From positions 1-37,658 of the forward strand of contig RPRQ01000043.1 of the NCBI GenBank assembly GCA_003818205.1: a DNA stretch of 37,658 nucleotides. The letters are read 5' to 3'. Shown here piece after piece: positions 1 to 37,658 of this stretch. The stretch comes from Bacteroidales bacterium. GTDB lineage: Bacteria > Bacteroidota > Bacteroidia > Bacteroidales > Tenuifilaceae. The notes below the pieces were generated by a model. That model saw only the letters and a list, made by a program, of their open reading frames with translations. It searched no databases and had not been told where the DNA came from. Each line of letters starts with the position of its first letter. Position 1 is the stretch's first letter. The translations under genes and the position numbers were made by a program.

Positions 1-418
1 GCCAAAAGCGTAGTGTACGGTTTTAAGAGTAGAATTGTTTCTACGTTGATTAATAGAAAGTATATAGCAGCTGGCGTAGAAAGTCAAGGGCTGAAGCCCA
101 CAAATCGTTAGATCATTATCTCCACCTTAAAAGGCGGAGTTATTAGAACAATCCCCTTTCCGAGGGCTATAACGCTTTGGGTAAGCAGTATAGATACAAC
201 AGCTGATGCTTAATCTGTATAATGTCTATTGAAAAAGAGATGAAGCGAAAAACCATCTATCTTGCCTTAGAATAGTTATTGCCGTTTCTTTATAAATTAA
301 ACAACATGTTGAATAACCTATCATTTCTGTACACTTGGCCTATATGTTTCACAGCAAATTTTACTTATTTTTGCTCTCATCACAATTATCATTCATCACA
401 TAATTAACCCTAAATAGA
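1..418. other. Non-coding leader region with small hairpins
   Basis: I see no convincing gene here. GGGCTGAAGCCC (88-99) is a perfect short palindrome of the same style as those at 3543-3555 and 3640-3653. A second hairpin pairs CTCC/CCTT with AAGG/GGAG at 120-139. The first 50 bases contain GTACGGTTTT followed by a small hairpin (GTAGAA...TTCTAC), which resembles the end of a group II intron, but only the 3' part is visible. From about 260 onward the sequence is plain AT-rich upstream DNA of the citrate lyase operon. Confidence 0.5.
366..373 (+). promoter_or_regulatory. Candidate -7 element (TATTTTTG) for citrate lyase operon
   Basis: TATTTTTG fits the Bacteroidota -7 consensus TAnnTTTG and would start transcription near 380, about 40 bases before the citDE start. 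No good -33 TTTG is seen at the expected distance. It overlaps a small AGCAAA/TTTGCT hairpin (353-375). Confidence 0.35.
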
Positions 419-1639
419 ATGAGCAAAACAATTACTATTGGCAATAAGGGCAAAGGTGTTCGCTCAGACTGCTCTGTTACACTTGAAATTACAGAGAGCG
501 GTGGCATTCAGCTACAGATTGACAGTAAGGTAAAAGCCATTTATGGAAAGCAGATCGAAAAACTATCCCTTGATATCCTCGCTTTCTACGATCTGAAAAA
601 CGTTAGTCTTCTTGTTGAAGACAGTGGTGCTTTGCCTTTTGTTCATGCCGCACGCTTGGAAGCAGCGATTAGAAAAATTACTGGTTCGGAGAAAGAGTAT
701 CTTCTACCTTTCTTGGATAATAATAAGTATCAAACTCCTCGTGATAAGAATCGTATCTCAAGACTTTATCTGCCTGGAAATACCCCCTCTTTAATGATAA
801 ATGCTGGTATTCATACTCCCGATGGGATTATCCTTGACTTGGAGGATGCTGTAGCACCGGATAAGAAGTACGAGGCAAGTTTCTTGGTACGTAATGCTCT
901 TCGTAATCTCGATTTTTACGGTTGTGAGAGAATGGTTCGTATTAACCAAGTTCCAAGAGGATTGGATGATTTGGATTTTATTGTACCTCAAAACGTGAAC
1001 CTTCTATTAGTTCCTAAGTGTGAGAGTGCAGATCAGATAAGACAGGTAAACGAACGTATAGAGTCAATTAAGAAAAGGCATAATATTCAGGGCAATATCT
1101 GGTTGATGCCGATTATTGAAAGTGCTTTGGGTGTGCTCAGATCATTCGAAATCGCCACAGCTGCGCCCAACGTTGTTTCGTTGGCCATTGGGCTTGAGGA
1201 TTATACAGCAGATCTAGGAGTAAGGCGTACATTAGAAGGTAATGAATCATTCTTTGCTCGCACCCAGATTGTTAATGCTTGTCGTGCCGCAGGTATCCAA
1301 GCCATCGACTCTGTATTCAGCGATGTGGCTGATATGGATGGCCTAAAGGAGAATGTAAAAAGATCAAAAAGCTTAGGTTTTGATGGTATGGGCTGTATTC
1401 ACCCTCGTCAAATTAAGGTTATTCACGATAGCTTTGCTCCTGAAGTTGAAGAGATTGAAAAAGCCAAAAAGATAGTCAATGCCTTCATGGAGGCTACTGA
1501 AAAAGGGCTTGGTGTTGTTTCCTTGGGAACTAAGATGATAGATCCACCTGTGGTGAAACGTGCACAGCACACTATCGATATGGCCATTAAAACGGGTAAG
1601 TTAAATATAAATTGGAGGGCAGAAGAAAATGTCAACTAA
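419..1639 (+). CDS. Citrate lyase gamma-beta fusion (acyl carrier + citryl-CoA lyase)
   Basis: This 406-residue protein fuses two citrate lyase subunits that are usually separate. Residues 1 to about 98 resemble CitD, the carrier subunit, with the motif GIQLQIDS and the ending DSGALPFVHAARLEAA. Residues from about 110 resemble CitE, the citryl-CoA lyase of the HpcH/HpaI aldolase fold: SRLYLPGN near the start, DGIILDLEDAVAPDKK with metal-binding acids, MVRINQ, PIIESALGVL, GLEDYTADLGVRRT and MGCIHPRQI. The enzyme splits citrate to acetate and oxaloacetate with the alpha subunit. The carrier attachment motif is unusual: it reads RSD (Ser16) where Klebsiella CitD has SSD, with the first serine modified. 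The stop overlaps the citF start by 11 bases, so the two are translationally coupled. The ligase and prosthetic-group genes citC, citX and citG are absent nearby. Confidence 0.9.
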   Translation: MSKTITIGNKGKGVRSDCSVTLEITESGGIQLQIDSKVKAIYGKQIEKLSLDILAFYDLKNVSLLVEDSGALPFVHAARLEAAIRKITGSEKEYLLPFLDNNKYQTPRDKNRISRLYLPGNTPSLMINAGIHTPDGIILDLEDAVAPDKKYEASFLVRNALRNLDFYGCERMVRINQVPRGLDDLDFIVPQNVNLLLVPKCESADQIRQVNERIESIKKRHNIQGNIWLMPIIESALGVLRSFEIATAAPNVVSLAIGLEDYTADLGVRRTLEGNESFFARTQIVNACRAAGIQAIDSVFSDVADMDGLKENVKRSKSLGFDGMGCIHPRQIKVIHDSFAPEVEEIEKAKKIVNAFMEATEKGLGVVSLGTKMIDPPVVKRAQHTIDMAIKTGKLNINWRAEENVN

Positions 1640-3185
1640 GCTTGTGAAAAATGCTGTTGGGCGTCTAGTACCAACCGAAGTAAACGGTAAACCTCAGGTT
1701 CCTTACATGGGCGTTGGAAAGTACAAACCAACCGGACGTAAATATGCTCCTCTAATCGCCTCATGCGCCGACTACCCAGCAGATGGAAATAAAATAGTTC
1801 CCTCATTGAAGGATGCGCTTATTAAAGCCGGCTTACGCGATGGAATGACAATATCAACCCATCACCATTTTAGGAATGGAGATTTACTAGCCATTCAAAT
1901 CTTTGATATTGCTCATGATCTGGGCATAAAGGATTTAGTTTGGGCTCCTTCAGCATCATTTGAATGTCATAGCCCGCTCACAAAGTATTTGGAGGATGGA
2001 ACTATCCATCATATCGAAGGTAGTATGAATGGTGCTCTTGGTAAATTCACCTCCGAAGGGAAGATGAAAGGCACAGGAATTCTACGTTCACATGGTGGAC
2101 GTTACCAAGCGGTTCAGGATGGTGATGTTGTAATTGATATTGCAGTTATTGCAGCACCAACTGCTGATTTCTTTGGAAATGCAACAGGTGATCGTGGCCC
2201 TGCAGCTTGTGGTCTTTTAGGTTTCGCTCTAGCCGATTCTCAGTATGCTAACAAGGTGATTGTCGCTACCGATAATCTCGTACCATTCCCTTGTGTACCA
2301 TGGCAAATACATGGAAACTATGTTGATTACGTTGTTGTACTCGATAAGATAGGTATTTCCGAGAAGATTGTTTCTGGAACAACCGAGGTTACTAAAAGTC
2401 CAGATCGCTTACTGCTTGCTGAAATGACGGCTCTGTTCTGCGATGAAGCAGGAATTATCCGCGATGGTTTTTCATTTCAAGCAGGAGCAGGGGGTACAGC
2501 CCTTTCCATTGGTATCTATTTTAGCGAGATGCTGAAGGAACGAGGAATGAAATCTCGTTGGGCTCGTGGTGGGAGCAATAAATACCTCGTTAAAATGCTT
2601 GAGGATGGCTTGTTAGAGTATATTCTCGATGGACAAACTTTTGACCTCGATGGTGTTCGCTCGATGCGTGAGAATCCGGGTCATTTAAATACAAGTCCAT
2701 TTACCAGCTATAATTACCACGGTAAAGGTAATTTTGCTTCAATGGTTGATGTTGTAATTCTTGGTGCAACCGAGGTTGATGTTAACTATAACGCCAATGT
2801 AGTAACCCATTCCGATGGAATGTTACTACATGGAATTGGAGGTTGGCAAAACTGTATTTTCTCAAAATGCACAATCCTTCCTATTCCATTATTTCGCGAT
2901 CGTATTCCTGTTATTCGTGATGAGGTTACAACAATTTGCGGGCCAGGAGAACTTATTGATGTGATTGTAACCGAGAGGGGTATTGCAATTAATCCTTTAC
3001 GTAAAGATCTTTTAGAGAAGTTAAAGGATTCAAAACTACCCATCAAAACGATTGAGCAGCTAAAGGATGAGGCCGAAGCCATTTGTGGCAAACCGGAAAA
3101 GATAGAATATACCGATGAACCTGTTGCCGTAATCAAATGGGTTGACGGTACTATTATTGATACTGTTTGGAAGGTGAAGAAGTAA
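1629..3185 (+). CDS. citF: Citrate lyase alpha subunit (citrate CoA-transferase)
   Basis: At 518 residues this matches the usual CitF length of about 510. It exchanges the acetyl group on the carrier subunit for citrate, making citryl-carrier for the beta subunit to split. The sequence matches the family throughout: GLRDGMTISTHHHFRNGDLL near residue 70, RSHGGRYQAVQDGDVVIDIA, FFGNATGDRGPAACGLLGFA, DGFSFQAGAGGTALSI in the middle, VNYNANVVTHSDG, and a C-terminus IEYTDEPVAVIKWVDGTIID. The ATG lies inside the end of citDE. A strong terminator follows at 3265-3309, so the operon appears to have only two genes. The product is cytoplasmic and forms a complex with the fused gamma-beta protein. Confidence 0.93.
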   Translation: MSTKLVKNAVGRLVPTEVNGKPQVPYMGVGKYKPTGRKYAPLIASCADYPADGNKIVPSLKDALIKAGLRDGMTISTHHHFRNGDLLAIQIFDIAHDLGIKDLVWAPSASFECHSPLTKYLEDGTIHHIEGSMNGALGKFTSEGKMKGTGILRSHGGRYQAVQDGDVVIDIAVIAAPTADFFGNATGDRGPAACGLLGFALADSQYANKVIVATDNLVPFPCVPWQIHGNYVDYVVVLDKIGISEKIVSGTTEVTKSPDRLLLAEMTALFCDEAGIIRDGFSFQAGAGGTALSIGIYFSEMLKERGMKSRWARGGSNKYLVKMLEDGLLEYILDGQTFDLDGVRSMRENPGHLNTSPFTSYNYHGKGNFASMVDVVILGATEVDVNYNANVVTHSDGMLLHGIGGWQNCIFSKCTILPIPLFRDRIPVIRDEVTTICGPGELIDVIVTERGIAINPLRKDLLEKLKDSKLPIKTIEQLKDEAEAICGKPEKIEYTDEPVAVIKWVDGTIIDTVWKVKK

Positions 3186-3202
3186 GGGAAGGTTTCACGC
3201 AA

Positions 3203-3225
3203 ACCTTGCCTGCCGGCAGGCAGGG
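3203..3225. repeat. GC-rich palindrome (TGCCTGCCGGCAGGCA)
   Basis: A perfect 16-base palindrome at 3207-3222, much more G+C-rich than its surroundings, sits inside a degenerate CTTAGCG/GCAAAG-type repeat (3190-3260). Related GC palindromes occur at 7520-7540, 14595-14646 and 37195-37233. Confidence 0.75.
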
Positions 3226-3264
3226 AACGCTAAGTTCTGCGCGAAGAGCGCAAAGTGATATAAA

Positions 3265-3309
3265 AAAAGAGCGGCTAGTATAACTAACCGCTCTTTTAGT
3301 TTTTTTTTA
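3265..3309 (+). terminator. Rho-independent terminator after citF
   Basis: A 10-base-pair stem (AAAAGAGCGG 3265-3274 with CCGCTCTTTT 3288-3297) extends past one mismatch with TAG/CTA and closes a TATAA loop. A run of T residues follows at 3300-3309. Confidence 0.9.
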
Positions 3310-3476
3310 AAAAAGGCAATGTGGTAAAAAATAGCACTTTTTTACATTAAAATTCAAAGTTAAATTTGACCATCAAACTGAAGAGGAAATAGGCTCTGCT
3401 GAGGAGCAACCTATCAGCAATAGGTTTGATCAAAAAAAAATGATTCACTTGGGTTAATACTTTGTTTTTGAAATCG

Positions 3477-3654
3477 TCCCGAAGGGACATTTATCTAGCC
3501 CAAGGCAACGCCTTGGAGTTACGATTTAGCGTGATTTAAGGCGGGCTGTAAGCCCAACTTAATGATACCTGCCCTTGCAGGGCGAAAATTATCTGATGTC
3601 GATAAAAACCCAAGGTGTTGCCTTGGGCTGAAATGATTTGGGCTTTCAGCCCAT
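3477..3654. repeat. Cluster of short trinucleotide-loop palindromes
   Basis: Six hairpins follow one another: TCCC-gaa-GGGA (3477-3487), CCAAGGC-aac-GCCTTGG (3500-3516), GGGCT-gta-AGCCC (3543-3555), GCCCT-tgc-AGGGC (3571-3583), CCCAAGG-tgttg-CCTTGGG (3609-3627) and GGGCT-ttc-AGCCC (3640-3652). I recall similar clusters as dispersed intergenic elements in other Bacteroidota genomes. I have no assigned function for them. Confidence 0.7.
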
Positions 3655-3659
3655 TTGAA

Positions 3660-3690
3660 AAAAGAGTGGGTAATAATATCCCACTCTTTT
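3660..3690 (-). terminator. Terminator at the end of the leftward aconitase gene
   Basis: An 11-base-pair perfect stem (AAAAGAGTGGG with CCCACTCTTTT) has a 9-base loop. On the minus strand it is followed by a T run, and it lies about 25 bases past the aconitase stop. It could also act in the other direction. Confidence 0.85.
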
Positions 3691-3714
3691 CTATTTTTCT
3701 TTTTCAGATACTAT

Positions 3715-5490
3715 CTATGCATTCTTAAGATAATTAATCAATCCCTTCGCTTCAAATACTGCCAAAAGCTGCTGAGGTAATGGAGCAAACTTGAAAACCT
3801 TATCATTAATCTTAATTTCACCGTTTGCAAAATTAACATCAACCTTATCTCCCTGTTTGTAGTTATTTACCGCTTCGGGTACAACTAGGATTGGTAACCC
3901 TTGATTTACTGATGATCGATAGAAAATACGGTTCACCGATTTGCAGATTACTGCTTTTACACCAGCATGAGCTAATCCAACTGCAGGATGCTCGCGTGAG
4001 CTACCACATCCAAAGTTATCACCTGCAACAATGATATCGTTAGCCTTAACGTTTTCTGCAAATTGCTCATCGAAGCCCTTGAAAAGATGAGGCATAATAG
4101 CTGGTGGATCAGAACTTAATACGCTGTAAGTTAGATTTCCTGCAAACATCTGGTCGGTATTCAGATTGTCAGCATCAGCGTAATTCCATACTACTCCAAC
4201 TTTACGATTCTCGCCTTTTGGAATTGATACTGTTGTTCCAACCTGAACATTGGTAACAAACTTATCGTTGCCTTTTATTCCACGAGGATCGGTGATCTCA
4301 CCATGAATGGCTGAGAAGGCTACAGCAGCTGGACTTGCTAAGTAGATTGAGGCATTCTTATTACCCATCCTGCCCTTAAAGTTCCGGTTGGCTGTTGAGA
4401 TAACCGTATAACCATCAGCTGGGATACCTTGACCAGTTCCTAAACATGGGCCGCATGATGATGCAAGAATGGTTGCTCCAGCTTTCATCAATTTAGTAAT
4501 ATATCCTTCCTCAATAGCCTGCATGTAAATTTCCTTAGATGCAGGGATTACAAGGAGTTGGAAATCCTTCGCAATTTTTTTACCATCTAGAATTTCAGAA
4601 GCAATACGAATATCATCTAACCTACCGTTGGTACAAGTACCAATTACCGCTTGATTTAGCTTTGTTCCTTGAACCTCAGAGATTGCTTTTACATTCTCGG
4701 GGCTATGTGGTGCAGCAACCACAGGGAATATTTCGCTCAAGTTAATTTCCATAACCTTGTCGTAGTGAGCATCAGCATCAGCCCAAACGCCATTCATCTT
4801 ATCGGTGCCTAAATGCTTAGCTAGAACCTCATCAGCAGGGAAAACAGCATTCTTTGCACCCATCTCCGACGCAAGGTTAGTGATTGTCATTCTTTCCGAG
4901 ATGGATAGGTTTTTTACTCCTTCACCATGGTATTCAATCGACATATAGTTTGCGCCATCTGTACCAATTTTTCCAATGATCCAAAGACTTAAATCTTTGG
5001 CATAAACCCCTTTATTGAGTTTGCCAGTTAAGGTGATTTTCATCGATTCGGGTACACGAAACCATGTTTCACCCTTTTTCCATAGACCAGCCGATTCGGT
5101 TCGGTCGATACCTGCCGCCATGGCATTGAAAGCACCAGCAGTACTCGTGTGGCTATCGCTACCAACGATAATCATTCCTGGTTTTGCATAGTAGGACATG
5201 ATCTGGTGGCAAATGCCATCGCCTGCATCGTGAAACTTTTCTATTCCTTGCTCACGAGCAAATGTTCGAATGGAGCTATAGTCGTTGGCTAGCTTATCGT
5301 CAGTAGGAGGTGCATTGTGATCGAGGGTAATAAGTAATTGATTGGGATCAAATACCTTTTTGCCACCCATTTTCTCCCAAGTTTTACGTATACTAGCAGT
5401 GTTATCGTGGGTTAGCACGATATGCGGTTTGGCAAATACAATTGCTCCTGTTGGAGCACCAAATATTTTTTCTGCAAATGTTTTTCCCAT
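3715..5490 (-). CDS. Aconitase-superfamily hydro-lyase, fused large and small domains (paralogue 1)
   Basis: This 591-residue protein belongs to the isopropylmalate isomerase/homoaconitase branch of the aconitase superfamily. The LeuC-like and LeuD-like parts are joined in one chain, large domain first. The [4Fe-4S] cysteines are present: Cys286 in GTCTNG, and Cys346 and Cys349 in SSCGPCLG. The small domain carries DNFGCGSSREHP and FYRSSVNQGLPIL. By context with isocitrate dehydrogenase and citrate lyase, citrate-isocitrate isomerisation is the best guess, but homoaconitate, isopropylmalate or methylcitrate-type substrates cannot be excluded. I chose ATG at 5490 (MGKTFAEKIF), the family-typical start. 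A longer frame begins with TTG at 5502. The gene lies 109 bases after a second paralogue and ends at a terminator. Confidence 0.85.
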   Translation of the reverse strand: MGKTFAEKIFGAPTGAIVFAKPHIVLTHDNTASIRKTWEKMGGKKVFDPNQLLITLDHNAPPTDDKLANDYSSIRTFAREQGIEKFHDAGDGICHQIMSYYAKPGMIIVGSDSHTSTAGAFNAMAAGIDRTESAGLWKKGETWFRVPESMKITLTGKLNKGVYAKDLSLWIIGKIGTDGANYMSIEYHGEGVKNLSISERMTITNLASEMGAKNAVFPADEVLAKHLGTDKMNGVWADADAHYDKVMEINLSEIFPVVAAPHSPENVKAISEVQGTKLNQAVIGTCTNGRLDDIRIASEILDGKKIAKDFQLLVIPASKEIYMQAIEEGYITKLMKAGATILASSCGPCLGTGQGIPADGYTVISTANRNFKGRMGNKNASIYLASPAAVAFSAIHGEITDPRGIKGNDKFVTNVQVGTTVSIPKGENRKVGVVWNYADADNLNTDQMFAGNLTYSVLSSDPPAIMPHLFKGFDEQFAENVKANDIIVAGDNFGCGSSREHPAVGLAHAGVKAVICKSVNRIFYRSSVNQGLPILVVPEAVNNYKQGDKVDVNFANGEIKINDKVFKFAPLPQQLLAVFEAKGLINYLKNA

Positions 5491-5522
5491 ATATCTTATC
5501 AATTAAGTTTTAAATACAATGG

Positions 5523-5560
5523 AACACGGATAACACAGATTTTACGGATTAGCACGGATT
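5523..5560. repeat. Degenerate ACACGGAT-type tandem repeat
   Basis: Units resembling ACACGGAT/ACAGATT/ACGGATT are repeated three to four times between the two aconitase genes. A CTTTGCGCCTTAGCG motif follows (5571-5585), shared with the repeats near 3226, 33417 and 37171. Confidence 0.5.
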
Positions 5561-5599
5561 GATTTCTTTGCGCCTTAGCGTTTAATCTTTCAGTATTCC

Positions 5600-7405
5600 T
5601 TACAACAATCCTCCGTTACGGTAAATCTCAATCTGAACGTCAGTAAACTTATTGATATCGGCAGTTTTACTATTCTTCAAGTTAGTTACCTTACCGTTTG
5701 CCATATCAACTTTAATCTTATCGCCATCTTTAATATCAATGGATTCTAGTAAACCGGGTTTATAGGTGAGAATAGGAAAAGCTGCATTGATAGCATTCCT
5801 TTCGTAAATAGCACCGTACGATTCAGCAATAATACATGAAATACCAAGTGAAGCAAAGCAGTCAACAGCTTGTTGACGTGAGCTACCAGCACCAAAGTTT
5901 TTAGAGGTTATAACTATGTCGTTTGGCTGAGCCTTTTTTGCAAAATCCTCATAACCCTTCAGGTTATCGAACGCATATTGCCCCATCTCCTTAATATCGG
6001 TGATGGTAAGGTAGCGGTTATGGAAAATCATATCGGTATCGATATCATCCTTAATAATAACCCAAACGCGACCTTCAACAATAAGTGGCTTATCCTTTTG
6101 TGCCTCTTTTTTAACACCAAGTTTAAATCCGGAAACTTCTGGTTTTACAAACTCGGTTGGTTTTAAAGGAATCTCATCAGGTGTAGTAATATAACCTGCT
6201 ACTGCAGATGCGGCTACAATACTAGGTGATGCTAGGTAAACAAAACCGCTTCCCTGTTTCCCTTCAAAGTTACGGTTACCTGTGCTAATAGTTACCTCTT
6301 TAGGTCCATTCTGGCCAACCTGACCTGCAGCGCAACCAGCGCAACCAGCATTTGATACCATAGCACCAGCATCTTTAAAGATTTGGATTAAACCCTCGTC
6401 CATTGCCTGATTCCAAATAGGGTCTGTTGCAGGTACAATTTTAAGAACTACTCCAGGTGCAACTTTTCTTCCTTTTAGTATTTTAGCGGCTTCTCTCAAA
6501 TCCTCCATACGACCATTGGTGCAGCTGCCGATAAAGGCAGAATCAATCTTCTTACCCTTTTCATTTGCAACGCTAGAATTATCGTGAGGCTTACCTGGAC
6601 GAGCAAGCATAGGAACAAAACTGCTAATATCTATCTCCTTAATATCCTCGTATTTGGCGTTATCATCGGCTTTGAAAAACTCCAACTTTTTGCCAGTCTT
6701 CTTTTCGCAGAAATCGTGAATGGCCTTGCTAGGGGGGAATAGGAATATAATAGCGCCCATTTCAGTTGCCATTGAAGCGATGGTGATGCGCTCATCGAGG
6801 GTTAGCTCATCAATGGCATCGCCATAAAACTCAACGGATAGACCAAGGAGTTTATTAGCGCCAAAAATCTTTAGTAGATTTAGCGTTATGTCCTTAGCTG
6901 AGACATTTGCAGGACGTTTTCCTTTAAATACAAGTTTCACTGATTGTGGAACCTTAAACCATAGCGATCCTTTTGCCCAAGCGGCAGCGATGTCCTGATC
7001 GCCCATTCCCTGTCCGAACGATCCAATAGCACCCATGATGTTGGCATGAGAATCGGTGCTAACAAAAGTGCTACCAGGCCAGGCAAGACCACCATCAATG
7101 GCAAGGTGAGTTCCAATTCCAGCATCGATATCAAATACTTTGATACCATTCTCCCTTGCGTACATTCGGCAGTACTGCTGGTTTGCAGCATACTTCTGAT
7201 CCGAACCCGTAGGATTACAATCGAAGGTAAAAAAGGTGCGGGTAGGATCGTTAACGGTTAAACCGTTATTTACGAGATTTTTAACCACATTGGCTCCGCC
7301 AAAATCACGAGCCGCACGGGTGTCAATAAGAATATCGACAATTTCATCGGCGCAAACAATGTCCTTGTTGCTATGATTGGCAATTATTTTCTCTATTAAG
7401 TTCAT
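5600..7405 (-). CDS. Aconitase-superfamily hydro-lyase, fused large and small domains (paralogue 2)
   Basis: A second 601-residue fused LeuC-LeuD type enzyme, clearly diverged from its neighbour. Iron-sulphur ligands are Cys295 (GSCTNG), Cys355 and Cys358 (NAGCAGCAAG). VSTDSHAN lies near residue 116 and GMGDQDIA near 133. The small domain has DDIDTDMIFHNRYL near residue 453 and NFGAGSSRQQAVDCF near 503, where its neighbour has NFGCGSSREHP. The GSSRQQ version is closer, as I recall it, to homoaconitase-like small domains. The two paralogues therefore probably act on different acids, or one is the main aconitase and the other specialised. The gene lies between the HD protein and paralogue 1, all leftward. 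Confidence 0.83.
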   Translation of the reverse strand: MNLIEKIIANHSNKDIVCADEIVDILIDTRAARDFGGANVVKNLVNNGLTVNDPTRTFFTFDCNPTGSDQKYAANQQYCRMYARENGIKVFDIDAGIGTHLAIDGGLAWPGSTFVSTDSHANIMGAIGSFGQGMGDQDIAAAWAKGSLWFKVPQSVKLVFKGKRPANVSAKDITLNLLKIFGANKLLGLSVEFYGDAIDELTLDERITIASMATEMGAIIFLFPPSKAIHDFCEKKTGKKLEFFKADDNAKYEDIKEIDISSFVPMLARPGKPHDNSSVANEKGKKIDSAFIGSCTNGRMEDLREAAKILKGRKVAPGVVLKIVPATDPIWNQAMDEGLIQIFKDAGAMVSNAGCAGCAAGQVGQNGPKEVTISTGNRNFEGKQGSGFVYLASPSIVAASAVAGYITTPDEIPLKPTEFVKPEVSGFKLGVKKEAQKDKPLIVEGRVWVIIKDDIDTDMIFHNRYLTITDIKEMGQYAFDNLKGYEDFAKKAQPNDIVITSKNFGAGSSRQQAVDCFASLGISCIIAESYGAIYERNAINAAFPILTYKPGLLESIDIKDGDKIKVDMANGKVTNLKNSKTADINKFTDVQIEIYRNGGLL

Positions 7406-7457
7406 GAGTAATGAATTTTACCAGTTTTTCAGCTTGATTAATATAAGATTTGTTTTG

Positions 7458-7465
7458 CAAATCTA
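7458..7465 (-). promoter_or_regulatory. Candidate -7 element (TAGATTTG) upstream of aconitase paralogue 2
   Basis: The minus strand reads TAGATTTG, a full match to TAnnTTTG, about 52 bases before the start codon. No clear -33 TTTG was found. It suggests the aconitase pair can be transcribed separately from the genes upstream. Confidence 0.35.
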
Positions 7466-7519
7466 TTTTTCAAATAAGGATTTAATTTTAGAGTGACATC
7501 TATTTGATTTTAGAACAAG

Positions 7520-7540
7520 CCTGCCTGCCGGCAAGGCAGG
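7520..7540. repeat. GC-rich palindrome (CCTGCC...GGCAGG)
   Basis: CCTGCCTGCC is followed by GGCAAGGCAGG, a near-perfect palindrome with one inserted A. It belongs to the same family as 3203-3225. Confidence 0.7.
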
Positions 7541-7643
7541 GATTAACGATTTTTGATTTCAGACCTTTGGCAATATGTTTGTTTCATGATAACTTCTAAA
7601 ATCTTAAATCGTTAATCATTAATCATTAATCGTTAATCAATTA
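7541..7643. repeat. Inverted repeat ending in TTAATC tandem repeats
   Basis: GATTAACGATTT (7541-7552) pairs perfectly with AAATCGTTAATC (7606-7617). The right arm runs into a 7-8 base tandem repeat of ATTAATC/GTTAATC through 7643. It fills most of the spacer between the HD protein and aconitase paralogue 2. Confidence 0.6.
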
Positions 7644-7664
7644 TTGAAGATTAATTAATGCAAC

Positions 7665-8240
7665 CTAAAGTTTCAGCCTATCCTTAAATGGCTCAAAGGT
7701 CATAAAATCGGCATGGTGAACAACAAATGCCTCTGTGGTACGCTTAACCATATCGCCTTCACCAGCATGAGTAGCGATGATATGGCATACAGCAGGTGGT
7801 ACATCGCACATTTCAGCTAAGGAGACCCCAGAGAAAGGGTGACGAAGATACTTACCATAGGAGCCTTGAAACGATTTACCATCCTTCATTTCGTACTCAA
7901 GAAGTTTTCCAACATCGGCAAGGATTGCACCTGCGATAAGTACATCCATATTCACAGGAAGATCTGTTTTGAAGAATTTGTTCATCTGATCGCCACAATC
8001 CTTTGCGATATGAACCACTGCACGTTTATGTCCCATAAAGGTAACCTTCAAGTCAGGGCCACAAAGCAAAGTAAATGGAATAGTGTTTAAATCTTCTGGA
8101 GTTAATACACTTTTTTGAAGGGCTAATGCCCAAGTACGAGTTGTTTTTTCTTTCAACTCACTATTTTTGATCCATTCAAGTTCTGGCCATAATTGCTTGG
8201 CTTGCTCAATGAATTTTGGCTCAATGTCAATTTTCATCAT
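7665..8240 (-). CDS. Degenerate HD-domain protein
   Basis: A 191-residue cytoplasmic protein with an HD-superfamily core. His71 lies in GHKRAVVHIA, the HD doublet region reads ILADVGKLLEYE (Ala108-Asp109 instead of His-Asp), and downstream come HPFSGVSLAEM (His134), HIIATHAGEGD (His153, His157) and VVHHADF (Asp178). The HD superfamily normally hydrolyses phosphoesters with metals bound by the H...HD...D ligands. Loss of the doublet histidine argues for altered metal binding, or for a structural or regulatory role. Its position between the isocitrate dehydrogenase-like gene and two aconitases suggests a link to that pathway, but the function is unknown. The start is ATG ATG, and the second codon is an equally good start. 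Confidence 0.8.
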   Translation of the reverse strand: MMKIDIEPKFIEQAKQLWPELEWIKNSELKEKTTRTWALALQKSVLTPEDLNTIPFTLLCGPDLKVTFMGHKRAVVHIAKDCGDQMNKFFKTDLPVNMDVLIAGAILADVGKLLEYEMKDGKSFQGSYGKYLRHPFSGVSLAEMCDVPPAVCHIIATHAGEGDMVKRTTEAFVVHHADFMTFEPFKDRLKL

Positions 8241-8282
8241 GGTTTTTCCTAGTTAATGGTTATGAAAAATGGCCTTAGACTT

Positions 8283-8290
8283 CAAAGGTA
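8283..8290 (-). promoter_or_regulatory. Candidate -7 element (TACCTTTG) upstream of the HD gene
   Basis: The minus strand reads TACCTTTG, matching TAnnTTTG, 43 bases before the HD start. The -33 region shows no clear TTTG. It hints at a promoter internal to the leftward gene series. Confidence 0.4.
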
Positions 8291-8376
8291 GAAAGATAAG
8301 GCCATATATTAATACTGTTAGATCAATGTAATGATTTATTAAATAACATAGCTATCTGCGTTTTCATAGATTTTAT

Positions 8377-8454
8377 TTGGAATGATGGAAAGATGGAATA
8401 TTGGATGAAAAAAGTGTGAAGAAACAGCATTATTCCATTATTCCAATATTCCAA
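8377..8454. repeat. 78-base MITE-like palindrome, copy 1
   Basis: The left arm begins TTGGAATGATGGAA and the right arm ends in its near inverse, about 27 bases each with roughly five mismatches, around a 22-base purine-rich loop. A second copy at 26890-26967 has the same length and a left arm differing at one position. It lies between isocitrate dehydrogenase and the HD gene. Confidence 0.75.
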
Positions 8455-8519
8455 GGTCAATAAATATTAATGTTCTACAGATAATTAGTATTCTAATATA
8501 CTTTCTTGTATCGAGTTCA

Positions 8520-9719
8520 TTATTTTAGTTTGGCTATAATTGCATCTGCCATTTGTGTTGTTGAAGCAGCACCATTACTTAATACTTCTTGTTTGCCGCT
8601 CATCTTCATCATATCGTAACATCTTACTTTACCCTCAGCGATAACTTTTAAAACTGCATCTTTAATGCGATTTGCAATTTTATCTTCACCGATGTGCTCA
8701 AGCATCATAACCGCTGAAAGGATCATTGCAATTGGATTTACAATACTTGGATTTAGTTCAGCATATTTAGGTGCAGAACCGTGAGTTGGTTCAAAAACGC
8801 AAACCCCTGTTTCGGGGTTAAACTGTGCTGACGTTGCAAAACCCAATCCGCCAATTAAACCTGCGAATGCATCGGAAACTATATCACCGAACATATTTTC
8901 TGAAACAATTACATGATAGTTTTCGGGGTTTTTGGTAAGCCACATCATCATTGCATCGATATTAACATCTTCAACCCTGATGTTTGGATATTCGTTTTTA
9001 CTCATATCCTGAGCAATTTTCAGGATCATTCCAGATGTTTCGCGAATAACATTGGGTTTCTCGCATACCGTAACCTTATCGAACCCACGTTTTTTAGCGT
9101 ATTCGAAAGCAGCTTTAATAATTCGTGTTGAATATTTTTTTGTTACAATTCGGGTTGAAATGGCTAGCTCTGGTCTTGGGCACCAAGCAAAATTTTCTTT
9201 GAATCGTGGATGGGTCATGAATGTATCATAAACCTGATCGTTAGGATTTGTCCATTCTACACCACCGTATAATCCTTCAGTGTTTTGACGGAAAATCATA
9301 CAATCAACAACAGGCTCATCGCTGCCACCTTTTGTATTACGGCGTATAAAGTTCAAAGGGTTACCGGGTAATGTTATACATGGTCTCATGCAGATATCCA
9401 AACCGAATTTTTGACGCATGGTTACGATTGGACTATAGTATGTGAATCCTTTATCTTTTAATTTAGGATCTAATTCAGTTAGGGTTTTATCTTTTGGTTT
9501 TGAGGTTATTGCACCAAAAAGACCAATTTTGTGTTGCTCTAGTAGTTTAATGGTACGATCGGGAAGGGGATTACCTTCTTTACACCAGAATTCCCATCCT
9601 ATATCACCATTAACATATTCAGCATCGAAACCGGCTGCATCCAGCACGCGAATAGCTTCATCTAATACAACTTTTCCAATGCCATCACCGGGCATGGCTA
9701 CGATTGTTCTTTTGGCCAT
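8520..9719 (-). CDS. Isocitrate/isopropylmalate-family dehydrogenase, probably isocitrate dehydrogenase
   Basis: This 399-residue beta-decarboxylating dehydrogenase would oxidise isocitrate to 2-oxoglutarate and CO2. Family motifs are PGDGIG near the N-terminus, FRQNTEGLYGGVEW as the substrate loop, and NMFGDIVSDAFAGLIGGLG as the metal site. EPTHGSAPKYAELNP follows. The APKYA segment keeps the Lys-Tyr pair that E. coli isocitrate dehydrogenase uses for NADP, where isopropylmalate dehydrogenases have Asp-Ile. A Tyr (in CYDMMK) is also kept at the third NADP site, so NADP preference is inferred. Homoisocitrate or isopropylmalate activity is less likely but not excluded. ATG is the start. The gene lies downstream of the symporter and upstream of the HD and aconitase genes on the same strand. 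Confidence 0.85.
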   Translation of the reverse strand: MAKRTIVAMPGDGIGKVVLDEAIRVLDAAGFDAEYVNGDIGWEFWCKEGNPLPDRTIKLLEQHKIGLFGAITSKPKDKTLTELDPKLKDKGFTYYSPIVTMRQKFGLDICMRPCITLPGNPLNFIRRNTKGGSDEPVVDCMIFRQNTEGLYGGVEWTNPNDQVYDTFMTHPRFKENFAWCPRPELAISTRIVTKKYSTRIIKAAFEYAKKRGFDKVTVCEKPNVIRETSGMILKIAQDMSKNEYPNIRVEDVNIDAMMMWLTKNPENYHVIVSENMFGDIVSDAFAGLIGGLGFATSAQFNPETGVCVFEPTHGSAPKYAELNPSIVNPIAMILSAVMMLEHIGEDKIANRIKDAVLKVIAEGKVRCYDMMKMSGKQEVLSNGAASTTQMADAIIAKLK

Positions 9720-10051
9720 AGAGATTATTTTTTAGGGATTAGTATTTTTACTTTACTAGAAACTACTATTCTTTTATTTTAAGAAATTTAGTAATTCATT
9801 AATCAATGTCGTTTAGCGTTTTTTAAATCAACTCTTCCACCCCGCCATGAGGGGTTAGAAGGTTTATTAACCTAGCATAGTCCGTAGGACATGCTAGCGT
9901 TAAATCCCTTAACGACATTGATTCATTAATCTTTACTATTTTAAAATTAACCCTGTAAAACTAAATTTTTTTTAAATACAAAAGTTAAATAATCGAACCA
10001 ATATGGGATAGCTAATTTAAGTTTAAAAACATAAAAAACATTAGGTTAGGC
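9720..10051. repeat. Spacer with an inverted-repeat element (9801-9923)
   Basis: No gene is seen in this 332-base spacer. AATCAATGTCGTT (9801-9813) is perfectly inverted at 9911-9923, and similarity continues weakly outward on both sides. Inside lie CCCC...GGGG and a strong palindrome at 9872-9897 (CTAGCAT, GTCC, loop GTA, GGAC, ATGCTAG). The element is about 123 bases and looks like a small non-autonomous or structural repeat. Confidence 0.6.
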
Positions 10052-11500
10052 TTAAAATATTTTCTCTTTACGTGCTCTATACTTTGAATAAATATTCCCA
10101 ACTAAAATGAAAAATATAGTGGCAATAATGCTTGCGTAGGTTTTATCAATATCAAACCACTCCATCTTTCGAGCAAGAAGGCTGAATAGGATAGCAAGAG
10201 TTCCTCCTATAAAAGCAAATAGGGCTGCGTACCGAGATATCCAGTTTAACTTATAAATACCCAATAGTATAACAATTGCTCCAATAGCTCTTATTGAATA
10301 GGAAAAATAGCCGGCATCAAGAACTGCTCCATGAATAAAAATAGCCAATGGAACGGTAATAATATTTACAAGTATTACTAGGCGTCGAGCAATTTTGATG
10401 ATTTTCTCATCGGTTGCATTTTTATTGATTAAGCCTTGGTAGATATCTTTAGTAGCGATTGTTACAATAGCAAAGTTAACAGGGCCAATGGTCGATAGTA
10501 TTGCCGCAAGTATTGCTGCTAAAGCGATACCACCTAAAATGGGGTGAATAAATGTTGGAGTCATCAGAAGAGTTGGAAGAACCTCCTTAGCATCAACAAT
10601 TGAAGCTGGGTCGATGAAAATTCCGCTACGAGCCATAAGTCCAAGATAGGCGGTCATTATACCAAAGGGTGCAATGAATAGGGCCGATAGGATTGCAGCA
10701 CGCTTAGCGGTTACGGGGTTCTTTGCTGCGAAAATTGGCTGAATACTTGCCTGAGCGGCCATTCCGCCTAGAATACCTCCAAGGATTAAGCTGAATGCTG
10801 CGGTCCAGCCTACGCTGAAAGGGTTATAGTAGCTATGAGGTGCTCCTATTGCTACCAATTTTTCTGACAGAATGGACATGTCCCCAATTGCAATTATTCC
10901 AACTATTACCGCTATTCCGATGCCTACATAACGAACAATTAGGTTAATGATTGCTACAATTGTTAGGGCGTGCATACCTCCAACATACATATAGGTTGTT
11001 GTGATTATTGCACCTGCTATAACCGCATATGTCCAGTTAATATGAAATATAGGCGCAAGAACATGAGAGAAAGTGGTTAGCTCAACGTAAGCCAGGGTAA
11101 TAAAAGCGATAAGGAAAGCGACTGCAGAAATGGTTCTTGCTTTTTTGCCGAATATACTTTCAATCATTTCGCTTACTGTATGAACTTTCTTTTCTCGATA
11201 ATGCTTGGCAAGGGTAAAACCAAGAATAAGCATGCCAATAGCCGTAGAAATATTGTATAGTATTGGTTGAAGCGACATGGTATGAAAGGCCTTTTCGCTA
11301 ACGCCAATTGTACTTAACCCGCCAAGCCATTCAGCAGCAACAACGATGGCGCAGACAAGTACACCCAGATTTCGCCCTGCAACAAGATAATCGGATGAGG
11401 ATTTGGAAGCAATTTTTTTGGTAAGAAACGAAATACCAATAACTAAAGCAAAATATGATAGAACAATCCAGATGTAGGGGTTTGAGAACATTGAACCCAT
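10052..11500 (-). CDS. Sodium:solute symporter family transporter
   Basis: This 482-residue polytopic membrane protein has about 13 hydrophobic segments and belongs to the SSF family. The signature near the N-terminus is SSSDYLVAGRNLG followed by AEWLGGLSTIG, and PFGIMTAYLGLMARSG lies in the middle. SSF carriers use a sodium gradient to bring in sugars, amino acids, nucleosides or organic acids. The place upstream of isocitrate dehydrogenase and the aconitases suggests an organic acid substrate, perhaps a di- or tricarboxylate or a short monocarboxylate, but nothing in the protein proves this. ATG at 11500 is used. Met4 is an alternative start. Confidence 0.85.
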   Translation of the reverse strand: MGSMFSNPYIWIVLSYFALVIGISFLTKKIASKSSSDYLVAGRNLGVLVCAIVVAAEWLGGLSTIGVSEKAFHTMSLQPILYNISTAIGMLILGFTLAKHYREKKVHTVSEMIESIFGKKARTISAVAFLIAFITLAYVELTTFSHVLAPIFHINWTYAVIAGAIITTTYMYVGGMHALTIVAIINLIVRYVGIGIAVIVGIIAIGDMSILSEKLVAIGAPHSYYNPFSVGWTAAFSLILGGILGGMAAQASIQPIFAAKNPVTAKRAAILSALFIAPFGIMTAYLGLMARSGIFIDPASIVDAKEVLPTLLMTPTFIHPILGGIALAAILAAILSTIGPVNFAIVTIATKDIYQGLINKNATDEKIIKIARRLVILVNIITVPLAIFIHGAVLDAGYFSYSIRAIGAIVILLGIYKLNWISRYAALFAFIGGTLAILFSLLARKMEWFDIDKTYASIIATIFFILVGNIYSKYRARKEKIF

Positions 11501-11564
11501 ATTTATTTGATTAGTGAATGAGTTTTTGTGAAATCTTGCAATGAAAAGATTTTTCTGGGGGCTA

Positions 11565-11599
11565 AAAAGGGAAAGATCATTATATCGCCTTTCCCTTTT
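11565..11599 (-). terminator. Terminator after the beta-propeller gene
   Basis: An 11-base-pair perfect stem (AAAAGGGAAAG 11565-11575 with CTTTCCCTTTT 11589-11599) lies 30 bases past the stop of the leftward propeller gene. A T-rich tail follows on the minus strand. It separates that gene from the symporter. Confidence 0.85.
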
Positions 11600-11628
11600 A
11601 AAATTATCTTCTGATTGATTTTCTCAAT

Positions 11629-12903
11629 TTAATGATTCATTTGGTCTTTATCCATACTAAGTTTTATTAAGAATATATCATGTCCTTCTGGCTTGTCGAT
11701 ACTTTTAAAAAGATTACCTCCTGTATTTCCGGAGTGGTATATATTTCCCTTATTATCAATGCAAATTCCTTTGCCACAAGTTCCTCCGTTTTTACTGCTC
11801 GCTATATAATTATTAGCCCATACCAAACCGCCGTCTTTCGTAAATATTCGAATAAATGATTGACAAGCTGGCCAGTGCTGACATCCACTTACAACTATAT
11901 TTCCAGATATTTGTTCATTTAAAGCAATTCCGTTAATTCCATCCCATTTATTTGTACCAAATTGTTGTGTCCAAACCATTTCAAAGTTCTTGTTTAACTT
12001 AGATAAAAAACTATCCCCTTCACCTTGATTTTTACCATTCAAATCAGCACCTGTGCTACCTCCGATATAAATATTCTGCTCCTTATCTAACATAATATGG
12101 CTTGCCATATCAAATGCAGCTGTTCCAAACTGAAATAGTTTTACTGGTTCACCTTTATCAGTGAACTTTCCTACAAATGCATCCAAACTACCTTTGTTTT
12201 GGGTTGCTATATCGCCAAAAGTATATCCGCAAATATATATATTTAATTCGCTATCGCCTGTTATTCCTTGACACTCATCACCCTTTGGGGTTCCAAATTG
12301 CTTCCTCCAAATGCTATTGCCTTTATTATCTAGTTTTAAGATAATGCCATCCACGCCACCAAAAGACAATTTATCAAATGCTCCCTTGGTTGCTCCTACT
12401 ACATAAATATTCCCATTAATATCAACATATAACGTATTTCCAATATCCGTGCTATCGCTGCCAAATTGTTTTTGCCATTCAATATTTCCATTCATGTCAA
12501 ACTTAGCAACTATTATATCCTCCTTTCCAAAATTCTTCTCATTGACCACACCCTTTGTATAACCAGTTACATATACATTTCCGATTTGATCTAGAGCTAA
12601 CCAGTTAATTCTATCGTCTTCACCAGTTCCAAATTGCTTAGTCCAGATAGTATTTCCAGTGCTATCGTATTTTGAGACAAATCCATCTGTTTTGCCAAAA
12701 AATTGACCAGCAAGAGCCCCTTTAGTATCTCCAGCTATATATACATTCCCATTTTTATCAGCTACAGGATTATAGGCAACAGCATCCTTATCTGAACCAA
12801 ATTGCTTACCGTAGATAAAGTTGGTTTGTGCTCCAATGTTAATTGTAAGACATACAAATACGGATAAAATAAATATCCATTTAATTTTAATTAATTTTTT
12901 CAT
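11629..12903 (-). CDS. Secreted seven-repeat beta-propeller (SBBP-type) protein
   Basis: The 424 residues start with a signal peptide (IKWIFILSVFVCLTINIGA, then cleavage near AQT). Seven repeats of about 55 residues follow, each with a KQFGT-like strand, an acidic turn, DxxGNIYV.G and a final GxxDxxxxKxDxxGN. Clear repeat starts include GKQFGSDKD, TKQFGTGEDD, KQFGSDSTD, KQFGTPKGDE, FQFGTAAFD and TQQFGTNKWD. The last two repeats are more diverged. Seven repeats suit one closed seven-bladed propeller. The protein is exported to the periplasm or surface, with function unknown and no sorting domain at the C-terminus. Unusually for this window, a good Shine-Dalgarno (AAAGGAG, 8 bases before the ATG) precedes the gene. 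Confidence 0.85.
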   Translation of the reverse strand: MKKLIKIKWIFILSVFVCLTINIGAQTNFIYGKQFGSDKDAVAYNPVADKNGNVYIAGDTKGALAGQFFGKTDGFVSKYDSTGNTIWTKQFGTGEDDRINWLALDQIGNVYVTGYTKGVVNEKNFGKEDIIVAKFDMNGNIEWQKQFGSDSTDIGNTLYVDINGNIYVVGATKGAFDKLSFGGVDGIILKLDNKGNSIWRKQFGTPKGDECQGITGDSELNIYICGYTFGDIATQNKGSLDAFVGKFTDKGEPVKLFQFGTAAFDMASHIMLDKEQNIYIGGSTGADLNGKNQGEGDSFLSKLNKNFEMVWTQQFGTNKWDGINGIALNEQISGNIVVSGCQHWPACQSFIRIFTKDGGLVWANNYIASSKNGGTCGKGICIDNKGNIYHSGNTGGNLFKSIDKPEGHDIFLIKLSMDKDQMNH

Positions 12904-13076
12904 GATTACATCTCCTTTTTTTAGTGTTAGATTTTATATTCTGTTTATAGATAATAAGTTACCATTTTGTATAGGTGGTTAACCAAATAATATAGATACC
13001 TGTTTATAAACTTTACCCTATCATAAAAGATATAAAAATATGATTTATTATATTTTGTCCGTTTATGAATAGTCAA

Positions 13077-14390
13077 TTAGTTCGAAATCTCCATCTTAAC
13101 TTTTCTATTCTTTATTTTCTCATCCTTTATTAGCTGAAGAGTCGTTTGTATTTTACTTCTTTTTATAGCCACATAAGCCGAATGGTCTAACACCTCAATC
13201 TTTCCTAATTCATCTTTTTGTAATCGCCCTTTTTGTATTAACATTCCTACAATATCCATTTTATTGATTTTATCTTTCCTACCTGCTCCAATATACAGGG
13301 TTTTCCACTCGCATGGTTTAGGTAGATTCAATGTTTGGGGAAGTTCTTCCTCCTCAGGTACAACCTCAACAAAAGGAGGTAAATAATCATCGACATCTAA
13401 TAAAAAATAGACCGTTCCATCTGAATGCATACGGGCTGTTCGCCCATTTCGATGAATCATCACATCCTCGGTGGCTGGTAGTTGGTAATGAATCACAGCA
13501 TCGATTTCAGGAATATCCAAGCCGCGAGCGGCTAAATCTGTAGTTATTAAAATATTAGTGCTTCCATTTCTAAATTTAATCAGCGTTCTCTCTCTATCAA
13601 TTTGCTCAAGGGCTCCGTGGTAAAAACCATGATCCACCTTGTTTCGGGTCAATTGATCTGAAATTCTATTAACAACCTCCCGATGATTACAGAAAACAAG
13701 TGTGGCCTGTGATTTAATATGGCCAAGTAAAAGCATTAACGCTTCGAGCTTATCATCGCCCTTTACACGAACCGATTTAATAGATAAAGTTGACTTTGAC
13801 TCTAGTTGACCAACAGTATAGTTTAACTCTACAAAATCATTGACACCGACAAAATCGGGAATCTCCTTTAAAGCCGTTGCTGAGGTAAGGATTCTTTTTT
13901 TAATGCTTCTACATTGCTGAACAATGTATTCCATCTCATCCTTAAATCCGAATTCTAAGGATTTATCAAACTCATCTAGTATTAGTATTGAAGTATCATC
14001 TAATATTAAATTTTTACGTCGTAAATGGTGTGCCAACCGCCCCGGAGTGCCAACCAGAATCGCTGGGGGATGCTGTAAATTATTCTCTTCGATACGAACA
14101 GCATGACCACCATAACAGCAATTAATTTTATGAGCAGTACCCATTTGTTTAAATACCTGCTCAATCTGTATGGCCAATTCTCGTGTTGGTACAATTATTA
14201 AAACTTGAACTCCAACTTTATCAATATCCAAAAGTTGTAAAATAGGCAATAAGAAACCTATAGTTTTACCTGAACCTGTTGGGGAAATTAAAACGACATC
14301 ATTTGGCTTATGAATTGCTGAAAGCATTTCATTCTGCATGTCGTTCAACGTAGTAATATTAAAACGCGATAGTATTTTAGAGTGAGTCAT
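13077..14390 (-). CDS. DEAD-box RNA helicase, DbpA-like
   Basis: A 437-residue ATP-dependent RNA helicase. Motifs in order are ISPTGSGKT (Walker A, about residue 35), PTRELA, GTPGR, LDEFDK (motif II, DEFD rather than DEAD), SAT, and HRNGRTARM (motif VI). The last 70 or so residues, LYIGAGRKDKINKMDIVGML through VAIKRS, match the DbpA RNA-binding domain that recognises 23S rRNA hairpin 92. A role in late assembly of the large ribosomal subunit follows from the family. The gene is divergent from the RhlE-like helicase at 14828, with 437 bases of repeat-rich spacer between. Confidence 0.88.
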   Translation of the reverse strand: MTHSKILSRFNITTLNDMQNEMLSAIHKPNDVVLISPTGSGKTIGFLLPILQLLDIDKVGVQVLIIVPTRELAIQIEQVFKQMGTAHKINCCYGGHAVRIEENNLQHPPAILVGTPGRLAHHLRRKNLILDDTSILILDEFDKSLEFGFKDEMEYIVQQCRSIKKRILTSATALKEIPDFVGVNDFVELNYTVGQLESKSTLSIKSVRVKGDDKLEALMLLLGHIKSQATLVFCNHREVVNRISDQLTRNKVDHGFYHGALEQIDRERTLIKFRNGSTNILITTDLAARGLDIPEIDAVIHYQLPATEDVMIHRNGRTARMHSDGTVYFLLDVDDYLPPFVEVVPEEEELPQTLNLPKPCEWKTLYIGAGRKDKINKMDIVGMLIQKGRLQKDELGKIEVLDHSAYVAIKRSKIQTTLQLIKDEKIKNRKVKMEISN

Positions 14391-14456
14391 ATTAAAAAAG
14401 TTGGATTTATTAGGCTTCAGATTAGTTTTAGAAATAGAATTATTTCTAATTGGCTA

Positions 14457-14464
14457 CAAATATA
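14457..14464 (-). promoter_or_regulatory. Candidate -7 element (TATATTTG) for the DbpA-like gene
   Basis: The minus strand reads TATATTTG, a full TAnnTTTG match, 66 bases before the start. A second TATATTTG on the plus strand at 14494-14501 could serve the opposite helicase with a very long leader. Confidence 0.35.
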
Positions 14465-14594
14465 CGATATAAAAGAAGTATAATTTTAAGACCTATATTT
14501 GCATCCTGAAACGTATTTATAAACACAACTGACTGACTAAATTTTTACATATTTCATGAAATACCTGATATTACTACATTTAATAAATAGGTCA

Positions 14595-14646
14595 CCCCTG
14601 CCTACCCTGCCTACCGGCAGGCAGGCGGCAGGCAGGCCTAACAGGG
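14595..14646. repeat. Extended GC-rich palindrome
   Basis: Outer arms CCCCTG (14595-14600) and CAGGG (14642-14646) enclose overlapping CCTGCC/GGCAGG units around CCGG. It is a larger, partly duplicated member of the family at 3203, 7520 and 37195. AATAGGTC immediately precedes it (14586-14593), the same octamer that bounds the neighbouring 98-base element. Confidence 0.65.
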
Positions 14647-14677
14647 CTTGATTTTCGGTTTAATAAAAATTACTACA

Positions 14678-14775
14678 AATAGGTCATCGCTCTGCGACTT
14701 TAAAAGCAGCATCGCTGCGAACTATTTGTAGAGTAGATGATTATATTATAACTAGCAGCATCGCTGCGACCTATT
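14678..14775 (-). repeat. 98-base element with AATAGGTC inverted ends, copy 1
   Basis: It is bounded by AATAGGTC (14678-14685) and GACCTATT (14768-14775). Inside are two GCAGC-atc-GCTGC hairpins (from 14706 and 14755). Read on the minus strand it aligns closely with 37567-37658, with mostly single-base differences and two small indels. Confidence 0.8.
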
Positions 14776-14780
14776 GAATT

Positions 14781-14788
14781 TAGATTTG
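14781..14788 (+). promoter_or_regulatory. Candidate -7 element (TAGATTTG) for the RhlE-like gene
   Basis: TAGATTTG fully matches TAnnTTTG, 40 bases before the ATG and immediately outside the 98-base element. No clear -33 is seen because the repeat end occupies that region. Confidence 0.45.
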
Positions 14789-14827
14789 TTCTCAATCAAT
14801 AATGATTTTTAAATAAAACTTATACCT

Positions 14828-15973
14828 ATGCCATTTTCAACCCTTGGTTTATCCTCATCCCTACTAAAAGCTATTGCTGAACAAAAATACTCAACACCCT
14901 TTCCAATACAAAAAGAGGCTATTCCGGCTATTCTAAATGGAAAAGATATTCTTGGTATTGCACAAACCGGCTCGGGTAAAACCGCAAGTTTTGTTCTACC
15001 TATTTTAGAACAGTTTCAGCATCAATCAACACCTTCGAAGAACAGGCATGTAAAAGTATTGGTGCTTGTACCAACAAGGGAACTCGCCATCCAAATAAAT
15101 AATGCTTTTAACATTTTTGGAAACTATTTTCCTGCTAAAACAAAATGTTTAGCCGTTCATGGTGGAGTGTCCATTAATCCCCAAATGATAGAATTACAGG
15201 GAGTAGAAATCTTAATTGCAACCCCCGGTAGGTTGTTGGAGTTAATATCATCAAAAGCAGTTTCGCTATCGGCTGTTCAAGTATTGGTATTAGATGAAGC
15301 CGACAAGATGCTTAACCTTGGATTTAAAGAGGAAATGACTCAAATATTTGAACTTCTACCTGCAAAACGCCAAACCCTTTTATTCTCCGCAACGCTTAGC
15401 AATGATATAAATACCATAAACAAGAATCTACTTCATGAACCACTTGTCATTAAGGTTGATGAAGAAATTACCAATTTGGATTTAATTGAGCAGACAGCTT
15501 ACCGTATCCCTGAAGAAAGAAAAGGGCCTTTGCTACGTTACATAATCATACATAACGATTTGGAACAAGTATTGGTATTTACATCAACGGTTCATCGTGC
15601 CGATATGGTGGCTGATAAGCTAAACAAGAACGGTATCAATGCTTCATCAATACACAGTAAAAAAAGCCAAGGGACACGAACAGCCGCTTTAAGCCTATTT
15701 AAAGCAGGGAAAATTAGAGTTTTGGTGGCAACGGACTTAATGGCTAGAGGTATTGATATAAAATTTTTGCCTTGCGTAATAAACTACGAATTACCCCGAT
15801 CCCCTAAAGACTACGTTCATAGAATAGGCCGAACGGGAAGAGCCGAATCTTCTGGCGAGGCCATTTCATTCATTACCCCAGAGGATGAGCATCATTTCAA
15901 GATAATTCAAAAGAAGATGGGCAAGATTGCTACATTCATTGATGGAAATGAAATTGATTTGAATGTTTATTAG
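14828..15973 (+). CDS. DEAD-box RNA helicase, RhlE-like
   Basis: A 381-residue helicase with only the two RecA-like domains and no C-terminal extension. Motifs are Q motif (TPFPIQKEAIP), AQTGSGKT, PTRELA, TPGR, LDEADKML, SAT, ARGID and HRIGRTGRA. It unwinds RNA duplexes using ATP. RhlE proteins act in ribosome maturation or RNA decay, often in the cold. A terminator follows directly. Opposite orientation to the DbpA-like gene suggests separate regulation of two helicases with related duties. Confidence 0.9.
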   Translation: MPFSTLGLSSSLLKAIAEQKYSTPFPIQKEAIPAILNGKDILGIAQTGSGKTASFVLPILEQFQHQSTPSKNRHVKVLVLVPTRELAIQINNAFNIFGNYFPAKTKCLAVHGGVSINPQMIELQGVEILIATPGRLLELISSKAVSLSAVQVLVLDEADKMLNLGFKEEMTQIFELLPAKRQTLLFSATLSNDINTINKNLLHEPLVIKVDEEITNLDLIEQTAYRIPEERKGPLLRYIIIHNDLEQVLVFTSTVHRADMVADKLNKNGINASSIHSKKSQGTRTAALSLFKAGKIRVLVATDLMARGIDIKFLPCVINYELPRSPKDYVHRIGRTGRAESSGEAISFITPEDEHHFKIIQKKMGKIATFIDGNEIDLNVY

Positions 15974-15994
15974 ATTTAGACATTTCCTATTATC

Positions 15995-16034
15995 AAAACC
16001 CTGTTGTTCGAACATAAACATCCAACAGGGTTTT
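15995..16034 (+). terminator. Terminator after the RhlE-like gene
   Basis: A 12-base-pair perfect stem (AAAACCCTGTTG with CAACAGGGTTTT) has a T-rich tail, 21 bases past the stop. Confidence 0.9.
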
Positions 16035-16060
16035 TGCTTTAGTAAATGATTGATTTTAGC

Positions 16061-16068
16061 TATTTTTG
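16061..16068 (+). promoter_or_regulatory. Candidate promoter for the hybrid two-component gene
   Basis: TATTTTTG matches TAnnTTTG, and a TTTG lies 24 bases upstream (16033-16036). That spacing is slightly long, and the TTTG is within the preceding terminator tail. The start codon is 42 bases downstream. Confidence 0.42.
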
Positions 16069-16110
16069 TTTAGATTGATTTATTATCAAAACAACTATAC
16101 ATTAATCTAA

Positions 16111-19100
16111 ATGAATATATATCAAAATATTACAATCAAATTCCACATGGTTTTCAAAAAGGTTTTAATATCAACTTTCATTATTTTTTTGTTAGTCATT
16201 CACACCGTTTTTGCTACTAACAAAGTTGATAGTTTGCTTAAGAAAGTAACAAAGGCTAGTACAGAGGAGCAAATAACTATCTATAATCAAATTGCAGAGG
16301 AACTGACCGGTTCAAATGATTCTCTTGCAATTCAATATGCTAACAAAGCAATTATACTATCTCAAAAAACAGGAAAAAAGAAGGAAGAAGCGATTGCTTT
16401 GGCAATAATTGGGGGTTGCCAAACTCGATTCTTTACTGATTCTACATCACTAACTACACTCCGGAAATCATTAAGAATATTTGAATCTATTGGAGTTCCA
16501 TTTGAAACAATTAAATGCTATACACTTTTAGGTGTATCGTTCTATAATCTTGGGGATTTTAAAAAAGCCCAAGAATACAATTTTAAAGCTTTATCAATGG
16601 CTCGTGAGTATAAGAACCAAGCTCATGAGTCATGGATACTTTATAATATTGGCAATATATACCTTAGTCAGAACGAATATCCTCTTGCTCTCGATAATTT
16701 TTTAAGTTCACTAGCAGTTGAAGAGAAAAGAGGAAATCAAGAGGGTATCGCATACTGTTTAAACGATTTAGCTCATATATACCATACTATCCAAATGGAT
16801 AGTATTGCCGAAAACTATTACCTAAGATCGCTTAATATCTTTAAAGAGAGAAGGTACTTATTAGAGCAAGCGATTATTTATAATAACCTTGGAGATCTTT
16901 ACTCATCGAGGAAACAATATAAAGATGCTGAGTATTTCTTTAGAGAGGCTATTTCAATTAAGAGTAAACTTGGTAATATTTCTAGCCTTGCTCTTACTTA
17001 CGATCGAATTGGTGATTTATTCTTCAATCAGGGAATCAAAGACTCCGCTGATCACTATTTTCAAAAAGCAATCCTTTTTGCCGATCAATCTGGTAGAGAG
17101 CAGTACAAGGCCTCAGCTTTATTAGGTTATGGTAAATCGTTAATTGCAGGTAATGATATCAGAAATGCAGAAAAAGTCCTTATCCAAAGTGAAGAACTTG
17201 CTAAAAAACTCGATTTAATTGAAGTACGACATGATGCACTTTTAGGATTATCAAAGATAGATTCTATTCAAAAGAGATTTGAGCAATCGAGGGAGAGGCT
17301 AAGTATTGCAGTACACTTAAGCAATTACCTTAATAAAGAAAACTCTAAAAGGCAGATGGCAGAAATGAGCGTTAAATACGAAACTGCCAAGAAAGAGAAA
17401 GAGCTGATTACCCAGCAAACACTTGTTAAGAAGCAGCAACTTATTATGCTTGGGCTTGCATTATTTGCTATACTAGTAATAGCGTTAATTGTTTTAATTT
17501 ATCGACAGTATAGAATTATTAAGAAAACCAGTGCTGAACTTTCAAAACAAAAGGAAGAAATTGATATAAAAAATCAAAAACTCCATGAATTAGATGAGCT
17601 TAAAAACCGTTTCTATACTAATATTTCACATGAATTACGAACACCACTAACCTTAATTGTAGGTAATCTTGAGGTACTTTACGAAAGAGAATCACAAGAC
17701 GGTCAGGATAAAACCATCTATGAAACAATGCTGCGTCATTCGCGACGCCTACTCGATTTAATAAATCAACTTCTCGATATTTCGAAACTCGAAAAGGGTA
17801 AAATGCGCCTATCCCTTCAGAAAGGGAATATTAGTCAGTTTGTAACTTTGCTTGCATCATCCTATAGCTCATGGGCACAAGACAAGAGAATCATTTTCAA
17901 CTATAATAAAATCGATTATAATTGCGATGGATGGTTCGATGCTGATAAACTCGAAAAAGTCATTGTCAATTTGCTCTCAAATGCATTTAAGTACACTCCC
18001 ACTCACGGGACAGTGACATTAACGTTGAATAAAGATGTAGATAAATATTCAATTACCGTTTCTGACACCGGTGAAGGGCTTGATAACATTGAATTATCTA
18101 AAATTTGGGAGCTGTTCTACCAATCCGAAACCCATTCGAATAAACTTTACCAGGGCAGCGGTATTGGCTTGGCATTGGTTAAAGAGCTAGTCCAACTAAT
18201 GCAAGGAGATATAGAAGCAGCAAGTGAAAAAGGGAAGGGAACAATTTTTACTGTGAAATTGCCTCTTATCTATCAATTCTCAAATGATATTGACTCAATC
18301 GAGCAAACAACTGATTTTATCTTTGAAAAACCTATACATCCTGTTGATTCAATTAAAAATACTATAGAAGAGATTAAACCTCAATCCGATAGCGATTCTG
18401 ACCTAGTTTTGGTTGTTGAAGATAATAACGATCTACGTCATTTTATTTCAAGTAATCTTCATAAGAAGTATCGTGTAATTGAGGCTCAGGATGGGAAAAT
18501 AGGATTAGAAAAGGCTTTAGAAACAATTCCTGACCTAATTATTTCAGATGTTATGATGCCTGAAATGAATGGCCTTGAAATGACGACTAAACTTAAAAAC
18601 GATGAACGAACATCACATATACCTGTAATTCTTCTTACAGCTAGAGTGTCACAAGAGCATATAATTGAAGGATTAGAAACTGGTGCAGACGAATATCTTT
18701 CAAAACCTTTTAGTGTAAAAGAACTTAGCTTACGCATAAAAAATCTATTTACTACTCGACAACTATTGCGAGATAAGTTATGTAAGATGCCCGAACTTAA
18801 CCTTTCAGAAATTTCCATTTCCAGTTTGGATGAAAAACTTCTGCAAAGAGCAATAGAGCATATCGAAGCCCACATGGATGATTCAGACTACGAGGTTACC
18901 CAATTCTGTTCCGATATGGGCATGAGTCGCACAAACCTACATCGAAAATTAAAAGCGATTACGAACCAATCAACCACCGAATTTATACGCAATATACGAC
19001 TTCGACGTGCAGCCCAGTTACTAAAACACAATGCTGGAAATGTTTCGGAAATAGCCTATCAAACTGGATTCAACAACCTATCCTACTTCGCTAAGAATTT

Positions 19101-19155
19101 TAAAGAGCTATTCGGTGTTTCTCCTTCCGAATATACAGGAAATGAGAAAAAATAA
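16111..19155 (+). CDS. Hybrid two-component regulator: TPR - histidine kinase - receiver - AraC HTH
   Basis: A 1014-residue one-protein signalling pathway. A signal-anchor or signal peptide covers residues 13-35, and Met13 is an alternative start that gives a cleaner signal. TPR repeats, probably periplasmic, cover about 50-410. One membrane segment lies at 444-464, then a coiled coil. The histidine kinase has His507 (SHELRTPL), Asn620/Asn624, SDTGEG and GSGIGLAL. The receiver has phospho-Asp813 (SDVMMPEMNG) and Lys865. The AraC-type DNA-binding domain covers 905-1010 (GFNNLSYFAKNFKELFGVSP). It resembles Bacteroidota hybrid two-component systems, but the usual periplasmic beta-propeller sensor is replaced by TPRs. 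The nearest downstream genes on the same strand are two secreted proteins, possible targets. Confidence 0.92.
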   Translation: MNIYQNITIKFHMVFKKVLISTFIIFLLVIHTVFATNKVDSLLKKVTKASTEEQITIYNQIAEELTGSNDSLAIQYANKAIILSQKTGKKKEEAIALAIIGGCQTRFFTDSTSLTTLRKSLRIFESIGVPFETIKCYTLLGVSFYNLGDFKKAQEYNFKALSMAREYKNQAHESWILYNIGNIYLSQNEYPLALDNFLSSLAVEEKRGNQEGIAYCLNDLAHIYHTIQMDSIAENYYLRSLNIFKERRYLLEQAIIYNNLGDLYSSRKQYKDAEYFFREAISIKSKLGNISSLALTYDRIGDLFFNQGIKDSADHYFQKAILFADQSGREQYKASALLGYGKSLIAGNDIRNAEKVLIQSEELAKKLDLIEVRHDALLGLSKIDSIQKRFEQSRERLSIAVHLSNYLNKENSKRQMAEMSVKYETAKKEKELITQQTLVKKQQLIMLGLALFAILVIALIVLIYRQYRIIKKTSAELSKQKEEIDIKNQKLHELDELKNRFYTNISHELRTPLTLIVGNLEVLYERESQDGQDKTIYETMLRHSRRLLDLINQLLDISKLEKGKMRLSLQKGNISQFVTLLASSYSSWAQDKRIIFNYNKIDYNCDGWFDADKLEKVIVNLLSNAFKYTPTHGTVTLTLNKDVDKYSITVSDTGEGLDNIELSKIWELFYQSETHSNKLYQGSGIGLALVKELVQLMQGDIEAASEKGKGTIFTVKLPLIYQFSNDIDSIEQTTDFIFEKPIHPVDSIKNTIEEIKPQSDSDSDLVLVVEDNNDLRHFISSNLHKKYRVIEAQDGKIGLEKALETIPDLIISDVMMPEMNGLEMTTKLKNDERTSHIPVILLTARVSQEHIIEGLETGADEYLSKPFSVKELSLRIKNLFTTRQLLRDKLCKMPELNLSEISISSLDEKLLQRAIEHIEAHMDDSDYEVTQFCSDMGMSRTNLHRKLKAITNQSTTEFIRNIRLRRAAQLLKHNAGNVSEIAYQTGFNNLSYFAKNFKELFGVSPSEYTGNEKK

Positions 19156-19304
19156 ACATGCTTTCTAATTACTTATCTAACTATTTCATAATAACTTATA
19201 ACTTCTGAAACATATCTGTTAGTATTTGGAACATGGGTGACAAGCTTACTCATGATTCTAGATTTCCTTTGCTTCATAGTTTATTAACCATAAAACAAAT
19301 CTAT

Positions 19305-19799
19305 ATGAAGCAAAAACACATTTTACTATTATTCCTTTATTCTTTTGGATTAGGAACTGTGATTGCACAGGAAAGTCCAATAGTAACCGGGGGTATTGCA
19401 TCTGGAAGTGGAGGTTCTGTTTGCTATTCAGCAGGACAAGTATTTTATTTAACTCAAAGCAGTACCGATGGAACTATTACTACTGGAGCACAACAACCCT
19501 TTGAGATAACCACTATTACTAGCGTTGACGAAGGCAATGATATTAACCTATTCTGCTCGGCTTACCCAAATCCAACAACCGATTTTCTAATATTAAAGGT
19601 TGATGCTTCGACTACGCTCAGCATTCATTCAATTAGCTATCTACTATACGATATGAATGGAAGACTAATAGAAAGCAAAATGGTTGAAAGTACAGAGACC
19701 AGTATTGCTATGGTAAACTTCGTACCTGCAATTTATTTCCTGAAAGTAACCAATGGTAACAACGAAGTAAAAACATTTAAAATCATTAAAACTCAATGA
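19305..19799 (+). CDS. Secreted protein with type IX sorting domain
   Basis: A 164-residue protein starting at the ATG that gives a normal signal peptide (MKQKHILLLFLYSFGLGTVI, cut near AQE). An in-frame ATG at 19233 adds 24 residues before the signal and is less likely. The middle has a short Gly/Ser-rich segment (GGIASGSGGSVCYSAGQVFY). The last 75 or so residues form a type A C-terminal sorting domain: AYPNPTTDFL, then YDMNGRLI, and FLKVTNGNNEVKTFKIIK at the end. The type IX system would carry it across the outer membrane. There is little room for a catalytic domain, so it may be a small surface or matrix protein. Confidence 0.82.
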   Translation: MKQKHILLLFLYSFGLGTVIAQESPIVTGGIASGSGGSVCYSAGQVFYLTQSSTDGTITTGAQQPFEITTITSVDEGNDINLFCSAYPNPTTDFLILKVDASTTLSIHSISYLLYDMNGRLIESKMVESTETSIAMVNFVPAIYFLKVTNGNNEVKTFKIIKTQ

Positions 19800-19835
19800 G
19801 ACAGTGTTTTTTTCAAATACACGTAGTCGAATTAG

Positions 19836-19859
19836 TCCCGATAGCAAAGCGTATCGGGA
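19836..19859. repeat. TCCCGATA palindrome
   Basis: TCCCGATA (19836-19843) pairs perfectly with TATCGGGA (19852-19859) across an 8-base loop between the sorting-domain gene and the next gene. There is no T run, so it is more a repeat or mRNA hairpin than a classic terminator. Confidence 0.6.
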
Positions 19860-19901
19860 ACAATTAGAGTAGAAATATAAACATTAAAAATAATAAGCAT
19901 T

Positions 19902-21311
19902 ATGAGAAAGATATTTACACTTATAGTAGCATCACTAATAGCTTTTATAGTTTGTGCACAAACCCCTGAAAAAATGAGCTATCAAGCGGTAATCCGAAAT
20001 AGTAGCAATCAACTCGTAGCTAACCATGCCGTAGGCATGAGGATTAGCATACTCCAAGGCTCAGCAAGCGGTACAGCAGTTTACACCGAAACTCAAACAC
20101 CAACTACAAATACAAATGGATTAGTAACCATTGAGATTGGTGGGGGCACAGGGTTTAGCACCATTAACTGGGCAAATGGACCATACTTAATTAAAACCGA
20201 AACCGATCCAATGGGAAGTACTAACTATACCATTACAGGTACAAGCCAATTGCTTAGCGTTCCTTTTGCATTGCATGCTAAAACAGCTGAAAGTCTTACT
20301 GGAACTCTAAACGAAACCGATCCTTTATGGACAGCCGCTTCTACAAACTATTATACAAAAAGTAACATGCAAACCAGCGGTTCATCACAATTACATTTTA
20401 ACAATTTAACCAATAAGCCAACAACATTAACAGGTTATGGCATCGCAGATTTCGATTTTTTAGGTGCTGCCACAAATGATTTATTGCATTTCAACGGTAC
20501 AAAATGGGTAAGATTTACGCCAAATTATCTCACAAATGAGACTCAAAACCTTGCAAATGTTCTGACTCAAGGAACTGATGCTGGAAATAAAACAATTGTT
20601 AATGTTTCACAACAAGGAATTGGCACTGCAACTCCAAGTGCTTCTTCTGCACTTGAAATCTCAAGTACAACAAAAGGTTTTTTACCTCCTCGAATGACCC
20701 AAGATCAAAGAGATGCATTAGCTCCCGTAGAAGGATTAATAGTTTATAATACAACTACTAAGAAACCAAATTATCATGATGGTACCGAATGGAAGAATTA
20801 TGATGGTACTTCTGCAAAAACAATAATTGCTATTGGTGAAAACTATCAAGGAGGTAAAGTAGCTTATATTTTACAACCAGGTGACCCAGGTTATGATGTT
20901 AATGTTCAGCACGGTTTAATCGCAGCGCCAAGCGATCAAAGTACAAGTGCAGAATGGGGTTGTAACGGAACCGCTACAATGGGTGTTGAACGTACTGTCT
21001 TAGGCACAGGTAATCAAAATACGGTAGATATTATGGCAAACTGTTCAACCGCAGGAATCGCAGCAAGATTATGCGGAGATTTAGTATTGAATGGTTATAG
21101 TGATTGGTATTTACCAAGTAAAGATGAGCTAAACATACTATACCTAAACAAAGCAGCTATTGGAGGTTTTGTAAATAACTACTATTGGACTTCATCTGAA
21201 AACAGTGGAAGTTTTCAGTACTACGCATGGAAACAATCTTTTAATGATGGAGCACAAAATTTAAGCACTAAAAATTATGGCAACTATATTCGTGCCATTC
21301 GGAGTTTTTAA
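19902..21311 (+). CDS. Secreted DUF1566 (Lcl C-terminal)-type protein
   Basis: A 469-residue exported protein. A signal peptide ends near CAQTPEKM. Residues about 25-130 form the beta-rich N-terminal domain common in Bacteroidota surface proteins (MSYQAVIRNSSNQLV, then TSQLLSVPFALHAKTAE). A low-complexity Thr/Asn-rich middle follows, then STTKGFLPPRMTQDQRDAL and LIVYNTTTKKPNYHDG. The C-terminal 160 residues match the DUF1566/Lcl type (GYSDWYLPSKDELNILY, YYWTSSENSG, YIRAIRSF). No enzymatic role is evident and adhesion or matrix binding is a guess. No type IX domain is seen. A terminator follows before the convergent permease. Confidence 0.82.
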   Translation: MRKIFTLIVASLIAFIVCAQTPEKMSYQAVIRNSSNQLVANHAVGMRISILQGSASGTAVYTETQTPTTNTNGLVTIEIGGGTGFSTINWANGPYLIKTETDPMGSTNYTITGTSQLLSVPFALHAKTAESLTGTLNETDPLWTAASTNYYTKSNMQTSGSSQLHFNNLTNKPTTLTGYGIADFDFLGAATNDLLHFNGTKWVRFTPNYLTNETQNLANVLTQGTDAGNKTIVNVSQQGIGTATPSASSALEISSTTKGFLPPRMTQDQRDALAPVEGLIVYNTTTKKPNYHDGTEWKNYDGTSAKTIIAIGENYQGGKVAYILQPGDPGYDVNVQHGLIAAPSDQSTSAEWGCNGTATMGVERTVLGTGNQNTVDIMANCSTAGIAARLCGDLVLNGYSDWYLPSKDELNILYLNKAAIGGFVNNYYWTSSENSGSFQYYAWKQSFNDGAQNLSTKNYGNYIRAIRSF

Positions 21312-21374
21312 CAATAAAGTAGTGTTAATTCAAGTTTTGCAAAAAAAATAAAATTTTACTATACATTGATATAT

Positions 21375-21412
21375 CAAAGGAATCAGAGTTAATTAAGACC
21401 CTGATTCCTTTG
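21375..21412. terminator. Bidirectional terminator between convergent genes
   Basis: A 12-base-pair perfect stem (CAAAGGAATCAG with CTGATTCCTTTG) lies between the DUF1566 gene stop and the permease stop and suits both transcripts. Confidence 0.8.
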
Positions 21413-21426
21413 TTTAATTCAATCAT

Positions 21427-23832
21427 CTATTCATACCTCAAACTCTCAATCGGGTTTCGTGTTGCCGCTTTTATAGATTGATAGCTAATCGTAACTAATG
21501 CTATTACAATTGAAAGCAAGGCTGCTAAGGCAAACATCCACCAGCTTATGCTAACCTTATAAGCAAAATCTTCAAGCCATTTGGTCATTAGGTAGTAACC
21601 AATAGGCCATGCGAAAATATTAGAAATTAAAACCCATTTTGTAAAATTTGCAGAGAGAATGTAGGTAATTGTTGAAACTGAAGCACCCATTACCTTCCGA
21701 ATACCAATCTCCTTTGTTCGCTGCTCTGCTATATAGGACGATAAACCTAAAAGTCCTAAACAAGCAATAAATATAGCCAAAACAGAGAATGCAATAAAAA
21801 GTTGTTGAGTCTGTTTCTCGTTTTTATAGAGAATATCGTACTCTTCGTTCAAGAAGAAGTACTCTAAGGGCAGGCCTCTAGCATATTTCTTCCAGCTCAG
21901 ATCTAAATATTTTATTACATCCACAAGTTTGTTAGGCTTTATTCTAACTGAAATGTAGCTAGCAGGCCATGAATATAAACCATTCAACTTGAAAAGAGCC
22001 ATTGGTCGAACCTTTTGATGTTTCGATTCATAGTAGAAATCCTTTACAACGCCAACAACTTTGAATTTGTTAGATTTGCGGCCATAATCGTTAATGATTT
22101 TTTCAATTGGATCTTTCCATTCTAACAGTTTAACCGCTGATTCATTGATTATTACAGCTGATGTATCGGTTAAAAAATCATCTGAAAAGAACCTACCCTC
22201 TATAATTTCGAGTTTCATCACATTCATAAAACTAGGATCACAAGCACATAGATTAAGGGTGAAACTTTCTTTACCATCACTTCCATAACCCATATTATTG
22301 AACATTTTGCCAGGAATTCTAGTTGAAAAGGTTATGTCTTCTATTCCTTCATATTTCTTAAGATCTTCTTTAAATACCTTGCTATTATTACCCAAGGCAA
22401 AAGGATTTCTTAGTACAATCACTTGTTCTTTATCGAAACCCAATCGTTCATTCTGTAAATAATTAAGTTGTTTATAGATCAGCAACGTACCAACAATAAG
22501 TATAACCGATATCGTGAATTGTACAACAACTAGCGTGTTCCTTAACCAAGGTAACTTTGCACCTCCTCTTAGTTTTCCTTTTAGAACATTTACTGGCTTG
22601 AATGATGATAGAAAAAAAGCTGGATAGCTACCAGAAATAATACCAACTGATGTAGCAAGCAGAATTAGAAGTGGTAAAACATAGTAATTATTGAAATAGT
22701 GAATCTCCAGATGGCGTCCAACAAGATTGCCGTATAGAGGTAAAAGCGTCTCAGCGATAGCCATACCTATAATCAAAGCGATATAGCTTATAATAATTGA
22801 TTCACCAATAAATTGAATGATAAGCGATCTTCTTTTTGCCCCAACCACTTTTCGAACACCAACCTCTCTCGATCTGGCGGATGACTTGGCTGTATTTAAG
22901 TTCATAAAGTTTATACAGGCTATCAGCAGAATAATAATTGCTACCACAAAGAAAATATAGACGTAAGATTTTCGTCCATTGGGCTCAAACTCACCTGTAA
23001 TATCTGAATTTAGATGAATATCGAGTAGCGGCTGAAGGTATATTTCCCAATACCCGCTGCGTTTCGCTTTCATTTCCTCATATTTACCATCAAACAAGTA
23101 TTTATTGGTAAATGCTGGAATCTTTGCTTCAAACTCTTTTACATTTAAGCCTTTTTGAAGTACAAGATATGTGAAGAAATTATTATTGAACCATTCCTGA
23201 GAATCATATAAGCCTTTAAATGAAACCATAGAAACAACAAAATCAAAATGAAAATGTGAGTTTTCTGGAATATCTTGAATAACTGCCGAAACCTCTAAAT
23301 TCGTGGTTCCTTCATTATCACTCATAGTTAGCATCTTTCCAATTGGATTATCCTTTCCAAAATACTTAGAAGCCGTGCTCTCTGTTATAACTACTTTGTT
23401 CGGTTTATTTAATGCATTCTTTGAAGAACCTTTGATAAAGTGAAAAGTAAAAACATCGCACAGCGATGAATCCGCAATCCACACACGCTTTTCGATAAAA
23501 ACTTTATTATTGCAATTTACATTCTGATTACCAGCATTACATATTCTTGTCACCGCTTCAATTTCAGGAAACTCCTTATATAACGCAGCAGGCATTGGTG
23601 CAGGAGTCCATGTTTGATTAATCTGAGTATTTCCAATTAGCGCTTTCTGAGCAATTCGATAGATTCTATCAGCTTTTTCGTTGTACTTATCATAGCTTAA
23701 CTCATACCAAACAAAAACCATTATTAGAACACTACACGCTATACCGATAGCTAATCCAAGAATGTTTATCAATGAAAAACCGAAGGTCTTCTTTGTAGAT
23801 CTAAGAGTTATTTTTATTAAATTTCTAATCAT
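21427..23832 (-). CDS. FtsX/MacB-type ABC transporter permease
   Basis: An 801-residue inner-membrane protein built as two MacB-like halves. Each has a periplasmic core domain and FtsX membrane segments. The first segment is in SLINILGLAIGIACSVLIMV, a cluster of three lies at about residues 285-430 (REVGVRKVVGAKR marks the coupling region), and a last trio lies near the C-terminus with the matching TKEIGIRKVMGAS. Two coupling motifs mean one chain supplies both permease halves. No ATPase gene is adjacent. MacB/Lol-like permeases export lipids, lipoproteins, peptides or drugs mechanically from the outer leaflet side. The divergent NtrC-type regulator and kinase suggest stress-controlled expression. 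Confidence 0.88.
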   Translation of the reverse strand: MIRNLIKITLRSTKKTFGFSLINILGLAIGIACSVLIMVFVWYELSYDKYNEKADRIYRIAQKALIGNTQINQTWTPAPMPAALYKEFPEIEAVTRICNAGNQNVNCNNKVFIEKRVWIADSSLCDVFTFHFIKGSSKNALNKPNKVVITESTASKYFGKDNPIGKMLTMSDNEGTTNLEVSAVIQDIPENSHFHFDFVVSMVSFKGLYDSQEWFNNNFFTYLVLQKGLNVKEFEAKIPAFTNKYLFDGKYEEMKAKRSGYWEIYLQPLLDIHLNSDITGEFEPNGRKSYVYIFFVVAIIILLIACINFMNLNTAKSSARSREVGVRKVVGAKRRSLIIQFIGESIIISYIALIIGMAIAETLLPLYGNLVGRHLEIHYFNNYYVLPLLILLATSVGIISGSYPAFFLSSFKPVNVLKGKLRGGAKLPWLRNTLVVVQFTISVILIVGTLLIYKQLNYLQNERLGFDKEQVIVLRNPFALGNNSKVFKEDLKKYEGIEDITFSTRIPGKMFNNMGYGSDGKESFTLNLCACDPSFMNVMKLEIIEGRFFSDDFLTDTSAVIINESAVKLLEWKDPIEKIINDYGRKSNKFKVVGVVKDFYYESKHQKVRPMALFKLNGLYSWPASYISVRIKPNKLVDVIKYLDLSWKKYARGLPLEYFFLNEEYDILYKNEKQTQQLFIAFSVLAIFIACLGLLGLSSYIAEQRTKEIGIRKVMGASVSTITYILSANFTKWVLISNIFAWPIGYYLMTKWLEDFAYKVSISWWMFALAALLSIVIALVTISYQSIKAATRNPIESLRYE

Positions 23833-24099
23833 AATATGAAAATTAAGGATTACAATTTACAAATCATTAATCTTTATTGTTCAAATGAAAAACCAAAAAG
23901 AATAATCGTTTGTTTTTCATACTATTAACTTATTTACATTAGAATACGCCCATTAAATAATTGTTCGTTTTCGTATCGAATAGGTGTTCGTTTTTGAAGC
24001 AATTTTATATCTTTGTTCCCAGAAGAAGTGCCTAAAGTACTTCGAGTATTTAAAATTACTGTGGTCTTTAGATTTTTTAGGCACTTTAAATACTTTTCC
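23833..24099. promoter_or_regulatory. Divergent control region with repeated motifs
   Basis: TGTTCGTTTT occurs twice in direct orientation (23962-23971 and 23985-23994, 23 bases apart), upstream of TATCTTTG (24008-24015), a full match to TAnnTTTG. The spacing suggests a regulator site near the promoter of the response regulator gene. I found no sigma-54 -24/-12 pair for the permease on the other strand. Confidence 0.45.
24027..24094 (+). promoter_or_regulatory. Two interleaved perfect 10-base inverted repeats upstream of the response regulator
   Basis: AGTGCCTAAA (24027-24036) is inverted at 24076-24085, and AGTATTTAAA (24045-24054) is inverted at 24085-24094. The order is A-B-A'-B', and the last arm ends 5 bases before the GTG start. 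Both words fit AGTnnnTAAA, so there are four half-sites, two on each strand. This could be an operator set or two competing mRNA hairpins. Confidence 0.75.
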
Positions 24100-25467
24100 G
24101 TGGAAAAAGGATCTATTCTGATAGTTGATGATGATGAAGATGTATTAACATCGGCAAAGCTATTCCTTGAGCAACAATTCAATAGTGTTAAAACCGAATC
24201 GAATCCTGCTAATTTACCAAGGTTATTCGAAAAAACCGATTTTGATGTAATTCTTCTTGATATGAACTTTAGCAAGGGAAAAACTGACGGTCGCGAAGGA
24301 ATCTCCCTTCTTGAAAGGATAGTAGAGCAAAGTCCTGATACCATAGTAATACTTATGACTGCATTTGGTGAGATTGATTTAGCAGTAAAGGGAATCAAGA
24401 AAGGAGCTTTCGATTTCATACTAAAACCTTGGAAAAACGCAAAGTTATTGGCTTCTGTATCATCGGCATTAAAGTATCGAAAGTCAAAACAAACCGTCAA
24501 AAGACTCGAAAATACCCGTAAAACGCTAAGCTCTGATTTAGACAAAATATTTCAGGAAATCATTGGTGTTTCTGATTCAATTGTTAAAGTAATAAGCACT
24601 ATTGAAAAAGTTGCCAAAACCGATGCTAATGTTTTGCTAATGGGCGAGAATGGTACTGGCAAAGAGCTTTTAGCCAGATTGCTTCATCGCAAATCGGATC
24701 GTTCCGATCAGGTTTTCATTAGCGCCGATATGGGCGCATTACATGAGAACCTCTTTGAAAGCGAAATGTTTGGTCATATTAAAGGATCTTTTACGGATGC
24801 AAAAGATGATAAAATTGGTCGATTTGAGATAGCAAATGGAGGTACAATCTTTCTCGATGAGATTGGTAACCTCGCCTACTCGCTTCAATCAAAGTTACTT
24901 TCTGCATTGGAAAAACGTGTAATTAATCGTGTTGGTTCAAATATTGAGATACCTATTGATATCAGGCTAGTTGCAGCCACTAATATGCCCTTGCAGAAAA
25001 TGGTAGCCGAAGGGAAATTCAGGGAAGACCTATTTTACCGTATTAACACATTTGAAGTTCATGTTCCTCCATTGCGTGAAAGGTTAGATGATATCCCTTT
25101 GCTTGCTGAGCATTTTCTAAAGACATATTCTGCTAAATACAATAAACCTAGAATAAGAGTAAAGAAAAGCACGCTTAAACTTCTTACAAAACATCGTTGG
25201 CCAGGGAATATCAGAGAGCTTCAAAATACAGTGGAACGTGCGGTTGTCCTTTGCGATAATGATGAAATTGTAATTGACGATTTCTTGTTAAAAAACCACG
25301 AATTACAAGCAGCTGAAAGTGGAGGTAATTTAAACCTAGATGAAATAGAGAAAACTATTATTATGAAAGCTCTTCATAAGAATAATGGAAATGTAACAAA
25401 GGCTGCAAATGATCTTGGACTCCAAAGAAATGCTTTATACCGAAGGCTCGAAAAATATGGTTTATAA
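24100..25467 (+). CDS. NtrC-family sigma-54-dependent response regulator
   Basis: A 455-residue transcription factor starting at GTG (MEKGSILIVDDDEDV). A longer frame from TTG at 24013 would add residues read through the inverted repeats and is unlikely. The receiver domain has phospho-Asp54. The AAA+ domain has GENGTGKE (Walker A), GGTIFLDEIG (Walker B) and the sigma-54 contact loop GSFTDA in place of the classical GAFTGA, a variant I recall from Bacteroidota regulators. A Fis-type HTH is at the end (NVTKAANDLGLQRNALYRRL). It would activate sigma-54 promoters when phosphorylated. The partner kinase overlaps its 3' end, and the divergent permease is a likely target. Confidence 0.9.
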   Translation: MEKGSILIVDDDEDVLTSAKLFLEQQFNSVKTESNPANLPRLFEKTDFDVILLDMNFSKGKTDGREGISLLERIVEQSPDTIVILMTAFGEIDLAVKGIKKGAFDFILKPWKNAKLLASVSSALKYRKSKQTVKRLENTRKTLSSDLDKIFQEIIGVSDSIVKVISTIEKVAKTDANVLLMGENGTGKELLARLLHRKSDRSDQVFISADMGALHENLFESEMFGHIKGSFTDAKDDKIGRFEIANGGTIFLDEIGNLAYSLQSKLLSALEKRVINRVGSNIEIPIDIRLVAATNMPLQKMVAEGKFREDLFYRINTFEVHVPPLRERLDDIPLLAEHFLKTYSAKYNKPRIRVKKSTLKLLTKHRWPGNIRELQNTVERAVVLCDNDEIVIDDFLLKNHELQAAESGGNLNLDEIEKTIIMKALHKNNGNVTKAANDLGLQRNALYRRLEKYGL

Positions 25468-26812
25468 AAGATTTTCATTTAAACTCTACCTAAGGGTTAT
25501 TTTAATTCTAATTAACCTTATAGTACTTGGATTTACAATTCCTAATGAAAGTAAGTTCTTTAGCACTATGGTGTTCGGTATTATTCTTATAATTCAGCTA
25601 TATGAAATTATTCGTTTTATCAATATATCAAATCGTCAGCTCACAAGGTTTCTTCAGTCAATTCATCATTCCGATTTAGCTTTTACCAATAAAGAAGAGG
25701 CACTAGGAGGATCGTTCAAGGAATTGAATCAAGCATTTAAAGAAATTATAAAGGAGATATCTACTGCCAAAATTGAGAAGGAGGCTCAATATCAGTATCT
25801 CAAATTGATTATTGATCATATTGAAATAGGGATTATTGCAATTGATAAGGATTCAAACATAACGCTCTTCAATAGTTCAGCACTTTTAATTCCGGGCATT
25901 GATGAGTTCGGGTCAATCGAAAAACTATCCTATAAAAACCCTGAACTAGCTAAGGTTATCCAATCAATAGAGCCCTCTGAACGAAAACTTTTTGAATACA
26001 AAATAGAGAATAAAAAAAATACTTTATCAATTCAGGCTAGCAAGGTTAAGGTGATGAATAAAGAGTTAAAACTTATTACCTTTAGCAATATCGCCTCGGA
26101 GATGGATCAAAAAGAGATCGACTCATGGCATAAGCTAATTAGAACCATGGCCCATGAAATTATGAATTCAGTTACCCCTATTTCATCTTTAACTGAAACC
26201 TGCCTGATGTTGTTAGAAGATGATAAAGGGAATCAGAAATCATTGACTACAGTTACTGATAATCAAATTTCATCAATCCGTTCCGGGTTAAAAACCATCG
26301 AAAAGCGCAGCAATGGATTATTCAATTTTGTCAATGATTACCGAAAATTAACAAAAATCCCTATACCTGAAAAACAGGAATTTAATATCAAATCATTTCT
26401 TGATAATATTAAAACCCTGATGCAGGCTGAGGTATCAAAGTCGAATATTCGCCTAATGCTAGATGTAACGGATGATGAGCTAGCAATAAATGCCGATAGT
26501 AATCTTTTGGAACAGGTAATTATTAACCTTATCACCAATAGTATAGAGGCGTTATCTGGTACAAACAATCCATGCATTTACGTAAGGTCTTTTAGAGCAG
26601 ATAACGATCTATTCATTGAGATCGAAGACAACGGAATTGGAATACCGAAAGACATTACCGAAAATATCTTTATCCCCTTCTACACCACCAAGAAAACAGG
26701 TTCTGGGATTGGACTTAGCCTTTCACGTCAAATAATGAGGTTACACAATGGAAGCATCACGTTTGAATCCAAACCAAGTGTCAAAACCGTCTTCCGATTA
26801 CAATTCAGGTAA
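25457..26812 (+). CDS. Membrane histidine kinase (NtrB/NtrY-like)
   Basis: A 451-residue kinase. The chosen ATG overlaps the regulator stop by 11 bases. An upstream in-frame start would overlap more. Two membrane segments lie at about residues 8-28 and 36-54 with only a short periplasmic loop. A linker (about 55-110) and a PAS-like domain (IIDHIEIGIIAIDKDSNITL) follow. Next come the dimerisation/phosphoacceptor helix with His233 (TMAHEIMNSVTPISSL), then the ATPase domain with NLITNSIEAL, DNGIGIP and GSGIGLSLSRQ. The near absence of an external domain suggests it senses the membrane or the cytoplasm. It is surely the partner of the regulator just upstream. Confidence 0.9.
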   Translation: MVYKRFSFKLYLRVILILINLIVLGFTIPNESKFFSTMVFGIILIIQLYEIIRFINISNRQLTRFLQSIHHSDLAFTNKEEALGGSFKELNQAFKEIIKEISTAKIEKEAQYQYLKLIIDHIEIGIIAIDKDSNITLFNSSALLIPGIDEFGSIEKLSYKNPELAKVIQSIEPSERKLFEYKIENKKNTLSIQASKVKVMNKELKLITFSNIASEMDQKEIDSWHKLIRTMAHEIMNSVTPISSLTETCLMLLEDDKGNQKSLTTVTDNQISSIRSGLKTIEKRSNGLFNFVNDYRKLTKIPIPEKQEFNIKSFLDNIKTLMQAEVSKSNIRLMLDVTDDELAINADSNLLEQVIINLITNSIEALSGTNNPCIYVRSFRADNDLFIEIEDNGIGIPKDITENIFIPFYTTKKTGSGIGLSLSRQIMRLHNGSITFESKPSVKTVFRLQFR

Positions 26813-26889
26813 TAAGACTAATTAACGTCAGTTCGATGTAAGAAACAATTTAAGTGCTATGTTATCAGTATTTTACTTTGAGGGGAGAA

Positions 26890-26967
26890 ATGGAATGATG
26901 GAAAAATGGAATATTGGAAGAGAAAAGTTAGAAGAAACCCCATTATTCCAATATTCCATCATTCCAA
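26890..26967. repeat. 78-base MITE-like palindrome, copy 2
   Basis: It has the same length and arm design as 8377-8454: TGGAATGATGGAA on the left and TTCCATCATTCCAA at the right end, with a purine-rich loop. It lies past the kinase stop in the spacer before the convergent TlpA-like gene. A small open frame through it is repeat sequence and not a gene. Confidence 0.75.
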
Positions 26968-27053
26968 TACCAAATGATAAACTTGTAACAAATTACAATT
27001 TAGAGTATTACTACCATTTCTTAAATCGAACTCACGTTAATTAAAGAAAAAAA

Positions 27054-28460
27054 TTACTTGAACTCCAACTCCAGCATCTGCTTCAACGACTCCTCGCTAA
27101 TCCTCTTAGCAATAATCTTCTTTTTAGCATCAAGTACATAGATTACAGGAGTAGAATAGATATCAAATAAGTCTCTGAATTTTGAATTCTGTGCAGGATC
27201 CCAAACATTTATCCAGTTTAGATTATTCTTATTGATGTATTCCACAATCTCAGGCTGATTACCTTGAGTATAAACTGCATATACCTCAAACCCTTTGGGT
27301 TTAAATATATCGTAAAGTTTCTTAACCTCTGGCGTTACCTTTTTACAATGGCTACAATTTGAGTCATAAAAATAAAGAACCGTGATCTTCGCTTTTACAT
27401 CACTTAGCCTTCTTATAACGCCCGACATATCGGGTAGCGAAAGGTTTGGACATTGCTTCCCGATAAGGTTTGGCTTTAATGCGGTTACTCGCTCCTGAAT
27501 TTTATCTAACATCTTCTTATCAGCCCACCATGCCTGTCCCGATAAGTAATACTTCTCGGCAATGGCAACAAAAATAGCATCGAACCCCATGATATTCGAG
27601 GTTGAAAATTTATTCCCGAGGAAGGAGAGCATGTATTGAAATACCTCTTTATTGCCTTTAGAGATTTCAATTATTTTAAACACCTCAGGGATAATGCTAT
27701 CAGGCAATGGGATTAAAACCCGATCGAAAAATGAATTTAACCGCTGCTCGAGGATTGGGGTACGAAGCAAGCGTGAATCGGTTAACGGAATATTATCGAA
27801 GTAGTGCGTTTTATTAAACTGATAACCCATAACCCACCTCAACGAGTCGGCATTCTTAGCATTGATAGGTACTGCAAATTCGGGGATATGCAAAGGCAGC
27901 ATCATTTTTACAATAATGGCTATTAAAGAGTTGGGGTTGTTGCTAATGACGCTATTCCAATATTCATTCACCTTCTTGTCAAGGTCCTTAATCTTTTCCT
28001 GCATGATCTTAACCGAGTCGGGTTTAGCCGAAACGGCTTTGTACCTATCCTGATACGCCGACATGGTCTTTTGCTGCTCAACCAAATATCGCTGATAGTC
28101 GGCAAACACGTTGCACTCCTTACAATTTGTAAAGGTTAACTTCTCAAGATAATCATTTGAATCGGTTTTAACCCCAAATTTTTGATCCTCGTTTATTAGG
28201 ATCTCAAAGTATGTTTTGTTCGGAAGAATAACCAGGTAAATACCCCTTCTTAATGCTGAATCGCCCTGAAAAACGGCAAAACCTTTAGAGTCAACCTTGG
28301 CGGTATCCTGTACGTATTTCTTCTCTCCCAAATGGTGACCCAGCATAATGGTAGTATCTTTAATACCATTGATTTGAACCTCTATTTTATAACCTTGGGC
28401 AAAAACATTAGCGCAAAAAGCTATAATTAGGATGGTTAGAATGGTTTTAATACGCTTCAT
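27054..28460 (-). CDS. Secreted TlpA/ResA-like thioredoxin-fold protein
   Basis: A 468-residue exported protein. I chose the start that gives a proper signal peptide (MKRIKTILTILIIAFCANVF, then AQG). The frame is open 19 codons further upstream. Residues about 20-120 resemble the DUF4369-like beta domain (IKDTTIMLGHHLGEKKYVQD). The middle 200 residues are helical, as in DUF5106-type proteins. The C-terminus is an AhpC/TSA thioredoxin fold with CSHCKK as the redox CxxC. It would act as a periplasmic thiol-disulfide reductase, possibly for cytochrome or surface-protein maturation, but the partner is unknown. The gene diverges from the DUF255 gene. Confidence 0.85.
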   Translation of the reverse strand: MKRIKTILTILIIAFCANVFAQGYKIEVQINGIKDTTIMLGHHLGEKKYVQDTAKVDSKGFAVFQGDSALRRGIYLVILPNKTYFEILINEDQKFGVKTDSNDYLEKLTFTNCKECNVFADYQRYLVEQQKTMSAYQDRYKAVSAKPDSVKIMQEKIKDLDKKVNEYWNSVISNNPNSLIAIIVKMMLPLHIPEFAVPINAKNADSLRWVMGYQFNKTHYFDNIPLTDSRLLRTPILEQRLNSFFDRVLIPLPDSIIPEVFKIIEISKGNKEVFQYMLSFLGNKFSTSNIMGFDAIFVAIAEKYYLSGQAWWADKKMLDKIQERVTALKPNLIGKQCPNLSLPDMSGVIRRLSDVKAKITVLYFYDSNCSHCKKVTPEVKKLYDIFKPKGFEVYAVYTQGNQPEIVEYINKNNLNWINVWDPAQNSKFRDLFDIYSTPVIYVLDAKKKIIAKRISEESLKQMLELEFK

Positions 28461-28514
28461 TGTATGAAATTTATTGTTAAACATACTGTTCGTTTGTAAA
28501 CTCAAAAAATATTC

Positions 28515-28522
28515 CAAAAATA
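28515..28522 (-). promoter_or_regulatory. Candidate -7 element (TATTTTTG) for the TlpA-like gene
   Basis: The minus strand reads TATTTTTG, matching TAnnTTTG, 54 bases before the chosen start. It supports the shorter start, since the upstream in-frame start lies at the promoter itself. Confidence 0.4.
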
Positions 28523-28638
28523 ATCAACCCAAAGTAACAATAAAAATGTTTGATTCTTTTTAATACGATTCTTCATTTTTACAGTTTAATCAACAATTCT
28601 TCATAAAAACTGTTAACAGAGTATTACAAATAAAAACG

Positions 28639-30657
28639 ATGGATACCTTTTCAAATAGATTAGCCATAGAAACTAGCCCTTACCTCCTTCAACATGCAAA
28701 TAACCCTGTGGATTGGTATCCATGGGGCGATGAAGCCTTTAACAAGGCGAAGGAAGAGAAGAAACTTGTGCTTGTAAGCATAGGGTATAGCAGCTGCCAC
28801 TGGTGCCATGTGATGGAGCACGAAGCATTCTCCAATCCTGAGGTTACCGAGTTTATGAATACCCATTTTGTAAATATCAAAGTTGATAGAGAGGAAAGAC
28901 CCGATATCGATCAAATATACATGAATGCCGTTCAGATTATCAACCGTAGCGGTGGTTGGCCGTTGAACTGCTTTGCTCTACCCAATGGCAAGCCCATCTT
29001 TGGGGGTACATATTTCACGATTAAGAATTGGCTTAGCGTATTAAAGAACTTAAATGACTCATGGCTGAAAGACCCCAACCGCATAACCGATGTTGCCGAC
29101 GAATTGGCTAAAAGTATTGTAGGAACCGAAATAATTAGGTTTAAAAGAGAACCTGAATTACACCCAGAAAACATCATTAAAGATTACTCCAATCGGCTTA
29201 AAAGGCTTTTCGACACAAGGAATGGTGGTATTAAGGGAGCACCAAAGTTCCCTATGCCCGGGTTATTGGAGTTTTTGCTCGAATACGGAGCTAATGCCCA
29301 TGATAAGGATATTACTGATTTTGTAATGCTTACCCTCGATAAAATTGCATCGGGAGGTATTTACGATCATCTTGGAGGAGGCTTTGCCCGCTACTCGGTT
29401 GACGATGGATGGCTTATCCCTCACTTCGAAAAAATGCTCTACGATAACGCACAGCTAATATCGCTCTACTCCAAGGCTTATCGTTTGAATCAGAGCGAAC
29501 TTTACAAAAGCGTAGTAGAAGAGAGTATCTCATTTATTATAAGTGAGATGAAGTCGAACCAAGGGGGCTTCTATTCATCGTATGATGCCGATAGCGAGGG
29601 GGAAGAGGGCACTTACTACACATGGACTAAGCAAGAGGTTGAAGCCGTTCTTGGTGAGGATGCAGAGCTATTTTCGGTAGCTTACGGAGTTACAGCAGCA
29701 GGAAATTTTGAGGGCAGTAATGTGCTCAACCGAAGCGCATCGAAGGAGCACCTGAAAAGCCTATTCTCCATCGATTGTACGGTTGCAACGAATAGAATTG
29801 AACGGGCAAAGAAACAATTAATAGCTGTTCGAAATACTAGAGTAAAGCCTAGTCTTGACGATAAGATTATTACCTCATGGAATGGAATGCTTATCGCTGC
29901 TCTTATTGATTCATATGTATCATTTGGAAGTACAAATTATCTAAACGCTGCTATAAGTTGTTTAAAATATATCGAAAACAATCACTATTCCGATGGCAGG
30001 TTAAAGCGAATCCTATGTAAGGGGAGGCTTTCGGTAGATGCGCTACTCGACGATTATGCTTATCTCATAAAAGCCTATATATCGGTTTACCGGGCTACAT
30101 TAAATCAAGAATTGATTCTTAAAGCGCAAAATCTTGTAAAAGTTGTTATTCAAGATTTTTATGATGCTGACTCAGGTATGTTCTTCTTCGCCCCATCGCA
30201 TCAAACCGATCTGATTGCCCGCAAAATGGACTTAACCGATGGGGTTATTTCATCTTCTGGATCTATAATGGCTCAAAACCTATTTGAGCTTGGTGAAGTT
30301 ATGCGTACTGTAGAGTACACCGCCATGTCGAACCAAATGCTTGCCAATATTACAGAATCGCTAGAACATGGTGGACCCTACGTATTTGGGTGGGCAAGGC
30401 TAATGAATTCAATGTACTTACCAGCGGTTCATTTAGCAATTGATTCTTCAAGAAGCATCGAGTTGCTAAATCAGATTCAACGGAGAGTTATATATCCTAG
30501 TGTATTTCCAACTATTTCGAACCATTATTCTCCCGAAGATGGTTTAGAATCGAAGAGTTCAAGTATTAAAATATGCATCGGAAAAACCTGCTACACTTCG
30601 GCAACTGAGGCTGATTATTTTGTAAATTTGATAAATTCAATTAAGGTTGAAACCTAG
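28639..30657 (+). CDS. YyaL/SPATA20-like thioredoxin-domain protein (DUF255)
   Basis: A 672-residue cytoplasmic protein of the well-conserved DUF255 family. The N-terminal thioredoxin-like domain is diagnostic: [20 protein letters not shown], then [13 protein letters not shown] with the Cxx[12 protein letters not shown] and [15 protein letters not shown]. The rest (from about residue 190) is an alpha/alpha barrel like N-acylglucosamine epimerases and six-hairpin glycosidases ([44 protein letters not shown]). The family's biochemical function is not established. The length is typical. The carbonic anhydrase starts 39 bases downstream and is probably co-transcribed. Confidence 0.9.
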
Positions 30658-30696
30658 CAGCCCCGTTTTGATATAAAACATATCGAACCATTTACC

Positions 30697-31323
30697 ATGG
30701 AAATAGAAAGAATATTTAGCAATAACCGCAAGTGGATTGCAGAAAAATTAAGTGCTGATTGTGAGTATTTTAAGAAACTTTCTGTCGGACAAAACCCTGA
30801 GTATCTATATATAGGATGTTCCGATAGCCGGGTTACCGCCGAAGAGCTGATGGGCGTTCAACCTGGCGATGTTTTTGTACATCGCAATATTGCCAATATG
30901 GTACCCAATACCGACCTTAGCTCCATGTCGGTTATCAACTATGCGGTGAGCCACCTAAAAGTAAAGCATGTTATTGTTTGTGGTCACTACTACTGTAATG
31001 GTGTTAAAGCGGCAATGCAATCGGCCGATTTGGGCATACTTAACCCATGGCTTAGGAATATTCGCGATGTTTACCGGATACATAAAACGGAGCTTGATTC
31101 CATTATTGATGAAGAGGAGAAGTACAAAAGATTGGTGGAACTCAATGTTCAGGAACAGTGCATCAATATCATCAAAACCCCCGATGCTCAAAAGGCCTAT
31201 AAGTTACGTGGGGTGAAAGTTCATGGTTGGGTGTTTGATGTCCGAAGCGGTAAACTCATTGATTTAAAGATTGATTTCAATAAAATCTTAGAAAATATAA
31301 TGGAGATATACAGAATAATTTAA
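30697..31323 (+). CDS. Beta-class carbonic anhydrase
   Basis: A 208-residue zinc enzyme that interconverts CO2 and bicarbonate. Zinc ligands and the catalytic dyad are visible: CSDSRV (Cys, Asp, Arg) near residue 42 and CGHYYCNG (His and Cys) near residue 98. HRNIANMVPNTD and the C-terminal VHGWVFDVRSGKL are family features. Length is normal and no export signal is present. Bicarbonate supply to carboxylases is the usual role. It is likely in one transcript with the DUF255 gene. Confidence 0.93.
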   Translation: MEIERIFSNNRKWIAEKLSADCEYFKKLSVGQNPEYLYIGCSDSRVTAEELMGVQPGDVFVHRNIANMVPNTDLSSMSVINYAVSHLKVKHVIVCGHYYCNGVKAAMQSADLGILNPWLRNIRDVYRIHKTELDSIIDEEEKYKRLVELNVQEQCINIIKTPDAQKAYKLRGVKVHGWVFDVRSGKLIDLKIDFNKILENIMEIYRII

Positions 31324-31368
31324 TCCGCTTCTCTCAATCTCTTTATTTTATCCAATCAGTATTATAAC

Positions 31369-31376
31369 TACATTTG
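31369..31376 (+). promoter_or_regulatory. Candidate -7 element (TACATTTG) for the aminotransferase gene
   Basis: TACATTTG fully matches TAnnTTTG and lies 26 bases before the ATG, giving a short leader. No obvious -33 TTTG. Confidence 0.42.
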
Positions 31377-31401
31377 AAGCAATGAAGCACATTGTAATGC
31401 G

Positions 31402-32241
31402 ATGGATCATAAAATTAGGTTAACCGAAAACTTTTTTGCTTTAAATGGAGCAATTAAACCCATTGAGGATTTTCAATACCAATTCCCAGAAAATGCTCCA
31501 ATTGTTTATGAAGTTATAAGGGTTAAAAAATCTACCCCATTATTTTTTAATCACCATATCGATAGATTAATTAACTCTACAGCTTTGCTTAGCCTTGAAA
31601 TTATTGATAAGCAATCTATTCGAAAACAAATAATTGAATTACTCGAAGCAAATCCAATAGAAGAAAACAATATCCGCATCTCACTGGTTTATAGCACTCC
31701 TACTACATTCGACATCTTGATTTATTTCATTCCGAGCAGCTATCCAACCCAACAGCAAAGGGAGAATGGTGTAACGCTAAGAACATTGAATGCCAATCGC
31801 AATAATCCTAACGCTAAGGTTGAAAACTCTACCCTTAGAGAATTAGCTGATAAAATAATAAGCGAATCTGGTTGCTACGAAGTACTGCTTGTTGATAGCA
31901 ATGGATTAATTACAGAGGGGAGTCGTTCAAATATATTCTTAATCAAAGACAACACCCTTTACACCCCGCCATTGAATATGGTGCTTGGGGGTATTACCCG
32001 ACAGGTAGTATTAAATATCTCAGCGAGTCTGAAAATTTTGTTGAAAGAAGAGCCTCTACCTGTTGACAGGTTAACTGAATTCGATTGCGCATTCTTAACC
32101 GGCACATCACCTGGGCTATTACCAATATCTTTAATTGACAATAATAAATTTAACACTATTAACCTTATTCTTTTTCAGCTAATTAACGAATACAATAATG
32201 CCATTGCAATGGACATCGCTAACTTAAAAAAGATACTATGA
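31402..32241 (+). CDS. Class IV (fold-type IV) PLP aminotransferase
   Basis: A 279-residue enzyme of the branched-chain aminotransferase/aminodeoxychorismate lyase family. The PLP lysine is in NAKVENSTL. The cofactor and substrate loop EVLLVDSNGLITEGSRSNIF and the ending PPLNMVLGGITR are typical. YEVIRVKKSTPLFFNHHIDR is the N-terminal substrate segment. The stop overlaps the next gene as ATGA, and that gene is an omega-amidase-like hydrolase. The pairing suggests an aminotransferase that uses glutamine or asparagine as amino donor, with the amidase pulling the reaction by hydrolysing the ketoamide. This is known from methionine salvage. A branched-chain or 4-amino-4-deoxychorismate role remains possible. 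Confidence 0.83.
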   Translation: MDHKIRLTENFFALNGAIKPIEDFQYQFPENAPIVYEVIRVKKSTPLFFNHHIDRLINSTALLSLEIIDKQSIRKQIIELLEANPIEENNIRISLVYSTPTTFDILIYFIPSSYPTQQQRENGVTLRTLNANRNNPNAKVENSTLRELADKIISESGCYEVLLVDSNGLITEGSRSNIFLIKDNTLYTPPLNMVLGGITRQVVLNISASLKILLKEEPLPVDRLTEFDCAFLTGTSPGLLPISLIDNNKFNTINLILFQLINEYNNAIAMDIANLKKIL

Positions 32242-33005
32242 ATATCTCAATCATTCAAACCGACCTATACTGGGAATTGCCATCGAAAAATCGGGAGATG
32301 TTCGATGAAAAGATAAGCACCCTGGAGAACAATGTTGATTTAATTGTTCTACCTGAAATGTTCAGCACAGGTTTCTCTATGCTCCCTGAGAACTTGGCAG
32401 AGAAATGGCCTGGACCAACGGTAAAATGGATGCAAAGGGTAGCAACCTCAAAAAAGGTTGCATTGGCAGGTAGTTTAATTGTTGAGGATTCAGGAAAGTA
32501 TTATAATCGCCTAGTTTTTGTCCACCCCGATGGAAGAATTGAGCATTACGACAAGCGACATCTTTTCCGCATGGCAGAGGAGCATAATCAGTACCATCCA
32601 GGAGATAAACGCATTGTTATTAACTATAAAGGTTTTAGAATACTTCTTTTGGTTTGCTATGATCTTCGCTTTCCTGTTTGGAGCCGAAACCGCAATGATT
32701 ACGATATGATTCTAATCGTTGCTAATTTCCCCGAAAAACGTAGTGCCGTATGGAACACATTACTATCTGCCCGCGCAATAGAGAACCTTTGTTACGTGGT
32801 GGCCTGTAATCGGGTTGGGAAAGATGGAGGCGGTTTTAGTTATTCTGGCGATTCCCAAATTATTGACCCCAAAGGTAAAACTATTACCCTTGCAAACCGC
32901 AATGAAAATCAGATTATTTCCGCAAATATAGATTTACAAGAGGTAATCAACTTCCGTAATTCATTCCCAGCTCACCTTGATGCTGATGAGTTTGAAATCA
33001 AGTAG
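32238..33005 (+). CDS. Carbon-nitrogen hydrolase, omega-amidase (YafV/Nit2)-like
   Basis: A 255-residue nitrilase-superfamily amidase. The catalytic triad is visible: Glu in LPEMFSTGFSM, Lys in YDKRHLFRM, and Cys in LLLVCYDLRFPVWSRN. The family hydrolyses 2-oxoglutaramate or 2-oxosuccinamate to the keto acid and ammonia. The ATG overlaps the aminotransferase stop by 4 bases, so they are coupled. The 3' end of this gene (32943-33005) has a diverged second copy at 37054-37116, beyond the corrinoid operon. Confidence 0.88.
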   Translation: MNISIIQTDLYWELPSKNREMFDEKISTLENNVDLIVLPEMFSTGFSMLPENLAEKWPGPTVKWMQRVATSKKVALAGSLIVEDSGKYYNRLVFVHPDGRIEHYDKRHLFRMAEEHNQYHPGDKRIVINYKGFRILLLVCYDLRFPVWSRNRNDYDMILIVANFPEKRSAVWNTLLSARAIENLCYVVACNRVGKDGGGFSYSGDSQIIDPKGKTITLANRNENQIISANIDLQEVINFRNSFPAHLDADEFEIK

Positions 33006-33499
33006 CCATTCACATTATAGGCACTGATTTCGATTAGATTATTAAAAATAAAAATTCATTTAGAAGTCACACTGAGCGAAGTTGAAATATGGCTTCAACT
33101 TCGCTCAATTCTCATCGCATAACAGGTTCTTAAAAGTGCCTATTTTCAATAAAATAGCCTATAGATCAATGATGTAAATCACTTATTATCATTAGTTAAA
33201 TAATAATAGATGGGATATATTTGTTTATCAATTTTATAAGCATCTTATATTCTTAATCACTATTGAACGACTAAAATACTTGAAACATCTTGAAAGCCAC
33301 AAAAGACAACGATAGTATAAAATTAACTGGCAGTTTGGGGTGCATTTTAAAACAATTCAAAGTCACAAAGGTGTTCTAAGTATCATATTATTTGATATTT
33401 ATATATTTTTTTAATCTTAGCGTCTTCGTGGCTTTGTGGCAAAGTTTAGATTTGTCGGTTAGTAGTGATTCTTAATTTAAATTCCAAATATTCAACTAT
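33006..33499. repeat. Spacer with hairpin and CTTAGCG-type repeats
   Basis: This 494-base spacer has no gene. TGAGCGAAGTTGAA (33073-33086) is perfectly inverted at 33094-33107, a 14-base-pair stem of a type I recall as a common Bacteroidota intergenic repeat (ACTGAGCGAAGT). Three versions of the AAGCCAC...GACGCTAAG motif occur at about 33292-33316, 33357-33380 and, inverted, 33414-33441. Confidence 0.65.
33447..33454 (+). promoter_or_regulatory. Candidate promoter of the corrinoid operon
   Basis: TAGATTTG fully matches TAnnTTTG, 45 bases before the corrinoid protein start. It lies at the edge of the CTTAGCG-type repeat. The nearest TTTG (33433-33436) is too close, so the -33 is unclear. Confidence 0.42.
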
Positions 33500-34138
33500 A
33501 TGGATAAATTTAAATTTATTATAAATGATTTAGAAAGAGCATTATTGACCATGAATCACGAAAAAGCTGAGAGCATAGTCATAAATGCAACATCTATAAG
33601 TTCACCTATTGAAATTGCAAGTGAATTAATTTCGCAAGTTTTACAAAAAATTGGAGAAGCTTGGGAAGAGGGTAAATTAGCTTTATCGCAGGTTTACATG
33701 AGTGGGGTTATTTGCGAAGAGATAATTGAGAAAATCCTCCCCCCTTCAGATCCAAATAGGAAAAACCAACCTAAAATGGCAATTGCTGTGTTTGAAGATT
33801 ACCATCTCTTAGGGAAACGTATAATCTATTCAACACTTCGCGCCAGTGGATTTGAGCTGACTGATCTTGGAGGTGGATTAACCTCCGAAAACTTAGTCGG
33901 CATTATAAAAAAAGAAAAAATAAAAATTCTTCTGCTTTCAGTACTGATGCTGCCTTCTGCTTTACGTATCAAGGAGTTAAAAAGTAAACTATCGGATTCC
34001 GATGTTAAGATTATTGTTGGAGGTGCTCCATTCCGCTTCGACAATAACCTATGGAAAGAGGTGGGTGCTGATGGATATGGCAAAGATTCCTCAGAGGCAT
34101 TAGAAATAGTAAATAAACTAATGGAGGGAAGTGTATGA
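33500..34138 (+). CDS. Corrinoid (B12)-binding protein, MtaC/MtbC-like
   Basis: A 212-residue cytoplasmic protein. Residues 1-85 form the four-helix cap (B12-binding-2) with IGEAWEEGKLALSQVYMSG. Residues 92-212 form the Rossmann-like cobalamin domain with all key motifs: Asp100-x-His102-xx-Gly105 (DYHLLGK), where His102 would be the lower cobalt ligand, Ser147-Val-Leu149, and GG at 174-175 (VGGAPF). The length equals that of corrinoid proteins which carry a methyl group between two methyltransferases in methylamine, methanol and O-demethylation systems. It is the first gene of a three-gene operon and overlaps the next gene as ATGA. No MtaB/MttB-type methyl-donor transferase is adjacent. Confidence 0.9.
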   Translation: MDKFKFIINDLERALLTMNHEKAESIVINATSISSPIEIASELISQVLQKIGEAWEEGKLALSQVYMSGVICEEIIEKILPPSDPNRKNQPKMAIAVFEDYHLLGKRIIYSTLRASGFELTDLGGGLTSENLVGIIKKEKIKILLLSVLMLPSALRIKELKSKLSDSDVKIIVGGAPFRFDNNLWKEVGADGYGKDSSEALEIVNKLMEGSV

Positions 34139-35187
34139 AAACCAAAGATATGACATCAATGGAGAGAGTGCTCACAACCCTTTCACATAAAGAGCCGGAT
34201 AGAGTTCCCCTTTTCCTTCTAGCAACAATGCATGGAGCAAAAGAGCTCGGAATGAGTATTAAGGACTATTTTGCCAAAGGAGAGAATGTGGCCGAAGGCC
34301 AACTACGAATAAACAGTAAATACCATACCGATTGTCTTTACCCTTTCTTTTATGCACCTCTTGAAACCGAAGCCTTTGGTGGAGATGTTATTTTCACAGA
34401 CGATGGTCCGCCAAACTCAGGTATTCCGTTAATAAAGGACATTGAAAAAATTAATTGTTTACAAGCACCAAAAGTAAAAGACACCAAAGTACTTCATAAA
34501 GTTTTAAAATCCATTCAGCTGCTAAAAGAAAAAGCAAAAGGTGAAACTCCAATTATTGGAGTGGTTATGTCTCCTTTTTCTCTACCCGTTTTACAGCTAG
34601 GATTCGAAAAGTATTTGGATATTATACACTTTCGCAAAGATATGTTTAATCATCTAATGCAGGTAAACCAAGAGTTTTGTATTGATTGGGCAAATGCACA
34701 ACTTGAAGCTGGTGCAACCGCTATTTGTTATTTTGATCCTGTTTCATCGTCAACGATTATTCCAAGAGAATTATACCTTGAAACAGGTCTCCAGATTGCT
34801 AAACAAACCATTGCCCAAATAAAAGGACCTACTGCAACGCACTTTGCATCTGGCAATTGCTTGCCAATCTCAGATTTGGTTTCTCAAACAGGAACAGCCG
34901 TTGTTGGAGTTAGCTCAAATGAAGACATTGGAGTAATAAAAAATGCATTTAAAGACAAGTTAACCGTTTTGGGCAACCTTAACGGCGTTGAAATGCGAAG
35001 GTGGACACGGGAAGAAACCCATAGAATTGTTCGCGATATTATTCAAAAAGCAGCACCTAGCGGAGGTTTTATTTTATCAGATAATCATGGAGAAATACCT
35101 TTTCAAGTTCCTGATGAGGTACTACTTACTATTTCCGAAACAGTGCAAACGTTTGGAGTCTATCCTATTACTAAGAAACAGCAATGA
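34135..35187 (+). CDS. UroD-family methyltransferase-like protein (MtaA/MtbA branch) with altered zinc site
   Basis: A 350-residue TIM-barrel protein of the uroporphyrinogen decarboxylase superfamily. Starting MTSMERVLTTLSHKEPDRVP and the linkage to a corrinoid protein place it with corrinoid-dependent methyltransferases, not haem biosynthesis. MtaA/MtbA bind zinc by His-x-Cys and a distant Cys. Here the first site reads His236-Phe-Ala238 (THFASGNC), and the second segment reads LSDNHGEIP with His318 where a Cys is expected. Only Cys242 is near. Either another ligand set binds zinc, or the enzyme does not activate a thiol. It overlaps both neighbours as ATGA and so is made in step with the corrinoid protein and the kinase. 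Confidence 0.85.
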   Translation: MKTKDMTSMERVLTTLSHKEPDRVPLFLLATMHGAKELGMSIKDYFAKGENVAEGQLRINSKYHTDCLYPFFYAPLETEAFGGDVIFTDDGPPNSGIPLIKDIEKINCLQAPKVKDTKVLHKVLKSIQLLKEKAKGETPIIGVVMSPFSLPVLQLGFEKYLDIIHFRKDMFNHLMQVNQEFCIDWANAQLEAGATAICYFDPVSSSTIIPRELYLETGLQIAKQTIAQIKGPTATHFASGNCLPISDLVSQTGTAVVGVSSNEDIGVIKNAFKDKLTVLGNLNGVEMRRWTREETHRIVRDIIQKAAPSGGFILSDNHGEIPFQVPDEVLLTISETVQTFGVYPITKKQQ

Positions 35188-36941
35188 CAGATAAACTATG
35201 TATATTCGTTTGCAACTCATTAGTAGCTGAAGTAAGTCATATTATTCAAACTGGTAATTATCCAGATGTTAAACTCATGACTTACAACTCATCATGTGGC
35301 AGAAGGCCTGATAAAGATAAAATACTTCCAGATTTAACTTCAGATGAATTAAACCAGTATTCAAGGGTTTTATTCTTTGGAGGTTTGTGTCAAAAAAGAT
35401 TTAAAGAAGAGATTCCTCAAAATAGAAAGATTGAGTTTATTAACTTCGAACAATGCTTCGAGCTAATCCTTAACAAGGAAAGCATATATCATTTCATTAA
35501 ACAGGGGGATTATCTTGTTTCAAACGGTTGGTTAAGAAATTATAAGCAGCATATTGTAGATTGGGGCTTTGATGAGAAATCGTCGAAGATTTTCTTTAAT
35601 GAATCATTAAAAAAAATACTATTTCTTGATACGGGGATAAGCGGTGATTTTAAGCCGAATTTAATAGCCCTCTCAGAATACATGGGCTTACCTTATGAAG
35701 TCTTTCCGGTAGGTTTATCGCATTGTATTAACTTTCTTGATGCGCAAGTTTCAAAATGGAGAGTTGATGTTGAGCGAAATAGCATAAACGAAAAACTTTC
35801 AGCAATTACAAAAGAGAGTGCGGATTATTTAATCATTTTCAAACATCTTCAAAATCTTGTTGATATTATTGAAGAATCACTAATAGTAAAAGAAGTATTA
35901 TGGTTATTAAACCTTCTTTTTGCACCATACCAGATTGGATTTCAGAATTATTTCAATGGGGCTGAAGGCAATATTATTTGGTTAAATAGTTATAATATAG
36001 ATACTAAAATAAACCAGAATGATTTCTTTTCCATTGAAATAACTCATCAAAATGAAACACTTGGTGTATTTAAAATTTATGGCGTTAAGTTTCCAGAATA
36101 TATTGAACAATACAAAAGGATATGGCCTGTTATCAGCAAGATTTGTGGATTATCCATAGCAAATGCAAGAAAATATAAAATAACTCAGGATCAAAAGGAA
36201 CAGTTACAACACAAATCCCAAGTGTTAATTGAACTAATGCTGTCAAAAGACAAACTGCTTTCTATTATCGCTCATGATTTAAAAGGTCCGTTTAACGTAC
36301 TTTTAGGCTATTCCGAACTTCTAGTTGAAAACCATCGAATTTATAATGTTGATAAAACTCAACATATTATTGAAAGTTTACATTCAACAACTGTGCAAAC
36401 TTTAAAATTATTGGAGAACTTATTAGACTGGGCACGCAGTCAACAGAACGGAATAACTTTTAATCCTATTAAAACCGACTTGATTCTTGTTGTAAATACA
36501 ATAGTTGAACTATTAAATCCGATAGCAAGGGCTAAAAATATATCTCTGATAATGGATATAAAAACTCCATGTTTTGTTTTAGCTGATATATACATGATAA
36601 ATGCAGTGTTACGAAACTTAATCAGCAACGCAATAAAGTTTACTCAAAAAGGCGGCAGTATTAAAATAGAAACAAAAGACCAGGACTCAATGGTTCATGT
36701 ATCAGTATCCGATAATGGTATTGGAATTAAGCCTGATGACATTGCTAAACTATTTCGAATCGATACAAATATAAACCAACTAGGCACTTCTGGAGAAAAA
36801 GGAACTGGTCTAGGGTTACTTTTGTGTAAAGAATTTGTTGAAAAACATGGAGGGAAAATTTGGGTTGAAAGCGAGGTAGGCAATGGGAGCAAATTTATTT
36901 TTTCGTTAAATAAAACCCGAGATTTCCAAGAAGAGCAATAG
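35184..36941 (+). CDS. DUF1638-histidine kinase fusion
   Basis: A 585-residue soluble sensor kinase with no membrane segment. Residues 1 to about 195 look like DUF1638, a domain seen beside corrinoid methyltransferases: FFGGLCQ (Cys69), FINFEQCFELILNKESIYHF (Cys91), YLVSNGWLRNY, LFLDTGISG and LSHCINFLD (Cys181). Residues about 205-330 are a GAF-like or other sensory region. A short coil leads to the kinase: His364 in IIAHDLKGPFN, Asn478/Asn482 (NLISNAIKF), DNGIGI and GTGLGLLL. There is no receiver domain and no response regulator nearby, so its target is elsewhere. Fusion and ATGA coupling to the methyltransferase suggest it reads the methylation, redox or ligand state of the corrinoid pair. 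Confidence 0.85.
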   Translation: MTDKLCIFVCNSLVAEVSHIIQTGNYPDVKLMTYNSSCGRRPDKDKILPDLTSDELNQYSRVLFFGGLCQKRFKEEIPQNRKIEFINFEQCFELILNKESIYHFIKQGDYLVSNGWLRNYKQHIVDWGFDEKSSKIFFNESLKKILFLDTGISGDFKPNLIALSEYMGLPYEVFPVGLSHCINFLDAQVSKWRVDVERNSINEKLSAITKESADYLIIFKHLQNLVDIIEESLIVKEVLWLLNLLFAPYQIGFQNYFNGAEGNIIWLNSYNIDTKINQNDFFSIEITHQNETLGVFKIYGVKFPEYIEQYKRIWPVISKICGLSIANARKYKITQDQKEQLQHKSQVLIELMLSKDKLLSIIAHDLKGPFNVLLGYSELLVENHRIYNVDKTQHIIESLHSTTVQTLKLLENLLDWARSQQNGITFNPIKTDLILVVNTIVELLNPIARAKNISLIMDIKTPCFVLADIYMINAVLRNLISNAIKFTQKGGSIKIETKDQDSMVHVSVSDNGIGIKPDDIAKLFRIDTNINQLGTSGEKGTGLGLLLCKEFVEKHGGKIWVESEVGNGSKFIFSLNKTRDFQEEQ

Positions 36942-37021
36942 ATTTTCGCATATTAAATAATCAGGTTGAAAAGCCATTTATAAAAAACTGTAGAAATCTA
37001 TTTTTATTCTAACAGAGAATA

Positions 37022-37116
37022 AGACTATTACAGAAATCATCTCTATTCAACATGTTACTAGTTTTCGTAACTCATTCCCAGCCTATCTCGATGCGGATGA
37101 GTTTAATATCAAGTAA
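37022..37116 (+). pseudogene. 3' remnant of a second omega-amidase gene
   Basis: The 63 bases 37054-37116 match the last 63 bases of the amidase gene (32943-33005) at 48 positions by my count. They encode FRNSFPAYLDADEFNIK and a stop, against FRNSFPAHLDADEFEIK. Weaker similarity extends upstream (ACTATTAC near 37024 against 32880) with apparent deletions. Most changes are at third codon positions, so the copy diverged while still coding and decayed later. No start or catalytic residues remain. Confidence 0.8.
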
Positions 37117-37194
37117 AAGATAAAATTCAGAGTACAAAAAACAAAAGGCTGTAGTTTAGAATAACATGTTAATCTTAGCGTTTTCTTTGTGTTC

Positions 37195-37233
37195 CTGCCT
37201 ACCAAAGTAAAAGACTTTTTTACGGTGGGCAGG
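37195..37233. repeat. Palindrome with CCTGCCTACC ends
   Basis: CCTGCCTACC (37195-37204) and GGTGGGCAGG (37224-37233) enclose a 19-base AT-rich centre. The palindrome sits within a CTTAGCG/GCAAAG repeat, as at 3203-3225. Confidence 0.6.
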
Positions 37234-37342
37234 TTAGATACTTTGTGAATAAAAAGATTTGCCACTAAGACGCAAAGTATAACTAGGGTCTGCTGATTAA
37301 GTCACAAATAGGTTTATAAAGCCATTAAAAATAAACCTCAGA

Positions 37343-37451
37343 GGGTAGGGACGACATTATGAAGTAGATAGAACAGAGAATAATGTCATGCCTACGGCAT
37401 TTCATCTGCTCCCAGCTATATTTTATTCCATAATGTCATCCCTACGGGATT
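37343..37451. repeat. Three-copy AATGTCAT-CCTACGG repeat
   Basis: Two direct copies (37380-37401 and 37430-37451) differ at two positions that form a base pair: TGCCTACGGCA against TCCCTACGGGA. A third, inverted and less perfect copy lies at 37343-37360. Similar GTCC-gta-GGAC structure occurs at 9880-9890. Confidence 0.7.
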
Positions 37452-37566
37452 AAAATTAGAATAACAAGTACACGTATTTTAGGCTTTTACATAAAAAGTG
37501 CTTGCGCATACACAGAAAAAAATGTTGTAATATTTTCATTATTAACCGAGAAAAAAATCTAAAATC

Positions 37567-37658
37567 AATAGGTCGCAGCGATGCTGCTTCTAGCTAAAAT
37601 GTAATCGTCTATTCTACAAATAGTTCGCAGCAATGCTGCTTTTCTATAGTCGCATAGC
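37567..37658 (+). repeat. 98-base-type element, copy 2 (cut by window end)
   Basis: It begins with AATAGGTC and carries two GCAGC-n3-GCTGC hairpins (from 37576 and 37627). It matches the minus strand of 14678-14775. By alignment about 11 bases are missing beyond the window. Confidence 0.78.

Follow-up and report, generated by a model that had tools for sequence, protein, structure and literature searches.

What does a histidine kinase do in an operon whose other two genes encode relatives of corrinoid methyl-transfer proteins? The question is raised by three genes of the window, i.e. the whole stretch of 37,658 nucleotides analysed here, which is one whole contig ending 717 bases past the kinase gene. 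The initial annotation described a soluble DUF1638 kinase together with B12-binding and UroD-superfamily proteins, and suggested that the three form a sensor feeding a signalling output. The trio is confirmed by the open reading frames, with two 4-base ATGA overlaps between them, and by Pfam matches (Table 1).

Composition of the three-gene module

Table 1. Coordinates of the module's parts and of the repeat downstream of it
Feature	Position	Strand	Evidence
Corrinoid protein, helical cap and Rossmann B12-binding domain, 212 aa	33500..34138	+	Pfam B12-binding_2 (38.2 bits) and B12-binding (57.3 bits), both above curated cut-off
DxHxxG cobalt-ligand motif, residues 100-105	33797..33814	+	Kept in 61/61 module corrinoid proteins compared
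SxL of corrinoid protein	33938..33946	+	Motif; GG at 34019-34024
UroD-superfamily methyltransferase-like protein, module-specific clade, 350 aa	34135..35187	+	Pfam URO-D 186.2 bits; clade support 100/98
DUF1638-GAF-HisKA-HATPase soluble histidine kinase, 585 aa	35184..36941	+	Pfam; AlphaFold model; Foldseek
DUF1638 domain, residues 1-196	35184..35771	+	Pfam 45.1 bits over residues 56-181
GAF-fold domain, residues ~231-344, after long helix 179-226	35874..36215	+	AF2 and Foldseek
HisKA dimerisation/phosphoacceptor domain	36246..36446	+	Pfam 38.1 bits; His364 codon 36273-36275 by motif position
HATPase_c kinase domain	36597..36914	+	Pfam 95.7 bits
Degenerate copy of nitrilase-like gene 3' end (original 32952-33004)	37063..37115	+	blastn, 83% over 53 bases

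Cognate corrinoid proteins of methyltransferases carry a cobalamin motif made up of DxHxxG, SxL and GG. All three elements are intact in the first-gene product (D100xHxxG, S147xL, G174G) and in all 61 module proteins compared, and the methylamine corrinoid proteins 3ezx and 7xcn are sequence kin of the window protein. Its score for the cognate corrinoid subfamily TIGR02370 is 83.2 bits, against a cut-off of 215.3.

The UroD protein likewise falls short of the MtaA/CmuA family (TIGR01463, 106.3 bits vs. a cut-off of 235.4). The zinc site of MtaA and CmuA consists of HxC and a C-terminal Cys, and comparison with 4ay7 and paralogous sequences indicates that these cysteines are absent in the module clade: the HxC position reads HFA in 28, HLA in 22, HMA in 11 and otherwise in 6 of 67 rows, and the C-terminal stretch is DNHGEIP in 61. 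Among other UroD paralogues of the module genomes, 7/17 have CG at the first place and the C-terminal Cys, the column of the latter being shifted by one in some alignment rows. The UroD protein is the best conserved of the three in 7/7 relatives (58-81%, vs. 45-77% for the corrinoid protein and 27-60% for the third protein), and 69 of its positions are conserved at ≥94% over 72 rows, a few of which are near-copies.

For the third protein, the initial annotation was right about the DUF1638 start (PF07796, cut-off 27 bits), HisKA and HATPase, and overlooked a GAF-fold domain, which is modelled with a mean pLDDT of 88 and matches the GAF domains 5w10, 3lfv and 4g3k in Foldseek. The boxes of a histidine kinase are in place, with the H-box at His364, the N-box at 478 and G-boxes at 510 and 540; the search patterns for the N- and G-boxes are narrow and missed some of 12 relatives. 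In DUF1638, Cys10, Cys38, Cys69 and Cys91 are kept in 51, 53, 48 and 49 of 54 rows, respectively, and sit at the ends of successive strands. The fold model of this domain is confident (pLDDT 92), and Foldseek returned nothing for it at E ≤ 0.001. A sequence search against solved structures retrieved saposin and helical-bundle entries alone; four of these came near E 0.001, and we took the hits as chance. No B12 riboswitch or other RNA element reached the gathering score in the window or in seven module loci, the two hits being tRNAs.

Recurrence, outputs and neighbours

The same gene order recurs elsewhere, as the initial annotation had proposed to check. In a scan of genome contigs the UroD clade was represented by 66 genuine loci, after exclusion of 4 of 70 (L132-L135) whose matches were only 21-40 residues long. 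A corrinoid gene lies just upstream of UroD in 64/66 and DUF1638 and/or a GAF-like domain downstream in 62/66. In a separate search of the order of Desulfonema, all ten loci had the corrinoid gene upstream, and DUF1638 and/or the GAF-like domain was clear in nine and weak at a contig end in L209; nine of the ten are new, L204 being the contig of L089 again. The three-gene set is found in different bacterial phyla and two archaeal records, mostly in MAGs; named carriers include Desulfonema magnum (L075) and Halanaerobium polyolivorans (L107), the latter with a GGDEF protein. It is patchy and rare, being present in 2/395 genomes of the host's phylum, host included.

In nine of the 66 loci (L076, L077, L078, L080, L081, L092, L118, L125 and L127) DUF1638 is unmatched despite more than 400 bases beyond UroD, and the domain is therefore either non-essential or diverged past the profile. 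Elsewhere it is a separate gene (L054, L110, L115, L117). A second UroD clade, from Bacteroidales, has DUF1638 separate or fused to UroD, usually followed by a kinase; because hhalign gave a probability of only 22% between the GAF-like domain and the N-terminal domain of these kinases, we claim no homology between them. Altogether 25 DUF1638 places were found and the neighbourhoods of 20, the window among them, were examined; 11 catabolic-type DUF1638 loci were picked, six of which yielded a usable ORF.

What follows the input domains varies. According to a Pfam tally, checked on ten proteins, 39 of 54 third proteins carry HATPase, nine GGDEF (diguanylate cyclase) and six neither, and a receiver domain is found in 6/54. 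The 54 comprise 50 proteins from the 66 scanned loci plus those of the window, L047, L048 and L051; the tally excludes third genes that are cut by a contig end, broken or made up of DUF1638 alone (L086, L087, L095, L100, L109, L117, L124), the DUF1638 genes standing by themselves in L110 and L115, the broken L128, contigs already represented (L069, L105, L116) and loci in which the third ORF was not picked (L083, L092, L112, L113, L127). The kinase linkage first noticed in the window thus holds for most homologues as a common, not an obligatory, trait, given the GGDEF proteins, those with neither domain and the separate DUF1638 genes. Well-supported branches force at least three changes of output label for histidine kinases, at least two for GGDEF and at least two for short tails among 51 labelled rows of a tree in which 14/65 module rows carry no label.

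The search for a conserved fourth gene, also proposed initially, turned up only signalling proteins: among 64 loci their cluster is found in 36 and the next neighbour family in 3, and no metabolic gene, second methyltransferase or activase recurs beside the module. Kinase matches make up 36/187 ORFs two to three genes away and 3/122 at five genes or more; a few of the neighbouring ones may be fragments of a broken third gene (L100) or the output of the locus itself (L127). A partner response regulator for the window kinase was not found; the contig ends shortly after the kinase gene.

A search of the host genome, 99% complete, for three families, the corrinoid activase RamA (PF14574), the hydantoinase-type activase (Hydantoinase_A) and MTTB, gave no match. 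Besides the module protein, the genome encodes three B12-binding_2 proteins: MetH, which has an activation domain of its own, a CarH-like protein of the MerR type and one of the photoreceptor type, so that among four matches only MetH is another corrinoid protein of the methyl-transfer type. Across 35 module genomes (the host and those of 34 of the 66 loci) RamA is present in 20, which makes a metabolic link possible there, and unmatched in 15, host included.

Around the window's module, the duplicated end of a nitrilase-like gene (Table 1) suggests a bracketed segment, as if inserted at that gene's end. In 4/4 same-genus genomes, on one of which Pfam was run, the very next gene after the nitrilase-like one is of the sodium:solute symporter type, and the module is absent.

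A proposed corrinoid-based input to signal transduction and its alternatives

We consider it rather likely that the trio works on its own as a corrinoid-based input module for signal transduction. Its signalling role as such is well supported by comparative genomics, and the sensor proposed at the outset is backed by the fixed gene order, the swappable kinase and GGDEF outputs, the lack of a conserved enzyme partner and the absence of an activase match in the host. Since no activase was found, re-reduction of Co(II) in the host is a point against the same reading.

We infer cobalamin loading, docking, methyl transfer and the direction of the signal, as well as a metal bound by the four cysteines. 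The first gene would provide a methyl-transfer-type corrinoid protein, and the UroD partner would bind a small molecule and set the corrinoid state, most likely via methyl transfer to or from cobalt and possibly by binding alone. DUF1638, with its four-cysteine set, would dock on either the corrinoid protein or the UroD partner and read this state, and the long helix and GAF domain would relay the change to the output. The latter would here be a histidine kinase that signals to an unlinked response regulator, and in other lineages a diguanylate cyclase. The initial annotation held that a substrate-specific donor methyltransferase was absent; this is not established, because the UroD superfamily includes the proposed donors CmuA and MecE (PMC9768040) and the module's own UroD protein might act as the donor enzyme.

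Corrinoid methyltransferases are regarded as one-carbon metabolism enzymes. A more tentative proposal, which we regard as possible, is that the module represents a new and widely scattered class of receptors in bacteria and archaea, in which corrinoid methyl-transfer chemistry is the sensing event: UroD would take a methyl group from a donor in the environment or in metabolism and pass it to a dedicated corrinoid protein, and DUF1638-GAF would turn the methyl or redox state of cobalt into kinase or cyclic-di-GMP signalling. If true, a corrinoid/UroD pair serving as input to two-component and cyclic-di-GMP systems would be a new receptor type, DUF1638 would gain a role in reading corrinoid proteins or as their redox partner, and some of the UroD and corrinoid genes scored as methylotrophy markers in metagenomes would be sensors.

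The alternative that survives best, unlikely in our judgement, is a sensor of redox or B12 status without methyl transfer, with UroD as a non-catalytic scaffold or ligand binder and the DUF1638 cysteines sensing cobalt redox, oxygen or corrinoid supply. The missing MtaA zinc cysteines, the conserved cysteines at successive strand ends and the 15 module genomes without a RamA match are consistent with it, as is the genetic tie of DUF1638 to likely B12 reactivation (PMC5764234); the conservation of UroD, which exceeds the needs of a scaffold, argues against it.

It is improbable that the genes encode a corrinoid methyltransferase of catabolism or biosynthesis, with the kinase merely regulating its expression, on the pattern of the mec dichloromethane cassette, where kinase, corrinoid protein and UroD-superfamily proteins are combined (PMC9768040). 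In its favour, DUF1638 also adjoins MttB and a RamA-like protein in L065, and RamA is present in 20 of the 35 module genomes. We rejected a catabolic operon on the host's lack of RamA, Hydantoinase_A and MTTB matches, the lack of a conserved enzyme neighbour and MetH being the sole other methyl-transfer-type corrinoid protein, and the replacement of the kinase by GGDEF likewise speaks against it.

A CarH-kind B12 photoreceptor coupled to a kinase is very unlikely. Light-responsive cobalamin domains do occur fused to diguanylate cyclases and other outputs, with a GxxW and EH signature in the cap (PMC11796333), and the cap Trp is present in 59/61 module proteins, with a gap in two. The EH pair, in contrast, is replaced by VY in 49, IY in 8, LY in 1 and MY in 1 (gap in 2; n=61), so that EH occurs in 0/59 readable rows, and we rejected this reading for that reason; moreover, 7/10 comparison B12 proteins combine EH with ExHxxG, in place of the invariant DxHxxG of the module. 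Chance neighbours or mobile cargo with no joint function, to which the patchy distribution and the duplicated gene end might point, are ruled out for practical purposes by the order and coupling conserved across phyla.

Relation to known systems

A literature search found no published description of a corrinoid-UroD-DUF1638 signalling set, and to our knowledge no such operon belongs to MsmS or RdmS of Methanosarcina acetivorans. These methyltransferase-associated sensor kinases, with heme-binding GAF domains according to a reference title, are proposed to sense via heme or thiols (PMC11619418).

One close likeness is the mec cassette for dichloromethane degradation, with the kinase MecA, the corrinoid protein MecB and the UroD-superfamily proteins MecC, MecE and MecI, in which a kinase gene likewise adjoins corrinoid-protein and UroD-superfamily genes (PMC9768040). 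The mec kinase has its own PocR sensor domain and the cassette, which includes an MTII, is catabolic, whereas the module has DUF1638-GAF and, up to the contig end in the window and among the 64 loci, no recurrent second methyltransferase or catabolic genes. MtaA/MtbA/CmuA and MtaC/MtbC-type proteins belong to the same families and show the same pairing of corrinoid and UroD proteins, but both module proteins lie far under the family cut-offs and the module UroD is without the zinc cysteines.

The DUF1638 protein PGA1_c13340 of Phaeobacter inhibens, part of a split methionine synthase, resembles the module in lying beside a B12-binding protein and tracks a RamA-like protein; the authors propose no specific function (PMC5764234). 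It is a protein of its own on which methionine synthesis depends, and the sections of that report consulted here mention no kinase. Finally, CarH and the photocobilins share with the module a cobalamin domain in signalling and swappable outputs (PMC11796333), but the module lacks the EH pair, and its cobalamin protein is a subunit of its own that has a UroD partner.

The three-gene operon and its distribution

The initial annotation had described three ATGA-coupled genes for a B12-binding protein, a UroD-superfamily protein and a DUF1638-kinase, and the coordinates and Pfam matches agree with this description, both junctions being ATGA overlaps. The window, 37,658 bases long, is the whole of contig C70 in a genome of 5.17 Mb and 98.98% completeness. 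In NCBIfam the corrinoid and UroD proteins fall far under the cut-off of every family listed for them (TIGR02370, 83 vs. 215 bits required; TIGR01463, 106 vs. 235), and are therefore relatives, not members, of known systems. Modelled with AlphaFold (mean pLDDT 88, pTM 0.65), residues 1-345 of the kinase comprise DUF1638, a long helix and then a further domain, which escaped Pfam and matches GAF domains in Foldseek.

Genes of the operon in the window and B12-binding_2 proteins of the host genome
Feature	Position	Strand	Description
Corrinoid-protein gene	33500-34138	+	Pfam B12-binding_2 and B12-binding, each over cut-off
UroD-type gene	34135-35187	+	Pfam URO-D over cut-off
DUF1638-kinase gene	35184-36941	+	Pfam DUF1638, HisKA and HATPase_c, each over cut-off
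Host B12-binding_2 protein			MetH with own activation domain
Host B12-binding_2 protein			Module corrinoid protein
Host B12-binding_2 protein			MerR-type, CarH-like
Host B12-binding_2 protein	Pair with kinase: ORFs 4990-5637 and 6067-7269 in locus		L136 (G000:C58), kinase-adjacent; EH pair and ExHxxG

In a search of 148 genomes (own included), just one other among the best matches listed covers the full length of the kinase, and its locus has these three genes in this order. Genome contigs were scanned with five UroD proteins of the window's clade, giving 70 loci, of which four had short-stretch matches only; in the 66 kept, every reading frame was scored with profiles made from four or five genomes. 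In 64 of 66 the gene immediately upstream of UroD is the corrinoid gene; the exceptions are L092, whose contig begins within UroD, and L114, in which the corrinoid gene accompanies a second UroD copy. DUF1638 and/or a GAF-like domain lies directly downstream in 62 of 66 (DUF1638 found in 54 loci, the GAF-like domain in 56); the others are L092 and L112 (contig ends), L114 (both domains with the second copy) and L127 from Chloroflexota, which has a kinase with neither domain. L114, from a Candidatus Electrothrix marina record, carries its module UroD genes as a tandem pair, the intervening corrinoid gene showing matches in two frames.

By record titles and taxonomy labels, the hosts belong to Bacteroidota, Ignavibacteriota, Desulfobacterota, Nitrospirota, Nitrospinota, Chloroflexota, Pseudomonadota, Verrucomicrobiota, Riflebacteria, Bacillota and Spirochaetota, with single bins of Myxococcota and Thermoleophilia and two archaeal records, Methanospirillum and Methanocalculus. 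Most are MAGs; those not so marked include Desulfonema magnum (complete genome) and Halanaerobium polyolivorans. In the order of Desulfonema 11 of 194 genomes matched, Desulfonema itself among them. Ten loci were fetched from this order, nine of them new (L204 is on the contig of L089); a corrinoid gene precedes UroD in every one, and nine have a clear downstream DUF1638 and/or GAF-like domain, the tenth (L209) having a weak DUF1638 match interrupted by the contig end. The module is rare in the window's phylum (2/395 genomes, own included), and was found in none of the eight same-genus or same-family genomes tested.

Conserved corrinoid and UroD proteins and exchanged outputs

The UroD protein is constrained, being the best conserved of the three module proteins in 7/7 relatives (58-81% identity), with 69 positions conserved in at least 94% of 72 rows. 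DxHxxG, SxL and GG are retained by each of the 61 module corrinoid proteins in the comparison. The EH pair, part of the light-sensing cobalamin signature set out in PMC11796333, occurs in none of the 59 readable rows.

The third protein retains its front part and varies in its output part. By Pfam, 54 third proteins hold DUF1638 (41), HATPase_c (39), HisKA (28), GGDEF (9) and a receiver domain (6). Six contain neither kinase nor GGDEF: those of L077, L078, L080 and L084 bear in the kinase's place a C-terminal CxxCKxIR tail with an additional conserved Cys and His, and those of L081 and L120 are short; for all six, tail included, Pfam detects no output domain. Mapped onto a UroD tree (65 module proteins, three outgroup rows), the output types labelled in 51 rows imply nine changes. 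Counting only well-supported branches, no fewer than three changes are required for kinases and no fewer than two each for GGDEF and the tail; GGDEF locus L097, for instance, clusters with kinase loci L106 and L113 (support 100/98). The only widely recurrent neighbours around 64 loci are further signalling proteins, one single-linkage cluster at 36 loci (counting L127's own output), and the next most frequent family reaches 3 of 64. Kinase profiles matched 36 of 187 ORFs at two or three genes' distance vs. 3 of 122 lying five genes away or further.

Four DUF1638 cysteines are kept in 51, 53, 48 and 49 of 54 window-clade proteins. Three are common to 9/9 second-form proteins (from the other Bacteroidales UroD clade) and 6/6 catabolic-type proteins, both of which have Leu, adjoining His in sequence, at the fourth place. 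In the model every cysteine lies at the end of, or after, one of the first four strands, and this suggests, without showing, that the four may form a common metal site. A DUF1638 protein of Phaeobacter inhibens is required for methionine synthesis and tracks a RamA-like protein, its authors offering no specific proposal for it (PMC5764234); a marine betaine study groups DUF1638 with predicted cobalamin recharging (PMC12478193).

Second form in Bacteroidales and apparent arrival in the host

DUF1638 occurs in 24 of 393 genomes of the window's order, at 25 places. At 14 of 20 places examined corrinoid and UroD genes adjoin it, and at six they do not; one of these six is L065, where Pfam identifies DUF1638 together with a pair of MttB proteins and a RamA-like member of the hydantoinase family, likely a methyl-transfer operon. 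L063 resembles L065, by gene sizes and corrinoid match only. The 14 places comprise DUF1638-kinase fusions (three, window included), a UroD-DUF1638 fusion followed by a kinase (one), DUF1638 with a kinase gene after it (seven) and three with no kinase within reach (L049, L054, L056), L049 and L056 lying at contig ends. L054 (genome G153) has a UroD of the window's clade, yet its DUF1638 is a separate gene. Second-form UroD proteins form their own clade (100/100) adjacent to that of the window (100/98). In the tree, which has 63 rows, both clades are separated from 11 paralogues, with the caution that long branches meet there.

Searches of the host genome for RamA (PF14574), for MTTB and for Hydantoinase_A, to which the L065 activase-like protein belongs, gave no match, and four B12-binding_2 proteins are encoded there; given these absences and this inventory, the module does not appear to serve a catabolic corrinoid pathway in this host. 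RamA had no match in 15 of 35 module genomes tested, host included, and was present in 20, completeness being given for the host alone. Its EH pair and ExHxxG, both typical of light-sensing cobalamin proteins, make the L136 protein a likely B12 photoreceptor whose kinase is a separate gene; similar pairs occur in L141, L142 and L145.

In 4/4 same-genus genomes a nitrilase-like gene is followed by a symporter-type gene with no module between them. In the window the module occupies the place after the nitrilase-like gene, and beyond it 37063-37115 is an 83% copy, over 53 bases, of that gene's 3' end (32952-33004). From these module-free loci and the duplicated gene end, the module appears to be a recent arrival. 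An aminotransferase class IV gene (31402-32241) overlaps a carbon-nitrogen hydrolase gene (32238-33005) by 4 bases, a pair also kept in same-genus genomes.

Proposed function and known systems

Methyl handover to a thiol in the manner of MtaA is unlikely for the module UroD, because sequence comparison finds the MtaA zinc-site cysteines missing from it; among the other UroD paralogues encoded in module genomes, 7/17 retain them. The module UroD may instead act on the donor side of methyl transfer, or purely bind a ligand. In our reading, the corrinoid and UroD proteins constitute an input module that DUF1638-GAF reads and that is coupled to a kinase. A signalling role is highly probable, and the methyl or redox state of the cobalt is somewhat favoured as the read-out; that true methyl transfer is the sensing event is a more tentative proposal, rather under even.

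Searches of openly licensed PMC full text listed no paper recognised as describing this layout. We do not rate the module as categorically new, because its chemistry is a prediction. Among published layouts the mec cassette for dichloromethane degradation, which is catabolic, comes closest; in the module the outputs are ordinary signalling, and the input would be of a new kind with predicted chemistry.
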